DNA of 64,000 nucleotides, taken from positions 101,393 to 165,392 of the IMG/VR virus record IMGVR_UViG_3300045996_000852. One strand, given 5' to 3'. Below the pieces are notes generated by a model. The model searched no databases. It had not been told where the DNA came from and saw only the letters and a list, made by a program, of their open reading frames with translations. The DNA comes from a virus. Made by a program: the position numbers and the translations under genes. The first letter of the stretch is position 1, and the number at the start of each line of letters is the position of its first letter. This document shows, piece by piece, positions 1 to 64,000 of the stretch.

Positions 1-4
1 TGGT

Positions 5-66
5 GTAGTGGTTTGGTTACGAACTAATTGTCAAAGGGGCTGTAATTTACAACAGCCTACCACTAC
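5..66 (-). terminator. Terminator-like hairpin
   Basis: Read on the minus strand, GGCTGT (57-52) pairs with ACAGCC (43-38), followed by a short CCTTT. An outer GTAGTGG/CCACTAC pair (5-11 with 60-66) extends it. It lies just after the leftmost minus-strand gene. The T run is weak. Confidence 0.4.
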
Positions 67-129
67 TTTCCAAATTATGTTGATAACTCCATCATATTTA
101 ATCCATTTTTAACATACTGTCGCTTCATT

Positions 130-753
130 TTAATGGAAATGTGAGCATGGACCTTGTATTTTAATGGTTTTCATACCCTTCCACCCACAATATTTCTCTA
201 CTGTTGCCCTTCCCCATCCTTCCCAAGGTGGATTTTCTGATATATAGAATTCTACCATATTATCATCAAATTCCTGCCCTTCCTTCACATAAGGTAAAGC
301 ATCAGGTGATATTTCTCCTATGACTTTAAACCACCCCTCTTTAGAAGCAACAGTTGCCATATCCTCAAACTTAACTTCATGTTCGAGTTTTATTCCTGTG
401 GGCGTATAAATTTCTCTATCACCTACCTGTATATCTCTACTACAGAGAAATAATTTAGCTGGTTGAAAATTACCGTTTTTAAGCACCTCAAGATGAAAGG
501 AACTTGAAACTAGATCAGCCTTATTGTGTTGCTTATTCCAGTACATTCCTCCTACAGTTAACATATTACTGTCTTCCGGTAGATATTTAGCAAAGAATGT
601 AACTTTGTTTACTTCTTTCATCATTTCTATAGCACATGGTTCACATTGAACGGCTCTTTTATCACCTGTAAACTGTTTACCACAGGTAGAGCATTTACAG
701 GTATAGCTTCCGGGTGCATAACCACCTATAGGGTATTTTCTTTCTTCACTCAT
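130..753 (-). CDS. Zinc-ribbon hypothetical protein
   Basis: This 207-residue protein has no recognised function. Near its N-terminus are Cys21-x2-Cys24 and Cys37-x2-Cys40, a plausible zinc ribbon with the sequence KQFTGDKRAVQC between the pairs; similar modules occur at the start of various phage proteins. The ATG at 753 was chosen over an upstream TTG because it leaves 10 bases after the previous gene instead of an overlap. It is the last gene of the leftward block. Confidence 0.75.
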   Translation of the reverse strand: MSEERKYPIGGYAPGSYTCKCSTCGKQFTGDKRAVQCEPCAIEMMKEVNKVTFFAKYLPEDSNMLTVGGMYWNKQHNKADLVSSSFHLEVLKNGNFQPAKLFLCSRDIQVGDREIYTPTGIKLEHEVKFEDMATVASKEGWFKVIGEISPDALPYVKEGQEFDDNMVEFYISENPPWEGWGRATVEKYCGWKGMKTIKIQGPCSHFH

Positions 754-763
754 ATTAATTTTT

Positions 764-1018
764 TTACCAATTAGATATTTCCTCAAACCATTCTTGTTGA
801 CTTATCCAATAAAGTAGATACCAAAGAATTAATCCTGTGAAAATATAAGCCCAATGTAAGGATAGAGCTAACAATATTGGTAAGAATAAGAGGACAACAG
901 GGAGTATAACACTTATTATAAATATTATAATCATTGCTAATACTCCTCCTATGATAATACCTATTATTTCAGGAATCTTCTTAATGAATTTCCAATAATC
1001 AGAGAATATATTATTCAT
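764..1018 (-). CDS. Small membrane protein
   Basis: The 84 residues include two or three hydrophobic segments between about residues 15 and 72, with a charged N-terminus and an acidic C-terminus. It probably sits in the host inner membrane. Its start overlaps the end of the preceding gene by 8 bases, suggesting translational coupling. Size and topology would fit a holin, but nothing specific supports that. Confidence 0.65.
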   Translation of the reverse strand: MNNIFSDYWKFIKKIPEIIGIIIGGVLAMIIIFIISVILPVVLLFLPILLALSLHWAYIFTGLILWYLLYWISQQEWFEEISNW

Positions 1019-1217
1019 GATATACCTCCTTTAATTCTACAAGAAAATCGGTAGACTTTACTGCCCTTTCTAACTGTTCGGAAAGTCCATTGTCCTCAGG
1101 ACTTCCCACTTGGACAGGGCTGAATTTAGTGGCGTATAATTCACCATAGAATCCACCTCTACCGACTGACCAGTATCCTCCAAGTTGTTGACAATATATT
1201 ACTGTTGATTTTTTCAT
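1011..1217 (-). CDS. Hypothetical protein
   Basis: A 68-residue soluble protein with a glycine- and aromatic-rich N-terminal half. No family recognised. It overlaps the membrane-protein gene downstream by 8 bases and starts 2 bases after the upstream gene, so all are probably read from one transcript. Confidence 0.6.
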   Translation of the reverse strand: MKKSTVIYCQQLGGYWSVGRGGFYGELYATKFSPVQVGSPEDNGLSEQLERAVKSTDFLVELKEVYHE

Positions 1218-1219
1218 AA

Positions 1220-1642
1220 TTACTCATTTGTAATAACTACAAACTCCAAAGTTTTAGTAAATTGTTCGTAGCTATTCTTTAACCGATATAGAGCCGTACT
1301 CTTTACTCTTGAATCACCAGATAGTTTCTGAGGTACTTCTCCTCTTCCTGTGGGTCTTCCATTTTCATCCCTGTCCTGTACTGTCCAGAAAGGATGAAAA
1401 CCTTGTACAATATGAGAATGACATCTACAGAACATACTGATGTAATTAAGGTAATGACTTTCTATAAACTCAGAAATAGTATATCTAGGTAAGAAATCTT
1501 TCAGTGTTTCCTCTGTCCAGAATACTGAATATTCCTTACCTCCTTTCATGAACATATATAATTTGTCATATTCCTTGACCTCCATTACAACTTTGTAGAA
1601 ATCATTAGGTTGTACCTTGATTGGTTCAATATCAATTATCAT
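1220..1642 (-). CDS. Hypothetical protein
   Basis: A 140-residue soluble protein. The cluster CRCHSH near residues 73-78 could bind a metal, but no domain is recognised. It is packed between neighbours with gaps of 2 and 9 bases. Confidence 0.65.
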   Translation of the reverse strand: MIIDIEPIKVQPNDFYKVVMEVKEYDKLYMFMKGGKEYSVFWTEETLKDFLPRYTISEFIESHYLNYISMFCRCHSHIVQGFHPFWTVQDRDENGRPTGRGEVPQKLSGDSRVKSTALYRLKNSYEQFTKTLEFVVITNE

Positions 1643-1651
1643 AAATGTAGT

Positions 1652-2329
1652 TTAAACGTACTTGGATTTGTTTTTACTCCACCAATCATCCCAACCTTGA
1701 AGTGTGTTATTCCCGGGAGAATTGTACCACTTGTAGAAGAAATCCGTAGCTATCTTCTTTAATTTCTCTTCATCCACTATAACAAATTTCTTATCCTTAA
1801 GAAATGTATCATAATCTTCCAAAGCTGTAACAAATTCATGATTGTGTGGTATGCTGAATCTTTCCTGAAAGTATTGATTTACAAGGGGGTTATTACTAAC
1901 CTTAATAAGCTTGTACATATGTCTTAATTCCTCAGGAATATCTTCTATAGTTCTTACAGGAGTAGCAGTTTGAATTTTAGCCACTTTACCATCAGGTGTA
2001 TTAAATTCCTCAAAATCTACTTCGCTATATAAGAAAGCTAAAGCCCAATCCCATTGTTGAGGTAGAATACGTAAACTTTTGTGAATAATAGGATAAGCAG
2101 AAGATGGTGCAATATCATCATATTCTATTACTAACTGTTGTAATTCCGAAAGTTCACAACCTCCAATACCATTATTATGAGGGTTATCTTTAATCTTTAA
2201 ATCAAAGAGTCCAAAATTCTTATGATGTTTTTCTATAGTACAAACATAATATCTATCTGTAATATATCGAATTACATCCAATCCCTCTTCAGGATTTTTA
2301 GTACTGTATAATTTTACTTTACCTTTCAT
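1652..2329 (-). CDS. Hypothetical protein
   Basis: A 225-residue soluble protein of mixed composition with many Asp/Glu and aromatic residues. No motif recognised. It overlaps the upstream 66-residue gene by 11 bases. Confidence 0.7.
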   Translation of the reverse strand: MKGKVKLYSTKNPEEGLDVIRYITDRYYVCTIEKHHKNFGLFDLKIKDNPHNNGIGGCELSELQQLVIEYDDIAPSSAYPIIHKSLRILPQQWDWALAFLYSEVDFEEFNTPDGKVAKIQTATPVRTIEDIPEELRHMYKLIKVSNNPLVNQYFQERFSIPHNHEFVTALEDYDTFLKDKKFVIVDEEKLKKIATDFFYKWYNSPGNNTLQGWDDWWSKNKSKYV

Positions 2330-2519
2330 TTCTGTAATTTATTTCTTGTTGTAGATCACCAAGCTTTTGACGTTCTGTTCGAGAACCATTTTCTTTGGCT
2401 TTTTCAATATCTTTTTCAAGCTCCTTATCAGAACGACCTGTTCTTGTATCACCAGTAATATCGTTGAATTTCTCTTCATCAGAAGGTTCATCCTTCCATT
2501 GGCTTCCTATAATACTCAT
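2319..2519 (-). CDS. Small charged protein
   Basis: A 66-residue highly charged protein rich in Glu, Lys, Arg and Asp, probably helical or disordered. It overlaps its upstream neighbour by 4 bases (ATGA type). Two plus-strand reading frames over the same bases look like shadows. Confidence 0.55.
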   Translation of the reverse strand: MSIIGSQWKDEPSDEEKFNDITGDTRTGRSDKELEKDIEKAKENGSRTERQKLGDLQQEINYRNER

Positions 2520-2776
2520 ACCAGACCGACCTCCTTACGGTTTACATTTTCAAATTTACGTAGTTCCTGAAGTTTCTCTAGCTTTTTAACAATTATCCTT
2601 TCATATTCTTCTCTCTCATCACTAATCGTAGTACTTAAGTCTTTAAGAAGAAGTAGTTGTTGTTCACAACTATAGATTTCAGCCTCTATAGTACATGCTT
2701 CTGAAATGCGAATAGTTTTATGTTGACAATCATTGATTGCTTGCAACATTCTTTGTTTTAAGTCTTGGTCTATCAT
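2516..2776 (-). CDS. Small coiled-coil protein
   Basis: An 86-residue protein predicted largely helical, with a heptad-like pattern around residues 30-75. Function unknown. It overlaps both neighbours by 4 bases, typical of this operon. Confidence 0.6.
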   Translation of the reverse strand: MIDQDLKQRMLQAINDCQHKTIRISEACTIEAEIYSCEQQLLLLKDLSTTISDEREEYERIIVKKLEKLQELRKFENVNRKEVGLV

Positions 2777-3012
2777 TTTCCAGATTTTATTAATTCGCTT
2801 AATCTTAATTCTTTTTCTTCAGTCATAATTTGTTCACATTCTCTAAGGAATTTCTCAGCATTTTCATGTAACGAAAAGTATTTAACGGTACTCTTACCTT
2901 TCATATTAAATACTACAGGTTTTATTTCACCTAAGTAATTCACATACCAGATAAGAGCACCTGTTTTTACTGTAATACCATCTTCTGTTTTCATTGCACT
3001 TGGGATAGCCAT
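2773..3012 (-). CDS. Hypothetical protein
   Basis: A 79-residue soluble protein with a beta-rich N-terminal half and a helical C-terminal half. No family recognised. Its start overlaps the end of the upstream gene by 22 bases. Confidence 0.6.
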   Translation of the reverse strand: MAIPSAMKTEDGITVKTGALIWYVNYLGEIKPVVFNMKGKSTVKYFSLHENAEKFLRECEQIMTEEKELRLSELIKSGK

Positions 3013-3281
3013 GATTTTAGATTTTTCTTGATTATCTCTAATTCAGTTGTATCTGTTGCAATATAATCAGCCCCTATATTATCTAAGAATGATAATATTC
3101 TTGTTACTAATTCGTTTGTTTCATCAGATATAACCTCATCACCTACTACTATTCCATCTTGACATTCATCAGCTTCAGCTTGAGCTTCTTCCAGAGTATC
3201 GAATATTTTATTCTCTCCATCTTCGTCAGTTACTACAGTGGCATATCTCCAACCATGCCCTCGTTCTATTACTATAAACAT
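2991..3281 (-). CDS. Hypothetical protein
   Basis: A 96-residue acidic protein. The internal ATG at 3281 is preferred because it follows the upstream stop by 1 base, whereas the earlier start would overlap it by 29 bases. No known domain. Confidence 0.6.
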   Translation of the reverse strand: MFIVIERGHGWRYATVVTDEDGENKIFDTLEEAQAEADECQDGIVVGDEVISDETNELVTRILSFLDNIGADYIATDTTELEIIKKNLKSWLSQVQ

Positions 3282-3282
3282 A

Positions 3283-3543
3283 CTATACCTTTTTAAAGTT
3301 ATAATCAGCAAACCAATGAATACGATTCTTGAATTTACTCATAAAATAATCAAATTCCTGTCTTGGGTACTTGAATTTTCTAGGGAGATTTTGCCTAATA
3401 CTCCATTTGACCCAACTCCATCTTATTGATTTCCAATTAAAAGGATTGATTAATTGAAGTAACCAAGGAAGGAAATAATAAGATGGTCCATTCCTGTAAC
3501 ATACAAAATTTCTCATATAGAAGTTATTTATTACCACATCCAA
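3283..3543 (-). CDS. Small basic aromatic-rich protein
   Basis: An 86-residue protein rich in Trp, Phe, Tyr and basic residues. It might associate with membrane or nucleic acid, but no family is recognised. Its start overlaps the end of the upstream gene by 13 bases. Confidence 0.55.
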   Translation of the reverse strand: MDVVINNFYMRNFVCYRNGPSYYFLPWLLQLINPFNWKSIRWSWVKWSIRQNLPRKFKYPRQEFDYFMSKFKNRIHWFADYNFKKV

Positions 3544-4172
3544 CTATCACCTATTGATATAACTGTAGATGGAATCTTTTTTAAATTACCTTTTTTCTGA
3601 GAATGAAAGAATTCAGTGAATGCTTTCTCCAATTTATCTACTGTAGCTCTACGATCAATCTCATAATGAGTGCTTCCACATGAATCACATTCACTACTAT
3701 AACCTTTAGGAGTTGTCTCAAAAGGTAAATAAGCAATCCCAAGTCTGTTACTGAGTTTTTCTTCTCCCCATGAAGGATACCAGTTTCTTATGAACGGACC
3801 TATGTAATTATTCAAGAATGAATTAATTGCATAATTGTAACCTTTGTTCTCAAATATCATTAATCCTTGAATTATCTGTTCAACATTAATAGGTATATTA
3901 CATAGCTCATTTAAACAATCCTTGTAGGGTTCTGTTGGTGATTCATGGTCATACCATTTGTTATTAATGGTACAATGATGAGTACCCTTCACTCGGGATA
4001 AATGTCCTGCCCTTAAAGCTCTTATTTGACCCATGAATTTTTCCTTGCTTATTTTATGTGTATAATATAAGCAAATAAGGACAAAAAGAATGGCATATTT
4101 ATTATCTATGTCATACCAAAGCCTATGTTTTATCTCCTGAGGATTAATATGAATATTACTTAGCTTGTTCAT
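3531..4172 (-). CDS. Hypothetical protein with CxxC
   Basis: A 213-residue protein. Near residue 160 a Cys-Asp-Ser-Cys-Gly stretch could form half of a metal site; the rest is featureless. The ATG at 4172 is chosen over a TTG at 4178 and forms an ATGA overlap with the upstream stop. Confidence 0.65.
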   Translation of the reverse strand: MNKLSNIHINPQEIKHRLWYDIDNKYAILFVLICLYYTHKISKEKFMGQIRALRAGHLSRVKGTHHCTINNKWYDHESPTEPYKDCLNELCNIPINVEQIIQGLMIFENKGYNYAINSFLNNYIGPFIRNWYPSWGEEKLSNRLGIAYLPFETTPKGYSSECDSCGSTHYEIDRRATVDKLEKAFTEFFHSQKKGNLKKIPSTVISIGDSWMW

Positions 4173-4438
4173 TTCCAATATTTTTTAACGTGATTGACCC
4201 AAGGAGTTTTATCTACACATCCTTCCTGCCAGTAATTATATATTTCCCACATTGTCATAGCTGAACCTGTAGGATTGGTAGGGTAACCGTTCTTAGCAAG
4301 ACTACCTTGCCAAAACTGATAAGCAATCATATCTACTTTTGTCTCGTAAATATGATTCTCTACCTTTTCCTTATGAGATTGGAGAATAAAAGCATGTAGG
4401 AAAACTATTATAAACCAGCAAATTATAAATGTTATCAT
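4169..4438 (-). CDS. Single-pass membrane protein
   Basis: An 89-residue protein whose first 18 or so residues are strongly hydrophobic and could be a signal anchor. The remaining domain is aromatic and charged. Function unknown. Overlaps both neighbours by 4 bases. Confidence 0.6.
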   Translation of the reverse strand: MITFIICWFIIVFLHAFILQSHKEKVENHIYETKVDMIAYQFWQGSLAKNGYPTNPTGSAMTMWEIYNYWQEGCVDKTPWVNHVKKYWK

Positions 4439-4893
4439 TGGTCAAAGTTGTTTTTGTAATCCCAATAAGGTTTATTACTCAATTTATAGAAACTCTCTGT
4501 TTCTTTGTCAGGTTCCCCCCATTGAACCATACATTTGTATATGTATATTTCATGAGGTACATCATCAGGTTGATAATACCAAGTAGGGTCTCCAAGATAA
4601 CACTGTACTACAATCTTTTTCTTCTTCAAAGACCTCATGTATTCAGAGATAGTCTTTGATATTGGATATACCCATTGAGTCATAAATACAATACCATCAT
4701 GCTTCTGGATTTGTTTCTTTATTTCCTCCAAAGGTTGCTCACTCAGATTAAACATGACTGTATGTTTTATCCCGGCTCTCTTAATAATATTGTGAAATTC
4801 TTGTACAGAGCTACTGAAGGAGTTATCATTTTCTATAAATAGTAAATTCTTATCCTTGAAGCTATTTACTATATTTTGTTCGGGTGTGTTCAT
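4435..4893 (-). CDS. Hypothetical protein
   Basis: A 152-residue protein with alternating hydrophobic strands and helices, suggesting a small alpha/beta fold. The ATG at 4893 is chosen because it follows the upstream stop by 7 bases; a longer version would overlap that gene by about 60 bases. No motif assigns a function. Confidence 0.6.
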   Translation of the reverse strand: MNTPEQNIVNSFKDKNLLFIENDNSFSSSVQEFHNIIKRAGIKHTVMFNLSEQPLEEIKKQIQKHDGIVFMTQWVYPISKTISEYMRSLKKKKIVVQCYLGDPTWYYQPDDVPHEIYIYKCMVQWGEPDKETESFYKLSNKPYWDYKNNFDQ

Positions 4894-4900
4894 GATTAAG

Positions 4901-5110
4901 TTATTGAATTTCAAAGAATTGTCCCTCATAACTGTTATCCCGGGAGTTGGATAATCTCTCATCTGTAGCTAAACATGTAATATAGCTATCACCATGTTTC
5001 TTCAAGTCGTTGTGTTTTGACTTAGTAAAAGCATCAAATCCTTCTTTTCTGAACCATTCAGAGAAGTTCTTAGCTGCTTGTTTATCAGGTACTACTATTT
5101 GTATTTCCAT
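4901..5110 (-). CDS. Hypothetical protein
   Basis: A 69-residue soluble protein, possibly a small alpha/beta fold. No recognised family. It starts 2 bases after the upstream stop. Confidence 0.6.
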   Translation of the reverse strand: MEIQIVVPDKQAAKNFSEWFRKEGFDAFTKSKHNDLKKHGDSYITCLATDERLSNSRDNSYEGQFFEIQ

Positions 5111-5112
5111 GA

Positions 5113-5376
5113 TTATCCTTTAAAAGTTTGAACAATGTATTGAATTTGACCATATACAGAATGGGAGTTTCTCTGAGGTCTATACCATTCCCTTATGAAT
5201 TGACACCAAAGGGATTCTACCGTATTTGCATAAATGAAATCTCCTGACATATTTGGTACAGGAATTCTGTAATTTCCAAGCTGTACTAGATCAGGTTCTC
5301 CCATTATATTACGAGCTTCCTCTACATAAAAAGCCCAAGCTTCGGGATGTAGTTCTGAGTTAGACTGTGATTCCAT
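5113..5376 (-). CDS. Hypothetical protein
   Basis: An 87-residue soluble protein, Trp- and Tyr-rich. No motif recognised. Overlaps the upstream gene by 17 bases. Confidence 0.6.
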   Translation of the reverse strand: MESQSNSELHPEAWAFYVEEARNIMGEPDLVQLGNYRIPVPNMSGDFIYANTVESLWCQFIREWYRPQRNSHSVYGQIQYIVQTFKG

Positions 5377-5728
5377 TTTGTAATTCTTTTAGCATATTTT
5401 CTGCACTTGATAAAGCTATTCTACAGGACCAAGCTTGTCTCTCAAGAATTGATTCTCTTCTTTTTGTACGAGAGATAAATCCTTGCAAAGCTCCCTCTTT
5501 TGTAGGATAAGCATACCTTTTTCTTGATGTTTTGGATACCCATCTAGCTTGACTTCTCAAACTATCAGAATCCATACTCCCATATCCTATCCAGTAACCT
5601 TTTGGAGTTTCTTTATATAGATTGAACTCCCTTAATACTACTGAAGGATTAGGTATAGGTGAGGATACAAAATCTCCATCATGACCTATTGTTGCATATT
5701 CGACTATTTCGTATCTGTAAAAGTTCAT
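5360..5728 (-). CDS. Hypothetical basic protein
   Basis: A 122-residue protein with a basic centre (several Arg/Lys around residues 60-95) and a helical C-terminus. Function unknown. It overlaps the upstream short gene by 4 bases. Confidence 0.6.
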   Translation of the reverse strand: MNFYRYEIVEYATIGHDGDFVSSPIPNPSVVLREFNLYKETPKGYWIGYGSMDSDSLRSQARWVSKTSRKRYAYPTKEGALQGFISRTKRRESILERQAWSCRIALSSAENMLKELQNGITV

Positions 5729-5877
5729 ATAATGAGGTTGTAAGAGTTATTAATAGGTTTTACTTTGTAACCTATATATTCCAGAGCAGCTATTTCATAG
5801 GAGAAAAGAAAACCAACTGTAGTAGTTGAATTAGGCTCTTTGGATGATACCTGAATGAGTATTTGAATCCATCTCAT
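5725..5877 (-). CDS. Small hypothetical protein
   Basis: A 50-residue frame starting at the ATG at 5877. It overlaps the 3' end of the next gene in another frame by 47 bases, which is more than usual here, so either the start lies further in or the coding content of this short segment is uncertain. Confidence 0.4.
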   Translation of the reverse strand: MRWIQILIQVSSKEPNSTTTVGFLFSYEIAALEYIGYKVKPINNSYNLII

Positions 5878-6067
5878 TGTTATAGAATTTACAAAGTTTT
5901 TCAATCTCTTTATCAGCTTCTTTCTTTTTAAAAGCATGACCAAAAGCTAGGATGAAGTCCCTTTTTTCAATAATACGTCCATCACTACCTTGATGTTCAA
6001 AGATTCCAAGTAGAGCATTTCCCGAGTGTTTTCTCTGCTCAATCTCGAATCGGATATATTTTTCCAT
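5831..6067 (-). CDS. Hypothetical protein
   Basis: A 78-residue protein with beta-like N-terminal and helical, charged C-terminal halves. Its ATG at 6067 sits in the middle of the 5947-6198 frame, so one of the two may be shorter than given or a frameshift joins them. No family recognised. Confidence 0.5.
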   Translation of the reverse strand: MEKYIRFEIEQRKHSGNALLGIFEHQGSDGRIIEKRDFILAFGHAFKKKEADKEIEKLCKFYNNEMDSNTHSGIIQRA

Positions 6068-6198
6068 CTGGATTTAGTTAAATAGTTTTTATCATTCCTT
6101 AATAGGAAATATTGCCAATAATTCTTAGTACCTCTCTTGATAATTCTCATACCAGTATGATACCATTCGAGTCTAAGCTCTTTTAGTTGTGGCTTCAT
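5947..6198 (-). CDS. Hypothetical basic protein
   Basis: An 83-residue basic protein from the ATG at 6198. Its C-terminal half shares 121 bases with the 5831-6067 frame. The N-terminal half fills an otherwise empty stretch, which is why it is kept. Confidence 0.4.
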   Translation of the reverse strand: MKPQLKELRLEWYHTGMRIIKRGTKNYWQYFLLRNDKNYLTKSRWKNISDSRLSRENTREMLYLESLNIKVVMDVLLKKGTSS

Positions 6199-6379
6199 CC
6201 CTATTTCTTTGAACGTGTTGAAATACATCTGAACTTCTGAAACTACCTTGAGCAGCACTCATTCCAGATTTACCAGACAGGATAATTCCATGTCCCATAT
6301 TTAACCATCTTTTGTATAGTAATTCTCCATTCATATAGACATAGAGTTCATTACCGTGTACTTCTTTATGTACTGCCAT
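6173..6379 (-). CDS. Hypothetical protein
   Basis: A 68-residue basic protein. It is the first gene after the terminator at 6392-6422. No family recognised. Confidence 0.5.
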   Translation of the reverse strand: MAVHKEVHGNELYVYMNGELLYKRWLNMGHGIILSGKSGMSAAQGSFRSSDVFQHVQRNRDEATTKRA

Positions 6380-6391
6380 AAAAACAAGTTT

Positions 6392-6422
6392 AAAAAAGGG
6401 TACAGTGGTTAGCTGTACCCTT
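6392..6422 (-). terminator. Rho-independent terminator
   Basis: On the minus strand GGGTACAG pairs with CTGTACCC around a 7-base loop and is followed by TTTTTT. It closes the transcript carrying 6448-9056. Confidence 0.85.
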
Positions 6423-6447
6423 AAGATTTACTACTTAAACTACACTA

Positions 6448-6834
6448 TTATTGCAGCATTGCTGTAAGTTCCTCAATGCTCTTGTTTTGTAATTCACCTT
6501 CTTTCTTAGCTTGGATAAGTTCCATAATCTTTTGATTATGCTCTTTCTTCTGCTTCTCATCACGTAAAGCCTTAGCTTCTTCCTGCTTAGTAACATAAAT
6601 ATCCTTTGCAATGTCGAAACGGAGTTGGTTCTCTGCATCTACTTTTGTAGGAATTGTGTCACTCAGGAAGCTCAGTTCATCATCCAAGTTAGAACTTTTC
6701 AGTTCAGTTTTGATAGAACGAACCAGCGTAGCAAGCTGAGTCTGGTTCAAATCCCATAATTGTTCTACTGACAATACACCTTTGTTTGTGTTGAATCTCA
6801 GTTTCAACTGACTGGCTTTTTTAAAGTTGTCCAT
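6448..6834 (-). CDS. Hypothetical coiled-coil protein
   Basis: A 128-residue helical protein rich in Lys, Glu and Gln with a coiled-coil-like second half. Function unknown. It follows the large 729-residue gene and precedes a terminator, so the two probably form one unit. The start is the only ATG that clears the upstream gene; an alternative frame at 6435-6638 lacks a clear start and is treated as a shadow. Confidence 0.7.
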   Translation of the reverse strand: MDNFKKASQLKLRFNTNKGVLSVEQLWDLNQTQLATLVRSIKTELKSSNLDDELSFLSDTIPTKVDAENQLRFDIAKDIYVTKQEEAKALRDEKQKKEHNQKIMELIQAKKEGELQNKSIEELTAMLQ

Positions 6835-6866
6835 TTTTGACTTTTTAAATTGTTAGAATTTTGATT

Positions 6867-9056
6867 TTATATTGTGTTTGCTAAGGCTTTCTTCTTAGTC
6901 TCAGATTTGGTATCCAATCCCTCGAATCTAACCTTAACTACCCTCTTGTGAGTTCCCTGTAACCTGAGAATTACTTCATCTTTTACAGTGGCATTGAAAC
7001 CTAAGCCTGATAATTGCTTACCAGTAGGCTCTACCATTGTCTGTGTTCCTAATACTTCCATTACCTTACGGTGTGCAAGTAATTCAGGAATCAGGTTCTC
7101 ATTGTGGAAACTTCTGATAGAAAGAGGTGATTTAGCACCTTCCAACATGAAGAAGTAATGTTTGTTACCAACATTATTACCTTCCCAATGGTTAGGAGAC
7201 AGGCACACCAGATTCACCTTATGGAATTCATTAGAAGGTAATCCATAGATTTCCTTCTGTGCTCCCAATCCCTCATTTACAGAAACAGTAGAACCGTGTT
7301 CAATGGTAAATCTACCATCTTTATGAGTGACAGTTGCTATCAGGACTTTACCTGAAACAGGTCTGTTGTACTCATAGTTGTAAATTTCTCCGTCAAATTC
7401 AATCTCAGCTTTGAAACCCTGAGAGTTTCTTGCAGAGAATTGATTCACGTAGAACTTATACACACCATTTTTCAACTCTCTCTGACTCCTGAAGTAGATA
7501 TTCTCTACAGCAAGTCTACCACTTGGACTGGTATTATCCAAATCCAATTGACCACCACAAGAAGTAAATGCACCTCCACGATCTTTCCTGTAGCCTGTGT
7601 TATATCCTATTTGGACATTATCAGGCTGTGTACACCATGCATCCAAATCAGAATTATCACGACCATCACCATCATTCCATATCTGAGAGAATCTGAGTAC
7701 ACCTTCTACATTACCACCTCTGGATTTAACAGCCTCTTTAATCTGTGATTTACCAGCCAAATTACCATTAAATGTCCAAGAGAAATTGTTATTCCACTTG
7801 AATATAGGCTTGGAATTAGGATTGTTAGCTGTCGTCAGAGATACCATGTTTCCTTCCTGCTGAGAAGTGAGGAAAGCCTCAATTCCAGTACAGGTAGGTA
7901 GTATATCCTTCATAAACTTCTCAATACTAACCTCTTCCACCTTATCAAATTCACTCCTCTTATGTCTGGTAGATGTAGACTTCACATTGTCAAATACAGA
8001 AACTTTCTTAAGTTTACCATCCCCTGTATTAGCATGAAGTATCTCATTTACTTTAATATCATCTATTGTAGCAAATCTCCTGTCGAATGATTCTTCATAA
8101 CCATTCTCTTCCACGAACTTCTTAGCTTCTTCAATTTGCTTCTTAGTGATAGGAGCAATGGCTTTCATGTAATTAGCAGGGTCAACCCTTTTGTTCCATG
8201 CCTGACAAGCATCATTTAGTTCCTTACCTTCAGAAAGCTCCGAGCATAGTACACCAATCAGTTCATTTTTGAACTTGGCGAATGGTAATTTGTAACTGTT
8301 ATTCCAGCACCAGTTATCCCTGTCTTTCTTAGCAAGCTCATCATACTCTTTCTTCAAAGGGATGAATTGCTCTACTTTGTAAAGATGGGTAGTACCATCC
8401 AACAAACTACCTTGGTTAATCAGGTCTTTTACCAGATATAATGTATCCAAAGAGATTTCTTCCATAGCTCTTTGAAACACATTCTTGGCATCCCTGTATT
8501 CACCCATGATAGACTCTACAGATTTACCCGTTTGGTCCACGAATGAGGTAGGTATATCAACATGAAGGTGGTCGAAGGTTCTGATCTCTCCCTCTTTAAC
8601 AACACCAAACTTCTCAGCCTCTTCTTTATTATACTGCTTGTGATTCTTGTCTATACCAAGACGGAATACAGTATTTGTTTTCTTACATTTCTCGTAATTG
8701 AGTCCGTTAAGTTCAGTGAAAGTTTCGAAGAATACATCCTGAATCTTTGCAGCTTTCAGTTTGGCTGATATAGCTGCTACTACAGGCTTGAATTCTCCTT
8801 CTATTTCCACATCCCAAATTGTCATAATCTTATTATCAGGAGATATAGCAACGATGTTACCATACCTACGAATAAAATTATTACACAAATTACAATTGTG
8901 TGTAGTGCTGTTTGGGTCACGGAAGATAGGGTCATCCTCGAAAGATTCCAGATATGTCTTCCATACCTCAGAACCCGGAATGCTACTTCTGAACAGCTTA
9001 TTAGTTGAAGCCATCTGCTGCAACTGTTTCTGAATTTTCTTTTGTAAATCCTTCAT
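6867..9056 (-). CDS. Large protein with DUF2135/YfaP-like domain
   Basis: A 729-residue protein, the largest of the leftward arm. The N-terminal part (to about 330) is helical with a CNLC pair near residues 55-58. A region around residues 455-600 has the pattern of a beta-sandwich of the DUF2135/YfaP kind: a Trp-Asn-Asp strand, SDLDAWC, a GGQLDLD turn and a GVYKFYV strand. That assignment is from pattern only. No signal peptide is visible, so it is probably cytoplasmic. Its role is unknown; it is transcribed with the 128-residue gene after it. Confidence 0.75.
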   Translation of the reverse strand: MKDLQKKIQKQLQQMASTNKLFRSSIPGSEVWKTYLESFEDDPIFRDPNSTTHNCNLCNNFIRRYGNIVAISPDNKIMTIWDVEIEGEFKPVVAAISAKLKAAKIQDVFFETFTELNGLNYEKCKKTNTVFRLGIDKNHKQYNKEEAEKFGVVKEGEIRTFDHLHVDIPTSFVDQTGKSVESIMGEYRDAKNVFQRAMEEISLDTLYLVKDLINQGSLLDGTTHLYKVEQFIPLKKEYDELAKKDRDNWCWNNSYKLPFAKFKNELIGVLCSELSEGKELNDACQAWNKRVDPANYMKAIAPITKKQIEEAKKFVEENGYEESFDRRFATIDDIKVNEILHANTGDGKLKKVSVFDNVKSTSTRHKRSEFDKVEEVSIEKFMKDILPTCTGIEAFLTSQQEGNMVSLTTANNPNSKPIFKWNNNFSWTFNGNLAGKSQIKEAVKSRGGNVEGVLRFSQIWNDGDGRDNSDLDAWCTQPDNVQIGYNTGYRKDRGGAFTSCGGQLDLDNTSPSGRLAVENIYFRSQRELKNGVYKFYVNQFSARNSQGFKAEIEFDGEIYNYEYNRPVSGKVLIATVTHKDGRFTIEHGSTVSVNEGLGAQKEIYGLPSNEFHKVNLVCLSPNHWEGNNVGNKHYFFMLEGAKSPLSIRSFHNENLIPELLAHRKVMEVLGTQTMVEPTGKQLSGLGFNATVKDEVILRLQGTHKRVVKVRFEGLDTKSETKKKALANTI

Positions 9057-9082
9057 GATTATTACAATTTTAAAAGGTTATT

Positions 9083-9295
9083 TTAGGCAGCTTCTAGTAA
9101 TTCATCTGCATGTTCTTCACATTGTCGTTTTGTACCATCGTAAATCTTGGTCATTCGATTATTCTCTACCATTGTGAGATAATCTGTATACTCTACTGAT
9201 TTTTGACTAACTACATAGCATTCTTGTGAAGTTACGTCTTGAAATACTGAATACATAATATTGGGGGAGTTTTGGTTAAGAATGTTGATTATCAA
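9083..9295 (-). CDS. Hypothetical protein
   Basis: A 70-residue protein with beta-like strands followed by an acidic helical end. No family recognised. Its start overlaps the end of the 54-residue gene at 9276-9440 by 20 bases. Confidence 0.55.
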   Translation of the reverse strand: MIINILNQNSPNIMYSVFQDVTSQECYVVSQKSVEYTDYLTMVENNRMTKIYDGTKRQCEEHADELLEAA

Positions 9296-9440
9296 TAACT
9301 ATCGTGTATAAATTTACTAAATCTGATAGAGACATCTGGTATGGTTCTTTTCCGATATTAGAAAAACTGATATTGTTTTGAGTCATTTCGTCTAATTTCT
9401 TCCACCAGTCCCATGCTTTTTCTATTTCTTCAATTTCCAT
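9276..9440 (-). CDS. Small hypothetical protein
   Basis: A 54-codon frame from the ATG at 9440 to a TAA at 9276. It begins with an acidic, Trp-rich helix. It starts 3 bases after the upstream stop, as is usual in this operon, and fills a gap that would otherwise be empty. Confidence 0.6.
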   Translation of the reverse strand: MEIEEIEKAWDWWKKLDEMTQNNISFSNIGKEPYQMSLSDLVNLYTIVIDNQHS

Positions 9441-9443
9441 AAT

Positions 9444-9698
9444 TTAGTAATTTATGGTTGCCTTTTCTATGCTTCTTGACATAGCTTTAAATCCAGAAAA
9501 CTTCTTCAAGTGGATACTGTCATCTTTTGTTACCAAAGATAAAGTGTAATCACTATTATCAACATCTACTTCATAACGTAGCTTGTTTTTAATAAGTTTA
9601 TAATATACATTATCTGAAAACATTCGATTACTTGTATCTTCCTTCTTAAATTTATTACGTTTGAGCTTGTCTACAAGCTCTTTTCTTCTTTTGTCCAT
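9444..9698 (-). CDS. Hypothetical protein
   Basis: An 84-residue basic protein with a Lys/Arg-rich N-terminal 30 residues and a beta-like C-terminal half. No motif recognised. First gene after the terminator at 9710-9738. Confidence 0.6.
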   Translation of the reverse strand: MDKRRKELVDKLKRNKFKKEDTSNRMFSDNVYYKLIKNKLRYEVDVDNSDYTLSLVTKDDSIHLKKFSGFKAMSRSIEKATINY

Positions 9699-9709
9699 AT
9701 GTATAATTT

Positions 9710-9738
9710 AAAAAGGGCTACCTTTCGATAGCCCCTTG
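9710..9738 (-). terminator. Rho-independent terminator
   Basis: Minus strand: GGGCTA pairs with TAGCCC around an 8-base loop, followed by TTTTT. It separates the block ending with 9747-10808 from the genes to its left. Confidence 0.8.
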
Positions 9739-9746
9739 TGAGTGAT

Positions 9747-9821
9747 TCATTCAACACCTTCATCCTCTGAAGGTGGTCTACCTGAAGTTTCAGGCTGTTG
9801 GGGTTTCTGTACAGGTTCCAT
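9747..9821 (-). CDS. Possible 24-residue peptide
   Basis: A frame of 24 codons, rich in Pro, Glu and Gln, ATG at 9821 to TGA at 9747. It sits directly before a strong terminator. So short a frame may be chance. Confidence 0.3.
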   Translation of the reverse strand: MEPVQKPQQPETSGRPPSEDEGVE

Positions 9822-9842
9822 AGTTGATTGTTTTATGTATAG

Positions 9843-10808
9843 TTAGTCTTCCCACTTGATTGCAGGACATTCATTCTTAGCCATTTGAAATAGCAAAGCG
9901 AAAAATCCACCTATCTTATTACCAATCTTATTCAGGAAAGCACCAGCATTCTTAAAGAATCTCTTGATTGCTTTCTTCTGTTCACATGATAATCCCGGTA
10001 ATGATATACTTAAATCTAATGTGTTTAACCATTTGAAAAACAATACAATAAGGATTATACCAATTATTACAATTAGTGTAAGTCCACCATAGGTTCCAAT
10101 TTTAACCCATTGAGAGGCTGTAAGATTTGCAAGTCCTACTACTCCAAGGTAAACAAGATACAAAACGAATAAAGCCGTAGCTGTAATAGCTACTCCCAAT
10201 AGGAATTTTCCTATAGGTTTTGCTATTTTATTGATTTTGTTAATTCTTTCTTTACGAGCAATAGCTAATTGTTTTCTTTTCTCTTCCAAAGCTTCTTGTT
10301 CAGCTAGTAAAGACAAATATCTATCTCTTTGTGCTTGTCTTACTTCCTCTCGATATTTTCTGAATTGTTCAACTAAATCAGAGTCGAAATCCCAACCATA
10401 ATCTAATCTTTCATAAAAATTATAGTAGTCTTTCTCGACACATACATTGTCAATTCCCCTCTTTCTGTCTGCATAATGACGGTTCCAAATAATCTTACCT
10501 ATGACACTCTTAAAGAAGTCAGGGTCGGTCTTTGCTCTCGTAGCAAATTCTTTCTTTTTGGTTTCCCATTTGGAATCTTCTTTATACCTCTTATTTCTTG
10601 CCTTCTCTTTTAACCTGTCATTAAGTCCAGAGAATAATCTTCCTATCTGCCTAGCAGGGAATACTATCAAAATAAGGAAATGATTGAAAACTGACAACCA
10701 GAAATAAGGACACATATGAGAGAAATCTCTATGGTCCATATCCCATATATAATTCATCATTTTTACATGATAAGCACTCTTTTTGAGTGTAAATACATCT
10801 TTGAACAT
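9843..10808 (-). CDS. Membrane protein with coiled coil
   Basis: A 321-residue protein. It has a hydrophobic stretch near residues 35-55, a long charged helical region with a Gln/Glu/Arg-rich coiled coil (about 150-195), and two strong membrane segments (about 200-222 and 232-255), then a short basic tail. It probably sits in the inner membrane. No family recognised. It lies just downstream of the SPFH lipoprotein gene, with the hairpin at 10820-10852 between them. Confidence 0.7.
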   Translation of the reverse strand: MFKDVFTLKKSAYHVKMMNYIWDMDHRDFSHMCPYFWLSVFNHFLILIVFPARQIGRLFSGLNDRLKEKARNKRYKEDSKWETKKKEFATRAKTDPDFFKSVIGKIIWNRHYADRKRGIDNVCVEKDYYNFYERLDYGWDFDSDLVEQFRKYREEVRQAQRDRYLSLLAEQEALEEKRKQLAIARKERINKINKIAKPIGKFLLGVAITATALFVLYLVYLGVVGLANLTASQWVKIGTYGGLTLIVIIGIILIVLFFKWLNTLDLSISLPGLSCEQKKAIKRFFKNAGAFLNKIGNKIGGFFALLFQMAKNECPAIKWED

Positions 10809-10819
10809 AGTAGTGTAGT

Positions 10820-10852
10820 TTAAGGGTACTGATATTTCTACCAGTACCCATA
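10820..10852 (-). terminator. Terminator-like hairpin
   Basis: Minus strand: GGGTACTG pairs with CAGTACCC around a 10-base loop. Only a short TT follows, so termination may be partial. Confidence 0.55.
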
Positions 10853-10857
10853 ATGAA

Positions 10858-11667
10858 TTATTGAGTATTCTTCAGTAATGTTACTGGCATATTACCATAT
10901 AAAGGTGTCTTACCATCCCATTTCTGAATGAATTGTTGCTGAAGGAGTTGTGGAGTAATACCTCTTGAGATAATAAGATTCTCCTGTGTTTGTAGTTCAG
11001 CAAGTTCATTCCTTTTCCTCTGTTCTATAATTTGCTGGTCTAGTACAGACACGTTAGTATTTACTTCATTCCTTGTATCAATCTTTTGCTTTACTTTATC
11101 AGAGAAATCAAGCTGTGCAGTAAATGTGATAAGTCTTAAACCTTTTTCTTCAAATGCTTTTGCGACTTGATCTCTTACAGCATTTTCAAACTTAAGAGAA
11201 CCACCAGACATCATTAAAGTATCAGTAATATATTTACGAGATTCATCCTTCATCAAGTCATATATTTTTGCTTCAAGGATGTTATTTTCTAATGCTCTCA
11301 TAAAATCATCACCAGAACCTAGATGCTTATTCTGAAATACTACATCTACAGCCCTACTTTCTACTACTTGATAAGAGTAAGAAGGCTTAGAAGTGAATTC
11401 AGTATTATCTGCTGCTTTTAAATGTAATATACCGGGGTCTGTTTCAGCAGTATTACCAGCAAAAGATGCTCTCTGTTCCCAAAGTGGCACTTGGAACAAT
11501 TCTGTTCCCCATCCCCATGTGCTAACCCTTCCTTTTACAAGAGAAAAGTCTGACTTACCATTCTTACCATAGTCCTCCATAAGGACTCCTTGATAATTAG
11601 GTGCTACTCTTTCTCCACATGAAGAAAGCATAAATACTACTGAGATTGCAAGAATTAAATTTTTCAT
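10858..11667 (-). CDS. SPFH/prohibitin-like lipoprotein
   Basis: A 269-residue protein with a lipoprotein signal peptide: hydrophobic residues 4-15 then Leu-Ser-Ser-Cys17. The body fits an SPFH (band 7/prohibitin) domain: beta strands to about residue 110, a helical 115-190 region, then a Glu/Gln/Arg-rich coiled coil (about 195-240). Prohibitin-like proteins form rings on membranes. SPFH proteins occur in Bacteroidota phages, with unknown role. Lipidation would place this one at the periplasmic face of a membrane, which is unusual for the fold. Confidence 0.75.
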   Translation of the reverse strand: MKNLILAISVVFMLSSCGERVAPNYQGVLMEDYGKNGKSDFSLVKGRVSTWGWGTELFQVPLWEQRASFAGNTAETDPGILHLKAADNTEFTSKPSYSYQVVESRAVDVVFQNKHLGSGDDFMRALENNILEAKIYDLMKDESRKYITDTLMMSGGSLKFENAVRDQVAKAFEEKGLRLITFTAQLDFSDKVKQKIDTRNEVNTNVSVLDQQIIEQRKRNELAELQTQENLIISRGITPQLLQQQFIQKWDGKTPLYGNMPVTLLKNTQ

Positions 11668-11690
11668 TTCTGTTTTGTTTTTGGTTTGTT

Positions 11691-11882
11691 TTAAAAATTT
11701 CTGTTTCTGTTGATAGCTTTTTTGATTCTACTTTCGGTAAAAGCTATAATACCTACAAATAGTGCAACTGCAAGACCTATAGGAATCCACGGAGTTCCAA
11801 AGGTGTTGTTGTTAAATACTCTTATCAATACTTGAATAATTACAAGTAAAGATAATCCATAAACGAGTGCTCTGGTAATCAT
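11691..11882 (-). CDS. Small two-helix membrane protein
   Basis: A 63-residue protein with hydrophobic segments at about 4-22 and 32-50 and a basic C-terminus. It lies 23 bases upstream of the SPFH gene and overlaps its own upstream neighbour by 4 bases, so a shared membrane role is possible. Confidence 0.65.
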   Translation of the reverse strand: MITRALVYGLSLLVIIQVLIRVFNNNTFGTPWIPIGLAVALFVGIIAFTESRIKKAINRNRNF

Positions 11883-12115
11883 ACTCTTGTTTTGAGGGTT
11901 TGTAATTCTTTTTCAATTCGACTTCTGTCAAAATCAGTAAGTGGTTCTGTACTTACATTTTCTTTAAAAGCTACATTAATAATAGCACCATCACCTGATT
12001 TTGTAGGTTTAGTACCACTCTGTAACTGAGCTTCTAATCTTTTGATAACTGTCTCTCTCCGAGACCTTTGTGCAGGTGCTCCACCTCTTCTGCTTGTGTG
12101 AATTCTAGGCTTCAT
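11879..12115 (-). CDS. Hypothetical basic protein
   Basis: A 78-residue protein with an Arg-rich N-terminal 25 residues, possibly disordered or nucleic-acid binding. Function unknown. Confidence 0.6.
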   Translation of the reverse strand: MKPRIHTSRRGGAPAQRSRRETVIKRLEAQLQSGTKPTKSGDGAIINVAFKENVSTEPLTDFDRSRIEKELQTLKTRV

Positions 12116-12138
12116 TGCTTGTTTTTTATTATTAATAA

Positions 12139-12558
12139 TTATTCAGAATCATACTTTCTTTCACTTCCCTCATCATCACCTATAGGATTTTCAAAACCAT
12201 ACTTGACAGCAGTGGCTTTAAACAGTGGTAATCCATACATAGGATATTCATCAAAATCTTCTAATCCTTCCTCAAGAACCCAATTCCACATCTGAACTAC
12301 ACTGTACATTAATCCAGATGAAATACCTCTCTGATTGAGGGCTTTTTCGAATCCAAAAGCAACATCTTTTTCTAACTGCTTGAGGATATTTTCTTTAGTA
12401 AAAGGGACAGGCTGATGTTTCCCTTTGTACTCCTCTTTCAATTCCATTCCCATACTGGTTATTTGTTCTTCAGTAAGGAATTGTAATAATCGTGAAATAT
12501 CTCTACCATCAAGAGTCTGACTCTTATACTGAGAGATAATTGTTTCAATTGATTTCAT
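12139..12558 (-). CDS. Hypothetical protein
   Basis: A 139-residue acidic, mostly helical protein. The ATG at 12558 is chosen over an upstream TTG; it lies about 16 bases after a good -7 box. It is the first gene of its transcript. Confidence 0.65.
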   Translation of the reverse strand: MKSIETIISQYKSQTLDGRDISRLLQFLTEEQITSMGMELKEEYKGKHQPVPFTKENILKQLEKDVAFGFEKALNQRGISSGLMYSVVQMWNWVLEEGLEDFDEYPMYGLPLFKATAVKYGFENPIGDDEGSERKYDSE

Positions 12559-12573
12559 GTTGTTTTGATTTAG

Positions 12574-12603
12574 CAAATATAGGAAAATAGTTTAAATACC
12601 AAA
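12574..12603 (-). promoter_or_regulatory. Bacteroidota-type promoter
   Basis: Minus strand: TTTG (12603-12600, in TTTGGTA) and TATATTTG (12581-12574) separated by 18 bases, matching the TTTG / TAnnTTTG consensus. It drives the gene starting at 12558. Confidence 0.75.
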
Positions 12604-12604
12604 A

Positions 12605-12642
12605 TTAAAAAAGGGACCACCCGATTCTCACGGATGACCCCT
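12605..12642 (-). terminator. Strong rho-independent terminator
   Basis: Minus strand: an 11-pair stem (12641-12631 with 12623-12613) with a 7-base loop, followed by TTTTTT. It ends transcription coming from the tmRNA and the 53-residue gene. Confidence 0.85.
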
Positions 12643-12699
12643 TTCACAGCACTGGTACAGGCGGCTGGTTAGCCTTAGTAAATGGCAATATTTACGAAC

Positions 12700-12861
12700 T
12701 TAAAAATCATCTTTATCTTCCTTAAAGTAAAAGTTTATAGACCAGAATAGTATCCCTATTTTTAATAACCAATAGGGATGATACCAAGATATGCATCCCG
12801 GAATATAACATTCTCTATCTTGTCTTAACTGTACTTGAAAAGAATATAATTTTGATTTCAT
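12700..12861 (-). CDS. Small aromatic-rich protein
   Basis: A 53-codon frame from ATG at 12861 to TAA at 12700 with a Trp/Tyr/Phe-rich hydrophobic stretch (about residues 25-46) that could lie in or on a membrane. It is preceded by the stem-closed RNA at 12885-12992 and followed by a strong terminator. No family recognised. Confidence 0.5.
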   Translation of the reverse strand: MKSKLYSFQVQLRQDRECYIPGCISWYHPYWLLKIGILFWSINFYFKEDKDDF

Positions 12862-12884
12862 AATGATAAAATGAATTTACTACA

Positions 12885-12992
12885 GGGTTGCATGGGTTTT
12901 CATACGAATAGGCTTTACTTCCATGTTATCAACTCCGGGTGTGAATTACTTCACTCCTTTCGTTTCTCAGCTTTTAGAGTCCTGTAGCAAAT
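12885..12992 (-). ncRNA. Stem-closed structured RNA / leader
   Basis: Minus strand: ATTTGCTACAGG (12992-12981) pairs with CCTGTAGTAAAT (12896-12885), 12 pairs with one G-U, enclosing about 84 bases. It ends 23 bases before the ATG of the 53-residue gene, so it may be a 5' leader. It could also be a separate small RNA. Confidence 0.5.
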
Positions 12993-13003
12993 AAGTTTTA
13001 AAA

Positions 13004-13105
13004 AGAAGACAGAGCAGTATGTTTATTTGATTCTGCTATGTATTACTTTAGCACTGCCTTTAGTCATACTTCTTTCGAAGGTTCTCAGGCACTACTCTGT
13101 CTTCT
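13004..13105 (-). ncRNA. Stem-closed structured RNA
   Basis: Minus strand: AGAAGACAGAGTAGT (13105-13091) pairs with ACTGCTCTGTCTTCT (13018-13004), 15 pairs with one G-U, enclosing about 72 bases and followed by TTTTT. It lies downstream of the tmRNA and could terminate it or be a separate RNA. Confidence 0.5.
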
Positions 13106-13190
13106 CAATGCCTTACCCACGGATGAACAGGTAAAGAACTACAGGTCTATCTCCCTGCTTGTTAGGCATCCGTTCATATTTTTCCGGGTG

Positions 13191-13647
13191 TGGAGGTGAT
13201 CGGGGTCGAACCGATGTCCAAACATAATAATCAGTCGAGAGTTACGTGTGTGACTAGCTTTATCATCCCTGTCTTGGATTATCTCAGTTGTGAACTGGAA
13301 ACTGTGCCTGTTTGCATAGTTATACTGTACACTCCACAGGCTGACTTCTAACAGTTACCTTTCTAAACCTCAGGTGGGTTCGGGAACTAGACTAATTCTA
13401 ATTCTTCTTCTGCCACTACCTCAGCAGGGAACAGAGAAGTTAAGAAAGAATCAAGGTTTCCATCTTCTCCTACAGTCACGTTAGACTTAGCAGGAGAGTT
13501 TGCTTCAACATTAACACTGTTAACATTAGAAGCGGCAACATTTGTGTTTGCGTTTATTTTTTGAATATTCAGATTATAGACCTAATTATCCAACGGTCTA
13601 CACGCCCTCTTCCCATTACCCATGCTGTCAAAACCAAGTACACCCCC
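13191..13647 (-). ncRNA. ssrA: tmRNA with very long tag reading frame
   Basis: Transfer-messenger RNA. The 5' end GGGGGTG (13647-13641) pairs with the 3' end CACCTCC (13198-13192), discriminator A at 13191, no encoded CCA. The 5' side carries TTTTGACAG; the 3' side has a T arm with TTCGACC and an ATCGG/CCGAT stem. A TAGACC/GGTCTA pair marks the first pseudoknot. The resume codon is the GCA in AAACGCAAAC (GCA at 13550-13548). From there the frame reads Ala-Asn-Thr-Asn-Val-Ala-Ala and continues to a TAG at 13388-13386, 54 sense codons, ending Glu-Leu-Glu-Leu-Val. Usual tags are about 8-35 residues and end near Ala-Ala. The RNA is about 457 bases, longer than most, by about the extra tag length. 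Confidence 0.9.
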
Positions 13648-13661
13648 GGGTAAATAAAGTA

Positions 13662-13693
13662 CAAATATACTAAAATATCTGTACTTTACCAAA
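13662..13693 (-). promoter_or_regulatory. tmRNA promoter
   Basis: Minus strand: TTTG (13693-13690, in TTTGGTAAAG), 20 bases, then TATATTTG (13669-13662). This is a near-perfect Bacteroidota promoter about 15 bases upstream of the mature tmRNA 5' end. Confidence 0.85.
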
Positions 13694-13698
13694 TTTAT

Positions 13699-14064
13699 TT
13701 ACAAATTTGACCTATAACTGTCAGGATGGATAAAATCAATAATATCCTTGGCCTCTTTTAATCCCAAGCCTGTGATTTCCTTCATTACCTTTACTGCATT
13801 CAATTTAGAATTTCCTACCATATATTCTTTGATATGATTTATGTCCCATCTGCTAATCCTCTTAAAATCAACAGGTTGCATAATTCTTCTCAATTCTTGA
13901 GTAAATGGGTCGGAATAATCTACATCATGCTTTTTAACTTCAGTGGTATTAGCACCAAGCTCTTCCTTGAGAATCTTTATAAGTGCTGTATTGTGACCAA
14001 TTTCTCTATCAGTCTTTGGTTCTTCTATGAACATATTTAATATGCTCTTGACTTTCAATCTCAT
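13699..14064 (-). CDS. Protein with bL12-type C-terminal motif
   Basis: A 121-residue protein. Residues 89-111 contain TGLGLKEAKDII preceded by a Val-Lys-Val-Met-Lys-Glu helix, very close to the C-terminal domain of ribosomal protein bL12 (L7/L12), the part that recruits translation GTPases. The N-terminal 85 residues do not look like the bL12 dimerisation domain. bL12-like proteins occur in some phages. Expected length of bL12 is also about 120, but only the C-terminal helix-turn-helix segment matches. It follows the stem-closed RNA 14078-14250, which could be its leader. Confidence 0.65.
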   Translation of the reverse strand: MRLKVKSILNMFIEEPKTDREIGHNTALIKILKEELGANTTEVKKHDVDYSDPFTQELRRIMQPVDFKRISRWDINHIKEYMVGNSKLNAVKVMKEITGLGLKEAKDIIDFIHPDSYRSNL

Positions 14065-14077
14065 AAGAAATGTTTAA

Positions 14078-14250
14078 AATATAGCAAACAGAGACCGTGA
14101 CTTAACTTGCCTGTCAATTCAGGCTAACATATGTAGGTTTGGGACACGCTGGTACTACATACGCACATGTGATGTTTAACTTCACTATTAGGGTTGCCTT
14201 CAACGTTTACACGGTATGTAACCCACAAGCTTCACTCTGTTTGCTATATT
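14078..14250 (-). ncRNA. Stem-closed structured RNA / leader of bL12-like gene
   Basis: Minus strand: AATATAGCAAACAGAG (14250-14235) is an exact 16-base inverted complement of 14093-14078. It encloses about 141 bases containing a GCCTG/CAGGC hairpin. No coding frame fits. It ends 13 bases before the ATG at 14064, so it may be a cis-regulatory leader; it could be a free RNA. Confidence 0.6.
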
Positions 14251-14258
14251 ATTAATGA

Positions 14259-14453
14259 TTATTGTACCTGTATAGAATATCCACAATAATTCCTGAGGAA
14301 ATCTATCTTTCCACGGGAACCGATACCCACATCCCCTTTGGAGTTACCACCTTGATTCCAGATGATTCTCTTACCAGAAATGTTAATGTCATTCTTCTTG
14401 CTTAATTGAGAGAGTACTCTTGATTCTGAGTAACCTTTGTTTTCTTTGCTCAT
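14259..14453 (-). CDS. Hypothetical protein
   Basis: A 64-residue basic protein, Gly/Ser/Lys-rich. No family recognised. It has its own promoter at 14476-14509 and is followed by the stem-closed RNA. Confidence 0.6.
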   Translation of the reverse strand: MSKENKGYSESRVLSQLSKKNDINISGKRIIWNQGGNSKGDVGIGSRGKIDFLRNYCGYSIQVQ

Positions 14454-14475
14454 TTGTGTTGTAGTTTAAGTTTTA

Positions 14476-14509
14476 CAAATATAAGAACTATTTTAAGAAT
14501 TCCCTCAAA
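14476..14509 (-). promoter_or_regulatory. Bacteroidota-type promoter
   Basis: Minus strand: TTTG (14509-14506), 22 bases, TATATTTG (14483-14476) within GTTCTTATATTTG. It overlaps the end of the preceding gene and drives 14259-14453. Confidence 0.65.
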
Positions 14510-14916
14510 GGGTCCAAAATTTTGTTTCTGTTACTATGATACCTTTCGTAATTCATACGGGATGGATGCATAAGGTATAGGATTGGCTGAGTCCTACTTC
14601 TCCAAGAAGGGGTATCGTTTTCCAAGAAATGTTTAGCTACATTACCAAGTACTATTATCTTTTTGGAATTCAATATCTTTTCAGATAATACTTGATGATA
14701 ATGTAATAACATATCTGCTGTAGAAGGTACTTTATGTCCACCTCCCTTAGCTTTACCGGGAAAATTAGCTGATACAGCTTCGAATTCAAACATTTCCTGA
14801 GCTTGTTCTTTGGATATACCACATTCTTCCAGCCATTCATATAACATTGTAGTATCATAAGGAACCTTTTGTTCCTGTGCAGGTGGAGCTTGTCCTATGA
14901 TAAGTATTTTACTCAT
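14488..14916 (-). CDS. Uracil-DNA glycosylase-like protein
   Basis: A 142-residue protein starting at ATG 14916. Residues 5-13 are ILIIGQAPP and a C-terminal LMHPSRMN follows, matching motif 1 (GxxP) and the His-Pro-Ser motif 2 of the uracil-DNA glycosylase superfamily. Between them is the helical core. Enzymes of this fold remove uracil or mismatched bases, though some members only bind DNA or are inactive. The catalytic acidic or Asn residue cannot be picked out with certainty. It overlaps the upstream gene by 8 bases. Confidence 0.65.
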   Translation of the reverse strand: MSKILIIGQAPPAQEQKVPYDTTMLYEWLEECGISKEQAQEMFEFEAVSANFPGKAKGGGHKVPSTADMLLHYHQVLSEKILNSKKIIVLGNVAKHFLENDTPSWRSRTQPILYLMHPSRMNYERYHSNRNKILDPLREFLK

Positions 14917-15109
14917 TCTCTTCAATTTTACTGATAATGTAACCTTGTCCCAAATCATGAATATTTCCAGAGCCATCCTTTATTTTTAAAAGGAAAGGCT
15001 TTACCTTGTCAAATTCTCCATTCTGACCTATTATTTCTCCCTTAGATTCACCTATTGAGGGAATAATAAATTTAACCTTGTCCCCCTGAAAGTACTTCTG
15101 TTTTGGCAT
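14909..15109 (-). CDS. Small SH3-like protein
   Basis: A 66-residue protein. GDKVKFIIP followed by Gly-rich turns and short strands suggests a small SH3-type barrel. The ATG at 15109 lies inside the end of the upstream gene (38-base overlap). Function unknown. Confidence 0.55.
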   Translation of the reverse strand: MPKQKYFQGDKVKFIIPSIGESKGEIIGQNGEFDKVKPFLLKIKDGSGNIHDLGQGYIISKIEENE

Positions 15110-15410
15110 TCTTAGAGTTTTTAGCTTGATGAATAATAGCATCCATTACAGGAACAAAGAATGATGGATACTGCAATACTTGCATTTTTTCTCCATCTTC
15201 TTCTATTTCTACCCTTTTAACATGCTTGTACTTCATTTCACTCTCAAAGAATTTCTTAACTATAAGACTTCCTAAATCTCTTTTCTCTTCGAGAGTAAAA
15301 GGGATTTCCTGATTCTTATCCGTAAATATATTCTTCAGTCTGTCATTGAGGGTCTGAGGTGTATTACGTATCTTCTTGATTTTTACTTGTTTTTCTTTAA
15401 TACTATTCAT
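15072..15410 (-). CDS. Hypothetical protein
   Basis: A 112-residue basic, mostly helical protein. No family recognised. Overlaps the DUF262 gene upstream by 4 bases. Confidence 0.6.
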   Translation of the reverse strand: MNSIKEKQVKIKKIRNTPQTLNDRLKNIFTDKNQEIPFTLEEKRDLGSLIVKKFFESEMKYKHVKRVEIEEDGEKMQVLQYPSFFVPVMDAIIHQAKNSKNAKTEVLSGGQG

Positions 15411-15955
15411 TTTTTGAGTTTTTTCAAATGTTCAATATCTTGGGGTGTACCAGCAAAGTTAATCATTTCAAACCATGCAATCTTAGCATCATCTGAAACT
15501 CTTTCATTAGGATAGTCAAATCCTATATTTGAAGTTATAGATTCATAAAAATCACTCTGAAGATAAGGGTGTAAATCATCAAAGAAATATAATTTACCTT
15601 TCCAATCTACAGAGAATTCGTTATCTATAAAAGATATAAGAGTTGTTAATCTTTGCTTACCATCAATAACTTGATAAATGTAATCTCTTCTTTCCCTATG
15701 TGCATCTGTTGGGAAGTGTTTTAGTACAGATATATTTGGTAATTTTAACCCCTTGAATATAGAGTATACCAATTGTTCTTTTTGAAATTCTGTCCAAACT
15801 AAAGGTCTTTGTAAATTTATACCTTTAGAAGGTAAATATACATCAAAATCAAAGTCATTTTTCTCGTTTCTTCTAAGAGAAATATCCCCCATTCCATAAT
15901 TTATACGAAATGGGAGTTCTGGTCTAACTTCTTTTACAGTCAAGAGGTTTTTCAT
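15407..15955 (-). CDS. DUF262-like protein
   Basis: A 182-residue protein matching the N-terminal DUF262 (ParB-like nuclease fold) domain: QRPLVWTEFQKEQLVYSIF followed by YQVIDGKQRLTTLISFI, the DGQQR-type signature. DUF262 occurs in GmrSD-type restriction enzymes and related defence proteins and usually acts with a DUF1524 HNH domain. None is present here, so this is a single-domain form, as often seen in phages. It may compete with or mimic host defence, or act as a DNase or NTPase; this is inference. Confidence 0.75.
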   Translation of the reverse strand: MKNLLTVKEVRPELPFRINYGMGDISLRRNEKNDFDFDVYLPSKGINLQRPLVWTEFQKEQLVYSIFKGLKLPNISVLKHFPTDAHRERRDYIYQVIDGKQRLTTLISFIDNEFSVDWKGKLYFFDDLHPYLQSDFYESITSNIGFDYPNERVSDDAKIAWFEMINFAGTPQDIEHLKKLKK

Positions 15956-16229
15956 CTTTATCCTTTATTATATTTAATACTCTAAGGAATCTATAGGCTT
16001 TAAAAACACCAGTTGTAACTTTAGCAGTCATACTTTCCTTAGGATACCAGTTTATATCATCATTCCATATTACAACTCTTCCTACATTGGAATCTATAGT
16101 AAGTAATGAATCAGCATGTTTCCACCCTTTTTCATCAAACTCACCTATATGAGTTACCTGAACATCAGTATATTCCAGATGATTCGCTATTATCTTTATT
16201 AACTGCTGTGCTTGGATTTTTGTTATCAT
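15924..16229 (-). CDS. Hypothetical protein
   Basis: A 101-residue soluble protein from the ATG at 16229. No motif recognised. Overlaps both neighbours (32 and 65 bases). Confidence 0.5.
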   Translation of the reverse strand: MITKIQAQQLIKIIANHLEYTDVQVTHIGEFDEKGWKHADSLLTIDSNVGRVVIWNDDINWYPKESMTAKVTTGVFKAYRFLRVLNIIKDKDEKPLDCKRS

Positions 16230-16776
16230 AAAATGTGGTCTTTGCTGCTTCAATAATAGTAGGTGAATGACCTAATCTTTTCTTTGTTTGGTGAAAGGAT
16301 TGATTCCATAATAAATCATATACAGAATTCTTAATACTTCCACACCATGCATGAGCAAGATGAAGAATACCTTTCCATCCTACCTTTGCATAGTGGGAAG
16401 TATTAAGTTTTCTAGTATACATCAGCATAGGTACTGGTGCTTGTCTGGTTTTTACATGGGAATCAGGTCCGAAGTATTGTACCCATGATACTCCTTCATC
16501 ACAGTTTATTCTAAGACCAATGGTAGTATCAGAGGTATATTCAGTAAAGAATCCAAGTGTGTAAGCCCAACTTGTAACCTTGTATATATCCCAATCTTCA
16601 GGGAATATAATTGATACCACACAACCTTCTAATTGGTCGAATAATCTTTTTACTTTCCATTCATTATGGTCATAGAAATTCCATTCTATACAATCAGGGT
16701 TCTTGGCAAACAAGGTAGCAAATACACAACCTGTATTACCCTTTGCTATCCACTCAAGGTTTCTTTCTGCTATCAT
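16165..16776 (-). CDS. Hypothetical protein
   Basis: A 203-residue protein rich in Trp, Tyr and His. The segment around residues 95-130 (SWVQYFGPDSHVKTRQAPVP) looks strongly conserved in style but no family is assigned. A Ser/Asn-rich tail follows from about 185. Confidence 0.65.
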   Translation of the reverse strand: MIAERNLEWIAKGNTGCVFATLFAKNPDCIEWNFYDHNEWKVKRLFDQLEGCVVSIIFPEDWDIYKVTSWAYTLGFFTEYTSDTTIGLRINCDEGVSWVQYFGPDSHVKTRQAPVPMLMYTRKLNTSHYAKVGWKGILHLAHAWCGSIKNSVYDLLWNQSFHQTKKRLGHSPTIIEAAKTTFYDNKNPSTAVNKDNSESSGIY

Positions 16777-16945
16777 TGTATTTTATTAATGCGGTTTTAT
16801 AAATTTCAGTGTTTTTAGCCCAACCAACATCATGAGGTAATCCACCCCAAATGGTTAAACATACTTCTTTATATGTTTCGTATTCTCCATCCTTAAATTT
16901 ATAAGGCTTAGGTTTACCATTTTCGGTGAAATAGAATTTACTCAT
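16754..16945 (-). CDS. Hypothetical protein
   Basis: A 63-residue soluble protein. No family recognised. It overlaps both neighbours by short stretches, as expected in this operon. Confidence 0.6.
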   Translation of the reverse strand: MSKFYFTENGKPKPYKFKDGEYETYKEVCLTIWGGLPHDVGWAKNTEIYKTALIKYNDSRKKP

Positions 16946-17151
16946 AGTCGTTGTTCAATTTTACGTACTTCAATAGCCATTTTTCTTATTTCTATGGCAT
17001 CAGTACGAAGTTTATCAAGATAATCAGTCTTCCAATCATTTTGTTTCTCATCAGCTAATCTTTCCATAGCTTCGGCAGTTTCGATGAGAATATTTCTTGC
17101 CTCAATAGCCTTATCTTTGGCTCTCTGTTCATTTTCACTTGTGTAGCTCAT
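16942..17151 (-). CDS. Small coiled-coil protein
   Basis: A 69-residue protein predicted almost wholly helical, Glu/Lys/Ala-rich, probably a coiled coil. Function unknown. It is the first gene after the terminator at 17175-17208. Confidence 0.6.
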   Translation of the reverse strand: MSYTSENEQRAKDKAIEARNILIETAEAMERLADEKQNDWKTDYLDKLRTDAIEIRKMAIEVRKIEQRL

Positions 17152-17174
17152 GACAGTAGTTTTAGTTTTGTGAT

Positions 17175-17208
17175 AAAAAGAAAAGGGAGCAATAAAGCCC
17201 CCTTTTCA
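17175..17208 (-). terminator. Rho-independent terminator
   Basis: Minus strand: AAAAGGGGGC pairs with GCTCCCTTTT around a 6-base loop, then T-rich sequence. It closes the transcript ending with the VWA gene. Confidence 0.8.
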
Positions 17209-17225
17209 TAATAATGATACGTGTT

Positions 17226-17942
17226 TTAGAAATTAACAACAGCTTGTTGACTGCTGGAAGAAACACTTTGAGATACTACTCCCATTTGTTTCCTGATCTC
17301 AGAACCAGAAGCACCTACAGTTACAAGGCACTTGGTTGGGTCTAATCCCATAGCAACACATGCAGCCTCAAAGTTTGCAGCATTACCAACACCCAACATG
17401 TTGATTGTAAAAGAGTTAGCCCATGCTTCATTCCTCTTCAGGTCTTCAACAATAGCCTTTACTCTCTTATCAGCACCTCTGGAAGAAGAGTTATCCTCAC
17501 CATCAGTAATGATAAAGATATTTGTCCTTACCTCGATACCTTGGTCTTCCAAATCTTGTCTGTACTTTACCACATTTTCCAATGTTTCTTGTACAGCCTG
17601 ATATAATGCTGTTCCACCACCAGTAGGTGCTGAATCCAGATAATCATCGGGGAGATTCAGGATTGGAGTAAAGCCCGATACGTGCTCTACTCTTTCACAG
17701 AACTTCACACATTTGATAACAATATCATTCTTCCTGTGTGAGTTCTTGAGTTCTTTCATAAATACTTCCCGGGCAGCATCATTCATTACATGTACGTAAC
17801 TGTTGATGGATGGAGAAACGTCAACCACTACACCAAACATGATTACTGTTGATGTTTGATTTGCTAAAGCATTAGGGTCAAAGTTCTGCATGTTCAAATT
17901 AACGAAACCTTCGTTCATATTAGTAGTTTTTGTAGTTAACAC
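17226..17942 (-). CDS. VWA-domain protein (TerY-like)
   Basis: A 238-residue von Willebrand A domain protein. The metal-ion-dependent adhesion site is intact: Asp41-x-Ser43-x-Ser45, Thr111 after GGG, and Asp147 in TDGED. The compact cytoplasmic form resembles TerY. In bacteria TerY-like proteins occur with a PP2C phosphatase and an unusual kinase (the TerY-P triad described by Anantharaman, Iyer and Aravind), and both partners are encoded within 5 kb here. It is the last gene before a terminator. Confidence 0.85.
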   Translation of the reverse strand: MLTTKTTNMNEGFVNLNMQNFDPNALANQTSTVIMFGVVVDVSPSINSYVHVMNDAAREVFMKELKNSHRKNDIVIKCVKFCERVEHVSGFTPILNLPDDYLDSAPTGGGTALYQAVQETLENVVKYRQDLEDQGIEVRTNIFIITDGEDNSSSRGADKRVKAIVEDLKRNEAWANSFTINMLGVGNAANFEAACVAMGLDPTKCLVTVGASGSEIRKQMGVVSQSVSSSSQQAVVNF

Positions 17943-17948
17943 TTTTGT

Positions 17949-18746
17949 TTAGAAGTCAGTACTTTTTTGAATCCTTACTCCTTTTGCTTGTGCATCAGCG
18001 TAAATGTTATTTACACCAACGTAGAAGTCAGAAGGTAAGCCCGGAACGTCACTCATACAATCTTCCAGAACAATCAGCTTCGGAGCTAATTGCGGAGCTA
18101 TATCCAACAATTGTCTCATTGAATTAGCAACACAGTGACTCCTTGCCTGTCCTGCAAGATAGATTGTATCATGGTCATTCAGCAATTGGAATATTGCCTG
18201 ATTAACCTGAGTTGCAGGGTCAGAAGGAAGAGGAACATTTGCCCGGAATATACCGAAATGCTCAGTGAATGGATTTACTCCTTTGGTAATGAAGTTAACC
18301 CAACGTGAATTCTTGTTCATCCACTCACGGATAGAATCAAAGAATACGGGATGGAATGCATGACCATTACTACCCATGAGGCAGTGTTCAGGCCATATGA
18401 AATGGTTGAATTCACCATTCTTTTCCAAGTCTTCTACATATTGCAGAGACATTGCAGGTTGAATTCTTGCAACATACTTACCATTCTTAATATCATCTGC
18501 ACTGATAGGTGTGAATGGAGTTACGAGGTTACCTCTTGCATCAATCCACCATGCAGGATGTGCAATGTCCAGAGAATAGTGAGAATCCTGAGAGGCTAAT
18601 ATCCTGCTCGGATTCAGTTTCTTGATGAAGTCAGCCAGTCTCTCGGTATCTTTTACTGCACCTGCAACAGGTAAAGCAGCACCGGGAACATCATGGAAAT
18701 CAATTTGAGCATCAATAACGAGTAATGCATCGTTGTTCTTGTTCAT
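17949..18746 (-). CDS. pncA: Nicotinamidase / isochorismatase-fold hydrolase
   Basis: A 265-residue cysteine hydrolase. The catalytic triad is visible: Asp12 (VIDAQIDF), Lys155 (FITKG) and Cys205 (ARSHCV). Metal ligands Asp54 and His56 (QDSHYS) and the WPEHC motif at 118-122 are typical of nicotinamidase, which converts nicotinamide to nicotinate in NAD salvage. Its length is a little above the usual 180-215. It lies between the VWA and kinase genes. NAD-consuming phage defences release nicotinamide, so it could help rebuild NAD; this is inference. Confidence 0.85.
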   Translation of the reverse strand: MNKNNDALLVIDAQIDFHDVPGAALPVAGAVKDTERLADFIKKLNPSRILASQDSHYSLDIAHPAWWIDARGNLVTPFTPISADDIKNGKYVARIQPAMSLQYVEDLEKNGEFNHFIWPEHCLMGSNGHAFHPVFFDSIREWMNKNSRWVNFITKGVNPFTEHFGIFRANVPLPSDPATQVNQAIFQLLNDHDTIYLAGQARSHCVANSMRQLLDIAPQLAPKLIVLEDCMSDVPGLPSDFYVGVNNIYADAQAKGVRIQKSTDF

Positions 18747-18763
18747 GTTATTTGGTTTAAAAT

Positions 18764-20380
18764 TTATGAAGCTTTGTTTAAGAGATAAAGTGTGTTGGAT
18801 TCTAACATAAGGATACCAGCATCAGTCATATATAACCTTGAATCCCTAGTACAAATAGATAAATCCATTCGTGCTATTTCTGTTCCAAGCTGATAAATTG
18901 CAATATGTCCATTCTCAGGAACAAATACGTTATCACCTTTAGAGCAGAAATGTGGTAAATAATCAAGATCAATAGAACTTGTTGGACTCATTGGATTGTA
19001 AATGGTATATTCTATTCTGGACTTTGTTTTTACTTCAGTACCCAAGTATGGACCTGCATAGAATGCATTCTTTAATCCTTTGGGAACTTTAACCAGATTA
19101 TACCTGTTCATCTGAGGTAAATTCAGGTATACACTACCACCAAAATTCTGTATAGGTGTATCTCTGAGGATGATTGACTTGGTAAATACTACAGTACTTG
19201 TAGAATCTATACCAAATTGTTGTTTATAAAGGTCAATATTCCTCTGTTGATCTGTAGCATAATCAAATACTACCAGTGAACCATTGTGATAATAAAATTG
19301 TGGCTGATAAAAGGATAACTTCTGATTATTAGAGAATATCAAGTCATTACCTTTTACAAGAGCAAAGTTGGTTCCAGCAGGGTATAACTGGTCAGCATCC
19401 ATTGACTTTAGGAAGCTTATCTGACCCCCTATAGCACAACTTATTAATAACCAGCTACCATCCTTGATATTCCTTACGGCAACACTGTTTGTACAAGCAT
19501 TGATATGAGAAATGTCATGAGATATTTCTCTTACTGTAAGAGATGTAGAGGCTATTTTCTGTTTAACTACAGTAGATACAGGAACATGTACACCACCAAA
19601 ATCTACCATATACCGTCTTCCTGAGAATATATCCCTGAATTGTTTCTCAATCTCACCTTTTGGTGGTTGATACAATGCAGGTATTTTTATCCCGGGGATG
19701 TTAGATAGATATGATTTGTGAGACTTTACCCTTTGTTCAAGTGATTCTTTATTACCCGGAATCACCCATTTGAAAGGATGACAATACGTTGTGGTCCAGA
19801 AGGCCAATATATCATAAGCCCAAGCATCAGTACTCTTATTAATCATGGCAGTGGTCCAATCTCTTATCTCATCAAGTAGTACACCTGAATGAGGCTGAGA
19901 ATCAGTCTGGTAGCTATCCACATCAACAAACAATACTTTACCTGTTTTGCCTACAAATATATTGTACATATTCAAGTCACCAATAACAATATTATTCTTA
20001 TGTAATTCTTCCAACGAAGCTTTAAGAAATGCTAAAATCTTAAGTTTCAATGAATCTGTAATGTTATTTGAATTACAAAAGCCCTTATTGAATAAGTTAT
20101 TGAATAACCAGTAGTCATTAAAGTTTACATAATCCATATCAAAACCAGCAACATTACCTTTATCATCAAAATATATCTCTTTAGGAGCTACAAATGAATC
20201 TTTATTAAGGCTAGATAATGTTTCTAAATGTTTAGCAAAACTTGCCTTCCTTGGACTGTGATAGATTTTAACCACTCTGGATTTATCAGTAGGATGTTCA
20301 AGTATTCTGCCTTCCCCACCAGATGCTATTTCCTTAGCTTTGGTTAGATTCAGAGTTTTCCCTGATTTGGTCTTGTACAT
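18764..20380 (-). CDS. Protein kinase-like enzyme (TerY-P type)
   Basis: A 538-residue protein. The N-terminal about 260 residues are a protein-kinase domain: Gly-rich loop ASGGEGRI (19-26), Lys38 in VVKIY, catalytic loop IVIGDLNMYNIF (131-142) with Asp135 and Asn140, and VDVD (152-155) in place of DFG. The catalytic loop lacks the usual His-Arg-Asp, which is characteristic of kinases in TerY-type triads. The C-terminal half is beta-rich, perhaps a propeller-like or sensing domain. With the PP2C enzyme and VWA protein it should form a phosphorylation switch. Confidence 0.85.
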   Translation of the reverse strand: MYKTKSGKTLNLTKAKEIASGGEGRILEHPTDKSRVVKIYHSPRKASFAKHLETLSSLNKDSFVAPKEIYFDDKGNVAGFDMDYVNFNDYWLFNNLFNKGFCNSNNITDSLKLKILAFLKASLEELHKNNIVIGDLNMYNIFVGKTGKVLFVDVDSYQTDSQPHSGVLLDEIRDWTTAMINKSTDAWAYDILAFWTTTYCHPFKWVIPGNKESLEQRVKSHKSYLSNIPGIKIPALYQPPKGEIEKQFRDIFSGRRYMVDFGGVHVPVSTVVKQKIASTSLTVREISHDISHINACTNSVAVRNIKDGSWLLISCAIGGQISFLKSMDADQLYPAGTNFALVKGNDLIFSNNQKLSFYQPQFYYHNGSLVVFDYATDQQRNIDLYKQQFGIDSTSTVVFTKSIILRDTPIQNFGGSVYLNLPQMNRYNLVKVPKGLKNAFYAGPYLGTEVKTKSRIEYTIYNPMSPTSSIDLDYLPHFCSKGDNVFVPENGHIAIYQLGTEIARMDLSICTRDSRLYMTDAGILMLESNTLYLLNKAS

Positions 20381-20831
20381 AATCTGATAAGTATTTGTTA
20401 TAAGGTAAAAGTGTTAATGAACAACCTTCTTGGCACATAAGGTCTGTTAACCATTCATCCCAAGATAAATGTATAAGGTCAATAAATTCTTGTGGACTAC
20501 CTCTTTGTTTAAATCTTTCAACAAATACTTCTTTGGCTTTATCTGTAGCCATAGGAATAACAAGATGGAATCCTATTTGTTCTTCATATAAAGCAGACCT
20601 TACTACTTTATGTGTAGAAACAAGGATATAATCATATTTTCCCATATTCTCTTTGATGTGTTGAATGTAATTTTCAGGAAATTCTCGATTCCTTACTTTC
20701 TTACCTTCATCATTTGTACTCCAAGAGAAATCAGAAGAATCACTGTCTAGTATTTTGAGATCACCACAATTCTTATGTAGATGGGTCTTTCCCATCCCCG
20801 GAAATGCTGCTATAATCTTTGTCTTAATCAT
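20334..20831 (-). CDS. P-loop nucleotide kinase-like protein
   Basis: A 165-residue P-loop protein. Walker A is FPGMGKTH (10-17); LDSDSSDF follows, as in small nucleotide or polynucleotide kinases. The substrate is not evident. It overlaps the downstream kinase gene by 47 bases and the upstream gene by 4. Confidence 0.65.
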   Translation of the reverse strand: MIKTKIIAAFPGMGKTHLHKNCGDLKILDSDSSDFSWSTNDEGKKVRNREFPENYIQHIKENMGKYDYILVSTHKVVRSALYEEQIGFHLVIPMATDKAKEVFVERFKQRGSPQEFIDLIHLSWDEWLTDLMCQEGCSLTLLPYNKYLSDYVQDQIRENSESNQS

Positions 20832-21439
20832 ATTCTTAATCCTTTAAAGTTTACACCAAAATGTATAAAATCTCCAATACTTTCTCTTCCAGTTGGTAAA
20901 GCAAAATACCTTGAGCCATCTCTTCTGTATTCTACATTCATTCCATACTCTTCACATTCCTGAAATCTAGGAGGTGAACCGAATAGCTTTAAATGTAATT
21001 TATCAATAGACTTATCAGAACGCACATCAAATTCAGTGGGTCTAACCATTCTTAGATGAGGCTCACTAACAGTAAAAGATACATTGTTTCTTTTTACTGT
21101 TAATATTCCTTTATACTTAACCATTTGAGTTCCGTCCTTTAGAGATTTAAAATATTCATCTTTGGTAGCACATATTCGCATAATGGAATCAAACTGTTTC
21201 CAGCTAACCCATTGGAATAATTCTAAGAATGTTAATATACTTCTTGCATAATTTTTAACACTCTCAGTATATATACTATCAAATAGAACATCTGATATTT
21301 TATCAATAAATTCAGGATACTCATTACCAATTTGATTAATAGTTATCCAACTATTATTTCTGGAAGATGGTCCTTCCTCAAGAAGAACCCATATTGTCCC
21401 CTTCTTGATGTACTTGGACTGGTTCACTATCTTGTACAT
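20828..21439 (-). CDS. Hypothetical protein
   Basis: A 203-residue protein with no recognised domain. It overlaps the PP2C gene by 62 bases and lies between phosphatase and kinase genes, so a role in the same system is possible but not shown. Confidence 0.65.
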   Translation of the reverse strand: MYKIVNQSKYIKKGTIWVLLEEGPSSRNNSWITINQIGNEYPEFIDKISDVLFDSIYTESVKNYARSILTFLELFQWVSWKQFDSIMRICATKDEYFKSLKDGTQMVKYKGILTVKRNNVSFTVSEPHLRMVRPTEFDVRSDKSIDKLHLKLFGSPPRFQECEEYGMNVEYRRDGSRYFALPTGRESIGDFIHFGVNFKGLRI

Positions 21440-22097
21440 AACTTATGATTGAAAGGTCATCTGCAATAGTCCATGAATCTCTCTTTAATATATTCCATTG
21501 TCTTTGGAGATAGTTCTCTCCTGTAGGTGGATGTAATAAAAGAGATAATGGGTTTGAGCATTTTGGTTGTGAGTCAATGAGTTGTGGTCTATCAATAGAC
21601 CTTATACCATCTGAGCATATCTGGAACTTATTTACATTCTGATATGTTTTTGTGGTATACATCTTCAAGAATACTGGTAAAGCATCATCCCTCATGACAT
21701 ATGCTAAATAGTCAGGTTGATTATTCTGCTCTATTTCATATTCTATATCATTCACATAATAATAACCATCACCGAAAGCTCTTACCTTCAATTCTTTGGT
21801 TAATTGATTATATGAGAATAATATACATGTAGAAAGCATACTCATCTCAGTTATCCCAAGCATTATGGCAAGCATCTTCAGGCTATTATAAACCTCTGAA
21901 GCTCGTAGATTGGTAGTTGGGTCTTGAAATCCCTTAGCAAATAAATATGCTAAGGTTTGTGAAGCCCAATGAGATTTATATCCAGAGGAGCACCCATCGA
22001 ATACTCCTCCGTATATAAAATCATCAACTTCCTGCCAATAGATAGAATCTTCACATGAATTGTGAGTTCCACCTCGAACATTTAAAGTTGCTATCAT
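21378..22097 (-). CDS. PP2C-family serine/threonine phosphatase
   Basis: A 239-residue protein with the PP2C (PPM) metal-binding motifs: Glu16-Asp17 (NSCEDS), Asp34-Gly35 (VFDGCSSG), STCIL (89-93), GDGYYY (109-114), Asp163 (CSDGI) and Asp213-Asp214 (IADDLS). These predict an active Mn/Mg-dependent protein phosphatase. With the VWA protein and kinase it completes a TerY-P-like triad. Confidence 0.85.
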   Translation of the reverse strand: MIATLNVRGGTHNSCEDSIYWQEVDDFIYGGVFDGCSSGYKSHWASQTLAYLFAKGFQDPTTNLRASEVYNSLKMLAIMLGITEMSMLSTCILFSYNQLTKELKVRAFGDGYYYVNDIEYEIEQNNQPDYLAYVMRDDALPVFLKMYTTKTYQNVNKFQICSDGIRSIDRPQLIDSQPKCSNPLSLLLHPPTGENYLQRQWNILKRDSWTIADDLSIISYVQDSEPVQVHQEGDNMGSS

Positions 22098-22279
22098 ACT
22101 ATTATTTGTTGATGAATGATGAGTGTTGATGAAGTGATAAGAATAATAGGACTTTGGTTATATTCCCTTATCCTACTGTCCATTTCAAGTTGCTCTTCAA
22201 TTTCTCTGAGTCTCTCTTGAATAAAATACTTTTCCTCTATAAGAGTTCTTCTCTCATCGTTGCTTAAGAGTTGGTTCAT
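22094..22279 (-). CDS. Small coiled-coil / tail-anchored protein
   Basis: A 61-residue protein from ATG 22279: a Glu/Arg-rich helix (residues 8-40) followed by a hydrophobic C-terminal stretch. It may be tail-anchored. Overlaps the nucleotidyltransferase gene by 26 bases and the PP2C start by 4 bases. Confidence 0.5.
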   Translation of the reverse strand: MNQLLSNDERRTLIEEKYFIQERLREIEEQLEMDSRIREYNQSPIILITSSTLIIHQQIIV

Positions 22280-22745
22280 TTGATGATGATTTAAGAAATT
22301 CACGAATTTCTGTTGTGGAATTAAATCTGAGAACATCAGGAATAATAACAAGGTCAACACCTTCTACACGAATAGCAGGTTTACCATAGATTATATCACT
22401 ATTCTTGAAGTTCTTGATTTTGTTTTTTGAGGTATCTAAAGCTTTCAACATTTTCTCCACATGATGTATCTCATTGATAATCATTGTACAATCCACACAT
22501 TTGATATTATCAGCCATAAAAGCTCTATCTACCTCATTGATATAAGGACTTCTTTTCTTGTTCCTGAAGGTTAAGAAATCCGAATCCAGTTGTACAAGTA
22601 ATATATCACATTCCCTTTTACATTTTGTTAAATATAATATGTGCAAAGGATGTAATAGATCATAACAACCAGAAGTAACACCTATTACTTTGCCTTCGAA
22701 AGCATTTAGGTATTGAGCAGCTTGTTTAATGTCGTAGAATGTCAT
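22254..22745 (-). CDS. Cytidylyltransferase-like nucleotidyltransferase
   Basis: A 163-residue protein of the HIGH-motif nucleotidyltransferase superfamily. GCYDLLHPLH (26-35) corresponds to G-x-F-D-x-x-H-x-G-H with Pro-Leu in place of x-Gly, and STTEIRE near the C-terminus corresponds to the ISSTxIR motif. Relatives include glycerol-3-phosphate cytidylyltransferase, the HldE/RfaE C-terminal domain and NMN adenylyltransferase; the substrate cannot be decided. The ATG at 22745 leaves 2 bases after the upstream stop. Confidence 0.7.
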   Translation of the reverse strand: MTFYDIKQAAQYLNAFEGKVIGVTSGCYDLLHPLHILYLTKCKRECDILLVQLDSDFLTFRNKKRSPYINEVDRAFMADNIKCVDCTMIINEIHHVEKMLKALDTSKNKIKNFKNSDIIYGKPAIRVEGVDLVIIPDVLRFNSTTEIREFLKSSSNEPTLKQR

Positions 22746-22747
22746 GA

Positions 22748-23176
22748 TTAATCTTTGAGATATTGATAAGCAACACAATATTTTTCAAGCCTGTCGAAAT
22801 CTTTCTTCCTTAATCCTTTCAATCTACTAACCTTGGTGTTGTGTTCAAGGTCAGCTATTTTTACGGCTTTACAGTCCGGGTCCAAAGCAATCCTTTTGAT
22901 ATAATCATTCTGATAATCTTCATTATTCAGTCTGGTAAGTATCCTGAGTTTGCTAACTATTGGTTGATAAAATCCCATTTCTAATAGCTTATCAAACCAT
23001 TGTTCACCTTTATCTTCTGGTAAATCATGTAATAGAGCAAGAATCTTTCTGATGTCTGTAGTTTGCTTACTCATTACATACAAAAGATGCATGATGTAAG
23101 GTTCCCCACCCTTATCAAAATCATTCTTAAACTCTTCAGCTACAATAGCAAATGCTAAGGCTAATAGTTTCTTCAT
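22748..23176 (-). CDS. SpoT-like HD hydrolase (small alarmone hydrolase)
   Basis: A 142-residue HD-domain protein of the RelA/SpoT hydrolase type: KGGEPYIMH (22-30) matches the first His motif, LLHDLPED (48-55) carries His50-Asp51 and the Glu-Asp pair, and VKIADLEHN (105-113) matches the last Asp motif with its trailing Asn. Stand-alone enzymes of this size (Mesh1-like) cleave (p)ppGpp. It could also act on another pyrophosphorylated nucleotide. No synthetase domain is present. Confidence 0.75.
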   Translation of the reverse strand: MKKLLALAFAIVAEEFKNDFDKGGEPYIMHLLYVMSKQTTDIRKILALLHDLPEDKGEQWFDKLLEMGFYQPIVSKLRILTRLNNEDYQNDYIKRIALDPDCKAVKIADLEHNTKVSRLKGLRKKDFDRLEKYCVAYQYLKD

Positions 23177-23853
23177 ACTGTTGTCCTTTTTCTTTTGAGA
23201 TAATTGTGTACTTTCTCTCTGAATGAATCAGAAGGGTAGCCGTAAATCTCAGCATGATTCTTGAATCTTCTGATTATTTCTTCAGCTTCATCTGACTTTC
23301 TTATAAAACTCCATACTATTTCACCTTCAGAATTTACTTTGTAGGTACTATACTTACCAGTAGGGTCATTAAATTCTTCTATTTCCATATCTAGCATCAC
23401 TTCCCATATACCTTGTTCTCTTACAAATGCTTCAATGAAGTCTGTTCCAATTTTATGAATACCAGAAGGACTGTCCTTATAGACAGCAACTTTCATTAAA
23501 TCCTGACTATAGTGAGAGAATTTAGATGTCTTCCATAATATAGGATTATTACTGGCTACTACTTTACTCCAATATTTCCAATCTGATACAGAGAATGTAT
23601 CATCTTTGATTTGGTATAAAGTATCCCCATTTTTATTAATAACCCATGTACCTGTTTCAGGCTTTTCTGTTATCTCTTCATTTGAAGTAAGATAGAGATA
23701 ATTAAATTCGTAACCTCGGTTTACAGCATCCTCTAATATTTGAGTATGACACTCCCAAGGATTACCATGTTCAGGCTTGAACTTGTATATATTCTTTATA
23801 AGACAAGTTTTGCTTTCGGTTGGTAAAGCATAAACCATTGCTGGACTTTTCAT
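23173..23853 (-). CDS. Hypothetical protein
   Basis: A 226-residue soluble protein with no recognised domain. It overlaps both neighbours by 4 bases. Confidence 0.65.
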   Translation of the reverse strand: MKSPAMVYALPTESKTCLIKNIYKFKPEHGNPWECHTQILEDAVNRGYEFNYLYLTSNEEITEKPETGTWVINKNGDTLYQIKDDTFSVSDWKYWSKVVASNNPILWKTSKFSHYSQDLMKVAVYKDSPSGIHKIGTDFIEAFVREQGIWEVMLDMEIEEFNDPTGKYSTYKVNSEGEIVWSFIRKSDEAEEIIRRFKNHAEIYGYPSDSFREKVHNYLKRKRTTV

Positions 23854-24251
23854 GTTGATAATCTTTCAATGATGTAATTGGCAAATTGTTTCTGGACATT
23901 TGTCGCTTCCTCAGGAGACATTTGTAAAGCATTCTCACTACTTCCTGTCATATAACCCCAACCTCTTATAATGATAAATACTTGACTACCAATGCATATT
24001 GTAGTATCTTCCTCGTCATAATATAAACCTTCGAACCTTACTCCATTCTCTATTCCATTGAGTTTGTCTACTATTGAATTTTTTTGATCTTCCTCTAGTG
24101 TATATAATGTCTTACCCGGGAACATATTACTCATCATACTGAAGGTAAAATCAAAAGCCATATTGAAACCAGAGTCAAAAACTTTTGTAGTTCTCATTCT
24201 TTTGAGAGGGAGTTTATATACTTCCTGAAAACTTATTGTTTCATTGTTCAT
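23850..24251 (-). CDS. Hypothetical protein, IRGWGY family copy 1
   Basis: A 133-residue protein clearly related to its upstream neighbour: both share VDKLNG/VNKLNG, an IRGWGY-x-TG stretch, an Ala-Leu, and a C-terminal EA-x3-Q-x2-FA-x2-II-x2-LS pattern. Function unknown. The pair looks like a tandem duplication. Confidence 0.7.
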   Translation of the reverse strand: MNNETISFQEVYKLPLKRMRTTKVFDSGFNMAFDFTFSMMSNMFPGKTLYTLEEDQKNSIVDKLNGIENGVRFEGLYYDEEDTTICIGSQVFIIIRGWGYMTGSSENALQMSPEEATNVQKQFANYIIERLST

Positions 24252-24619
24252 TTGGAAAGTGTTTGAATTATGAACTGAGCAAATTCATTTTGTAATCTTA
24301 CAGCTTCGTCTACTGGCAGAGCTAATCCACCACCTGTACCTGTTAGGTAACCCCAACCACGAATAGTACAGAATATTTTACCCTCACAAAGGATATTAGC
24401 TTCATTGCCATCCCATATAAGAGTTAAAGCAGGTAAATCTGTTTGTTTACCATTAAGTTTATTCACTATTTTCTGATACATTGCTGAGTGTAACATTAAC
24501 TCATCATCACTACCAAAAATGGGAAAGTCCATAGCTCTACCATTATTAGCAGTCCATACTATATCAGCACTCTCATCAAATCTGAGAGGAAATAGATAAA
24601 CATCATTAAATTTTTTCAT
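24248..24619 (-). CDS. Hypothetical protein, IRGWGY family copy 2
   Basis: A 123-residue paralogue of 23850-24251, overlapping it by 4 bases. It keeps the TIRGWGYLTG motif and the C-terminal FAQFIIQTLS pattern. Function unknown. Confidence 0.7.
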   Translation of the reverse strand: MKKFNDVYLFPLRFDESADIVWTANNGRAMDFPIFGSDDELMLHSAMYQKIVNKLNGKQTDLPALTLIWDGNEANILCEGKIFCTIRGWGYLTGTGGGLALPVDEAVRLQNEFAQFIIQTLSK

Positions 24620-24938
24620 CTGGTTCTGATTGAGGATGTAATGTAATTCTTATACCCACTCCTTTAGTAATATACTCGGGTAGTGACTCTCCGGGCTTAG
24701 AATTTTTTAGGAATACGAATCTAGCTAATACTTGATTGAACGTACCTTCTTTAAAACCCATACTCTTACGGATATAGGTTCCCCATTTTGTTTCTCTGAT
24801 TACTTGAGCATTCAAATCCAAGGGTTCTCCTGTAGGAACAAAAAAGTGCTGTTCCATCCAAATATCTCCATTCTGGTCATCTATGCCAATGTACACTTTT
24901 ACATTTCTTCTATTTTTAAACCCATATCCACCTATCAT
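24606..24938 (-). CDS. Hypothetical protein
   Basis: A 110-residue protein with beta-like strands. No family recognised. It follows the stem-closed element at 24954-25021. Confidence 0.6.
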   Translation of the reverse strand: MIGGYGFKNRRNVKVYIGIDDQNGDIWMEQHFFVPTGEPLDLNAQVIRETKWGTYIRKSMGFKEGTFNQVLARFVFLKNSKPGESLPEYITKGVGIRITLHPQSEPDEKI

Positions 24939-24953
24939 AGAGTTAATTTTAAA

Positions 24954-25021
24954 AAGTCAGCATAGGCTTTTACAAACAGTATAACCACATATTGTTAATA
25001 AATAATTACCTATGCTGACTT
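24954..25021 (-). promoter_or_regulatory. Stem-closed leader or terminator element
   Basis: Minus strand: AAGTCAGCATAGG (25021-25009) pairs exactly with 24966-24954, 13 pairs around 42 bases, followed by TTTTTAAAA. It starts 6 bases after the CCA-adding enzyme gene, so it may be its terminator, and it is also 16 bases before the next ATG, so it may act as a leader. Confidence 0.55.
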
Positions 25022-25026
25022 ATTGA

Positions 25027-26592
25027 TTAAGGAAATGATTCACTGTGACTACAATGATTACATACATACTTCTGAGTTCCTTGAGGAGATACAAAACCTT
25101 CAGGTATCATTTCACCCTCTGAACAATCAGGACATGGAAATTCTCTTTCATCCACTTTAGGATATAGTTTATTCCATGCATCAAGTACAGGTTTGTGAGC
25201 ACCCTTCAGAACTTTAAACCAGTTATCCTTGTTTAATGTTCCTCTGTCTTGTAGTTCCAGAGCATGATTGATTATTTCTCCCATATGTGTTCCCGGCTCA
25301 ATACCTATTTCCATAAGTTTCTTACCAGTTACAATAGGTTGCATATCACCATTTTCCATGAGTTTCATAGCATGAACAACATACATTATCCTTGCTACAT
25401 CCACAAAACTAGGTGCAGGTTTAGGTGGTCTACCTGCTAAATCACAACGTACAACCTCGATGAGTTCGGTATATAATATACCATAATGCATCAATTCTCT
25501 CAGAGTCCTACGAACAATTTTGTCATAGTTCTTAGGAGTAATTGATTTATTTCTCATATGTAATCTTACTAAACAGGCAATCTTCCTGATTGTAGCATGA
25601 TTATCAAATGATATACGTTGTAATAAATTACGGGTGAGTTCTACACCTGTTTCTTCATGACCAGCAGATGATATTTTACTATCCTTATCCTTATGAGATA
25701 CTACATCATCATATATCAGGTCTTTCCAGTTCTGACCACCAATTGTAGTGGATACAGCTTTGCCTAAATCATGACAAAGCATTACTGCTCTTGTGAATGG
25801 GTCATTTGCTGCATCCATACATAACATTGTATGAGTGTAAGCATCACCTTCTGGATGATATTCTCTTGGTTGAGGTACTCCAATTAAGTCATTTAACTCT
25901 TTGAAATGATGTCCCAACCAATTTATCTTCTTGAGGAAGTTAAAGAACTTAGAAGGCTTGTTTGATTGTTCAAACAGTTTCCTTAGTTCCATACCAACTC
26001 TCTCATTAGATATATCATCTGGTTTTAATATTTCACACATTTGAACCAATTCCTCAGATGCAGTAAGATCAAAACGTGCAATGAATCTTGCAGCACGATA
26101 TACCCGGAGTGTATCTTCAGCAAAAGCTACAGATGTAGGATGAGCAAGTCCCATAATAATATGTCGTATACCATTAAAAGGGTCTATCATTTCATCTGTA
26201 AGGACATTCTTTGCTATAGCATTGATGGTCAAGTCTCTACGTCTTAAATCCTCAGTAATGGTAACATTGTTTACCTCACATTCAAATTCAGTACGTGTCT
26301 GACCTGATTTCTTCTCAGTACGAGCCATAGCAAATTCATACTTCTTACCATCTACTTCTACAATCCAGATAGGAAATGAACCAAATACTGTAGTTACACC
26401 ATTAATGTATCCATTGGTTTTCATTATTTCCAGAAGTTTACCAACATTCTGTGCAGTATTACCACCAACAATACAAATATCAATGTCTTCAGGCTCATTA
26501 CCCATTACCCAATCACGTACACAACCACCAACATAATAGAGTTGTATACCATGACCTGATAACCATTGAGCTAATTTTATGATCTTCTCCAT
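25027..26592 (-). CDS. cca: CCA-adding tRNA nucleotidyltransferase with HD domain and zinc ribbon
   Basis: A 521-residue class II tRNA nucleotidyltransferase. It shows YYVGGCVRDWVMG (19-31), catalytic Asp-Ile-Asp, RRDLTINAIA and the EDTLRVYRAARF signature, then an HD domain (LCHDLGK). An added C-terminal module, CPDC then CNHC, forms a zinc ribbon absent from usual bacterial enzymes. All tRNAs in the window lack an encoded CCA, so this enzyme may finish them. Poly(A) polymerase activity is the main alternative; the HD domain favours CCA addition or repair. Confidence 0.85.
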   Translation of the reverse strand: MEKIIKLAQWLSGHGIQLYYVGGCVRDWVMGNEPEDIDICIVGGNTAQNVGKLLEIMKTNGYINGVTTVFGSFPIWIVEVDGKKYEFAMARTEKKSGQTRTEFECEVNNVTITEDLRRRDLTINAIAKNVLTDEMIDPFNGIRHIIMGLAHPTSVAFAEDTLRVYRAARFIARFDLTASEELVQMCEILKPDDISNERVGMELRKLFEQSNKPSKFFNFLKKINWLGHHFKELNDLIGVPQPREYHPEGDAYTHTMLCMDAANDPFTRAVMLCHDLGKAVSTTIGGQNWKDLIYDDVVSHKDKDSKISSAGHEETGVELTRNLLQRISFDNHATIRKIACLVRLHMRNKSITPKNYDKIVRRTLRELMHYGILYTELIEVVRCDLAGRPPKPAPSFVDVARIMYVVHAMKLMENGDMQPIVTGKKLMEIGIEPGTHMGEIINHALELQDRGTLNKDNWFKVLKGAHKPVLDAWNKLYPKVDEREFPCPDCSEGEMIPEGFVSPQGTQKYVCNHCSHSESFP

Positions 26593-27110
26593 TATTGCAG
26601 GATTTTGGTTAAATATTCTTTTGCCTTCTCATACCCCCAAGCATGAATATACTGGTCTTTTTTTGATTCACCGAATTTACCACCCATTGTTACATCTTCA
26701 TCAGGAAATAAATCTGTTGGTAGAGCTTTAATATCACTCTCATTCCAATCAATATTAATCACCCTCTTTCTCCAACCTATAGTAATTGGTCCCTTTGTAG
26801 TGTACACTTTAAACCAAGGACTAGGAATAGATTTATCATACCCATTCTCGATTTCTACCACATATACTTTCTCGTCACCAAATAATGATAATAATTCCTT
26901 CCTCTCATTCTTCAGTTCTTGCTGGTAATCAGAATTCATCAACATACTGTTTTTAACGAGCATTCTTTGAATCTCATCAGTAATTCGATAGAATTCTTTT
27001 TCCTCTTCCTCTGTAATTTTTCGACCAATAGATATTCTTATATCAATACCTAGGGATTTGGTATAAGGATTACCCCAACCTTCTCTCTTGTGTACGGTTA
27101 TATATTCCAT
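26592..27110 (-). CDS. Hypothetical protein
   Basis: A 172-residue soluble protein with many charged residues. No recognised domain. Its stop shares one base with the start of the CCA-adding enzyme gene, so the two are translationally coupled. Confidence 0.65.
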   Translation of the reverse strand: MEYITVHKREGWGNPYTKSLGIDIRISIGRKITEEEEKEFYRITDEIQRMLVKNSMLMNSDYQQELKNERKELLSLFGDEKVYVVEIENGYDKSIPSPWFKVYTTKGPITIGWRKRVINIDWNESDIKALPTDLFPDEDVTMGGKFGESKKDQYIHAWGYEKAKEYLTKILQ

Positions 27111-27113
27111 GAT

Positions 27114-27338
27114 TTATATAATTTTAAAGTGATGGAACCAAAACCATGTCTGATAACATAATGAAAAATAGAAGAACCATACATCAAAGAGACTTAGTAA
27201 CCCTCTTGTAACAGATGCTTTCCAATCATCAGTTGCAAGCAATGCTACAAACAGGTAAGTAATTGAAAACTTAAACTGTTTACTAATAAGAAACAGTGGT
27301 CCAAATACAAATGTGAGTATAAATAATAATGTGTACAT
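27114..27338 (-). CDS. Small membrane protein
   Basis: A 74-residue protein with three hydrophobic stretches (about 2-17, 25-40 and 50-68). Probably an inner-membrane protein; function unknown. Confidence 0.6.
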   Translation of the reverse strand: MYTLLFILTFVFGPLFLISKQFKFSITYLFVALLATDDWKASVTRGLLSLFDVWFFYFSLCYQTWFWFHHFKII

Positions 27339-27365
27339 ATGAGTTGTTTTGTTGAACAGCTAGAA

Positions 27366-27400
27366 TAAAAAATAGCCCCCTGTGGAAACAGGGGAGCTAA
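27366..27400 (-). terminator. Rho-independent terminator
   Basis: Minus strand: CCCCTG/CAGGGG within TAGC/GCTA arms around a 6-base loop, then ATTTTTT. It ends the transcript that includes the lipoprotein gene 27436-27975. Confidence 0.85.
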
Positions 27401-27435
27401 ACCAAAACTAACTGCTCATATGTGGAAAAAAGTGT

Positions 27436-27975
27436 TTATTCGAATTTTGATACCTTGGGTCTTACATGGATGACAATCTCTTTAGGATTATCTCTCCATT
27501 TATTGTTTTTAATACAATAATTGTAAAGGTCTCGGTTTTCAGTTGAGGACATGGTAGCATTATACCACTTGAATATTTTATCCCCGGCGTATATTGTAAC
27601 ATTTGTGATGAAATACTGAATAACATTATTCTCAGGACAATAAGTATCGTAATAGAATTTGATACTTCTTGCAGTCTGACATGTTACTGACCATTCACCA
27701 AATGTACCTGATGGAAACATTACAGTATTGTGTTTCACTGTACCAGTGTCAAACTTTACTGATTCAATATGATACCACCAACCACCTTGAGGTTGTACCT
27801 CATGATATACCTGTGCTGCATTAAGTTGTAAAAACTTCTGCATACTGTCCAGATTCACAAGTTTGGAGTGTCCTTGTTTTACTACTACAGTATCTTTTTC
27901 GACTGGTACATCCACTGATTTATGACATGCAGATAATGTCAGAAGCGATAATAATATAACGGTTAACATTTTCAT
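27436..27975 (-). CDS. Lipoprotein of unknown function
   Basis: A 179-residue protein with a lipoprotein signal: hydrophobic residues 3-15 and Leu-Ser-Ala-Cys17. The mature part is beta-rich with several Cys and Trp. Probably exported and lipid-anchored. Confidence 0.75.
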   Translation of the reverse strand: MKMLTVILLSLLTLSACHKSVDVPVEKDTVVVKQGHSKLVNLDSMQKFLQLNAAQVYHEVQPQGGWWYHIESVKFDTGTVKHNTVMFPSGTFGEWSVTCQTARSIKFYYDTYCPENNVIQYFITNVTIYAGDKIFKWYNATMSSTENRDLYNYCIKNNKWRDNPKEIVIHVRPKVSKFE

Positions 27976-28002
27976 GTTGTTTTAATTTTTAAAGTTAAAG
28001 AA

Positions 28003-28030
28003 TAAAAGGCTACCTAAGCAGCCTTTTTAT
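28003..28030. terminator. Bidirectional terminator hairpin
   Basis: AAAAGGCT (28004-28011) pairs with AGCCTTTT (28020-28027) around an 8-base loop, with A and T runs on either side. It separates the gene ending at 28055 from the lipoprotein gene starting at 27975. Confidence 0.65.
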
Positions 28031-28054
28031 ATAATCCATGATAGAGAAAAATTG

Positions 28055-28279
28055 TCAGAAATATTTAGTGTAAAAGAATACACCGTGAGCACACCCTTGA
28101 TACCTCCATGTGGCAGTTGTAGTACGTATCTCATCACCATAATAATCAGATAGTACAGTGTTACCAAAGGCTGTATCAGCGTGTAATTTACGCATATCAG
28201 CCTCAGTTACAGACTTTTGAGTAGTAATGGACAGTATCATTTGAATCTGTGCAATTGGTTGTACAATAACAGCTAACAT
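28055..28279 (-). CDS. Hypothetical, possibly exported protein
   Basis: A 74-residue protein with a moderately hydrophobic N-terminus and a Tyr/Cys-containing C-terminus. Export is possible but no clear cleavage site is seen. Confidence 0.5.
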   Translation of the reverse strand: MLAVIVQPIAQIQMILSITTQKSVTEADMRKLHADTAFGNTVLSDYYGDEIRTTTATWRYQGCAHGVFFYTKYF

Positions 28280-28312
28280 AAACAGTAGTTTTATTTGGTT
28301 ATTTTAATAAGT

Positions 28313-29071
28313 TTACCACTTGGCAAGTATCACCCATCCATTTCTGTGAGGTATTACAGCTATTGGGTCAGGATGTTTATTCTCAGGTACTACAAGACCA
28401 CCAACAGGAACAGCACCAGCTCTGAATTTATTAGATGGTGCTACTATTCTGATATTAGCATTAGACATTACTCTGGTCATTTCCCAATCCTCAAGGTCCG
28501 GCATATTTTGAGCTAACATTGCATCATCATCTACATACCATGATATTGCATCAGGAAAGAATAGTTGGTCATTATCACTTTCTTCTATCTCACCTCTTAA
28601 ATTCCATCCTAATTCTCTACTGGAAAATAAATATGTTACACCTGATCTGGACCAAGTAGATTGTTGAATAGCATAAGTTAAGAACTCGTTATCTATCTTA
28701 TTATAGTTCTTTCTCATTGTACGGGCTGCTGTATCTGGTATTTCTGCTATATAATCAGATGGATTTCCCATCATAAATTTATTAGCTTTCATCAAAGTAT
28801 CCATTTCAGCATTTGTAAGGAAATGTAACCCATACTCCTCTTGCCAATATGTTTTTTCTGCACTAATGGCATTTCCTACTACAGAAGGAACGTTATTAAA
28901 TCCTGCTTCCTTCAAGAACTGATGTATGGGTTGGTTACTAGGAATCATCATCTTTGCACTAGTGAATAGAACAATACATATTGTAAGACCTATTACTGTA
29001 GAAAGGAACTTATTTTGTCTTATCCACCTTTTCTGTTGGTATGATAATGAAAATCCGAAATTCTTTTTCAT
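28313..29071 (-). CDS. Membrane-anchored protein
   Basis: A 252-residue protein with a basic N-terminus, one membrane segment (about 23-41) and a large domain outside the cytoplasm by the positive-inside rule. No family recognised. It is 6 bases downstream of the next gene. Confidence 0.65.
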   Translation of the reverse strand: MKKNFGFSLSYQQKRWIRQNKFLSTVIGLTICIVLFTSAKMMIPSNQPIHQFLKEAGFNNVPSVVGNAISAEKTYWQEEYGLHFLTNAEMDTLMKANKFMMGNPSDYIAEIPDTAARTMRKNYNKIDNEFLTYAIQQSTWSRSGVTYLFSSRELGWNLRGEIEESDNDQLFFPDAISWYVDDDAMLAQNMPDLEDWEMTRVMSNANIRIVAPSNKFRAGAVPVGGLVVPENKHPDPIAVIPHRNGWVILAKW

Positions 29072-29077
29072 ATAATA

Positions 29078-29473
29078 TTATTGAAGTTTGTTAAGCAAAT
29101 TGGTTAATGAATCATTCATATTTTTACCTCTGTTGATATGTATAATTCTATTCCTCGATTCAAGTATCCTATTGAAATACTTCAATATATCCTTGAGAAT
29201 AAATCGGTTAATAGAAATCATATATCCAAATGTATGATTATGAATCTCAATAATATTATCTTTGATAGTAATATTGATACCCAATCTATCATTCACTATG
29301 AATTTGTCACCAGAGATAGGTGAGGGAAATAATTCTGAATCTTTCAGCCTCATGATTGATTTACAGATATTGTAAACTAACATATCTGTATTGTTTGCAG
29401 GATTGCGTTTTCTATGGTAGTTATTTCTACGATACCATAACTTCTTCATCTTGAATTTCAAACTGTTTATCAT
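29078..29473 (-). CDS. Hypothetical basic protein
   Basis: A 131-residue basic protein from ATG 29473; a TTG further upstream would overlap the promoter. The -7 box at 29492-29499 lies 18 bases upstream. No domain recognised. Confidence 0.6.
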   Translation of the reverse strand: MINSLKFKMKKLWYRRNNYHRKRNPANNTDMLVYNICKSIMRLKDSELFPSPISGDKFIVNDRLGINITIKDNIIEIHNHTFGYMISINRFILKDILKYFNRILESRNRIIHINRGKNMNDSLTNLLNKLQ

Positions 29474-29491
29474 GAGTTGTAGTTTGGTTTG

Positions 29492-29522
29492 CAAATATAG
29501 GAACTATAAACCTAGTTCCAAA
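29492..29522 (-). promoter_or_regulatory. Bacteroidota-type promoter
   Basis: Minus strand: TTTG (29522-29519), 19 bases, TATATTTG (29499-29492) within GTTCCTATATTTGC. It overlaps the end of 29504-29692 and drives the gene at 29473. Confidence 0.75.
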
Positions 29523-29692
29523 TGTCTATTTTTCCAATACTCATGGTTCTTTGAGTAGTGTTGCTGAATTACATGCATGTTTTTATTGTAATACAGTCTT
29601 TCTTCATCAGTGAGGAGATTACCTTCCATAATAAGTTTATCTAATCTCCACATTTCTTTGAGTTTGTTGTTAGTTTCTTGGTCAATCGGCAT
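29504..29692 (-). CDS. Hypothetical protein
   Basis: A 62-residue helical charged protein. No family recognised. It lies between a terminator hairpin upstream (29702-29730) and a promoter overlapping its end. Confidence 0.6.
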   Translation of the reverse strand: MPIDQETNNKLKEMWRLDKLIMEGNLLTDEERLYYNKNMHVIQQHYSKNHEYWKNRHLELGL

Positions 29693-29701
29693 AGTAGTAA
29701 A

Positions 29702-29730
29702 TTTAAAGGGCTATATTTCTATAGCCCAAT
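29702..29730 (-). terminator. Rho-independent terminator
   Basis: Minus strand: GGGCTATA pairs with TATAGCCC around GAAA, followed by TTTAAAT. It closes the unit 29736-30780. Confidence 0.65.
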
Positions 29731-29735
29731 GAATA

Positions 29736-29876
29736 TTAAGGTCTGTTGGTAAAGAAATACTTTGGATTGTTTGTAGGACAACTCTTCCTGTTGCATGATT
29801 GTGAAAATATTACAACGGCAAATAGTGTCATTACCAGTACTACATACTTCCAGTTGATGTTGAGGTTAATGCTCAT
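29736..29876 (-). CDS. Small lipoprotein candidate
   Basis: A 46-codon frame, ATG 29876 to TAA 29736, with a hydrophobic segment (residues 10-24) ending in Ser-Gln-Ser-Cys28, a weak lipobox, and a short Asn/Pro-rich tail. It overlaps the end of the 133-residue membrane-protein gene by 11 bases, the kind of overlap seen for paired small envelope proteins such as spanins, though no evidence ties it to lysis. Confidence 0.5.
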   Translation of the reverse strand: MSINLNINWKYVVLVMTLFAVVIFSQSCNRKSCPTNNPKYFFTNRP

Positions 29877-30267
29877 AAGGCAGATTTTGAGTGTTAGGTA
29901 AATAAGGTTTTCCTATATATGTAACATGATAACTGGTATAAGCACCACTGGTATCTATATCAATGAGTGGAGTATAGTTTCTCTCCTTTAAATCATCAAG
30001 TATAGCACGATACAATGTAGGCTCAAGAGTGCTTATTTGTTGTGTACCATTATCATAATAATAAATATATTCGGTCTCATCCTCAAGGAGTCCACCAAAT
30101 GAAAATTCATCATCATGAAATGCATCACCATTGTTACTTACAAGTGTGTCTTTTATGGACTCGATAGCATTTTTCATTTTCTTTGCTTCGATACCATGAT
30201 GAAACAATGCACCTATTGCAATGACTATTGCAAATATGGCAAATGTTCTGAATAAATCTTTTCTCAT
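29866..30267 (-). CDS. Single-pass membrane protein
   Basis: A 133-residue protein with an N-terminal membrane segment (about 8-25), then an acidic soluble domain with many Tyr and Asp. It probably faces the periplasm. Function unknown. Confidence 0.6.
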   Translation of the reverse strand: MRKDLFRTFAIFAIVIAIGALFHHGIEAKKMKNAIESIKDTLVSNNGDAFHDDEFSFGGLLEDETEYIYYYDNGTQQISTLEPTLYRAILDDLKERNYTPLIDIDTSGAYTSYHVTYIGKPYLPNTQNLPYEH

Positions 30268-30279
30268 AAGAGGTATATT

Positions 30280-30780
30280 TTATGAAGTTGACAAAATTAC
30301 TGCATTATCCGGTAAATCCTTCAAGAATTCCTTACTTATCCTACCACCATACCATACATTCGTACTTTCAAATATCTTATCCCCTTTCTGAAATATAAAT
30401 TTTCTACCACCAAATCCTCTGAAGTGTGAATTACTATCTTCTCTATCAATGTAATACCATTGATTATTCACAATCATTATTCTATCTACATCTTCTGGTG
30501 AGTTAGCCCGAAATCTCTTCAGCCTTTCATCCCAAAAATTACAGGTAAAACAATAATTCTTCTCTATTATTTGAGACTTTGTTGGTTCCATCCAATGTGT
30601 AACAACTTGTCTACCACACAGTTTACATGGCTCATCTAATATACCCATACCTTTTCTCAATTCCTCTTCACTCTCATATCCTCTGGATATATGAGTATAG
30701 ATAACTTTACCATCATTATGAGGATGTTGTTCGAAGAATGCTATTACCTGTTCTTCTTCGTTTTCGCATAAATGCCACAT
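30280..30780 (-). CDS. Zinc-finger-like hypothetical protein
   Basis: A 166-residue protein. CKLCG near residue 55 and CFTC near residue 79 form a likely four-Cys zinc site. Function unknown. Its ATG is 33 bases after a stem-closed element. Confidence 0.65.
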   Translation of the reverse strand: MWHLCENEEEQVIAFFEQHPHNDGKVIYTHISRGYESEEELRKGMGILDEPCKLCGRQVVTHWMEPTKSQIIEKNYCFTCNFWDERLKRFRANSPEDVDRIMIVNNQWYYIDREDSNSHFRGFGGRKFIFQKGDKIFESTNVWYGGRISKEFLKDLPDNAVILSTS

Positions 30781-30813
30781 ATAATTGTAGTTTAATTATT
30801 TAAGAAAGCAAGT

Positions 30814-30862
30814 ACCACACACTGACAGCAAACAATTTCCAGCTAAGGTAGCAGTGTGTGGT
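30814..30862 (-). promoter_or_regulatory. Stem-closed leader element
   Basis: Minus strand: ACCACACACTG (30862-30852) pairs exactly with 30824-30814, 11 pairs around 27 bases. It lies between two small genes and 33 bases before the ATG at 30780. Confidence 0.55.
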
Positions 30863-30867
30863 TTCAA

Positions 30868-31041
30868 TTAACCCCATAAAAACCTCGAATGGTCAGGTAG
30901 TTCAAATCCAAAGACAGTTTTAAATATCTTCTCAGGAGATACTACAAGCTTACCATTAATTTCTTTACCTCTCACACGACCAGTAAATTGATACTTACCA
31001 TATGGTGTGTCAAAGAATATTGATACAAGATGTGATTTCAT
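30868..31041 (-). CDS. Small basic protein
   Basis: A 57-codon frame from ATG 31041 to TAA 30868. It has a beta-like N-terminal half and is basic. Its leader carries the stem-closed hairpin 31057-31128 and a -7 box at 31146-31153. No family recognised. Confidence 0.6.
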   Translation of the reverse strand: MKSHLVSIFFDTPYGKYQFTGRVRGKEINGKLVVSPEKIFKTVFGFELPDHSRFLWG

Positions 31042-31056
31042 AATGAATAATTTATA

Positions 31057-31128
31057 ATACAGAGAGGTCCACTATTCCTAGCAAATAGTGGAATCCATTC
31101 CATTATAGAACTTCTTTCCTCTCTGTAT
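31057..31128 (-). promoter_or_regulatory. Stem-closed leader element
   Basis: Minus strand: ATACAGAGAGG (31128-31118) pairs exactly with 31067-31057, with an inner CCACTATT/AATAGTGG hairpin. It lies between the promoter at 31146-31153 and the ATG at 31041, so it is within the 5' untranslated RNA. Confidence 0.6.
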
Positions 31129-31145
31129 CACGGTTATAATTTATA

Positions 31146-31153
31146 CAAATATA
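31146..31153 (-). promoter_or_regulatory. Promoter -7 box
   Basis: Minus strand TATATTTG matches the TAnnTTTG consensus. No clear TTTG is seen at -33. It lies upstream of the hairpin leader and the 57-residue gene. Confidence 0.5.
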
Positions 31154-31248
31154 TGAATAAGACAGTGTAGCCCCTGTAAATACAAGGGCTAGACTGAATC
31201 CTCATTTTAGACTAAACGATTGTTATTTCATATACTTGTGGTTTTAGA

Positions 31249-31320
31249 CTATATGTTGTCTGCAAAGCAAAGGGCAAGCATGAGCAAAATGATTGCTATA
31301 CCTTGATATACTCTTTTCAT
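31249..31320 (-). CDS. Possible small hydrophobic peptide
   Basis: A 23-codon frame, ATG 31320 to TAG 31249, with a hydrophobic core (residues 8-20). Its start overlaps the end of the next gene by 4 bases, which is typical here, but the length makes it uncertain. Confidence 0.35.
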   Translation of the reverse strand: MKRVYQGIAIILLMLALCFADNI

Positions 31321-31607
31321 ATGAATAATAGTATTAAACAGGTTAAAGATAATATTCCACACACTATCATATCTCTCATCATAACTCTCCTTCGTCTTTG
31401 ATACTCAATATATATTGGTCTCCATATGTATGTGTGAATGAATTGACCAATGGCAAACAGGAGAATACAGAGTAATAGTAACCCTATAAAATGTTTGTCT
31501 GTAGTAATGTACGTTTCGAATGCACCAAACATTCTTGCACCGAATATGATTGCCACAATACATGATAACCATGTAAAGGAAATAGAGACAATAGATAAGA
31601 TTTTCAT
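31317..31607 (-). CDS. Small multi-pass membrane protein
   Basis: A 96-residue protein with three hydrophobic segments (about 4-26, 38-58 and 77-95). Probably inner membrane. Size and topology resemble some holins, without sequence support. Confidence 0.6.
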   Translation of the reverse strand: MKILSIVSISFTWLSCIVAIIFGARMFGAFETYITTDKHFIGLLLLCILLFAIGQFIHTYIWRPIYIEYQRRRRVMMRDMIVCGILSLTCLILLFI

Positions 31608-31641
31608 AATATGAGTGTTAATTGGTTAAACTAAATTGAGA

Positions 31642-31675
31642 AACACCAGTGATAGTCCGAAGAGTCACTGGTGTT
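31642..31675 (-). promoter_or_regulatory. Hairpin leader or terminator
   Basis: Minus strand: AACACCAGTGA pairs exactly with TCACTGGTGTT around 12 bases. It lies between 31724-31912 and 31317-31607. No T run follows at once, so a leader role is as likely as termination. Confidence 0.5.
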
Positions 31676-31723
31676 CGCATTCTTCACATTTCCATATAAA
31701 TAGAAGAGAATGGAGTTAAAGTT

Positions 31724-31912
31724 CTATTCCACATAGACTTTCCAAATATGCAGATAATCATAGTCCTTCAGACCAAGAATATCCCATATATGCTTATAAA
31801 TAACATCTGTACTGTAACAATACAATGTATCACCAGATTGTACCTCGATGAATAGTATCTCATCTTTGGACATACCTGTAGAGTCTGTTGTGTAAACGAC
31901 TTTGATCTTCAT
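31724..31912 (-). CDS. Hypothetical protein
   Basis: A 62-residue protein, beta-like. Imperfect inverted repeats flank the gene (about 31704-31716 and 31938-31950, 13 bases with one G-U). No family recognised. Confidence 0.55.
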   Translation of the reverse strand: MKIKVVYTTDSTGMSKDEILFIEVQSGDTLYCYSTDVIYKHIWDILGLKDYDYLHIWKVYVE

Positions 31913-32073
31913 GAGAATGTGTTTTGTTTATTGTATAAACTCCACTCTCTCTATTTATTTTAGCATCTTAGGATAAGGTAGGATGGAGTGACACTGTTCA
32001 GTCACTCCCATGCTCTAGCCTCACATTGACAGGTATTTATCCTGTAATATCTACACCACAAATAAACGAACAG

Positions 32074-32268
32074 TTAGCGATACATAACTCTACTCAGGTC
32101 TTTAAATTTCCATTCACCACCATTTACCTGATAGTTGAATCTTGTACCTGAGCCATCTTCGAATTGAATAGCTGTAATACTTGGAGCTATTGTTGAGTCC
32201 TCGTATTCCATCTCTTCTATTCTCTGAAGAATAGTAATAGCCTGAATTAGTAACAGACATTTGTTCAT
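32074..32268 (-). CDS. Hypothetical protein
   Basis: A 64-residue protein with a mildly hydrophobic N-terminus. No family recognised. Downstream of it (31965-32045) is a non-coding stretch with GGAGTGAC/GTCACTCC and AGGATAA/TTATCCT inverted repeats. Confidence 0.5.
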   Translation of the reverse strand: MNKCLLLIQAITILQRIEEMEYEDSTIAPSITAIQFEDGSGTRFNYQVNGGEWKFKDLSRVMYR

Positions 32269-32278
32269 ATGTTAAGTA

Positions 32279-32584
32279 TTAGAATTGACAATTTTGTTTC
32301 CACCACTCCTGAAATGTAATAGGATTCTCCAACATATCAGACATCATTTTACCATCAGGAAACTTCCTATACAAACCTTTGGAAGTAGGAATACTGTAAT
32401 TGGTTTGTAAACCAAATAGTTCTCCAATAGTAACAGTATCAAGCATGTCATTCTCCTCATTAACAACCAGTTCCCACTTATCTGACATGTCATGTTTGAA
32501 TACACCAATACAAATCTCTTGTATTTGTCTGAGACATGTACCTAATTGTCTCTCAATACCTTGGAATAAATCTAATCGTTTCAT
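32279..32584 (-). CDS. Hypothetical protein
   Basis: A 101-residue soluble protein, the first protein gene after the leftward tRNA array. No family recognised. Its leader is the stem-closed element 32613-32713. Confidence 0.6.
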   Translation of the reverse strand: MKRLDLFQGIERQLGTCLRQIQEICIGVFKHDMSDKWELVVNEENDMLDTVTIGELFGLQTNYSIPTSKGLYRKFPDGKMMSDMLENPITFQEWWKQNCQF

Positions 32585-32612
32585 TTTGAGCAGTTTAGTA
32601 GTTAATAAAGAG

Positions 32613-32713
32613 ATAAATACTGTGATTTCAGGTGCTTCACCTGCCTTCTATTATACTTGGAAGCTACCAGTTAAGGTTCACAACCGAGCTTTTTACTTCA
32701 TCACAATATTTAT
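32613..32713 (-). ncRNA. Stem-closed structured RNA between tRNA and gene
   Basis: Minus strand: ATAAATATTGTGAT (32713-32700) pairs with ATCACAGTATTTAT (32626-32613), 14 pairs with one G-U. Inside are the hairpins GGTTGTGAACC and CAGGTGAAGCACCTG. It begins 2 bases after the tRNA-His. Confidence 0.55.
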
Positions 32714-32715
32714 TT

Positions 32716-32789
32716 GGGTGATATACCAGATTCGAACTGGTACGAAGACAACCACAATGTCTCATGCTGACCGTTACATTAATACCACC
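32716..32789 (-). tRNA. tRNA-His (GTG)
   Basis: Acceptor GGTGGTA/TATCACC, anticodon stem AGACA/TGTCT with loop TTGTGGT, T arm with TTCGAAT. No encoded CCA. This is a second His tRNA besides 60949-61019. Confidence 0.8.
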
Positions 32790-32796
32790 GTATTTG

Positions 32797-32871
32797 GGTC
32801 TCATAGCAGATTCGAACTACTATCAAGGGCATGATTGGAAGCCCCTATCCTAGCCATTAGACGAATGAGAC
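32797..32871 (-). tRNA. tRNA-like gene with enlarged anticodon loop
   Basis: Acceptor GTCTCAT/ATGAGAC, D arm GTCT...GGAT and T arm AGTAG-TTCGAAT-CTGCT are intact. The anticodon stem GGGGC/GCCCT encloses ten bases, TTCCAATCAT, instead of seven. Standard numbering gives CCA (Trp) and a one-base shift gives TCC (Gly), so identity is uncertain. It may be a pseudogene or a functional variant. Confidence 0.65.
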
Positions 32872-32876
32872 CATAT

Positions 32877-32996
32877 AAATCTTTATATTATGAGATACCT
32901 TTTCCGTGGTCACTGGTTATCCAGTATGTGTTTTACGTTCCACACCCCTTTTCGGTGACATTGTACTCAGTTGGCTCTTATTTAATATAAAGATTT
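32877..32996 (-). ncRNA. Stem-closed structured RNA between two tRNAs
   Basis: Minus strand: AAATCTTTATATTA (32996-32983) pairs exactly with 32890-32877, 14 pairs enclosing 92 bases with an ACTGG/CCAGT hairpin. It fills the gap between two tRNA genes almost exactly, 1 base from one and 5 from the other. Confidence 0.6.
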
Positions 32997-32997
32997 G

Positions 32998-33069
32998 GGT
33001 GCTGTAAAGGAATCGAACCTCTCTTTCAGGCAGAAAAAGCCTGTGTCCTAGCCGATAGACGAACAGCAC
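32998..33069 (-). tRNA. tRNA with Glu-like body and TTT anticodon
   Basis: Acceptor GTGCTGT/ACAGCAC, D arm GTCT/GGAC, anticodon stem CAGGC/GCCTG, loop TTTTTCT, T arm AGAGG-TTCGATT-CCTTT. Normal numbering gives UUU (Lys) with an unusual C37, while the D arm and spacing resemble tRNA-Glu, whose anticodon UUC would need a one-base shift. Identity uncertain. Confidence 0.7.
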
Positions 33070-33078
33070 CGTATAAAA

Positions 33079-33312
33079 CTATGGAAAGTTGAATAACTTC
33101 TTACCTATTTGTGGTAGATAAGCTATCCCAATGATATAATAACACATGATTATCAATATTATAATATCACCAGAAGTAGAATATAGTGATTCTTTATCCA
33201 TTATCTTTAAATCTATGGACCAAGTTAGTATAAATATTGGTAATAGGATGTATATAATAACCAATAAGATATATAACATTGGACGAATAACACTTTCCAT
33301 GAAATCTTTCAT
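33079..33312 (-). CDS. Small membrane protein
   Basis: A 77-residue protein with two long hydrophobic segments (about 10-32 and 46-66). Probably inner membrane. It lies just upstream of the leftward tRNA array and probably shares its transcript. Confidence 0.6.
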   Translation of the reverse strand: MKDFMESVIRPMLYILLVIIYILLPIFILTWSIDLKIMDKESLYSTSGDIIILIIMCYYIIGIAYLPQIGKKLFNFP

Positions 33313-33331
33313 TTGTTAATGTATTTAACAG

Positions 33332-33436
33332 TTAGTTAATCAATTCACGGTCAGAATAGACAATGATAACACTCCTCTCTGTAGTAACACAAATAGGTAT
33401 AGTAATCATCATCAGTATAGTAATAATATGTCTCAT
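33332..33436 (-). CDS. Possible small exported peptide
   Basis: A 34-codon frame, ATG 33436 to TAA 33332, with a hydrophobic N-terminal half. It lies 19 bases upstream of the membrane-protein gene. An overlapping plus-strand frame at 33363-33713 also starts hydrophobic, so the strand is not certain. Confidence 0.35.
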   Translation of the reverse strand: MRHIITILMMITIPICVTTERSVIIVYSDRELIN

Positions 33437-33579
33437 AGTACTTGTTTTTATTAGTTTTAGTATATATTGCAACAGCTTACCACATTTTACCACTTTCTCA
33501 CACTCATCCCAAAGTCCCTACTGGTTCTCAGGTCACACCCTCATTCAACACATTTTATATAGAAATCCTCCAATAAAAG

Positions 33580-33615
33580 AAAAAAGAGGTCACACTGTCC
33601 TTGTGCAACCTCTTG
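33580..33615 (-). terminator. Rho-independent terminator
   Basis: Minus strand: AGAGGT pairs with ACCTCT (33613-33608 with 33590-33585), with partial extension, followed by TTTTTT. It implies a short leftward transcript ending here. The stretch 33437-33832 holds this terminator, a possible 18-codon frame and repeats, and no clear gene. Confidence 0.7.
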
Positions 33616-33632
33616 ACATTCATAGAATTAAC

Positions 33633-33689
33633 TTAGTACATCCTTTCGTACAGTTCATTCTCTTGTTCTGTTGTCATTTCTCTTGTCAT
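33633..33689 (-). CDS. Possible 18-residue peptide
   Basis: A tiny frame, ATG 33689 to TAA 33633, Glu/Met/Thr-rich. Its only support is the terminator that follows 18 bases downstream. Confidence 0.25.
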   Translation of the reverse strand: MTREMTTEQENELYERMY

Positions 33690-33742
33690 GGTAGGCTATT
33701 TGAGCTTTGTTAATAGACAAACTATAACACTATGTTAATAGT

Positions 33743-33831
33743 TGTCCGATTGGGTTATTAAAAGTCCAATAATCCCGCAATAAATAGGAATTATTGGACC
33801 TACAATAACATTTGATGTCCGATTGGGTTAT
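33743..33831. repeat. Direct repeats flanking an inverted repeat
   Basis: TGTCCGATTGGGTTAT occurs exactly at 33743-33758 and 33816-33831. Between them GTCCAATAAT (33764-33773) and ATTATTGGAC (33790-33799) form a 10-pair inverted repeat. This could be a protein-binding site, a recombination site or part of an origin. Confidence 0.6.
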
Positions 33832-33832
33832 A

Positions 33833-33982
33833 CTAACCCTTTTCAGTAGCTTCTTTAGCTGCACTAAATGCCACAACTAGACCTACGAAGAGAATAATAC
33901 CTGCCACATATTTGATTACAGGATTCTCTACTTGGAATAATCCCCATGCTATGAAGATTAATAATATTGCTATTCCCCACAT
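33833..33982 (-). CDS. Small two-helix membrane protein
   Basis: A 49-codon frame from ATG 33982 to TAG 33833 with hydrophobic segments at about 2-17 and 22-42. A -7 box at 34017-34024 lies upstream. Holin-like size but no sequence match recognised. Confidence 0.55.
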   Translation of the reverse strand: MWGIAILLIFIAWGLFQVENPVIKYVAGIILFVGLVVAFSAAKEATEKG

Positions 33983-34016
33983 AACTTATAGTTTTACAAT
34001 TAGTTAGATAATAAAA

Positions 34017-34062
34017 CAAATATAGGAACTACAGGTATTAGCTATAGTTCCCATATTTATTC
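34017..34062. promoter_or_regulatory. Promoter within a dyad
   Basis: Minus strand TATATTTG (34024-34017) in AGTTCCTATATTTG is a -7 box for the 49-residue gene. An inverted copy of ATAGTTCCYATATTT lies at about 34045-34060 on the plus strand, so the site is a near-palindrome that could bind a regulator or fire both ways. Confidence 0.5.
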
Positions 34063-34091
34063 GTTTCGTACAGTTTAATGTGTAACGTACA

Positions 34092-34119
34092 ATAAAAAAG
34101 GGAGATTTCTCTCCCTTTG
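34092..34119 (-). terminator. Rho-independent terminator
   Basis: Minus strand: AAAGGGAGA pairs with TCTCCCTTT and is followed by TTTTTT. It ends the transcript of 34121-34561. Confidence 0.85.
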
Positions 34120-34120
34120 A

Positions 34121-34561
34121 TTATAATACAACTGCATCATCCTGCTCACCACGCTTACCAACGATAAGACCTACTTCATTGGTCTCTTCATCTACCACTT
34201 CATAGAAAGCGATAGATTCTTCCGGCACTTTGAAGTAAGGATTACCGTTCTTGCTCTCTTTGTAAGGAGTCAATGCTGCGATCTCATCCTTCAAGGCATT
34301 AGAAGCCCAGATAGGATATTCTTCTTTGGTTTGCAGATGAACCAGCGTGAAGCGATACTTCATGCCGCCATTGTCATAACCGAAAGCCTTTAAGAACACC
34401 TGTCCACCTTCACTGAAACCTTTGGCACTGAACTTCACTCTCTTGAGTGCATCCAGTGTGTAAGATACCACGTTGCCTGCCTTGTTTGCAATCAGGCTAA
34501 AGGTTTTGCTACCTGCTTGCACTTTCTTCCTGTCGAGTTTGTTTGAAACTGTTTGTTCCAT
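34121..34561 (-). CDS. Hypothetical protein
   Basis: A 146-residue soluble protein, first leftward gene from the divergent control region. The ATG at 34561 is preferred; a longer frame would run through the G-rich repeats. It has its own terminator, so it is monocistronic. Its sequence looks richer in G and C than its neighbours, which may reflect high expression or transfer. Function unknown. Confidence 0.7.
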   Translation of the reverse strand: MEQTVSNKLDRKKVQAGSKTFSLIANKAGNVVSYTLDALKRVKFSAKGFSEGGQVFLKAFGYDNGGMKYRFTLVHLQTKEEYPIWASNALKDEIAALTPYKESKNGNPYFKVPEESIAFYEVVDEETNEVGLIVGKRGEQDDAVVL

Positions 34562-34584
34562 GACGTTAAAATTTAAAGTTAAAA

Positions 34585-34798
34585 TTATGGGGGGATACCC
34601 CCGAATGTCAATGAGGAGAGGGGGTATTTTGTGGGTCTGTTCTCCCATGACAGACACTTACATGATTTTCAGGGTGGGGGTATCATTTATAATGGAAAAA
34701 ATTTAATCATATTGGGTCCATAGTGGAAAAAATTTAAGTAGGGGTACACTTTTAAGAGGGGGTTAACATATAATACCCGGGGTCTTATATTAAATATG
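34585..34798. promoter_or_regulatory. Divergent control region with repeats
   Basis: Between the outermost leftward and rightward genes. It contains a GGGGGGATACCCCC near-palindrome (34589-34602), several further G4-5 runs mostly followed by TA (near 34620, 34675, 34740 and 34757) and an 18-base element ATARTGGAAAAAATTTAA at 34689-34706 and 34720-34737, spaced 31 bases apart. These look like operator or iteron-type sites. Confidence 0.6.
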
Positions 34799-34806
34799 TA
34801 CCTTTG
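34799..34806 (+). promoter_or_regulatory. Rightward promoter -7 box
   Basis: TACCTTTG matches TAnnTTTG and ends 6 bases before the ATG at 34813, so the transcript would be leaderless or nearly so. Confidence 0.6.
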
Positions 34807-34812
34807 TGTACT

Positions 34813-35055
34813 ATGGAAACTATAATTAATCAGGTCCGGGACTTAGTAAGTAACCTATCCGGGAATTATCTTGGGGAAGTTAAGATTACAGTTGAGGTTC
34901 CTACAGAATCCTTTGGGACTATTCAGGAAAGAATCCATGAAGCAGTTAAGAATCATCAATCCCTGAATCTTTCTAATCCTATTACTCCGTTTAAAAAAGA
35001 CATAAGGTTCTTCTTCCCACCTAATACTCAACTAGTTGTAAAAATTAAAGAATGA
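34813..35055 (+). CDS. Hypothetical protein
   Basis: An 80-residue protein from ATG 34813. First gene of the rightward arm, overlapping the AAA+ gene by 4 bases (ATGA). No family recognised; the coupling suggests it works with the ATPase. Confidence 0.65.
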   Translation: METIINQVRDLVSNLSGNYLGEVKITVEVPTESFGTIQERIHEAVKNHQSLNLSNPITPFKKDIRFFFPPNTQLVVKIKE

Positions 35056-36233
35056 ATTTAGACCCTACTCTGTTATTATTGATTACTTCCGGGGGATTAT
35101 TGATGTACTTTAAGAATATCCCTAGACTCATATATAATAAGGTGAAGTCTCAGTTTGTATATTCCGTAAAGGTTTACCAGTATGATGAGCTATTCCTGAT
35201 TTTAGAGAACTGGTTGTACGATCATCACAAGTCTGCCTACAAGGATGTGGAAGCATCCCTTCAGGATGAGGACAGTTCCCCGGGTAGGTCTCATCATGAA
35301 ATCAAAAGGACATTGATATACAAGCAGGAAGAGAATGATTTCTTCATTAAGTATAACAATAAGAAGTTGATTATCAGTAAGTCCAAGGAGAAAATGGACA
35401 AAGCCGAGAGTGCAAAGGATTTCTACTTCAGGAAATATACTCTTAGTGGGTTCCGGGCAAAGGAACATATTGACCTTTTACTCAAAGAAGCCGTGAAATA
35501 CAATGAGGCCAAGAAGAATGTGGGAATCTATGTTTACTCCAATGACAGTTATGGTAACTGGTCTTCACCTAAGACAATCAAAGTGAAGTCTTGGGACAAG
35601 GTTATCTTGGAGAAAAATGCCAAGGACTTGATTACTAAGGATTTGCAGGAGTTTCTATCAAGTGAGAAGTGGTATATGGAAGCTTCAATTGCCTACAAGA
35701 GGGGTTACGGTTTGCATGGACCTCCGGGAACGGGGAAGACTACGTTAGCTTTGGCTATTGCTTGCTATACCAACAGACCTGTTTACTGCATGAACCTTAA
35801 CTCTATTGAGAATGACAGCAGGATTCCGTACATGTTCAGTGAAATGAGGAACAATTCTATTCTCCTGTTGGAAGATATTGACAGGGTTTTCTCTGGAAGG
35901 GATAATGTCCGGGATGATTCGAAGATTACTTTCTCTACTTTCCTTAATTGCTTGGATGGTGCATTCTCCAAGCATGGGGTTATTACTATAATAACTACAA
36001 ATCATTTGGATAAGCTTGACCCTGCCTTGCTGAGAACGGGTAGGATTGACCTGCTTCAGGAAATTCCAAAGCCTACGGTTGCGGAAGTGGCTGAGTATCT
36101 TAGTATTTTCTATGGTAAGCCAGTGACCTTGGAGGGTTATGACAATGACTGGACCATGAGTGATATTCAAGAAATCTGTATTAAGAACAAAACAAATGTT
36201 AATAAAGCTATAGAAACTTTACAACATCATTAA
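35052..36233 (+). CDS. BCS1-like AAA+ ATPase
   Basis: A 393-residue AAA+ protein. Walker A is GPPGTGKTT (223-231), Walker B ILLLEDIDRVF (270-280), with a DPALLRTGRID arginine region and an N-terminal hydrophobic segment (7-20). This layout, with a membrane anchor and a beta-rich middle domain, matches the BCS1 family, which moves folded proteins across membranes in mitochondria. Bacterial and phage relatives are of unknown role. Confidence 0.85.
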   Translation: MNLDPTLLLLITSGGLLMYFKNIPRLIYNKVKSQFVYSVKVYQYDELFLILENWLYDHHKSAYKDVEASLQDEDSSPGRSHHEIKRTLIYKQEENDFFIKYNNKKLIISKSKEKMDKAESAKDFYFRKYTLSGFRAKEHIDLLLKEAVKYNEAKKNVGIYVYSNDSYGNWSSPKTIKVKSWDKVILEKNAKDLITKDLQEFLSSEKWYMEASIAYKRGYGLHGPPGTGKTTLALAIACYTNRPVYCMNLNSIENDSRIPYMFSEMRNNSILLLEDIDRVFSGRDNVRDDSKITFSTFLNCLDGAFSKHGVITIITTNHLDKLDPALLRTGRIDLLQEIPKPTVAEVAEYLSIFYGKPVTLEGYDNDWTMSDIQEICIKNKTNVNKAIETLQHH

Positions 36234-36253
36234 ATATATTAACTTTACTTCTT

Positions 36254-36472
36254 ATGGTAATTGCAAAATACGATACGATACTTGGATTCCAATACTTCGA
36301 ATTCAGACCTGACCTTCTAGCAAACTACAACAAATTTATATATGGAACACGAAGAGGAAAAGAAAGAGATAGAGTACATGCTACCAACGGAACCCTCGTA
36401 CTTCGAAGGGGAAGTTTTAATAGGAGAGCAATGGATGCCAATAAAGACGAAAGACCTGAGTCGAGTTACTAA
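36254..36472 (+). CDS. Uncertain short gene overlapping the next
   Basis: A 72-codon frame. Its first 30 codons fill the gap before 36342 and look protein-like, but the rest overlaps 36342-36755 in another frame. It may be a broken or frameshifted N-terminal extension, or a shadow. Confidence 0.25.
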   Translation: MVIAKYDTILGFQYFEFRPDLLANYNKFIYGTRRGKERDRVHATNGTLVLRRGSFNRRAMDANKDERPESSY

Positions 36473-36755
36473 GGAAATCAGAAGAGGAACTATCAGAGTT
36501 AAAAGATTGACCAAGGAAGATATTGAAAAGGAAGGTTGGAAGTATACAGGAAAGTCTATTAATATATGGTTTGAGAAGGAAGGTAATTTCGAAAGAACAA
36601 CATGGACTGCATATAAAGCCATCTTGCATTATAATACATATGATAATTGGATGACTGTATATTTAAAAGACTATGATAATGAGCATCATATATTTCAAGG
36701 TAAATGCCCTGATATAAATACTTTCCGAACTATACAAAAACTTTTAAACATATGA
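36342..36755 (+). CDS. Hypothetical protein
   Basis: A 137-residue soluble protein, acidic N-terminus then beta-like. No family recognised. Overlaps the next gene by 4 bases. Confidence 0.65.
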   Translation: MEHEEEKKEIEYMLPTEPSYFEGEVLIGEQWMPIKTKDLSRVTKEIRRGTIRVKRLTKEDIEKEGWKYTGKSINIWFEKEGNFERTTWTAYKAILHYNTYDNWMTVYLKDYDNEHHIFQGKCPDINTFRTIQKLLNI

Positions 36756-37111
36756 GTAAGTACCACGTAACTTATTTTTATTTGGCTACGGGCATGGAAG
36801 GTATTCCAGATAAAAATGACTATGGGATTGTAGAAGCCAATTCTCCTGATGAAGCTAAAGATATAGTTGTAAAAAGACAGAACCACCAAGCAGACCATCA
36901 TTATACTGCTCAAGAAGTTGATGCTTGGTTTAGAAGTTGTCTATCTGCTAAATTAATAGATGAACCAAAGCCTATTCCTCAAAGTAATTGGGGTGCAGGA
37001 GAAGAAGACTTCCCACTTGTTCCTACAGAAACCAAGATGCTTAATGGAGAATTTGTTAAACGTGATGAATCAAATCCTTTTAGAAGACCTGATAACAACA
37101 CAATAATATAA
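36752..37111 (+). CDS. Hypothetical protein
   Basis: A 119-residue protein with a compact N-terminal domain (residues 1-70, SKYHVTYFYLATG start) and a disordered Pro/Asn-rich tail. Function unknown. Confidence 0.65.
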   Translation: MSKYHVTYFYLATGMEGIPDKNDYGIVEANSPDEAKDIVVKRQNHQADHHYTAQEVDAWFRSCLSAKLIDEPKPIPQSNWGAGEEDFPLVPTETKMLNGEFVKRDESNPFRRPDNNTII

Positions 37112-37112
37112 T

Positions 37113-37352
37113 ATGAAAACTTTAGAACAATTTATTCGTGACAATGACCTACCAATCGAAGAAGGTACTGTAGGTTATCTTAATGGAGAAAGAGGTAATA
37201 CTTTAGGTAGTGCTACTTTCAGACTTGTAATAACAGAGGGTGACAATGGTCAACCTGTTAAAGGATACATTCATCCAGAGGGAAGGAGTGGTGATACTAT
37301 TAATGTATTAATTGCCGGGAATCAACTGGTAATTACAGATATATGTTCTTAA
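37113..37352 (+). CDS. Hypothetical protein
   Basis: A 79-residue protein, beta-rich with many Gly. No family recognised. It starts 1 base after the previous stop. Confidence 0.6.
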   Translation: MKTLEQFIRDNDLPIEEGTVGYLNGERGNTLGSATFRLVITEGDNGQPVKGYIHPEGRSGDTINVLIAGNQLVITDICS

Positions 37353-37368
37353 TTTAAAATCAATAAAA

Positions 37369-37731
37369 ATGAATCTTACAAACAGTAATTCAGCAGGTAC
37401 ATCATCTACCTCTGGAACAATGGTGCTCCGTAGTGATCTAACTAGACCCTTGACTTTCGGTGAAAGACTTGTAGGTGTAACTTTTAATGTCAGCAAGAAT
37501 CCTAAGGTTGATGAAATCAAAAGATATTTTGCCAATCTGATTGATGATATTAATCAGAGGTCACATATGAAAGCTCAAGAACTTATGGAAAAGACAGTTG
37601 AAGGTTATGTTGAGAATGGCAAACTCAATCAAATGGACCCTACAGACCAAACAGAAGTTCTTATTTCTCACCAAGCTATCATACAATTGAAACAAGCTTG
37701 TATGTGGACGGTTAACTATTACGTAATTTAA
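37369..37731 (+). CDS. Acb2/Tad1-like helical-hairpin protein
   Basis: A 120-residue protein. Residues 28-62 read LTFGERLVGVTFN, then VDEIKRYFANLID, and the C-terminus is IIQLKQACMWTVNYYV. This TFGE-x-LVG-x-TFN start and the Trp-containing C-terminal helix are the pattern of the Acb2/Tad1 hairpin family. Known members bind cyclic nucleotide or cyclic ADP-ribose signals and block CBASS or Thoeris immunity. An Asn/Ser/Thr-rich N-terminal 25 residues and a longer middle loop are unusual. Assignment is by pattern only. Confidence 0.6.
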   Translation: MNLTNSNSAGTSSTSGTMVLRSDLTRPLTFGERLVGVTFNVSKNPKVDEIKRYFANLIDDINQRSHMKAQELMEKTVEGYVENGKLNQMDPTDQTEVLISHQAIIQLKQACMWTVNYYVI

Positions 37732-37760
37732 GAAGGGTGTCGAAAGACACCTTCTTTATT
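37731..37760 (+). terminator. Rho-independent terminator
   Basis: AGAAGGGTGTC-GAAA-GACACCTTCT stem (one bulged G) followed by TTATTT. It ends the first rightward block. Confidence 0.7.
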
Positions 37761-37786
37761 TAACACTTCATATAGTTTCCTATAGT

Positions 37787-37794
37787 TATCTTTG
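37787..37794 (+). promoter_or_regulatory. Promoter -7 box
   Basis: TATCTTTG matches TAnnTTTG, 19 bases upstream of the ATG at 37814 and just after a terminator. No clear -33 TTTG. Confidence 0.5.
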
Positions 37795-37813
37795 TTTACA
37801 TATTTATTATAGT

Positions 37814-38332
37814 ATGAATTTCATTGAACAAGAAAGGGAAATATCCAACTCAAACTATTTGATTAACGAATTAATCATGAGTGGTTGGCTAGAAAAGGAT
37901 GTGGTTCTAGTGAACTGTGGTCCTCAATACTCATCAAGACTAACTCAGCTTATTAATCATAAGACTTCTTACCTAAATGGTAATGAGCTATTTGAACAAA
38001 TCTCATTAGAACTTCCCGGTAAAGGGATGAATCAGGTTCTATGTTATGATTTCAGAGAATATATTTCTTTTGATAGATACTTGGCTGAGTGGATTGCTAA
38101 ACACGTAACAAAGACAGCTAAGTTTTTATTTATTACCAACACAATCTTTTCAGGAAGGAAGCTCAACAAGGTTAAAATGTTGATGAAAGCAAAGATTGAA
38201 AACTTGGATAACATGAAGTTCCTTTCATTATATACAATGGAAGGTTCTATTGTTAAACCTGATTATACACACAGAACATTTAATAAGGATAACAAGCCTG
38301 TATTCTTTTGGGAAAATACTAATATCAAATAA
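37814..38332 (+). CDS. Hypothetical protein
   Basis: A 172-residue protein that looks like an alpha/beta fold (DVVLVNCG, then FLFITNTIF strands). No family recognised. First gene after the promoter at 37787. Confidence 0.65.
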   Translation: MNFIEQEREISNSNYLINELIMSGWLEKDVVLVNCGPQYSSRLTQLINHKTSYLNGNELFEQISLELPGKGMNQVLCYDFREYISFDRYLAEWIAKHVTKTAKFLFITNTIFSGRKLNKVKMLMKAKIENLDNMKFLSLYTMEGSIVKPDYTHRTFNKDNKPVFFWENTNIK

Positions 38333-38333
38333 T

Positions 38334-38567
38334 ATGGCACAAGAAACCTATCAGGACTTGGAGAAAGTCCCTAATGCTGTAGCTGTTCTTATCGAGGCTA
38401 TAAAGAATGACCCTGATGTAAGGAGAGCTTGGCAAGCTAACATTGCTGTAGCTATTCAGGATGAATGTCCTGTAGCAGAAAATGATTTTATAACCCTGAA
38501 TCGTAAACAAGTATGGGAAATGTCTCAAAAAGCAGCAGACAGATTCCTTGATTTATTAATAATGTAA
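38334..38567 (+). CDS. Hypothetical acidic helical protein
   Basis: A 77-residue protein from ATG 38334, 1 base after the previous stop. Mostly helical and acidic. Function unknown. Confidence 0.65.
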   Translation: MAQETYQDLEKVPNAVAVLIEAIKNDPDVRRAWQANIAVAIQDECPVAENDFITLNRKQVWEMSQKAADRFLDLLIM

Positions 38568-38579
38568 AAACCAACAGAC

Positions 38580-38912
38580 ATGTCAAACAAAAACAAAGGA
38601 CAAAAACAATTAACTCCCTCTCAGCAGTTTGAAGCAATGAGGAATCAGGTTCTTGTAGTAGAACTTGAGGCAAGATTTGCTAAGGCAAACTATGATAAAA
38701 TGTATTATGCTATTGAAGGAGAGAAGTTGATTGATGATTACAAAGGATTCCAGACAAGAGAGAATGAAAGAAGGATTGCTGCTCAGAAGCAATATGACGA
38801 ATTCATTGCAGGAATCAAGAAAGCCCAAGAAGAATCTTCTACTACAGAAGAAGGAGAAGCTACTACACCTGTAGTTAATCTGGAAACTGAACCTGAAGAA
38901 ACAAGAGCTTAA
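38580..38912 (+). CDS. Hypothetical coiled-coil protein
   Basis: A 110-residue helical protein with an acidic Glu/Thr-rich tail. The leader has the recurring ACCAACA element. Function unknown. Confidence 0.6.
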   Translation: MSNKNKGQKQLTPSQQFEAMRNQVLVVELEARFAKANYDKMYYAIEGEKLIDDYKGFQTRENERRIAAQKQYDEFIAGIKKAQEESSTTEEGEATTPVVNLETEPEETRA

Positions 38913-38930
38913 TTAAAAGGAGGACTTAAT

Positions 38931-39395
38931 ATGCATTATCAAACAGGAAATACTCCCCCCACTCACAGTCACTATGATAACCTTGATGGCAACATTAAGA
39001 ACTTTACTCATATTGACCATGATAAGAAACTGAAAGTTGCAGTTGGTGGTAAGGAATCCCTAGAAGACCTACAGGAATCACTTAGGCAGTATAAACAGGA
39101 TAACATTGAAAGGATTCTGTTATTACCTGCCTATGCTATTCTGGTAGGACAAGCTCCTGAACGTTACGAGGAGTTTGTAATCAGGGATTTAAAGAGTGGA
39201 GAAATTAAGTGGAATGAAACAGTAGTGAGGAATTACTGTGAGACTGTAGGAATGTATGAGAACTATGTCCTTCATCTTAGGGTATGGAGAGGTTGTGCCA
39301 AATTTGAATACTGGTGGTCACCAATCCCTACACTGGAAGAAATGAAAGAAGGTAAACATAAGGACATGCTTGCTTCCTTTAAACAGAACATTTAA
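38931..39395 (+). CDS. Hypothetical protein
   Basis: A 154-residue soluble protein; no family recognised. It has a near-perfect Shine-Dalgarno sequence, AAAAGGAGG, 7 bases before the ATG, which is rare in this window and in Bacteroidota generally. It ends before a strong terminator. Confidence 0.7.
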   Translation: MHYQTGNTPPTHSHYDNLDGNIKNFTHIDHDKKLKVAVGGKESLEDLQESLRQYKQDNIERILLLPAYAILVGQAPERYEEFVIRDLKSGEIKWNETVVRNYCETVGMYENYVLHLRVWRGCAKFEYWWSPIPTLEEMKEGKHKDMLASFKQNI

Positions 39396-39415
39396 CTTAA
39401 TATGTTAAATACTTA

Positions 39416-39465
39416 AATACATTAATTTACCAGAAAATAAATTTGGTAAATTAATGTATTTTTTG
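39416..39465 (+). terminator. Rho-independent terminator
   Basis: A perfect 17-pair stem (39416-39432 with 39444-39460) and 11-base loop, followed by TTTTTG. It overlaps the next promoter. Confidence 0.85.
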
Positions 39466-39473
39466 TATATTAT
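39442..39473 (+). promoter_or_regulatory. Promoter of the packaging/nuclease operon
   Basis: TTTG (39442-39445, in TTTGGTAAATTAAT), 20 bases, then TATATTAT (39466-39473). The -33 segment lies within the terminator hairpin. The same TTTGGTAAATTAAT recurs before the scaffold gene. Confidence 0.6.
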
Positions 39474-39490
39474 TATAAACCAACCCAAAG

Positions 39491-39859
39491 ATGGAAATCA
39501 AGGTTCTTCAAGATAAGATTCTATTGCAGGAAAAGAAGGACGTTCTTAGATGGCATTTGTACGGTAAATTCTTACAGTACAATATCAAACCATTTGAGAA
39601 TGACCTAGATATACTGCTAGAACTATATGAATTTGGGGGTTATGACAATGCTGAAGAGCAAAGTCTATTTATAGAACGTTGCTTAACTAAAGGACTTCGT
39701 AAATCTAGCCAAAGTGTAAGAAATACATTATCTAAGTATACGAAGCTCAAGGTTTTAGATAAACCAAAGAACAAAAAGATTCATCTGAGTGATAAATTCA
39801 TCCCTCAGGTTAAATGTGATAAGCTTGTTTTACAACCTCTAATCTGCCACACCAATTAA
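39491..39859 (+). CDS. Hypothetical protein
   Basis: A 122-residue basic, helical protein, first gene of the operon that leads to the terminase. A DNA-binding or small-terminase role is possible by position but no motif supports it. Confidence 0.6.
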   Translation: MEIKVLQDKILLQEKKDVLRWHLYGKFLQYNIKPFENDLDILLELYEFGGYDNAEEQSLFIERCLTKGLRKSSQSVRNTLSKYTKLKVLDKPKNKKIHLSDKFIPQVKCDKLVLQPLICHTN

Positions 39860-39860
39860 T

Positions 39861-40262
39861 ATGCAGTCCAGTTCTAAAGAGATATACCAGATAACGGCAG
39901 CTAGAACGGGAAAGGATGAACAACTATATAAAGATATAGGAAATTTTATCCAGAAAGAAACTGCACAACACCTGAAAAGACCTAAGAATCTGATTATCAA
40001 GGTGAAAGGTCTTGGTTTTTGGTTCTTGAGAAGAGCTAGGGTTATAAAAGCTCTGTCTTGGTTCCCTAAAGAGTACGAGGATTCCGGCTATGTGGAGTTC
40101 AATCCTAATAGACCCTTCCTTAAATCTGAGAACAAAAGGGAAATATACGAAACATTTAAAGCTAGACTGGCTGATTATGATAAGTACTTAGCCAAGAAAG
40201 CAGAAAACAAAAAGCTCAAGGATGAATTTAAAGAACTTCAGAAAAGCAAGGAAGCTAGCTGA
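39861..40262 (+). CDS. Hypothetical basic protein
   Basis: A 133-residue protein, basic, with a Lys/Glu-rich helical C-terminus. No family recognised. Overlaps the next gene by 41 bases. Confidence 0.6.
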   Translation: MQSSSKEIYQITAARTGKDEQLYKDIGNFIQKETAQHLKRPKNLIIKVKGLGFWFLRRARVIKALSWFPKEYEDSGYVEFNPNRPFLKSENKREIYETFKARLADYDKYLAKKAENKKLKDEFKELQKSKEAS

Positions 40263-40599
40263 AAGACCAGCTAAGATTAATTTCAGGAATATTCTTGCAG
40301 TTATACAAGCTTGGTTTAGGAAAAAGAAGTTGACAATTTCAGGTATAGGTCTTGAGCAACATATATATGAGCAGATAATTTGGAGAAGGTTGAAAGTTAA
40401 AGCCAAGTCTCCTATCTGTTGGGAATCAGGAGCTTGTAGGGTTTGTGGTTGTGATATTCTTGGAAAAACAATGGAAGACAGAGCTTGTTCCTTATCGGAA
40501 AGTCCAGAATCAAATAAAACCCCTTGTTATCCTGCTATGATGAGTAAGGAAAAATGGGAAGCTTATAAAACTAATTATAAAATAAAACTGTTCGAATAA
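40222..40599 (+). CDS. Zinc-binding hypothetical protein
   Basis: A 125-residue basic protein. Cys in CRVCGC, RACS and PCYP may form a zinc site in the C-terminal half. The N-terminal part is Arg/Lys-rich. Its stop overlaps the next start by 1 base. Confidence 0.6.
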   Translation: MNLKNFRKARKLAERPAKINFRNILAVIQAWFRKKKLTISGIGLEQHIYEQIIWRRLKVKAKSPICWESGACRVCGCDILGKTMEDRACSLSESPESNKTPCYPAMMSKEKWEAYKTNYKIKLFE

Positions 40600-40895
40600 T
40601 GTTAACTACAAACCAACAACAGATTAATCTAGGAAGAGTTAGAAATGGTGAACCTAGAAAAATGAAGTTTGCTTTAATTAATAGTGGAGAGAATCCAGTT
40701 AAGATTGAATCATTAATGGTAGGATGTGGAAAGTGTACGGTTGCAAGTATGGACCAGCAAACAGTATCACCGGGAGAAACTGCTTCATTGAATGTAACAT
40801 TTACTCCTGATAGTACAGGAAACCAAGTAAAGAATGTTACGGTGAAGTTTACAGGTGGTGCTCTAACAGTAAAATTTTCAGCCGAGGTAATATAA
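40599..40895 (+). CDS. DUF1573/ASH-type Ig-like protein
   Basis: A 98-residue beta-sandwich protein. FALINSGENPVKIESL, the CGKC turn and SPGETASLNVTFTPDST match the DUF1573 / ASH-type immunoglobulin-like domain common in Bacteroidota. There is no signal peptide here, unlike most bacterial members, so it may be a virion decoration or assembly protein. Confidence 0.75.
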   Translation: MLTTNQQQINLGRVRNGEPRKMKFALINSGENPVKIESLMVGCGKCTVASMDQQTVSPGETASLNVTFTPDSTGNQVKNVTVKFTGGALTVKFSAEVI

Positions 40896-40896
40896 T

Positions 40897-41709
40897 ATGG
40901 TAAAGTTTCAAGAGAAAGGTCATAAGTATTACACCTTAGATGGTACTCAGGAATTAATTTCTGTATCAGGTCTGATGCATAGGTTTGAACAACCTAAGGA
41001 TTGGGATGCTATTGCGGAGAAGAGTTCGAAGAATCTGAAGAGGTATAAAGGTATTACCAAAACACCTCTTGAATTAAAGGCTGAATGGGAAAAGAAAAGA
41101 ATCAAAGGTTCTGAAGCCGGGACAATGGTTCATAAGATAAAGGAAGCGGAGTTACTTGCTACTAAAATTGATACTAAAATAGTAGAATCCTTTACTGATA
41201 GTGATTTCAAATATGCATTAAATGTTCAGGAGCTTGAAGATAACACGGTTTATCCAGAGCTTATGATATATGACTTAGGATATGGTATCTGTGGTCAGTC
41301 TGATATAGTTGAGATAAAGAACGATTATATTATAATAAGAGACCACAAGACTGATAAATCAATTGAGTGGTACGCATATGATAATGGTTACAATGAACCT
41401 GAAATGCTTTTAGGACCATTGTCACATCTTGAGAATTGCAATGGTAATGTCTACTCTTTGAAGATGTCATTATATATGTATCTCATTTGGAAAGCAAATA
41501 AGGGAAGATTTAAACCCGGGAAGATAATATTGAATTGGTGTCCAATTGATAGAGATGCAGATGGGTATCCTATTCTGTATGATGCAAATGGTAATATAGT
41601 TCAGGAAGGTGGACAACCAAGGATTTTATATGAAAAGGAAATTGAAGTTCCTTATAGAAAGAAAGAGGTTATGGCTATGCTAGAAACCTTACCAAAGAAA
41701 ACCAACTAG
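40897..41709 (+). CDS. PD-(D/E)XK nuclease
   Basis: A 270-residue protein of the Cas4/RecB-like nuclease type: GSEAGTMVHK (71-80), Glu121, Asp136 in GQSD, and Asp149-x-Lys151 in RDHKT, then a helix with SLYMYL. This is a Mg-dependent DNA nuclease fold. Such genes often precede terminases in Bacteroidota phages and may act in recombination or end processing. Confidence 0.8.
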   Translation: MVKFQEKGHKYYTLDGTQELISVSGLMHRFEQPKDWDAIAEKSSKNLKRYKGITKTPLELKAEWEKKRIKGSEAGTMVHKIKEAELLATKIDTKIVESFTDSDFKYALNVQELEDNTVYPELMIYDLGYGICGQSDIVEIKNDYIIIRDHKTDKSIEWYAYDNGYNEPEMLLGPLSHLENCNGNVYSLKMSLYMYLIWKANKGRFKPGKIILNWCPIDRDADGYPILYDANGNIVQEGGQPRILYEKEIEVPYRKKEVMAMLETLPKKTN

Positions 41710-41710
41710 T

Positions 41711-41974
41711 ATGTTTAATATTAATGAAACCAATGACCTTCCAGATATATTAGGTGAAGGTATCAGATATAGTAATAAAGCTCCCAAGTTTGGAAGATTT
41801 CCTTCACTTGATGAGGATTTACTTGAATTGAAAAAGAAATGGTTAAACACAAAAAATGAAGTTCTTGTTCAACATATGATTGATTCTTTAATAATCTTCA
41901 ATCACAACAGAAAGAATTTTAGCCAATTCCCTACAATTCAAAAGAATGTAAAAGAACTTACTTTAACAAATTAA
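41711..41974 (+). CDS. Hypothetical protein
   Basis: An 87-residue soluble protein between the nuclease and the pre-terminase gene. No family recognised. Confidence 0.6.
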   Translation: MFNINETNDLPDILGEGIRYSNKAPKFGRFPSLDEDLLELKKKWLNTKNEVLVQHMIDSLIIFNHNRKNFSQFPTIQKNVKELTLTN

Positions 41975-41979
41975 CCAAC

Positions 41980-42516
41980 ATGGCTTTAGGAAAACTATTT
42001 GAATTACAAGGGGATGTAATAATCCCAACTGAGCATTGTAAATTAATAATGCCAATCAGGGAATGTCTGGATAAATACTTTGAAAACTATCCAAAGATAA
42101 TTCCCTTTTTACATTATATGAAGTCCCTTAATAAGGATGACAATCCTTATGCTGATGTTGAACTCGACCAGAGAGAGGACCAGATAATTTATGATTTGAA
42201 ACTTGGTGAGATTGATTTTACTGACCCTGTGATTAGAAAAGCATTGGATTGTGTAGAAGAAAAATATTCAACTAGTTTTTATAGAATGTATAAAGGCTTG
42301 AAATCCATGATGGATAAGATAGCTGCTAGATTACATCTGGAAGAAATGGACTTCAGTAAAGATGGTAACTCAACTAATATCATGAAGTTGATGAAGGATT
42401 ATGAATCATTAAGAAAGAGTTTCAAACAAGCTTATAAGGATTTTGAAGAAGAGCAAGGACAAATAACTCCGAGGGGTGGTGGTAAGCTTGCAGAAGATGA
42501 AGACACAGACTACTAA
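41980..42516 (+). CDS. Candidate small terminase or packaging protein
   Basis: A 178-residue acidic, mostly helical protein, directly upstream (2 bases) of the large terminase. Position and size suit a small terminase subunit, but no DNA-binding motif is evident. The C-terminal tail is Gly/Asp-rich. Confidence 0.5.
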   Translation: MALGKLFELQGDVIIPTEHCKLIMPIRECLDKYFENYPKIIPFLHYMKSLNKDDNPYADVELDQREDQIIYDLKLGEIDFTDPVIRKALDCVEEKYSTSFYRMYKGLKSMMDKIAARLHLEEMDFSKDGNSTNIMKLMKDYESLRKSFKQAYKDFEEEQGQITPRGGGKLAEDEDTDY

Positions 42517-42518
42517 TT

Positions 42519-44780
42519 ATGATTGTTGCATTTACTGAAATACCAACCTATGATATTCTTACTGATAAGTGGAGTGAAACAAACTTCGATACTCAGGAGC
42601 ATTTTGCTGTATTCCTAGATAGTATATGGAGTGATGATTGTGAATATGGGTTTACAGATGAAACAAGTATACATTTTAGAAAACAAGCTGCTCACTTTGA
42701 TAAACATAGATGTTATACATTCCATTCTACGGGTTCAAAGGAGAGAAAAGACTACTGGTTCCACGAAGGAAAGAAATGTGTAAGAGGTGTTATATATAAA
42801 CAAGGAGAAAAAACTTGGTATCTCACAAGAGATTACTATTTCTTCCTGAACTTCTTACAATTTGCAAACAAAGAGAAAGGTGATATTGATACATTCCCGG
42901 ACATCCGTGATATTCAATATCATTTGGCTTTATACGAGAAGAGAGCAGAAGCTCATCATAAACATGCTATCCTTACGAAGAAACGTCAGATGGCTTCATC
43001 ACTCTTCCACTGTGCTAAGATTATTAATAAGTTCTGGTTTGATAGGAACGCTGTTAATAAAATCTTTGCATCAGATGAGAAATATATAAATATTGAGGAT
43101 GGTATTTGGAAGTTCTTAGATAAGTATCGTGACTTCCTTAATGAACATACAGATTGGAAAAGGCACAATCAGCCTAACCAAGAGTTCTCTTGGATGCAGC
43201 AAAAGATTGTTAAGACAAAAGATGGTCAGGAATTAAAGAAAGGTAGAAAATCAGTTATCTCAGGTTTGACTTTGAAGATTAAACCTACTAATGGTGTCGG
43301 TGGTGCTTGTGCTATTGGTTATCATGAAGAGGCTGGTATTGCTCCTAAGCTACACGAAACATATGGTTACTTCAGACCTGCAACTGAGGCTGGTATTTAT
43401 ACTACTGGTATTTTCATAGCTGCTGGTTCTGTGGGTGATTTGAAGCAGTGTGAACCTCTTAAGAAGTACATGTATGCTCCTACACCTAATAGATTCTTGG
43501 CTGTAAAGAATTCATGGGTTGATAAGAACAGAGTTCCCACGGATACAGGATTATTTATTCCTGAACATTGGGGAATGCCGGGATTTGTTGATAAGAATGG
43601 TAACTCTTTATCTCATGATGCACATCAATATCTTGCTAATCACTATGAGAAATTAAAGAATGAGCCGGGAGTAAGTGAAGCTGATTATCAATTGGAACTT
43701 TCTCAGCACCCTATCTTTTTGAAGGATGCATTTACACATAGAGAAGTTTCTGAATTCCCTGTTATTCTTTTAGGTAATCAACAAGAAAGAATTGAATTAA
43801 AAGATAGAGAGAACAAGTGGGCTTTCAAACCATTGAAGGGATTACTTGAGGAAAAGAATGGTAAGGTTGTTCTGAATCCAAATAGAAAAGGACCAGAGCA
43901 TGAATATCCAATTAAACCAGCTTGGGAAGATAAGAGAGGGGTTGTTACAATATTCGAAATGCCCGATGAGAATCCTGAGTGGCTAACTTATTTTGCTGGT
44001 GTGGATACTATTGAGGCTGATGATACTAAGACATCTGAATCAGTATTTGCTATTGACATATTTAAAACAATTGTTGAAGTAAGATATAAGGATAAAGATG
44101 GTAAGATAAAAACAAGAATCGAAGGAGATAAGCTTGTTGCTACCTATAGAGGTAGATTTGGTTCCAACGATGGTGGTGTAGATGCCACTAATGAACAGGG
44201 TTGGTTACTCCTGAAGATGTTCAATGCATTTGCTTTTGTGGAAAGGTCTAAACCTAACTTCATTAACTACATGCAAAGAAACGGTAGGGCTGAAAAATAC
44301 CTTGCAAAGGAATCAGATGTTCCAATGTTTAAGGATTTGAATCTTACTGCTGGTGGTAAATCTAAATTTGGTTTCCATATGTCACCTAATAAAAAGGATG
44401 ATAACATGTGGAAGCTTATTAAGAGTTACATCAAGGAATATCTTCTTACAGAATATGACAGGATATACATTGGTAATACTGAAGAAGTTCAGAAAATTAT
44501 CCGTGGTGTTGATAAAATAGACGACTACTGGTTACTAGAGGAACTTATACAATTCAATTCTGATGGAAACTTTGACCGTGTAGTTTCTTTTGGTGCTGCT
44601 GTGATGATTGCAAAGATTTATCAGCAGAATAGATTTATCAAAAGAAAGAATGAGGTAAAAAGAGAGGATGAGCAAATACAAGCTAGACCACCTAGGCAAT
44701 TAAATATGTTAGGTGGTGGAGTACCTCAGGCCAACAGAATGATGAAAAGAAAAGGAAACAGACCACAATCATTATTATAA
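42519..44780 (+). CDS. terL: Terminase large subunit
   Basis: A 753-residue protein. The ATPase part has ILTKKRQMASS (151-161), aligning with the R-Q-x-x-[ST] form of terminase Walker A but without the usual Gly-Lys, then an acidic strand GYHEEAG (267-273) as Walker B. The C-terminal nuclease part contains AGVDTIEADD and further acidic residues of the RNase H-like fold. It powers DNA packaging through the portal encoded next. Long for a TerL (often 450-700). Confidence 0.85.
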   Translation: MIVAFTEIPTYDILTDKWSETNFDTQEHFAVFLDSIWSDDCEYGFTDETSIHFRKQAAHFDKHRCYTFHSTGSKERKDYWFHEGKKCVRGVIYKQGEKTWYLTRDYYFFLNFLQFANKEKGDIDTFPDIRDIQYHLALYEKRAEAHHKHAILTKKRQMASSLFHCAKIINKFWFDRNAVNKIFASDEKYINIEDGIWKFLDKYRDFLNEHTDWKRHNQPNQEFSWMQQKIVKTKDGQELKKGRKSVISGLTLKIKPTNGVGGACAIGYHEEAGIAPKLHETYGYFRPATEAGIYTTGIFIAAGSVGDLKQCEPLKKYMYAPTPNRFLAVKNSWVDKNRVPTDTGLFIPEHWGMPGFVDKNGNSLSHDAHQYLANHYEKLKNEPGVSEADYQLELSQHPIFLKDAFTHREVSEFPVILLGNQQERIELKDRENKWAFKPLKGLLEEKNGKVVLNPNRKGPEHEYPIKPAWEDKRGVVTIFEMPDENPEWLTYFAGVDTIEADDTKTSESVFAIDIFKTIVEVRYKDKDGKIKTRIEGDKLVATYRGRFGSNDGGVDATNEQGWLLLKMFNAFAFVERSKPNFINYMQRNGRAEKYLAKESDVPMFKDLNLTAGGKSKFGFHMSPNKKDDNMWKLIKSYIKEYLLTEYDRIYIGNTEEVQKIIRGVDKIDDYWLLEELIQFNSDGNFDRVVSFGAAVMIAKIYQQNRFIKRKNEVKREDEQIQARPPRQLNMLGGGVPQANRMMKRKGNRPQSLL

Positions 44781-44793
44781 TAACAAAATATAA

Positions 44794-47589
44794 ATGGCAA
44801 CAAAACTAATTTGGGGACACGACCTATACAAAGGATTTAAACTTGATAAAAACAATTTGTTAGGTGGTGCTATTGATGACATCTTACCCTTTCAGATGTT
44901 GACTCTGGAAGAAAAGACGGAAGATTGGATTCACGCTGTAGCTGATTACTACGAAACATGTGGATGGGCTAACGTGGAAAGGAAAGCCGGAAAGATTCAG
45001 AAAAACTTCTGGATGAGACAAGGTAAGCTGGACCAGTCTGATTATATCATTAACCCACAGATAAACCCTGTATCACAAGCTATAGGAATGATTGTTCCAC
45101 CAGAGAGTCAATCTCCACTTGAACAATTCTATCCATTAGCTCCAAACTTTGTTGACGTACTCCGTGGTGAGTTTATCAAAAGAGATAATACATGGACTAT
45201 AGAAACTATTGACCCTGATTCTGTAAGCAAAGCTTTCAAATTCAAGGAAGAGGAATTCAGAGGTGCGTTGTATGAAATGGCAATGCTTCAGAAACAACAA
45301 TCACTTGCTAAACTAGGTCTGTCAGAAGAAGTTGACCCTGAAGAGTATGAAGCTCAGATGACTTCTTATCAACAAAGACTTGAGAATATTGAACTTGAGG
45401 CAAAAAGATTTAGAACAACTGGTGCAAAATGGGCTGATAAAGTAATTAAAATACATGATAAAAGATATAATCTTAGCGAAATTGAGCCTGATGCTTTCGA
45501 AAGTGGACTCATATGTGATAGAGAATTTTGGCATATTGATTTATTGGATGACGACTTTAAACTAGAGTTGCTTAATCCTAAATGGTGTGACTATCACAAA
45601 GGACCAAACGTGAAGTATGTTTCCGATGGAGACTATTTCCTTTGGTTTGATTTCATGTCTGCTGGTGATATTGTAAACAAATTCGGTAGAAGGATGACTG
45701 AAGAAGACCTTCTTAAACTGAAAGAGGTTTACACACAGACAGCCAACATGATTTTACCCGATTATCAAAAGGCTCATCAAGGTGCTTACTATGACATGAG
45801 TAAACCTTGGAGTCAGGCAACAGACCTTAACCCTGCAATGAACGATGCATTGCTTGGTAAAGAACTTGCCTATAACTTCATGAGGTCTCCAAACTTCGAC
45901 CACAATCAAGAAGTTGATATATTCAATCCTGTTTGGGGTAGAATGACTACTGGACATCCACAAATGTTCAGAGTTATGAGACTCTATTGGAGAAGTATGA
46001 GAAGAATTGGTTGGTTGAATAGAGTTCGTAGAGATGGTTCCAGAGATGAACCTAAATGGGTTGACGAAAACTATTTGGTTACCGAAGAAGCAGTTTATGA
46101 TAATACAGTAAGAAAAGATAAGACCAAAGACAATCTATTATTTGGTGAACATATTGACTGGACTTGGGCTAATGAATGGAGACATGTTGTTAAGATTTCT
46201 CCAAACCAGAAGCACACATTCTGGATGAATAGTAATAACCAGCTTAACTCAATCTATATTGATGGTGGTCCGGTAATGTTCCAATTCAAAGGAAGAACTA
46301 ATCCTTTTGATTCCTTACCTCCTGTTGAAGGTTGTGAGTTCTCATATATGAATGCTGGTCCTCACTCATTCATTGATAGGGTTAAGTCTCTACAGGTTAT
46401 GTACAATATCTGTATGAACAAGGTTCCTAAGAAGTTCTTGAATGACTATGGTAATAAGGTTGCTGTAGATAGAAGAATGATGTTGAATACCAACATGGAT
46501 AATTACACTGCTGGATTCGACCCTGTTGAAGACTTTGAAGATAAATTATTAAATTCTCCAATATTTGACTATTCACTAGACAGGGAAAGCCTTGCTGGAA
46601 TGGGTCAACCTGCACTTCCTACAGTTCTGAATCTTTCTACAGTTCAAGAAGCACAACTATACTTCTCACTTGGTCAACAAATCAAATGGGAAGCCGGGGA
46701 ACTTATTGGTATCACCAGACAAAGAGCAGGTGGAGCTAAAACTTCTGATACTGCTACTGGTATTCAACAAGGTGTGAACTTTTCAGAAACTCAAACTGAG
46801 AAATATTTCGAACAACACTCACACTTGATGCAGAGAGTAAGACAGAGAATGCTTGATGCAACTCAGTATTACTCAACCTTTAAGGAGAGTAACAGGGATA
46901 TTTATATGAATGAGGAACATGAAAATGTGTTCTTGGATATTGAGGGTATGGAAAATCTGTTAACTCACTATAATATAAACCTTGAGTCAAAAGCTAATGT
47001 AAGGGCTGCTCTTCAGAGAATATCTCAATTCTTGGTAGAAGAGAATACATTACCTATTAAAGCTTCTGCTAAGATACAAGCTATTGTGGAACAATCACTT
47101 CCGAAGCTTATGAGCTTAATTAAGCAAGGTGAACTTGAAATGGAAGGTCAAGAACAAGCTCAAAGAGATCATGATATTAATCTTGAACAAGAGAGAAGGA
47201 AAACAGTGGAAATGCAACAACAATTCCTTAAAGACCTTCAAGCTCAGAAAGATGAAGCAGCTTATCAAAGGGAAACTGATGTGGCTGAGATCAGAGCTAT
47301 TTCAGGTCTTCAAACGGATGTTGACATGAACCAAACCCCTGATGCTCAAGACAATCTGAAGTTTGTCCTTCAACAACAGGAAGGTCAAAGGAAGAGTATG
47401 GATAATAGAAACAGTGACCAGCTTAAGAGACAAACAGAACTGGATAAACTTTCTGTGGAAAGAGAAACTGCTGCAATGGATTTGGCTGGTAGGAAATATG
47501 TAGCTGATAGGAATTTTGATATAGCTAAAGAGAATAAACAAGCTGCTGATAAGAAGAAAGCAGCTACTAAGAAGAAACCTAAAAAGTAA
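44794..47589 (+). CDS. Portal protein
   Basis: A 931-residue protein following the terminase. The stretch around residues 640-690 (GITRQRAGG, then TATGIQQGV and QTEKYFEQ) matches the helical core of crAss-like portals. The last 150 residues are a Gln/Glu/Lys-rich coiled coil ending in a poly-Lys tail. It forms the ring through which DNA enters the head. Assignment rests on context and this segment. Confidence 0.8.
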   Translation: MATKLIWGHDLYKGFKLDKNNLLGGAIDDILPFQMLTLEEKTEDWIHAVADYYETCGWANVERKAGKIQKNFWMRQGKLDQSDYIINPQINPVSQAIGMIVPPESQSPLEQFYPLAPNFVDVLRGEFIKRDNTWTIETIDPDSVSKAFKFKEEEFRGALYEMAMLQKQQSLAKLGLSEEVDPEEYEAQMTSYQQRLENIELEAKRFRTTGAKWADKVIKIHDKRYNLSEIEPDAFESGLICDREFWHIDLLDDDFKLELLNPKWCDYHKGPNVKYVSDGDYFLWFDFMSAGDIVNKFGRRMTEEDLLKLKEVYTQTANMILPDYQKAHQGAYYDMSKPWSQATDLNPAMNDALLGKELAYNFMRSPNFDHNQEVDIFNPVWGRMTTGHPQMFRVMRLYWRSMRRIGWLNRVRRDGSRDEPKWVDENYLVTEEAVYDNTVRKDKTKDNLLFGEHIDWTWANEWRHVVKISPNQKHTFWMNSNNQLNSIYIDGGPVMFQFKGRTNPFDSLPPVEGCEFSYMNAGPHSFIDRVKSLQVMYNICMNKVPKKFLNDYGNKVAVDRRMMLNTNMDNYTAGFDPVEDFEDKLLNSPIFDYSLDRESLAGMGQPALPTVLNLSTVQEAQLYFSLGQQIKWEAGELIGITRQRAGGAKTSDTATGIQQGVNFSETQTEKYFEQHSHLMQRVRQRMLDATQYYSTFKESNRDIYMNEEHENVFLDIEGMENLLTHYNINLESKANVRAALQRISQFLVEENTLPIKASAKIQAIVEQSLPKLMSLIKQGELEMEGQEQAQRDHDINLEQERRKTVEMQQQFLKDLQAQKDEAAYQRETDVAEIRAISGLQTDVDMNQTPDAQDNLKFVLQQQEGQRKSMDNRNSDQLKRQTELDKLSVERETAAMDLAGRKYVADRNFDIAKENKQAADKKKAATKKKPKK

Positions 47590-47590
47590 C

Positions 47591-47606
47591 CGTTTCACGT
47601 GGAACA
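47591..47606. other. parS-like palindrome
   Basis: CGTTTCACGTGGAACA agrees at 14 of 16 positions with the bacterial parS site TGTTTCACGTGAAACA. It lies 2 bases after the portal stop codon. It could bind host ParB, act as a hairpin, or be chance. Confidence 0.4.
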
Positions 47607-47675
47607 TTCCTATAGTTTAGAAATTAGCTATATTATCATATTCCCGTAGGTTGGTCTATTTTCCTCTATTTTTTC

Positions 47676-47704
47676 TTTGGTAAATTAATTTAAAATGTTT
47701 ATAA
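47676..47704 (+). promoter_or_regulatory. Possible head-gene promoter
   Basis: TTTGGTAAATTAAT (47676-47689), as before the packaging operon, then TATAA at 47700. The -7 box is poor. It lies in the 146-base gap before the scaffold gene. Confidence 0.45.
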
Positions 47705-47735
47705 TCATATTGTACACTTATTAAAACCAACAAAG

Positions 47736-48953
47736 ATGCAAATAACTGATATGAGTCCTGAGACCTTGGTGGACATTTTCGGCAATGGTCAAACAGAAAA
47801 TGGTGGAGGAAGTCCGGGTGGATTTAAAATGGAAGAAATTAATACTGATATTTTCAATCCTAATCCTAATTCAATCACTGAAACTACAACAGTTGCAGCT
47901 AGTTCAACTACCGAAACTACAACAATATCTTCTACTACAGAAACTACTACTCTTTTAGAGAATGCTGATATTCTTAACGCAGATAAAGAGAAGGATGAGA
48001 ATGGTAAAGAAGTAGTTGAGAATCAAGAACTTACAGGTCTTTCGGACTATTTCAAGAAAAGAATTGAAGAAGGTAAGTTGGTCCCGGTAATGCAAGAGGA
48101 TGAACAAGGAAATCAAGTTCCTTTCATTCCTACTACTCCTGAGGAAGTTGATGAGGTTATCAACCTGCAAATTAGCTATCAATTGGAGCAGAAGCAGAAA
48201 GAGGTAGAAGAATCGTTTTACAAATCAAAAAGTCCAGTATGGAAGGCTATCCTTCAACATGCTGAGAATATAGATACAGTTGAAGAACTGATGCCTTTCT
48301 TACAAGGTGTAAGTACTATACAAAGTGTTGCTCAAATTAATGAAACTGAGATTGACGGTGCTGAACAAATCCTCAAGATTCAGATGGCAAAAAGTGGACA
48401 GCCTCAGGAATTCATTGATGCTCAGATAGAAGCACTTAAGACTACTAATAAACTAGTAGAAACTGCACAAAAACTGAAACCTGTACTTCTTCAGGAAGAA
48501 GCTCAAAGGCTTACAAAACTTAAGCAAGAAGAAGCTGTAAAGGTTCAGAAATATAGAGAAATGGTTATCGAGATAAGAGACAATGCTTTGAAAGCAATTG
48601 AAACTCCTCTTGGTAAAGAATCTCTGAAGCCTGAAGAAAAAGCTGCAATATACGATCTTATCGCTGTTCCTGAAGAAGAAGGACAAGGATATGCAATCTA
48701 TAACAAAATAGATGACCTATTCAAAGCAAAGGATTTCGAAACATTAAGGCAACTGGCTTTATTCCTTACTCACAAAGACACTCTTGTTAAACACCTTACA
48801 ACTGAAGCTGTTAACAAGAATGCTCAAGTTCTCCAAAAGAAACTGATACTCTCAACAGAAAGACAAGGTGGTGGAAAAGACCCTAATGCTGTTCAGAATC
48901 AACCAGTTATCAGAAGAGACCAATTTAATAAGAAACCTTCCTTTGGTAGGTAA
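47736..48953 (+). CDS. Putative scaffold / head core protein
   Basis: A 405-residue acidic, mostly helical protein between portal and capsid genes, as expected of a scaffold. Residues 45-75 form a Thr/Ser/Glu-rich linker (ETTTVAASSTTETTT). A long Glu/Gln/Lys helix follows. No protease motif is seen. Assignment is by position and composition. Confidence 0.6.
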   Translation: MQITDMSPETLVDIFGNGQTENGGGSPGGFKMEEINTDIFNPNPNSITETTTVAASSTTETTTISSTTETTTLLENADILNADKEKDENGKEVVENQELTGLSDYFKKRIEEGKLVPVMQEDEQGNQVPFIPTTPEEVDEVINLQISYQLEQKQKEVEESFYKSKSPVWKAILQHAENIDTVEELMPFLQGVSTIQSVAQINETEIDGAEQILKIQMAKSGQPQEFIDAQIEALKTTNKLVETAQKLKPVLLQEEAQRLTKLKQEEAVKVQKYREMVIEIRDNALKAIETPLGKESLKPEEKAAIYDLIAVPEEEGQGYAIYNKIDDLFKAKDFETLRQLALFLTHKDTLVKHLTTEAVNKNAQVLQKKLILSTERQGGGKDPNAVQNQPVIRRDQFNKKPSFGR

Positions 48954-48983
48954 TTCAAAACGTTTTAAAACAAGTATTAATAT

Positions 48984-50678
48984 ATGCTACAGACATCAGT
49001 TTCCGGGTTAGGCACGTTGGGTCATCCGGGTATATTCATCGGTCAAAGCAGGTCATTGGGTTTGAAAAACCACGTTGACATTCCTTATGTGACTGCACTT
49101 GCCCCTGAGACTCCTCTTAACTTTGGAGTACTCGACCTGTGGGCTTTAAAGCAAAGGACAGATTCTCCTATGTTGACTATGGCAATAGACAACGCACAGG
49201 TAATCTATACCAATGCAGAATTTTATGAATTTGAACTTCCATCTGCTGCTGACTCTACAACTAGATTGATTTCTGGTGGTAACGGTAATGCAAAGCAGGG
49301 TCAGGATGGAGAGGAAATTCCATTTGTAATCTCAAGAAGAGACTTAGGTCCGGGTTCAATCTTCAAGTTTGACTTGACTTCAAGAATCTCTTTCACTGTT
49401 ACTGACAGGCAGATTGAGCAAATGGGAGAACATTATAAGGTATGGGCTGTGTTGAACACAAATGCTCAGGTTCCTTATGTATCTCAAGCTGAGTTCACTC
49501 CAATGAGACAGATTGTTAAAATTGCTGACATCAGAGGTCTTGACTTCTCAAGCAATAAATCAGTTTGGAACATTTCAGGTGTACCATCATTAGCAAAATA
49601 TAAGAACTATCTGTCTAACGCTATGTTACAGCAGTCTTATAGAGTAACTACTGGTGCAGTAGAATACCTGAACACAAACACAAGATTTGATGCAAAGCAA
49701 ATCTCAATGTTGGAGCAAACTTGCTTACAGTTCTACCAAATTAAAGGTATTGCTGACAACAAAGTAATTGACCTTAGAAATCCTGAGCACTACAAGAAGT
49801 ATTTTGAAAGACTTCAGGAAGAAAAAGGTAAGGGTAATGGTGAAGGTGCTCTTGTAAACTTGCTTGATAGCATGGCTATTAACATGATTCAAAAGCAGAA
49901 CAATGACCTGATGATTTGGTCTGACCAAGTTAACATCCTGAGAGATGGATATGATACAACTAGACTTGTTCCGGGTGTATGGTTCCAACTTGACATGGCA
50001 GGTTATAAGCACAGTTACTCAATTGATACATTCTCACTTGACACTATCACTGATGCTATTAAGGACTTTGAATTTGGTAAAGTTCCTTTGAGAGAGTTAA
50101 TCTCTGACAATGAGTATGTAGTGAAGACTGGTAGAGGTGGTCAAGAGTTATTCCACCAAGAGTTCATCAAGAAATTTAAGGAGGGTGTACCTGCTCAAAT
50201 TATGAACAGTGAACATGGATGGGTAACTGGTAATGCAAACAACCTTGAAATCAAACAATCAAGAGTTGTAAGATACCAAGTTCCGGGTATTGGTTGGTTA
50301 AGAGTTGAGTGGGAGCCGGGATTTGACCCTGTAAAAGCTGACGAATTGATTAACCCTGTTCTTCAGTCTGGTTACAGATTGTCTTCTTACACTATGTTGA
50401 TTGAAGACTACAATACTTCAAAAGATAACATTGCAATCTTAAGAAAGCAAGGTTCTAAGTTGAAGATGATTGTTGAAGCTGGTGAAGAAACTCACCCACT
50501 TCTGAGAATGAACCACACTGTTAATGGTCAAAACATTAAAGTGGTTAATGCATCAGATGAGTTGAGTGGTTACCAAGTGAAGTTTGTAGGTAGAGCAGAT
50601 ACAGCAGTGGTGAAAGACCCAACTAAACTGTTGAAGCTTGTTCCTAAGAACCCTAAGACAGGTATTGCAGCACTCTAA
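48984..50678 (+). CDS. Putative major capsid protein
   Basis: A 564-residue protein following the scaffold-like gene and followed by a hairpin terminator, the usual place of the major capsid gene. Its codon choice is even, suggesting high expression. The HK97 fold cannot be shown by eye. Crass-like capsid proteins are about 490-530 residues, so the size is compatible. Confidence 0.7.
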   Translation: MLQTSVSGLGTLGHPGIFIGQSRSLGLKNHVDIPYVTALAPETPLNFGVLDLWALKQRTDSPMLTMAIDNAQVIYTNAEFYEFELPSAADSTTRLISGGNGNAKQGQDGEEIPFVISRRDLGPGSIFKFDLTSRISFTVTDRQIEQMGEHYKVWAVLNTNAQVPYVSQAEFTPMRQIVKIADIRGLDFSSNKSVWNISGVPSLAKYKNYLSNAMLQQSYRVTTGAVEYLNTNTRFDAKQISMLEQTCLQFYQIKGIADNKVIDLRNPEHYKKYFERLQEEKGKGNGEGALVNLLDSMAINMIQKQNNDLMIWSDQVNILRDGYDTTRLVPGVWFQLDMAGYKHSYSIDTFSLDTITDAIKDFEFGKVPLRELISDNEYVVKTGRGGQELFHQEFIKKFKEGVPAQIMNSEHGWVTGNANNLEIKQSRVVRYQVPGIGWLRVEWEPGFDPVKADELINPVLQSGYRLSSYTMLIEDYNTSKDNIAILRKQGSKLKMIVEAGEETHPLLRMNHTVNGQNIKVVNASDELSGYQVKFVGRADTAVVKDPTKLLKLVPKNPKTGIAAL

Positions 50679-50695
50679 TGTGCTCATGAAATAAA

Positions 50696-50723
50696 CCAGG
50701 GAGACTCTGTAAGTCTCCCTTGG
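50696..50723 (+). terminator. Hairpin after capsid gene
   Basis: GGGAGACT-CTGTA-AGTCTCCC stem followed by a short TT. It may cause partial termination or stabilise the capsid mRNA. Confidence 0.55.
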
Positions 50724-50797
50724 CACTAAGTAAGAACCTCCCCGTGGTAGTGCTGGATACACAACTAATCTTACAATACTAATTAAAACCAACAGAT

Positions 50798-51793
50798 ATG
50801 TCTATCAAATTCAGAATTAGAAACATTTCAGAGAAGGCTACCAAAGAAGGTGATGCCTTTGTAAGATTTACAGGAAAAGCAGAACCATACAGTCAAGCAT
50901 CGGAGAGAGATTGTGCTAAAGTAGGTGTTGATGGTGGTGGTAATCCTAGATTCGTTTTTATCACAGGTCTGAATCTTAACAAAGTAGACCAGTATAGATG
51001 GTATACTGAAGAAGAAAAAGCTGAAATCAAAAAGCAAATCAAGGAAGTTCTACCGACATTGAAAAAAACATTCGGTGAAGAAAGTCTTGATGAGACTAAT
51101 AAATATTTCTGGAAAGAAAAGAGAGAAGTTAACAGGCTTGTAGTAACACATGAATCTGAAAACTTTGAATTCGATACTTCAAAACCTATTCATGCATTGT
51201 TATACTTTGCTATTTTGGCAGGTGCTTTTATTGATGTAGTTGCACCTACAAAAGAATGGGCTGAGAGAAATCAGATATTACACTATTTACACCTTGAAAC
51301 AGATGATAATCAGTTTGATGGTGAAGAAGATATAACAAGAGCAGATGCATTTGCTGCATTAACTCAGTTAAGGAAAGAAGATAGTATTGACGGTATGTTT
51401 ATCCTTGCATGGTGTTTACAATATGACACTACTTCATTTGGAGCTTACACTAAATCTACTTCTGCAAGAAACTTGGCTAACTATCATATTCAATATATTG
51501 ATGGTAAGTTGAAACCTAAAGGAATCAAGAAGATTAAATTCCCTAAGACATTCCTTGAATATGCTGAAAAATGGAATAGCTCAACATTGAAAGCTAAACT
51601 GTACACTGAAGCATACATTAAAGCAGGTGAGTATTACTCATTTATTAACCAGAGAGAGAAGAAATATGTTCTTGCAAATGGTACTGTGTTAGGTAATACA
51701 ATTCCTGAGGTAGTAGAAAATTTACATAAACCTAAATCCCTTCAGGATTACGAATATTTACGTGACTTGGTGGAAGCTAAATGGAAAGAATAA
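50798..51793 (+). CDS. Putative virion/connector protein
   Basis: A 331-residue acidic protein after the capsid gene. No recognised domain. Position suggests a connector or head-tail role. It ends TAATG, coupled to the next gene. The leader has the ACCAACA element. Confidence 0.6.
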   Translation: MSIKFRIRNISEKATKEGDAFVRFTGKAEPYSQASERDCAKVGVDGGGNPRFVFITGLNLNKVDQYRWYTEEEKAEIKKQIKEVLPTLKKTFGEESLDETNKYFWKEKREVNRLVVTHESENFEFDTSKPIHALLYFAILAGAFIDVVAPTKEWAERNQILHYLHLETDDNQFDGEEDITRADAFAALTQLRKEDSIDGMFILAWCLQYDTTSFGAYTKSTSARNLANYHIQYIDGKLKPKGIKKIKFPKTFLEYAEKWNSSTLKAKLYTEAYIKAGEYYSFINQREKKYVLANGTVLGNTIPEVVENLHKPKSLQDYEYLRDLVEAKWKE

Positions 51794-52449
51794 TGACTGT
51801 TGCAGATGTATCGCTTTCAATGAATCTAAGGTTGAATAAAGGAGATTCTCAGGACTATGATAATCTCTGGAATTATCACAAAGCGAATGCGTTCAACAAA
51901 GCAGTTAGTGATTGGGTGAGGAGACAAATAAGAGGTAAGAATCAAACTCAGGAAGGTGATGAAGAATCTACTGCAAGAGTTGATGATTTACAAGTTCTTT
52001 TAAAGCAGGATAATCTTACTATCAGAGATAAGGGAGTGTACGTGGAGAGCAATAAACTTCCAACCGATTATCTCTATTACAAGAGGCTTACACCAATTGT
52101 AAGTAAGGGTAAATGTTCAAGTATTAGAATCACTTCTGATTTGAGAGAAGAAGCAAATGTTGATAGACTTCTACCAACTTGCTCTTTTGAATTCGAAGAA
52201 ACATTTCATACACTTGTTGGTAACAAGATAAGAATATATCATAACAAAGAGTTTACTATAGAAAAGGCAGACTTGATGTACTATAGAAAACCTAAAGTTT
52301 ATGATTTTGGAAAAATCAATGATACTGTCGAGTTCAAAGATGATGTATGTGAGATTCTGATAGATGAGGCTTGTAAGATTTTAGGTTCAGATATAGAAAG
52401 CTTCAATCAAAAAAATGCTGCTCAAGAAAGGGCAGAAAACAATAACTAA
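51793..52449 (+). CDS. Putative head-tail connector protein
   Basis: A 218-residue protein whose ATG at 51793 shares one base with the previous stop. It starts TVADVSLSMNLRLNK and contains DWVRRQIRG, a pattern found in structural proteins of Bacteroidota phages. A connector or ring protein is likely by position. Confidence 0.65.
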   Translation: MTVADVSLSMNLRLNKGDSQDYDNLWNYHKANAFNKAVSDWVRRQIRGKNQTQEGDEESTARVDDLQVLLKQDNLTIRDKGVYVESNKLPTDYLYYKRLTPIVSKGKCSSIRITSDLREEANVDRLLPTCSFEFEETFHTLVGNKIRIYHNKEFTIEKADLMYYRKPKVYDFGKINDTVEFKDDVCEILIDEACKILGSDIESFNQKNAAQERAENNN

Positions 52450-52484
52450 TTTTTTATTAATAACACAAAAATACAAACAACTGT

Positions 52485-54017
52485 ATGGAAAATTTCAGCT
52501 ATCATGTTCCTGTCTACGTAGTAGATAGTGGTGTAGCAACTTCCGGTCACTCTTCTGATATGGCTGCAAAGAAGGTGGGTATATTTGCTAGAAATGGCTT
52601 CAATGTATTCACATCTGCAAGCTCTGAGAAAGAAGTATTCTTTGCTCAGGCTCCTAATGGGGGTAAAGATTGGTACGGGTTACCTCTCACTGGAAGTCAT
52701 AAATCTCCTTTCTTCAGAATTGAAGATGTGGAAGATATTTATTTATCTCTGCCTCAGAGCATTCAAAATGAAGAGTGGATTATCGGTTACAACGGTTCTC
52801 CTACTTCAAAGGGATTGATATTTGAGAAAGGTAAGGCTACTAGAGTAAAATTATATTTCCACGGAGAACCTATTTATAGATTCTTCAACGGACCTAAAGA
52901 GTATGTGATTTCTCATACTCCTGAAGTACCTTGTACTACTCCTTGTGACACTGGTGATTGTGATGATGCAATCTCAGATGTAATCTTGGAAGCAAAGAAA
53001 CTTATTGAGAAAATTAACACTCATACAGAACTTCAGAAGTTCGGTGTTAAGGCTTTCATGGTATTCGATGACTATTCCAATGAAGGTACTGGTGGTACTA
53101 CAACTGCTACTAAAGAATTCAGAATTACATTAGCTAGAACTGCTGCTGGTGCTTCAAGAGAAGCTGACATCAGACTTGCTGTAGCTGGTGTAGATGGTAT
53201 AGTAACCTCAGGTGGTAACGTAACTGTTACTAAGACTGCTGGTGAAGGTACTACAACTGAAGGTGTATCTGATGACTACGTAGTAACATTGACTTCTTAC
53301 GAGAAGGCTGATGCTGAAGGTGGTCTTTCAAGCAACGTTTCTTTCAACTATGCTGTACTTCCTGCTATTGAAGGTGCTTCATGGGTAGAGGTTGCTGGTT
53401 CTGAAACTGATGCTGCAACTTCTGCTTCTGCAACTCCTGTTGCTAACAGAAAAATAGGTATCAGAATCACTGCTGGATACATTGACCCTAAATTTGGTAA
53501 CTGTTCTTTTGACCCTAAAGACTACTACGAGACTCAACCAGTTAAAATGGAAGTTTCACTTCTTCAAGAAGATGGTAGCAAGTGTGATGCAGCACTATGG
53601 CCTTCTGTTCTTCAAACTAAGGTTGGTAGAATAGCTAGACAAACTGGTGAATATGTAGTAAGAGAATTGCTGATGAAGCAAGGTGCTTATCTGAAACATA
53701 TGAATGCATTCTCTCTTGACCCAAGGGATAGAGAAGCATTTGACCAAAGATTGCTTGATACTGTTGATAGGAATGCTTATTACAAGCTTTACTACATCAG
53801 GTTCAAAGCTAGCTATGGTAATAGCTTCAGAAAGAATGAGCAAGAAAAGTTCACTGCTGTATTTGCAATCAAAGATACTGATTCTTCAACTAACACTGCA
53901 TTCAACACTAACATTGTTGATGTACTGGAAACTAAGACAGGTATTGTGATGCACACTAACAGCGTTCTTCCTGATGACATAACAACAACTTCAACTACTA
54001 CGACTACAACTCTGTAA
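52485..54017 (+). CDS. Putative tail protein with Ig-like insert and Thr tail
   Basis: A 510-residue protein. The first 160 residues look compact; residues 200-330 are Thr/Ala/Gly-rich and beta-like, possibly an inserted Ig-like domain; 345-490 complete the core; the end is DDITTTSTTTTTT. By position it is a main tail (tube, sheath or ring) component. It is followed by a strong terminator. Confidence 0.6.
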   Translation: MENFSYHVPVYVVDSGVATSGHSSDMAAKKVGIFARNGFNVFTSASSEKEVFFAQAPNGGKDWYGLPLTGSHKSPFFRIEDVEDIYLSLPQSIQNEEWIIGYNGSPTSKGLIFEKGKATRVKLYFHGEPIYRFFNGPKEYVISHTPEVPCTTPCDTGDCDDAISDVILEAKKLIEKINTHTELQKFGVKAFMVFDDYSNEGTGGTTTATKEFRITLARTAAGASREADIRLAVAGVDGIVTSGGNVTVTKTAGEGTTTEGVSDDYVVTLTSYEKADAEGGLSSNVSFNYAVLPAIEGASWVEVAGSETDAATSASATPVANRKIGIRITAGYIDPKFGNCSFDPKDYYETQPVKMEVSLLQEDGSKCDAALWPSVLQTKVGRIARQTGEYVVRELLMKQGAYLKHMNAFSLDPRDREAFDQRLLDTVDRNAYYKLYYIRFKASYGNSFRKNEQEKFTAVFAIKDTDSSTNTAFNTNIVDVLETKTGIVMHTNSVLPDDITTTSTTTTTTL

Positions 54018-54040
54018 TTAGTTGATTTGGATATAACCTA

Positions 54041-54075
54041 GAAAGGTGGTAGGCAGAAGTCTGCCACCTTTTTTA
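54041..54075 (+). terminator. Rho-independent terminator
   Basis: AAAGGTGG...CCACCTTT stem with inner GGCAGA/TCTGCC pairing, followed by TTTTTT. Confidence 0.85.
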
Positions 54076-54123
54076 ATTTAAAGAATTATTTCGATTTATC
54101 AACTATTTTAAGTATTTTATATT

Positions 54124-54672
54124 GTGCTAAAGACTGAATTATCAATAGATATATCCCCTAGCTTAAATCCGAAGATACTTAGGATTTTCGATACTTCTCA
54201 TTATTGTAATCATGAGGATATTGAGAATTATATTGTTGAGATTCTTCCGGTTAATAAATCTAAATGGATAACATTCCATGTATCCAAGGGTTTTTCTTTA
54301 GCTCTTAACTCTTCCAATTTGTTATACAGAAAGGTAGGTGATGAATCTGGATTGATTCCCCTTCCTGATGGTATTTACGAAATAAAGCAATCAATCAAGC
54401 CAAATCTTTACACTGTTCAACTGTATTATCACTTAAGAACTGTTGAATTTGATAGAAAGATTAAAACTGAAAGGGAGAAGCTTTTAAGTGGTCAATGTTC
54501 TATTTCAAGAGATGATTTCATGAAAAATAGAGATGCTCTCAGAGAAATAGAGGAATATGTTTTGGCTGCTAAATGGAAAGTGGAAGAATGTAATGAAAAG
54601 AAAGAAGGGATTGAACTTTATAAATATGCTGAAAAGCTTTTAGAAAACTATACCAATGAATGTCAATGTTAG
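54124..54672 (+). CDS. Hypothetical tail-region protein
   Basis: A 182-residue protein starting with GTG at 54124, with a beta-rich N-terminal 100 residues and a helical C-terminal part. First gene of the tail-fibre operon. Overlaps the next gene by 17 bases. Confidence 0.6.
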   Translation: MLKTELSIDISPSLNPKILRIFDTSHYCNHEDIENYIVEILPVNKSKWITFHVSKGFSLALNSSNLLYRKVGDESGLIPLPDGIYEIKQSIKPNLYTVQLYYHLRTVEFDRKIKTEREKLLSGQCSISRDDFMKNRDALREIEEYVLAAKWKVEECNEKKEGIELYKYAEKLLENYTNECQC

Positions 54673-54943
54673 TAATCTTAAATCGAAGTTTGCAAACCTC
54701 AAGTTTGAACAATTACTAGCAGATAAGTATTTTGTAGAAACCTGTTTTTCTAAAAAGTTTGACTCTAACCCTCAAAGGGAAATTTTAAGGGATACACTTC
54801 TAAGAATCAGAACCTACACTGAAATAACAGATGTGATTGTTTGTAGAGACTGTATTGTGGTTGAGGATTGTGGTTGTCATGATATAGATGAAATCCAAGT
54901 GGAACACATTTGTAAAACAATAATTTCAATAGTAATAGAATAA
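54656..54943 (+). CDS. Hypothetical Cys-containing protein
   Basis: A 95-residue protein with a Cys cluster (CRDC and CGCH, residues 63-74). No family recognised. Overlaps the next gene by 1 base. Confidence 0.6.
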   Translation: MNVNVSNLKSKFANLKFEQLLADKYFVETCFSKKFDSNPQREILRDTLLRIRTYTEITDVIVCRDCIVVEDCGCHDIDEIQVEHICKTIISIVIE

Positions 54944-55761
54944 TGCATACAATAACTATAACAAAAGTAACACTAGCTTCAACTATAGACAATGATTTCT
55001 ATGTGGAGATTGCTTGGAGGTATGGTACTTCCGGTGAGTTTACTATAGTTGCTACAAAAGCAAAGGTTGATGAGGATGGTAATTTGTATTCTCCTATTTC
55101 TATTACCTTTGATACTGAAGAGAATGAAACCATTCAAATCAGAACTATTTTTAAGAGTGAGAATACTACGTGTCCTCCTTATTATCAAGAATATACATTT
55201 GTACCTCCTACGACTACAACGACAACTACAAGTTCAACAACTACAACATCTTCGACAACTACAACCACAACCCTACCTCCTTGTAAAGAATACTTTATTG
55301 AGAACTCAGGTTTTGGTCCTAAAGACTTGTCATATACAAATTGTAACAACGAACAAGTTAATGAAGTATTAGACGGTGGAAGTCAGATAACAATATGTGC
55401 TTTGGAAGGAACTGTTGTAACAACTGCTGATATTACTGAAGAAGGTCTTTGTCCTAGTGGAAGTCCTATAACTACTACCACAACAACTACCACAAGTACT
55501 ACTACGACAACAACTATAGCTCCTACTACCACGACTACCACAACTAGTACGACAACTACTACAACACTTGGTCCTGCTGATTGTAATTTGATACAGTTTA
55601 TAAATAATACTGGTTCAAGTAAGGAAATATTCTGGACAAGTTGTGAAGGTAACGCATTAGGTGCAACTATAGCAGCAGGTCAAACACTTACTTATTGTGT
55701 AGACCTTAATCAACCTAGAACACTGAACGGTGTAACTGAATTTAGTCTAGGGGATTGTTAA
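54943..55761 (+). CDS. Threonine-rich tail/fibre protein
   Basis: A 272-residue protein of three small domains joined by long Thr/Ser tracts (about residues 87-113 and 180-210). The second and third domains share a Cys-containing pattern (a NxTG/NSG start, a C-x2-N/G turn and an IC/YC strand), so the protein is repetitive. Thr linkers of this kind occur in virion proteins of Bacteroidota phages and may be glycosylated; that is inference. Confidence 0.7.
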   Translation: MHTITITKVTLASTIDNDFYVEIAWRYGTSGEFTIVATKAKVDEDGNLYSPISITFDTEENETIQIRTIFKSENTTCPPYYQEYTFVPPTTTTTTTSSTTTTSSTTTTTTLPPCKEYFIENSGFGPKDLSYTNCNNEQVNEVLDGGSQITICALEGTVVTTADITEEGLCPSGSPITTTTTTTTSTTTTTTIAPTTTTTTTSTTTTTTLGPADCNLIQFINNTGSSKEIFWTSCEGNALGATIAAGQTLTYCVDLNQPRTLNGVTEFSLGDC

Positions 55762-55782
55762 TAACTGTAATAAAAATTATTA

Positions 55783-56973
55783 ATGAAAAAAGTAAAAAAT
55801 TGTGAAGTTAGAAACTGCATACCTACTCCGAGTGGGTGTGTGGATTGGGACGGTCCAGATATTGAGTATCTTGGTATATGTACTGGTGACCCAATTAACA
55901 AACTTCTACAGGAGATCGTAGATAAACTTAAGGATGTTGCAGGTGAAGATTTAAGTGCGTTTGATATAGATGGTTTACTTGATATATGTAATGTAAAAGC
56001 TCCGCAAGAGATTACATTACTTACTATTTTGAATACAATTAAGCAGAATCAAGTATGTCTTAAAGATTTTGTAAATGGTGTAAGTGAACAGCTTGCAGAT
56101 TTATTAAATGAATCAAAAGTAAATGTGGACCTTGGATGTTATCAACAATTTGATAACCTTCAAAACCCTTTATCTATAACAAGGGATGAACTTGATAAGC
56201 TTGTTATTACAAAGCTCTGTGTTCATGAAAGTTCTATCGAAGACTTAAATGGCAAGGTTACAAATCTTCAAGAACAAATTGACAATTTGGACCTTAATCA
56301 AACTGTAGAGGAATTAAATTTTGATACATGTATTGATACAGGGATAAAACCTACTTCTTCTCAGGTTAAATCAGTAGCAACTGCTCTTTGTGATTTAAGA
56401 ACTGCAACAGGACTTCCTGCTGCTATTCAAGTATCTCTAGGATTAGTTCCTTCTGATTGGCAAACGAGCTTCAGTACTCTTACAGGATGGAATAATGCAC
56501 CTACAAGTATGGCTGACCATTTTGGTAATGCCCTTCTTGTTATAAACAATTTGGTAACAAGAGTTAAGTTTATGGAAGAGAATTGTTGTGCTGTTACTTG
56601 TGATGATGTTAAGCTTGGATTTACTGCATTAATGAATGACACTAATGATGGTATTATCATCAAGTTTACTTCAGGTGCAGGTACAAGTATCCCTAGTGGA
56701 TTTACTGACCAAGGTTCTACAGGTACTATTACAGATGTTAACGGTAACGTTGAATCATTCAACATTGTTATTTCTAATAATGCAGAGGTTGAAATACCTG
56801 TATCTGGTATGGATTTAAGTGGTGACCTGAAAATAAACATTACAGCTAAGATTGGTAATGGTTCATTGACTTGTCAGAAGTGTCTGAATAAAGTTGTTAA
56901 ATCCGCTATATGTAAATATTGTGAAATTACAGCTTCAGATGATGTAACAATTATGTATAAAATCTGTTCATAA
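55783..56973 (+). CDS. Putative tail/baseplate protein
   Basis: A 396-residue protein. A Cys-rich start (CEVRNCIPTPSGCVDWDGPD) leads to a helical coiled-coil middle (about 60-190) and a beta-rich, Cys-paired end. A trimeric fibre or baseplate part is plausible. The CVDWDGPD element is echoed at the start of 58202-59308. Confidence 0.65.
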   Translation: MKKVKNCEVRNCIPTPSGCVDWDGPDIEYLGICTGDPINKLLQEIVDKLKDVAGEDLSAFDIDGLLDICNVKAPQEITLLTILNTIKQNQVCLKDFVNGVSEQLADLLNESKVNVDLGCYQQFDNLQNPLSITRDELDKLVITKLCVHESSIEDLNGKVTNLQEQIDNLDLNQTVEELNFDTCIDTGIKPTSSQVKSVATALCDLRTATGLPAAIQVSLGLVPSDWQTSFSTLTGWNNAPTSMADHFGNALLVINNLVTRVKFMEENCCAVTCDDVKLGFTALMNDTNDGIIIKFTSGAGTSIPSGFTDQGSTGTITDVNGNVESFNIVISNNAEVEIPVSGMDLSGDLKINITAKIGNGSLTCQKCLNKVVKSAICKYCEITASDDVTIMYKICS

Positions 56974-56983
56974 AAAGTAAAAT

Positions 56984-57550
56984 ATGCCTTGTATATATAA
57001 GTCTATATCAATGAAGAATGGTGAAAAGTTTGTACTTCCAAACGATGCTGTTCTAATCGGAGCATCCGATATAAATGCTTTCGAATCAACTTGTGATGTT
57101 CCTGAACTTGAGGATGTGCAATGTTATGTTTCTATTGTTTCAGTTGCAGCAGAAGATGGTAACCAATCTCAATTCTATGAGCAAGGTAAAATATCAATGA
57201 TAGGCTACAGATTCAATAATGTGTACACTGCTTTTTCTCAATCTTACAGTACATATGACCCGGGTTTCTTTAACAACATGAGTGCTTTAATAAATGAGAT
57301 TAAAAACATTCCGGGTGTAATTGATGTTGTTCATGGTTTTCAATCAGATTACTATAGAGGAACTAAGCATTATATTGTAATAAAGACAATTGCTTCTATT
57401 GCTGACAATTTAGAATTGGTTGCAAATACTGCTCCTGCTGGAACTGGATTCAATTCCAATACAGAAGTGAGGTGGGGCTTTAGAGAAAGAGATGTGGTTG
57501 AAGGAGAAGGTCATGAAAGTATTCCGGCTTGTCCTACAACTAGTTCATAA
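56984..57550 (+). CDS. Putative tail protein
   Basis: A 188-residue soluble protein, 10 bases after its neighbour. No domain recognised. It belongs to the tail operon by position. Confidence 0.6.
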   Translation: MPCIYKSISMKNGEKFVLPNDAVLIGASDINAFESTCDVPELEDVQCYVSIVSVAAEDGNQSQFYEQGKISMIGYRFNNVYTAFSQSYSTYDPGFFNNMSALINEIKNIPGVIDVVHGFQSDYYRGTKHYIVIKTIASIADNLELVANTAPAGTGFNSNTEVRWGFRERDVVEGEGHESIPACPTTSS

Positions 57551-57569
57551 TTAAAAATAAAAACAAAAC

Positions 57570-58178
57570 ATGGCAGCTTGTTTAATAACAGTTGGTGGTA
57601 CTTCAGGAAAAGTTCGTATTAAGTACGTAATCTCTGGTAATAACAAAGAGGTTGAAAGTACTTTTGGGAACAATGTTTATATTGAAGATACAGCAACTAA
57701 CGTAACATATACAACTTTATCTGGTAATGCAACAGCCTCTTCTGGTTGTTTGACAGTTACCGAATTACCTTTGAAATATTACATTTTCAATTGGCAATAT
57801 CTTACAAGTATTCCTCCTTCAGGTCAACTGTTTGATGCAGTACTTCTTGATGATGAAATTATCCCTATTTCAACCTGTCCTTTCCCTATAGATAGAGAAA
57901 GACTTGCTGAAAACGTAAATGCTGTTGAAGACCCTAGAATAAAGATTACAGCTTTTAAAACAACTGTAGAAAGTACTAAGGTTGATTATAAGAACATTAT
58001 GCAAGTATTAGGAAGTGAGATTCCAATGATAAGAATAAAGAGTGCTGATGGTACTACTTATTTATACCTTCTTGGAGTTGAAACTGTTGATTCTTTACCT
58101 GAGGGTTATATTGAATTAAATACTTGTGAGGCTACACCGACAACTTCTACAACTACAACAACTACTGTTTCTGTTTAA
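57570..58178 (+). CDS. Putative tail protein with Thr tail
   Basis: A 202-residue beta-rich protein ending in TTSTTTTTTVSV. Same operon as the neighbouring tail genes. Confidence 0.6.
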   Translation: MAACLITVGGTSGKVRIKYVISGNNKEVESTFGNNVYIEDTATNVTYTTLSGNATASSGCLTVTELPLKYYIFNWQYLTSIPPSGQLFDAVLLDDEIIPISTCPFPIDRERLAENVNAVEDPRIKITAFKTTVESTKVDYKNIMQVLGSEIPMIRIKSADGTTYLYLLGVETVDSLPEGYIELNTCEATPTTSTTTTTTVSV

Positions 58179-58201
58179 TAACTTTATAAAATAAATTAAC
58201 T

Positions 58202-59308
58202 ATGTCTTGTGATAATGATTGCGGTTCAGCTACAGTTGTTAATAATCCTTGTGATTATGATAATTGCGGTTGCCTGAACCCGACTACTTTTAAATGCACA
58301 ACATACAGTGGTCCTGACCTTGTATATGTTGCCAAGAACGGAGATGACGGAGATGTTATCTTAGGTAAGATAGATGCCCTGTTTGAAGACTTAATTTCAA
58401 ACAAAGGTAAGGTATTGGTTGATGGTGATGATTCTTGTACTAAACTTCTTGAAGATGCTCTTGATGCTGGTACTAATATCAGCTTACAAGTTGTAGGAAC
58501 AGGTTGTAACAGAAAGTTAAGAATTGACTCTACAACTGGTGGTGTTGCTGTTGACGTAAATGCTAAGGTATCTGCAAATGATAATACTTCTGGTTATTTA
58601 CATGCAAAGACTCAGGATGGTGATTTCATTCAGAGGTCTATTATCAACCCGGGTGGTAACGAAAAATTACAATTTGATGTTGTCATAAGCTCTCTTGTAT
58701 CTGCTGATTCAGGTAATCTACTTGCTGTAGGTACTGACGGTAAATTAAAGACTGCATTTACTGAAGCTGATGGTTCTGAAACAAAGGTTTTAGAAGGTAC
58801 AGGTATTGTTATAACTGGTGCAGGTACTACTACTGACCCTTATGTGTTCTCTACAAATGCATCAATATATGCAAAGAGACCTTGTTTTGATGGGGTTTGG
58901 AGAGATGTTACCGTTGCTAATATTACAAATCCAAACGTGACTGTTACTTCTGGTAAGGTTCAATACAGATACAGACATGATGGTACTATAGAATTTAGAG
59001 GAAATGTTACTTACGGCGTTGCATTTGGTAACTATGCTTCAAGTAATAGAATGTACACAATTACTATAGGAAGTATTCCTACAACTTGTGTAACATCCAA
59101 TGAGCAAACTGGAACATTTAACCTGAAGAGTATGCATCATATTGATATACCTCAGGCTTCTTCTGACCAAATTACTCAACAATACGGATATGTTATCCGT
59201 AAGTCAGGTGCTAATCTGATAGTAGAATTCCAGTCATCATTTACTAACAACACTTCAAAATCTGTTGTGGTGAGCTTTGATGGTGCTGTGGTTCATCCAA
59301 ATGTTTAA
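58202..59308 (+). CDS. Putative tail fibre
   Basis: A 368-residue protein: a Cys-rich N-terminal 40 residues related to 55783-56973, a middle of short beta repeats, and a C-terminal beta domain (about 235-368) that could bind receptors. Last gene before a terminator. Confidence 0.65.
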   Translation: MSCDNDCGSATVVNNPCDYDNCGCLNPTTFKCTTYSGPDLVYVAKNGDDGDVILGKIDALFEDLISNKGKVLVDGDDSCTKLLEDALDAGTNISLQVVGTGCNRKLRIDSTTGGVAVDVNAKVSANDNTSGYLHAKTQDGDFIQRSIINPGGNEKLQFDVVISSLVSADSGNLLAVGTDGKLKTAFTEADGSETKVLEGTGIVITGAGTTTDPYVFSTNASIYAKRPCFDGVWRDVTVANITNPNVTVTSGKVQYRYRHDGTIEFRGNVTYGVAFGNYASSNRMYTITIGSIPTTCVTSNEQTGTFNLKSMHHIDIPQASSDQITQQYGYVIRKSGANLIVEFQSSFTNNTSKSVVVSFDGAVVHPNV

Positions 59309-59337
59309 AAACCCTTGGTTGTTGGTTTCCGAGAAGG

Positions 59338-59372
59338 TTAACCGGGGATGTCTATCCTCGGTTTTATTTTTA
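59338..59372 (+). terminator. Rho-independent terminator
   Basis: AACCGGGGAT-GTCT-ATCCTCGGTT, 10 pairs, followed by TTATTTTT. It ends the tail operon. Confidence 0.85.
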
Positions 59373-59390
59373 AAATTATAAAATAACTGT

Positions 59391-59864
59391 ATGTTAAAAT
59401 ACCTCCTGAACAAAGAAACTACAGTAATAGGGAAAATAAAGAATGTATTTGCAGGATTCACTTTCTGTTTACTATGGGTAACGTTTGTGAAGCTCCTTAT
59501 TAATACTTTATATGGAGTCCCTATACTTCAAATAGACCCTGCTTTTCCACCCGGGATACCTTATATATTCTTTTGGGGAGTAATAGCAGCACCCTTATGG
59601 GAAGAAGCAGCATATAGATATTTCCCAATGAAGGTTGTACAAAAATTTGGTATGGAACTTCTAATGCCAGTAATGATATTAAGTTCTATTATTTTTGGAT
59701 GGGGACATGGACTTGGATTCATCTCTATACTAATTCAAGGGGTCTGTGGATTCATAATGAATTGTGTTTATGTAAAAAATGGAATGTCCTACTGGTCCTC
59801 TGTATCCTTACATGCTATGTGGAATTTTCAAGTAGAATTTGGATTACCTTATTTTTTAAATTAG
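59391..59864 (+). CDS. CPBP family intramembrane metalloprotease
   Basis: A 157-residue membrane protein with four or so hydrophobic segments. It has the CPBP (CAAX protease / Abi) motifs: EE-x3-R at Glu71-Glu72-Arg76, His106 in GWGHG, and His141/Asn145 in HAMWN. Relatives cleave within membranes and some protect against bacteriocins. Its target here is unknown. Confidence 0.8.
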   Translation: MLKYLLNKETTVIGKIKNVFAGFTFCLLWVTFVKLLINTLYGVPILQIDPAFPPGIPYIFFWGVIAAPLWEEAAYRYFPMKVVQKFGMELLMPVMILSSIIFGWGHGLGFISILIQGVCGFIMNCVYVKNGMSYWSSVSLHAMWNFQVEFGLPYFLN

Positions 59865-59870
59865 TAAAAT

Positions 59871-59993
59871 ATGACACCTGAACAAATGGAAAAAGAGATC
59901 AAGAAGCTTTCAAAGAAGGTTTGCTGTCTCACTAAAATTATTAATGATAACAATTTGACTACCTCCACAACTACCACTACAACATCGGCTTAA
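59871..59993 (+). CDS. Small coiled-coil peptide with Thr tail
   Basis: A 40-codon frame: a Lys/Glu helix with Cys-Cys in the middle, then TTSTTTTTTSA. The Thr tail links it to the virion proteins upstream, so it may be a small structural protein. Confidence 0.6.
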   Translation: MTPEQMEKEIKKLSKKVCCLTKIINDNNLTTSTTTTTTSA

Positions 59994-60021
59994 AAATAAT
60001 TTTTAAAAAGTTGCTCAAATA

Positions 60022-60053
60022 TTTGGTGGTTTGGAATAAAAGTTGTATTATTG
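60022..60053 (+). promoter_or_regulatory. Promoter of tRNA operon 1
   Basis: TTTG (60022-60025) in ATTTGGTGGTTTGG, 20 bases, then GTATTATTGTATTG (-7 box TATTATTG, 60046-60053). Almost the same sequence precedes operon 2. The leader ATG is 8 bases after the box, so translation may start at or near the RNA 5' end. Confidence 0.75.
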
Positions 60054-60060
60054 TATTGTC

Positions 60061-60153
60061 ATGAAAAAGAATCGTCAACATACGTGGTTTACCTTTACTC
60101 AGTGTCCGTTTGGATATTGTGAGGGTTGCCCTGTATGTACGATTATGAGATAA
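60061..60153 (+). CDS. Attenuator leader peptide of tRNA operon 1
   Basis: A 30-codon frame with TAA stop. Residues 5-17 are RQHTWFTFTQCPF; every one is Arg, Gln, His, Thr, Trp, Phe, Cys or Pro, exactly the eight identities of the tRNAs that follow. The codons (CGT, CAA, CAT, TGG, TTT, TGT, CCG and Thr codons) are readable by those tRNAs. The 3' half overlaps attenuator regions 1 and 2. A direct protein function is unlikely. Confidence 0.75.
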   Translation: MKKNRQHTWFTFTQCPFGYCEGCPVCTIMR

Positions 60154-60208
60154 ATATTTTCAAAGTTGTATACCTCAAGGAATCCTCACAGAAATGTGGG
60201 GATTTTTT
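60098..60208 (+). promoter_or_regulatory. Transcription attenuator of tRNA operon 1
   Basis: Hairpin 1:2 is CTCAGTGTCC (60098-60107) with GGATAT and TGAG (60112-60123). Antiterminator 2:3 is TGTGAGGGTT (60118-60127) with AATCCTCACA (60181-60190), 10 pairs. Terminator 3:4 is AATCCTCACA-GAAA-TGTGGGGATT plus TTTT (60181-60208). The 2:3 and 3:4 folds exclude each other. A ribosome stalled in the test codons would cover region 1 and favour 2:3. Confidence 0.8.
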
Positions 60209-60215
60209 GTTATAA

Positions 60216-60289
60216 CTAGTTGTAGTTCAGCCCGGTAGAACACTTGCTTTGGGAGCAAGGGGTCGTAGGTTCGAATCCTGCCAGCTAGA
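60216..60289 (+). tRNA. tRNA-Pro (TGG)
   Basis: Acceptor CTAGTTG/CAGCTAG, anticodon stem CTTGC/GCAAG, loop TTTGGGA, T loop TTCGAAT. First tRNA after attenuator 1. No encoded CCA. Confidence 0.9.
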
Positions 60290-60351
60290 CAAAAGTCAAT
60301 GTATATGTTTACAAGTTAACTTAAAAGTAAACTTATAAGTTGACGAAATAA

Positions 60352-60422
60352 GTCTCCGTGTCCGAGTGGTTAGGAAGAGGTCTGCAAAACCTTGCACACC
60401 AGTTCGAATCTGGTCGGGGATT
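60352..60422 (+). tRNA. tRNA-Cys (GCA)
   Basis: Acceptor GTCTCCG/CGGGGAT with wobble pairs, loop CTGCAAA, T arm ACCAG-TTCGAAT-CTGGT. No encoded CCA. Confidence 0.9.
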
Positions 60423-60423
60423 C

Positions 60424-60487
60424 AAAAGATTGTTCCTTTAAAAAGGAAGACGAGTGAAAGTGGATAGCGGTCTCCACCAATCTTTTT
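60424..60487 (+). ncRNA. Stem-closed spacer between tRNAs
   Basis: AAAAGATTG pairs with CAATCTTTT and encloses TTCC/GGAA and GTGGA/TCCAC hairpins. It fills the space between tRNA-Cys and tRNA-Thr. It may guide processing. Confidence 0.4.
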
Positions 60488-60491
60488 ATAA

Positions 60492-60564
60492 GCCGTGGTA
60501 GCTCAACTGGTAGAGCACCTGCCTTGTAAGCAGGGGGTTGGAAGTTCGATTCTTCTCCACGGCT
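60492..60564 (+). tRNA. tRNA-Thr (TGT)
   Basis: Acceptor GCCGTGG/CCACGGC, anticodon stem CCTGC/GCAGG, loop CTTGTAA. No encoded CCA. Confidence 0.95.
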
Positions 60565-60663
60565 CTTGGACTATTGTAAAAGATGGTCCCGGAAGGTTGC
60601 CGAATGAAATAACCTCTCCTTATGGGAGTATCCGAAGTGCGGATAGTGAAAAGTCGGAGCTAA

Positions 60664-60736
60664 GGTGCAGTAGCATAGCTGGTCTGTGCAGGGGACTGAA
60701 AATCCCAAGGTGTGAGTTCGACCCTCACCTGTACCA
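60664..60736 (+). tRNA. tRNA-Phe (GAA)
   Basis: Acceptor GGTGCAG/CTGTACC, loop CTGAAAA, T arm GTGAG-TTCGACC-CTCAC. The top pair of the anticodon stem is G-A. No encoded CCA. Confidence 0.9.
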
Positions 60737-60744
60737 CTTAATAT

Positions 60745-60815
60745 ACGTGTGTGGTGAAATGGTATCATGACGGTCTCCAAAACCGTTGTTGGGAGTTCGA
60801 ATCTCTCCATACGTG
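60745..60815 (+). tRNA. tRNA-Trp (CCA)
   Basis: Acceptor ACGTGTG/CATACGT, anticodon stem ACGGT/ACCGT, loop CTCCAAA, discriminator G. Confidence 0.9.
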
Positions 60816-60875
60816 CTGAATGTTGCATATTTTACACATTTCCTGTATTTTTGTGTATTATATGAAACATTATAT

Positions 60876-60946
60876 TTCTCTCTGGTGTAATGGTAACATA
60901 TCAGATTTTGGCTCTGATGTTCAAGGTTCGACCCCTTGGGGAGAAA
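60876..60946 (+). tRNA. tRNA-Gln (TTG)
   Basis: Acceptor TTCTCTC/GGGAGAA, anticodon stem TCAGA/TCTGA, loop TTTTGGC, T arm CAAGG-TTCGACC-CCTTG. Confidence 0.9.
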
Positions 60947-60948
60947 CT

Positions 60949-61019
60949 GTGGCTGTAGCTTAATGGTAAAGTGGTAGTTTGTGGCACTACTGATGGGAGT
61001 TCGATTCTCCTCAGTCACC
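60949..61019 (+). tRNA. tRNA-His (GTG)
   Basis: Acceptor GTGGCTG/CAGTCAC, anticodon stem GTAGT/ACTAC, loop TTGTGGC, discriminator C. Confidence 0.9.
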
Positions 61020-61061
61020 CAACATGTACTAATTTATTACAAATTAGTAGATATTAGTAAG

Positions 61062-61134
61062 GCACTTTTAGTTTAACTGGATAGAATATGGGGCTACGGA
61101 CCCCAAGGTACTTGTTCGAATCAGGTAAGGTGCT
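61062..61134 (+). tRNA. tRNA-Arg (ACG)
   Basis: Acceptor GCACTTT/AAGGTGC, anticodon stem TGGGG/CCCCA, loop CTACGGA. Reads CGT, the Arg codon at position 5 of leader 1. Last tRNA of operon 1. Confidence 0.9.
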
Positions 61135-61165
61135 CAAAAATATTTTTAAAAAATATGAAGAAAAA

Positions 61166-61197
61166 TTTGGTAGTTTGGCATATTCTTCGTATTATTG
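61166..61197 (+). promoter_or_regulatory. Promoter of tRNA operon 2
   Basis: TTTG (61166-61169) in ATTTGGTAGTTTGG, 20 bases, then GTATTATTGTATTG (-7 box 61190-61197). Nearly identical to the operon 1 promoter in both boxes and in spacing. Confidence 0.75.
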
Positions 61198-61227
61198 TAT
61201 TGTAATTAAAAACAGACAAAGCAACAA

Positions 61228-61323
61228 ATGTTACATTCTTATATGATAGTGGATAATGGGATTAACCTAAGAGGTGCGGAGAAATCTGCCTCAGGGTTCC
61301 TATTGTCTGATATTATCGTATAA
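61228..61323 (+). CDS. Attenuator leader peptide of tRNA operon 2
   Basis: A 31-codon frame with TAA stop. Residues 6-19 read MIVDNGINLRGAEK: Met, Ile, Val, Asp, Asn, Gly, Arg, Glu and Lys, the same set as the tRNAs seen in operon 2, plus one Leu and one Ala. Codons include ATA (Ile2), ATT, AGA (tRNA-Arg TCT), GGG and GGT (both tRNA-Gly species) and AAA. The frame overlaps attenuator regions 1 and 2. Confidence 0.75.
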   Translation: MLHSYMIVDNGINLRGAEKSASGFLLSDIIV

Positions 61324-61380
61324 GATAAATATAGATCAGATTAAAAGAACCCTGAGGCTCCTAAGCTTCGGGGTTTTTTG
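61271..61380 (+). promoter_or_regulatory. Transcription attenuator of tRNA operon 2
   Basis: Hairpin 1:2: GAG-GT-GCGGA (61271-61280), loop GAAA, TCTGC-CTC (61285-61292). Antiterminator 2:3: GCCTCAGGGTTC (61288-61299) is an exact complement of GAACCCTGAGGC (61347-61358). Terminator 3:4: AACCCTGAGGCT-CCTA-AGCTTCGGGGTT, 12 pairs, then TTTTT (61348-61380). The folds are mutually exclusive. Same layout as operon 1. Confidence 0.85.
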
Positions 61381-61386
61381 TTTTAT

Positions 61387-61459
61387 ACCCTCGGAGCTTA
61401 TGTGGACAAGCTGCTCACTTTTAATGAGAGGATAGTAGGTTCGAATCCTATCGGGGGTA
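61387..61459 (+). tRNA. tRNA-Lys (TTT)
   Basis: Acceptor ACCCTCG/CGGGGGT, loop CTTTTAA, T arm GTAGG-TTCGAAT-CCTAT. It starts 7 bases after the attenuator terminator. Top anticodon-stem pair is G-A. Confidence 0.85.
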
Positions 61460-61497
61460 CATATGAAACAATTCGTGATTTGCGGATTGCGGATTAT

Positions 61498-61570
61498 GCT
61501 CCTATAGCTTAATCGGTAGAGTACCTGACTCTTAATCAGGGGGTTCTGAGTTCGAGTCTCAGTGGGAGCA
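61498..61570 (+). tRNA. tRNA-Lys (CTT)
   Basis: Acceptor GCTCCTA/TGGGAGC, anticodon stem CCTGA/TCAGG, loop CTCTTAA. Confidence 0.95.
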
Positions 61571-61611
61571 CTTTAACATTTACTTAGTTCTTATAGTTCT
61601 TATATTTAGAT

Positions 61612-61785
61612 ATGAGAATCTATATAGGAATCAGAAAACCAAGTAAAGATAGAAAAGGAAACATTGGAACTACTTGGGAAGAACAAGTTAATGGTAGTTA
61701 CATATGTAAAGAAACAAGAAAAGTGCTTAAACAATGGCAAATTGAAAATGATTTTAGATTAGGTTATTTAGAAATAGTTCCTTAA
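61612..61785 (+). CDS. Small basic protein overlapping tRNA-Val
   Basis: A 57-codon frame of basic character with several aromatic residues. Its last three codons and stop lie in the acceptor of tRNA-Val. A TTCTTATATTTA sequence just upstream resembles a -7 box. Function unknown. Confidence 0.55.
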   Translation: MRIYIGIRKPSKDRKGNIGTTWEEQVNGSYICKETRKVLKQWQIENDFRLGYLEIVP

Positions 61786-61848
61786 CTCAGTTGGTAGAGT
61801 GTCATCTTTACATGGTGAAAGTCGTCAGTTCGAGCCTGACAGGAACTA
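61776..61848 (+). tRNA. tRNA-Val (TAC)
   Basis: Acceptor AGTTCCT/AGGAACT, anticodon stem TCATC/GGTGA, loop TTTACAT, T arm GTCAG-TTCGAGC-CTGAC. Confidence 0.9.
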
Positions 61849-61940
61849 CAAAAGGGTGCTGTGAATAATGAAGTTAATAAACAGGACTGCCTCGTTTCTG
61901 GAATGGTCGTTGGGTAGCTGATGACATCCTTACTTCACTT

Positions 61941-62012
61941 GGTCCCATAGTTAAATGGATATAACTTCTGCCTTCTAAGCAGATATTCGTGGTTCGATTC
62001 CACGTGGGACTA
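61941..62012 (+). tRNA. tRNA-Arg (TCT)
   Basis: Acceptor GGTCCCA/TGGGACT, anticodon stem TCTGC/GCAGA, loop CTTCTAA. Reads AGA, present in leader 2. Confidence 0.9.
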
Positions 62013-62022
62013 CAAATAATAT

Positions 62023-62096
62023 TCCCCTGAAGCTTAAGTGGTATAAGCTACTGCCTGTTAAGCAGAAGATAGTTGGTTCGAGTCCAATTGGGGGAG
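62023..62096 (+). tRNA. tRNA-Asn (GTT)
   Basis: Acceptor TCCCCTG/TGGGGGA, anticodon stem with CTGC/GCAG, loop CTGTTAA, discriminator G. Confidence 0.9.
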
Positions 62097-62113
62097 CATA
62101 AAAAAAACCAAAC

Positions 62114-62395
62114 ATGGATAATATATTTTCCAAAGGTGATAAATATGTTCACTTTAAAGAAGACGGTACTATTGTAACAGGAGAAGTTAAATCAGTAGTA
62201 TTAAGTCAGGTTTCGGATTTAACTGGATTTTGTTATGAGGTGATAAATCTTGAAACACAAGATAATAAAATATTATCAATAGGTCAGACAAAAGGAAGGA
62301 TTCATAAATTAAATCATACTATGACTCCCGAAGAGAAAGATAAATTTAATAGGGGTGAATTTGTAGATAATACTCCTTGTAGAAGAGAAAATTAA
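62114..62395 (+). CDS. Hypothetical protein inside tRNA operon
   Basis: A 93-residue soluble protein. The N-terminal half (GDKYVHFKEDGTIVTGEV) suggests a small barrel, perhaps RNA-binding; the C-terminus is charged. Leader has AAACCAAACATG. Function unknown. Confidence 0.65.
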   Translation: MDNIFSKGDKYVHFKEDGTIVTGEVKSVVLSQVSDLTGFCYEVINLETQDNKILSIGQTKGRIHKLNHTMTPEEKDKFNRGEFVDNTPCRREN

Positions 62396-62398
62396 TAT

Positions 62399-62470
62399 TG
62401 CGAGGTAGAGCAGCGGTAGCTCGGAAGGCTCATAACCTTTAGGTCGGGGGTTCGATTCCCTCCCTCGCTA
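62399..62470 (+). tRNA. Initiator-like tRNA-Met (CAT)
   Basis: Positions 1 and 72 are T and T, unpaired, above GCGAGG/CCTCGC. The D arm (TAGAGCAGCGGTAGCTC) and GGCTCATAACC loop closely follow bacterial initiator tRNA. The anticodon stem has two, not three, G-C pairs. No encoded CCA. Confidence 0.8.
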
Positions 62471-62477
62471 CAAATAT

Positions 62478-62550
62478 TGTGAGGTGCTTGTAACGGTAAC
62501 TGGTCAGGCTCATATCCTGAACGATGTCGGTTCGAATCCGACTCTCGCAA
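62478..62550 (+). tRNA. tRNA with CAT anticodon (Met or Ile2)
   Basis: Acceptor TGTGAGG/TCTCGCA, anticodon stem TCAGG/CCTGA, loop CTCATAT, T arm GTCGG-TTCGAAT-CCGAC. The D stem is weak. Elongator Met and lysidine-type Ile2 cannot be told apart by eye. Confidence 0.85.
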
Positions 62551-62551
62551 C

Positions 62552-62722
62552 ATGAGATTTTTACTGCTTATGATATTCTTTATTTCCTGTAGAAATGGAG
62601 AGTATAAACCAAATCACATAGATGGTGTCTATGTAAAAAATAAACACAATGGAAAAGTACTTCAAAACAGTGGAAGGAAAGTATGTGAATATTGTGAAGC
62701 ATACTTTGGAACAACTAAATAA
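62552..62722 (+). CDS. Possible small lipoprotein overlapping DUF458 gene
   Basis: A 56-codon frame with a hydrophobic N-terminus ending Phe-Ile-Ser-Cys13, lipobox-like. It overlaps 62649-63134 by 74 bases in another frame, so only the first part is independent. Confidence 0.35.
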   Translation: MRFLLLMIFFISCRNGEYKPNHIDGVYVKNKHNGKVLQNSGRKVCEYCEAYFGTTK

Positions 62723-63134
62723 GTGGGATGATTTGAGAATCTATGTTGGTACAGACTCTCAAAGTGAAAGTGATTTTACAATGTATGCTACTACAATCTG
62801 TTTTAGGTATGGTAATAGAGGTGCTCACTATATTGTATTCAAGGAAAAAGTTCCAAGAGTTCGTGTAGAATACATGAGATTATACGATGAAGGTTTAAGA
62901 ACATTAGCTGCTTCTAAATTCTTGAATGATGAATTACAAATATTCCCATTCCTAGAGTTTGACTATGCTGATGTTAAGAAAACTGTTTCTTCAAACTTAG
63001 TTAGTGTATTTAAAGGTTATCAGAATGCAAGATTCAAGTCAGAAGAAATGATTGCTACAAGAGCAGCAAATCATGAGTGTAGAAAGGAAAGTAATATGTT
63101 CAATCTTGAAGAAGCATTGAAACAAGCAGCTTAA
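62649..63134 (+). CDS. DUF458/YkuK-like RNase H-fold protein
   Basis: A 161-residue protein. RIYVGTDSQ (30-38) followed by a strand and hairpin matches the DUF458 (YkuK) family, predicted to have an RNase H-like fold with the Asp as an active-site residue. Being inside a tRNA operon, an RNA-processing role is conceivable, but activity is unproven for the family. Confidence 0.7.
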   Translation: MEKYFKTVEGKYVNIVKHTLEQLNKWDDLRIYVGTDSQSESDFTMYATTICFRYGNRGAHYIVFKEKVPRVRVEYMRLYDEGLRTLAASKFLNDELQIFPFLEFDYADVKKTVSSNLVSVFKGYQNARFKSEEMIATRAANHECRKESNMFNLEEALKQAA

Positions 63135-63240
63135 TACCGTATCGGGTTTTGTGGTATAAGGAGACCCTGCCTTATTGTCGAAAGACGGATAAGAAAAACC
63201 ACTTTAAATATCTCCCATAGAAGGTGCTTGCGGTGACCTT
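63135..63240 (+). other. Structured non-coding spacer
   Basis: No gene found. GTGGT/ACCAC encloses a TTATTGTC-GAAA-GACGGATAA hairpin, followed by AGAAGGT/ACCTTCT. It precedes tRNA-Gly. Confidence 0.45.
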
Positions 63241-63246
63241 CTCTAA

Positions 63247-63318
63247 GCAGGAATGGTGTCAATGGTAACACACAAGACTTCCACTCTTGGGTTGAGAGTT
63301 CGAATCTCTTTTCCTGCT
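63247..63318 (+). tRNA. tRNA-Gly (TCC)
   Basis: Acceptor GCAGGAA/TTCCTGC, anticodon stem CAAGA/TCTTG, loop CTTCCAC. Confidence 0.9.
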
Positions 63319-63407
63319 CAGGTCAGTTTGATTGTTCTGCGTGTAGTTAAAAACAATCTTGTAGTCGGATGGTAACTCCCCAAAATGTTATCGGATGACT
63401 ACTCCTT

Positions 63408-63480
63408 GCAGTAGTAGCTCAATTGGTAGAGTGCCACCTTGCCAAGGTGGAAGTTGACAGTTCGAATCTGTTCTACTGCT
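63408..63480 (+). tRNA. tRNA-Gly (GCC)
   Basis: Acceptor GCAGTAG/CTACTGC, anticodon stem CCACC/GGTGG, loop TTGCCAA. Confidence 0.95.
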
Positions 63481-63481
63481 C

Positions 63482-63598
63482 AATTAACTTATGACAGTGA
63501 AACTGTCGGGGTCCGTAAGTATCTACGTAACCATCCGTAGTGAACGTCCGGGTGATGATGTCCAGACCCTTGAGGACTTATCAACCTATGTTAATTAT
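63482..63598 (+). ncRNA. Stem-closed spacer between tRNAs
   Basis: AATTAAC pairs with GTTAATT, enclosing a GACAGT-GAA-ACTGTC hairpin and further pairing. It fills the space between tRNA-Gly and tRNA-Glu. A reading frame across it and two tRNAs is treated as chance. Confidence 0.4.
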
Positions 63599-63600
63599 CT

Positions 63601-63673
63601 GCCCCTATCGTCTAGTGGTCTAGGATACACGACTTTCTATCGAGTGACACGGGTTCGAATCCCGTTGGGGGTA
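63601..63673 (+). tRNA. tRNA-Glu (TTC)
   Basis: Acceptor GCCCCTA/TGGGGGT, loop CTTTCTA, T arm ACGGG-TTCGAAT-CCCGT. One A-A mismatch in the anticodon stem. Confidence 0.85.
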
Positions 63674-63678
63674 CATTT

Positions 63679-63750
63679 CGAGGTATGGTTGAATGGTACA
63701 ATGCCGGATTGTCAATCCGTGTGGTACGGGTTCGAATCCCGTTATCTCGG
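63679..63750 (+). tRNA. tRNA-Asp (GTC)
   Basis: Acceptor CGAGGTA/TATCTCG, loop TTGTCAA, T arm ACGGG-TTCGAAT-CCCGT, discriminator G. Confidence 0.9.
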
Positions 63751-63756
63751 CTTAAT

Positions 63757-63842
63757 CGTCCTACTCCTCCTGTGGAATCTATCCACGAAGCAACTGAGGC
63801 TAGGTTGTGATACAGTAACCACTGTAGGGAGGACGTAGGACA
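63757..63842 (+). ncRNA. Stem-closed spacer between tRNAs
   Basis: GTCCTACTCCTCC pairs with GGAGGACGTAGGAC (one bulge) and encloses a GTGGA/TCCAC hairpin. It fills the space between tRNA-Asp and the next tRNA. Confidence 0.5.
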
Positions 63843-63846
63843 AAAT

Positions 63847-63919
63847 AGACTCTTAGCTCAGTTGGTAGAGCAAGATGCTCATAACATCGAGGTCACCAGT
63901 TCGAATCTGGTAGAGTCAA
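63847..63919 (+). tRNA. tRNA with CAT anticodon (Met or Ile2)
   Basis: Acceptor GACTCT/AGAGTC with an A-A mismatch at 1-72, elongator-type D arm AGCTCAGTTGGTAGAGC, loop CTCATAA, T arm ACCAG-TTCGAAT-CTGGT. Confidence 0.85.
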
Positions 63920-63924
63920 CACAA

Positions 63925-63998
63925 GTTGGTATAGCTCAATTGGTTAGAGCACCACGCTGATACCGTGGAGGTTGAAAGTTCGAGTCTTTCTATCAACA
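63925..63998 (+). tRNA. tRNA-Ile (GAT)
   Basis: Acceptor GTTGGTA/TATCAAC, anticodon stem CCACG/CGTGG, loop CTGATAC. The window ends 2 bases after it; the operon probably continues. Confidence 0.95.
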
Positions 63999-64000
63999 CA

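What the first reader, a model, noticed from the sequence alone, without database searches (positions are those of the whole stretch)
61141..61459. Leader peptide 2 matches the second tRNA operon in the same way
Operon 2 encodes tRNAs for Lys, Val, Arg, Asn, Met, Gly, Glu, Asp and Ile. Leader 2 residues 6-19 (MIVDNGINLRGAEK) contain all nine, with only Leu and Ala extra. Codon detail agrees: AGA is read by tRNA-Arg(TCT) here, while leader 1 uses CGT read by tRNA-Arg(ACG) in its own operon; ATA needs an Ile2 tRNA, of which there is a candidate; GGG and GGT match the two Gly tRNAs. The 12-base antiterminator complement is exact. Two independent operons showing the same correspondence makes coincidence unlikely.
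Basis: partly seen in the sequence, partly recalled or inferred. Interest (0 to 1): 0.97.

Follow-up and report, generated by a model that had tools for sequence, protein, structure and literature searches.

The report
Leader peptides spell downstream phage tRNAs
Before each block of tRNA genes in this phage, and in several unrelated phages of Bacteroidota up to the largest known, lies a tiny gene whose codons are those read by the tRNAs in that block, next to an RNA switch that should turn the block on only when one of those codons is hard to translate; this looks like a previously undescribed tRNA-supply sensor.

Summary
Leader 2 (61228-61323) contains MIVDNGINLRGAEK, followed by an exact 12-base antiterminator and an intrinsic terminator before tRNA-Lys. 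The 'extra' Ala has a matching tRNA-Ala(TGC) just past the window end. The record has terminal repeats, so the array continues: a third operon (Leu Leu Leu Ser Ser Tyr) is preceded by a third leader with core LSYYSSLSLLL.

I found 37 leader-operon pairs: crAss-like relatives, cultured Cellulophaga phages phi17:2, phi38:1 and phi10:1, Tenacibaculum phage Gundel_1, and uncultured huge phages of 635 and 735 kb. Operon content differs and leader composition follows it (Gln-only operon: QQIQQQQ; Glu/Tyr: YESYYEE). True pairing beats every permutation in all ten phages with two or more operons, including 1 of 5040 and 1 of 120. Isoacceptor coverage is 145/154 against 131±3 for synonymous recoding. 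Antiterminators beat shuffles (Fisher p about 1e-25). Control codons also pair with the antiterminator arm: the classical four-segment attenuator.

Most likely: ribosome-mediated transcription attenuation of tRNA operons, ON when any listed codon is decoded slowly. Mechanism class known; target, multi-codon logic and viral setting appear new. No expression data exist here.

The parts
61166..61197 (+). Bacteroidota-type promoter-like site of operon 2: TTTG (61166-61169), then TATTATTG (61190-61197), 20-base spacer
   Evidence: read from sequence; same element before other leaders; the consensus is from general knowledge
61228..61323 (+). leader peptide 2 ORF, MLHSYMIVDNGINLRGAEKSASGFLLSDIIV
   Evidence: counterparts in three relatives
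61243..61284 (+). control codons MIVDNGINLRGAEK (segment 1)
   Evidence: 13 of 14 codons specify amino acids of operon 2 tRNAs; 11 of 12 isoacceptors covered
61288..61299 (+). antiterminator 5' arm GCCTCAGGGTTC (segment 2), inside the leader ORF, 3 bases after the last control codon
   Evidence: exact complement of 61348-61359; duplex -31.1 kcal/mol against -11.6 for shuffles, p=0.001; pairs with control codons in the full fold, 15/16 bases
61348..61359 (+). antiterminator 3' arm, overlapping the terminator 5' arm (segment 3)
61345..61380 (+). intrinsic terminator of operon 2 (segments 3:4 and T run)
61387..63999 (+). tRNA operon 2 as far as the window goes: Lys Lys Val Arg(TCT) Asn Met Met Gly Gly Glu Asp CAT Ile; continues across the record ends to tRNA-Ala(TGC)
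60061..60153 (+). leader peptide 1 ORF, MKKNRQHTWFTFTQCPFGYCEGCPVCTIMR
60073..60111 (+). control codons of leader 1, RQHTWFTFTQCPF
   Evidence: 13/13 in set, all eight amino acids and all eight tRNAs covered
60117..60134 (+). antiterminator 5' arm of leader 1
   Evidence: duplex -17.9 kcal/mol against -9.4 for shuffles, p=0.002
60183..60208 (+). intrinsic terminator of operon 1
60216..61135 (+). tRNA operon 1: Pro Cys Thr Phe Trp Gln His Arg(ACG)

Best explanation
Each tRNA operon is controlled by ribosome-mediated transcription attenuation. A ribosome translates a short leader ORF whose control codons are read by the tRNAs encoded downstream. If it slows at any of them because that charged tRNA is scarce, the segment just downstream stays single-stranded, pairs with the 5' arm of the terminator, and RNA polymerase reads on into the tRNA genes. 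If all codons are decoded promptly, the ribosome runs over that segment to the stop codon, which lies between the two antiterminator arms, and the terminator forms. Without translation, control codons pair with the segment and the terminator also forms. So the leader works as an OR gate over a group of tRNAs and releases the group on demand. Shown from sequence: codon match, terminator, alternative folds, geometry, recurrence. Inferred: leader translation, coupling, sign of the response, and the use to the phage (topping up tRNAs depleted by takeover or by tRNA-cleaving defences).
For: Window-phage leaders 1, 2, 3: 13/13, 13/14 and 11/11 in-set cores. Same in relatives G001, G002, G004, G005; two relatives with a single tRNA-Cys have Cys-rich leaders; G005 shows neither operon 2 nor leader 2 in the stretch read. 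Unrelated phages with other groupings: phi17:2, phi38:1, phi10:1, Gundel_1; huge phages LR745206 (7 operons) and LR756501 (5), the first met by a scan in which it was a control. True pairing is best of all permutations in all ten phages with two or more operons: six with 6 orders, two with 2, and 1/5040 and 1/120. Isoacceptors 145/154 against 131.2+-3.4, 0 of 2000 recodings as good; the first Arg codon is CGN in 8/8 leaders of operons with only Arg(ACG) and AGA in 7/7 of operons with Arg(TCT) and no ACG, though AGR is 437 of 502 Arg codons in the window's ORFs. Antiterminator p<=0.05 in 32/37. Leader ORF folds better than the shuffle mean in 37/37, with the antiterminator arm mostly paired to the control codons.
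Against: No expression, translation or structure-probing data. Some tRNAs were called by eye because programs miss them, partly after seeing the leader. Several leaders carry a few unmatched residues (Leu in leader 2; Asn and Ser in W1_a; Gln in W1_f). Five antiterminators are not significant at p<=0.05 and many protector folds are individually weak. Some tRNA-carrying phages of Bacteroidota (DAC17, DAC19, Lak-B1, and crAss-like G019) show no such leader.
Confidence: 0.88

Rival explanations
1. The leader senses translation in general (slow ribosomes, antibiotics, ribosome shortage), not the particular codons; composition is a by-product.
For: The terminator/antiterminator pair would respond to any ribosome stall in the leader.
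Against: Composition tracks operon content across unrelated phages and down to isoacceptors; a general sensor needs no such match.
Confidence: 0.06
2. The leader is a nascent-chain arrest peptide or a functional micro-peptide whose amino acid sequence matters.
For: Leader 3 keeps SYYSSLSLL and leader 2 keeps MIVD among relatives.
Against: Order is scrambled while composition is kept (RQHTWFTFTQCPF against RQWHTPTCTQCPF; MIVDNGINLRGAEK against MIVDRMIGANEK); codon choice matters beyond amino acid.
Confidence: 0.02
3. Opposite sign: stalling in the leader favours termination, so shortage turns the operon off.
For: The sign is inferred from geometry only.
Against: A ribosome on the control codons breaks the protector hairpin and frees the antiterminator arm, which starts just after the last control codon.
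Confidence: 0.03
4. Coincidence, or ORFs derived from tRNA-like sequence.
For: Leader 2 alone is not extreme (p about 0.05 against random sets).
Against: 37 pairs; permutation ranks 1/5040, 1/120 and first in eight further phages; none of the 11 other control arrays showed a matched leader.
Confidence: 0.01

Closest known systems
Ribosome-mediated transcription attenuators of amino acid operons (trp, his, thr, ilvGMEDA, pheST leaders of enterobacteria)
   Same: Short leader ORF with control codons, protector / antiterminator / terminator alternatives, Rho-independent terminator before the first gene; thr and ilv leaders also monitor more than one amino acid (established knowledge)
   Different: Regulated product is the tRNA itself; up to ten amino acids per leader; several leaders divide most of the tRNA set; viral; hosts Bacteroidota where known; no sequence relation found to Rfam families
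T-box riboswitches
   Same: Gene control by decoding capacity through antitermination
   Different: T-boxes bind uncharged tRNA directly and need no translation; no T-box match here
Phage tRNAs that counter tRNA-cleaving defences (PMC10264068, PMC11555353)
   Same: Phage tRNA genes replacing tRNAs depleted in infection
   Different: Those papers concern the tRNAs and their cleavage; PMC10264068 contains neither 'leader' nor 'attenuat'
Huge phage tRNA arrays (PMC7162821)
   Same: Large tRNA sets in huge phages; LR745206 and LR756501 are records of this size class
   Different: The paper contains neither 'leader' nor 'attenuat'

Membership tests
Leader-peptide transcription attenuator (trp/his type, as a mechanistic class) | Short ORF upstream of the operon with codons tied to the operon's product | tested here: met
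Leader-peptide transcription attenuator (trp/his type, as a mechanistic class) | Intrinsic terminator between leader ORF and first gene | tested here: met
   typically 16-36 bases after the stop codon, a few up to 55; phi38_A terminator set by hand
Leader-peptide transcription attenuator (trp/his type, as a mechanistic class) | Mutually exclusive antiterminator | tested here: met
   p<=0.05 in 32 of 37 leaders, all three window-phage leaders included
Leader-peptide transcription attenuator (trp/his type, as a mechanistic class) | Protector hairpin between control codons and antiterminator arm | tested here: met
   fold below shuffle mean in 37/37; in silico only and individually weak in many
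Leader-peptide transcription attenuator (trp/his type, as a mechanistic class) | Leader is translated and read-through rises when a control codon is slow | not testable with these tools
   no expression data held
Rfam leader families (His_leader, Trp_leader and others) | Match to a curated covariance model | tested here: not met
   only tRNA and tmRNA reach gathering score in the window
T-box riboswitch | T-box covariance model match / specifier loop | tested here: not met

The most novel reading that the evidence does not exclude
Phages of Bacteroidota carry a general, repeatedly reinvented multi-input sensor of tRNA supply: each leader reads out a group of tRNAs and releases a matching set of replacement tRNAs only when one is depleted, for example by a host tRNA-cleaving defence, so phage tRNAs are an inducible repair kit rather than a constant codon-usage supplement.
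Probability: 0.4. Interest if true: 0.97.

Novelty: new variant of a known kind. Interest (0 to 1): 0.94.

Why it matters
Why phages carry tRNA genes is a question of more than 50 years (PMC10264068). If these operons are attenuated by the very codons their tRNAs read, then phage tRNAs are made on demand, which predicts when and why they are needed and ties them to tRNA depletion during takeover or defence. It would be leader-peptide attenuation of tRNA genes, with up to ten amino acids monitored by one leader. The leaders also predict tRNAs that annotation programs miss. Cultured phages (phi17:2, phi38:1, phi10:1, Gundel_1) make it directly testable.

Tried and rejected
Exact DNA patterns of leader 1 and leader 3 cores in IMG/VR returned only the known relatives plus chance hits with no adjoining tRNA array. 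More distant crAss-like contigs with 1-7 tRNAs and control arrays DAC17, DAC19, G019, PAU, Lak-B1, Myrna, Erwinia KEY, Klebsiella Menlow, Vibrio D507, Gordonia Sixama and Bacillus P59 gave no matched leader. The automated scan scored phi38:1, phi10:1 and Gundel_1 poorly because ARAGORN misses some of their tRNAs and operon limits were drawn too wide; they were then read by hand, a source of bias that the permutation tests limit but do not remove. The His/Lys tRNA pair on the minus strand (32716-33069) has no leader or terminator. Ten literature searches gave no earlier report; the library lacks most subscription papers, so this is not proof of novelty.

Full report
OBSERVATION. Leader 2 is an ORF at 61228-61323 coding MLHSYMIVDNGINLRGAEKSASGFLLSDIIV. 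Between it and tRNA-Lys(TTT) lies an intrinsic terminator (61345-61380; z -5.6). GCCTCAGGGTTC inside the ORF is the exact complement of GAACCCTGAGGC, which contains the terminator's 5' arm; the antiterminator fold has z -5.5.

BEYOND THE WINDOW. The window is the last 64 kb of a 165,392-base virus record whose ends repeat over 127 bases. Reading on, operon 2 ends with a divergent tRNA-Ala(TGC), missed by ARAGORN and Rfam but aligned with the called tRNA-Ala of relatives and nearly the same as one in phi38:1. That accounts for the Ala in the leader. Next come leader 3, MNQVLSYYSSLSLLLQNKENGNSMSEEQIG (record 520-612), a terminator, and operon 3: Leu CAA, Leu TAG, Leu TAA, Ser TGA, Ser GCT, Tyr GTA. 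Its core LSYYSSLSLLL has only the operon's amino acids and at least one codon for each of its six tRNAs.

RELATIVES. Terminase and portal place the phage near crAss-like phages. Six IMG/VR relatives keep the layout. Leader 1: RQWHTPTCTQCPF, RTHTWQPFTQCPF, RTHTWFTTCPQCPF, QRHTWPTFTQC. Leader 2: MIVDRMIGANEK, MIVDNIEARGNEK, MIVDRINGAEK. Leader 3: SYYSSLSLL and similar. Order is shuffled, composition kept. Relative G005 shows neither operon 2 nor leader 2 in the stretch read. G003 and G007 have one tRNA, Cys, and leaders with PCCAQC / PCCTQC.

UNRELATED PHAGES. Cellulophaga phi17:2 (and phi4:1): QRLHLQELEQP before Pro Glu Gln His Leu Leu Arg(ACG); TKTGITVIDKTKGARA before Ala Lys Ile Gly Met Asp Thr Val Arg(TCT) Met; NYCTYNNSNWSFSY before Tyr Ser Ser Asn Trp Phe Cys. 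phi38:1 (and Calle_1) has three leaders of like composition and different order. phi10:1: WSYSCFSYSF before Tyr Trp Phe Ser Cys. Gundel_1: YSYSCFSSWF and NNLHIQQNNLP. A scan in which LR745206 (634,780 bases) was one of the controls returned TTMNLNMTMNLTLNVVNITLCNIR before 19 tRNAs for Asn, Arg, Leu, Val, Ile, Thr and Met. Its other arrays and those of LR756501 (735,411 bases) gave eleven more, among them YESYYEE before Glu/Tyr, QQIQQQQ before Gln Gln Gln, YNDYCIND before Ile/Cys/Asp/Asn/Tyr, SKHSKHFSSSSKWF before Trp/His/Phe/Lys/Ser, TPAPAVAFRRGTGTGTGT before Arg/Thr/Val/Ala/Gly/Pro, and a Leu operon whose leader uses all six Leu codons.

STATISTICS. With a local log-odds score, the true leader-operon pairing is the best of all permutations in all ten phages with two or more operons: 6 orders in G000, G001, G002, G004, phi17:2 and phi38:1, 2 in G005 and Gundel_1, 5040 in LR745206 and 120 in LR756501. 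The related leaders of G000-G005 are not independent of one another. Codon choice matters beyond amino acid: 145 of 154 operon isoacceptors have a codon in their leader, against 131.2 +- 3.4 after synonymous recoding, 0 of 2000 as good. In operons with only Arg(ACG) the leader's first Arg codon is CGN in 8 of 8; in operons with Arg(TCT) and no ACG it is AGA in 7 of 7, although AGR makes up 437 of 502 Arg codons in the window's ORFs.

SWITCH. The antiterminator 5' arm begins a few bases after the last control codon in the window leaders and the stop codon lies between the two arms. Antiterminator pairing beats dinucleotide shuffles at p<=0.05 in 32 of 37 leaders (Fisher p 1.3e-25 over 24 leaders, one set per phage lineage). 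In the unoccupied RNA the control codons pair with that same arm, a protector hairpin; leader ORFs fold better than the shuffle mean in 37 of 37. These are the four segments of a classical attenuator. Sign by geometry: ribosome on the control codons gives antiterminator and expression; ribosome at the stop codon, or none, gives terminator.

LIMITS. No expression data. Several tRNAs were called by eye. Some phages of Bacteroidota with tRNA arrays lack the device. Sensing of tRNA shortage and a role against tRNA-cleaving defences are inferences; the latter follows from work on phage tRNAs (PMC10264068, PMC11555353).

NOVELTY. Leader-peptide attenuation is a known mechanism; a broad terminator survey (PMC2965389) discusses leader peptides before amino acid and synthetase genes and does not use the words tRNA gene, tRNA operon or phage. 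The huge-phage paper and a crAss-like survey discuss tRNAs with no mention of leaders or attenuation. I found no report of leader peptides matched to tRNA operons.

Noticed in passing
L001:130-204; L116:5018-5094; L117:5104-5430; L118:4572-4966: Divergent tRNAs (Ala, Trp, Ser, Cys, Tyr) missed by ARAGORN and some by Rfam; leader composition points to them, so leaders could serve as a tRNA finder.
   Followed up: partly
L020, reverse complement about 4755-5290: A tRNA-Leu of relative G005 appears interrupted at the anticodon loop by an insert coding an HNH-endonuclease-like protein.
   Followed up: no
before leader ORFs, e.g. L103:6299-6311, L118 near 4448 and 5098: In several phages the leader ATG lies 4 bases after a TAnnTTTG promoter element, so the leader may be translated from a leaderless transcript.
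   Followed up: partly
window 13188-13647 (-): Phage-encoded tmRNA with tag peptide AEEELELV.
   Followed up: no
window 32716-33069 (-): tRNA-His and tRNA-Lys pair on the other strand, without leader or terminator.
   Followed up: yes
window 25027-26592 (-): Phage tRNA nucleotidyltransferase (CCA-adding) homologue, phrog_2244.
   Followed up: no
L016:5956-6028; L019:6936-7008: tRNA with anticodon CTA (amber suppressor, called Pyl by ARAGORN) in relatives G001 and G004.
   Followed up: no
window 52485-55761: Long Thr-rich repeats (TTTTTTSTTTT) in two predicted proteins downstream of the capsid gene.
   Followed up: no
window 61776-63999 spacers: Operon 2 has long, base-paired-looking spacers and small ORFs between tRNA genes, not explained here.
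   Followed up: no
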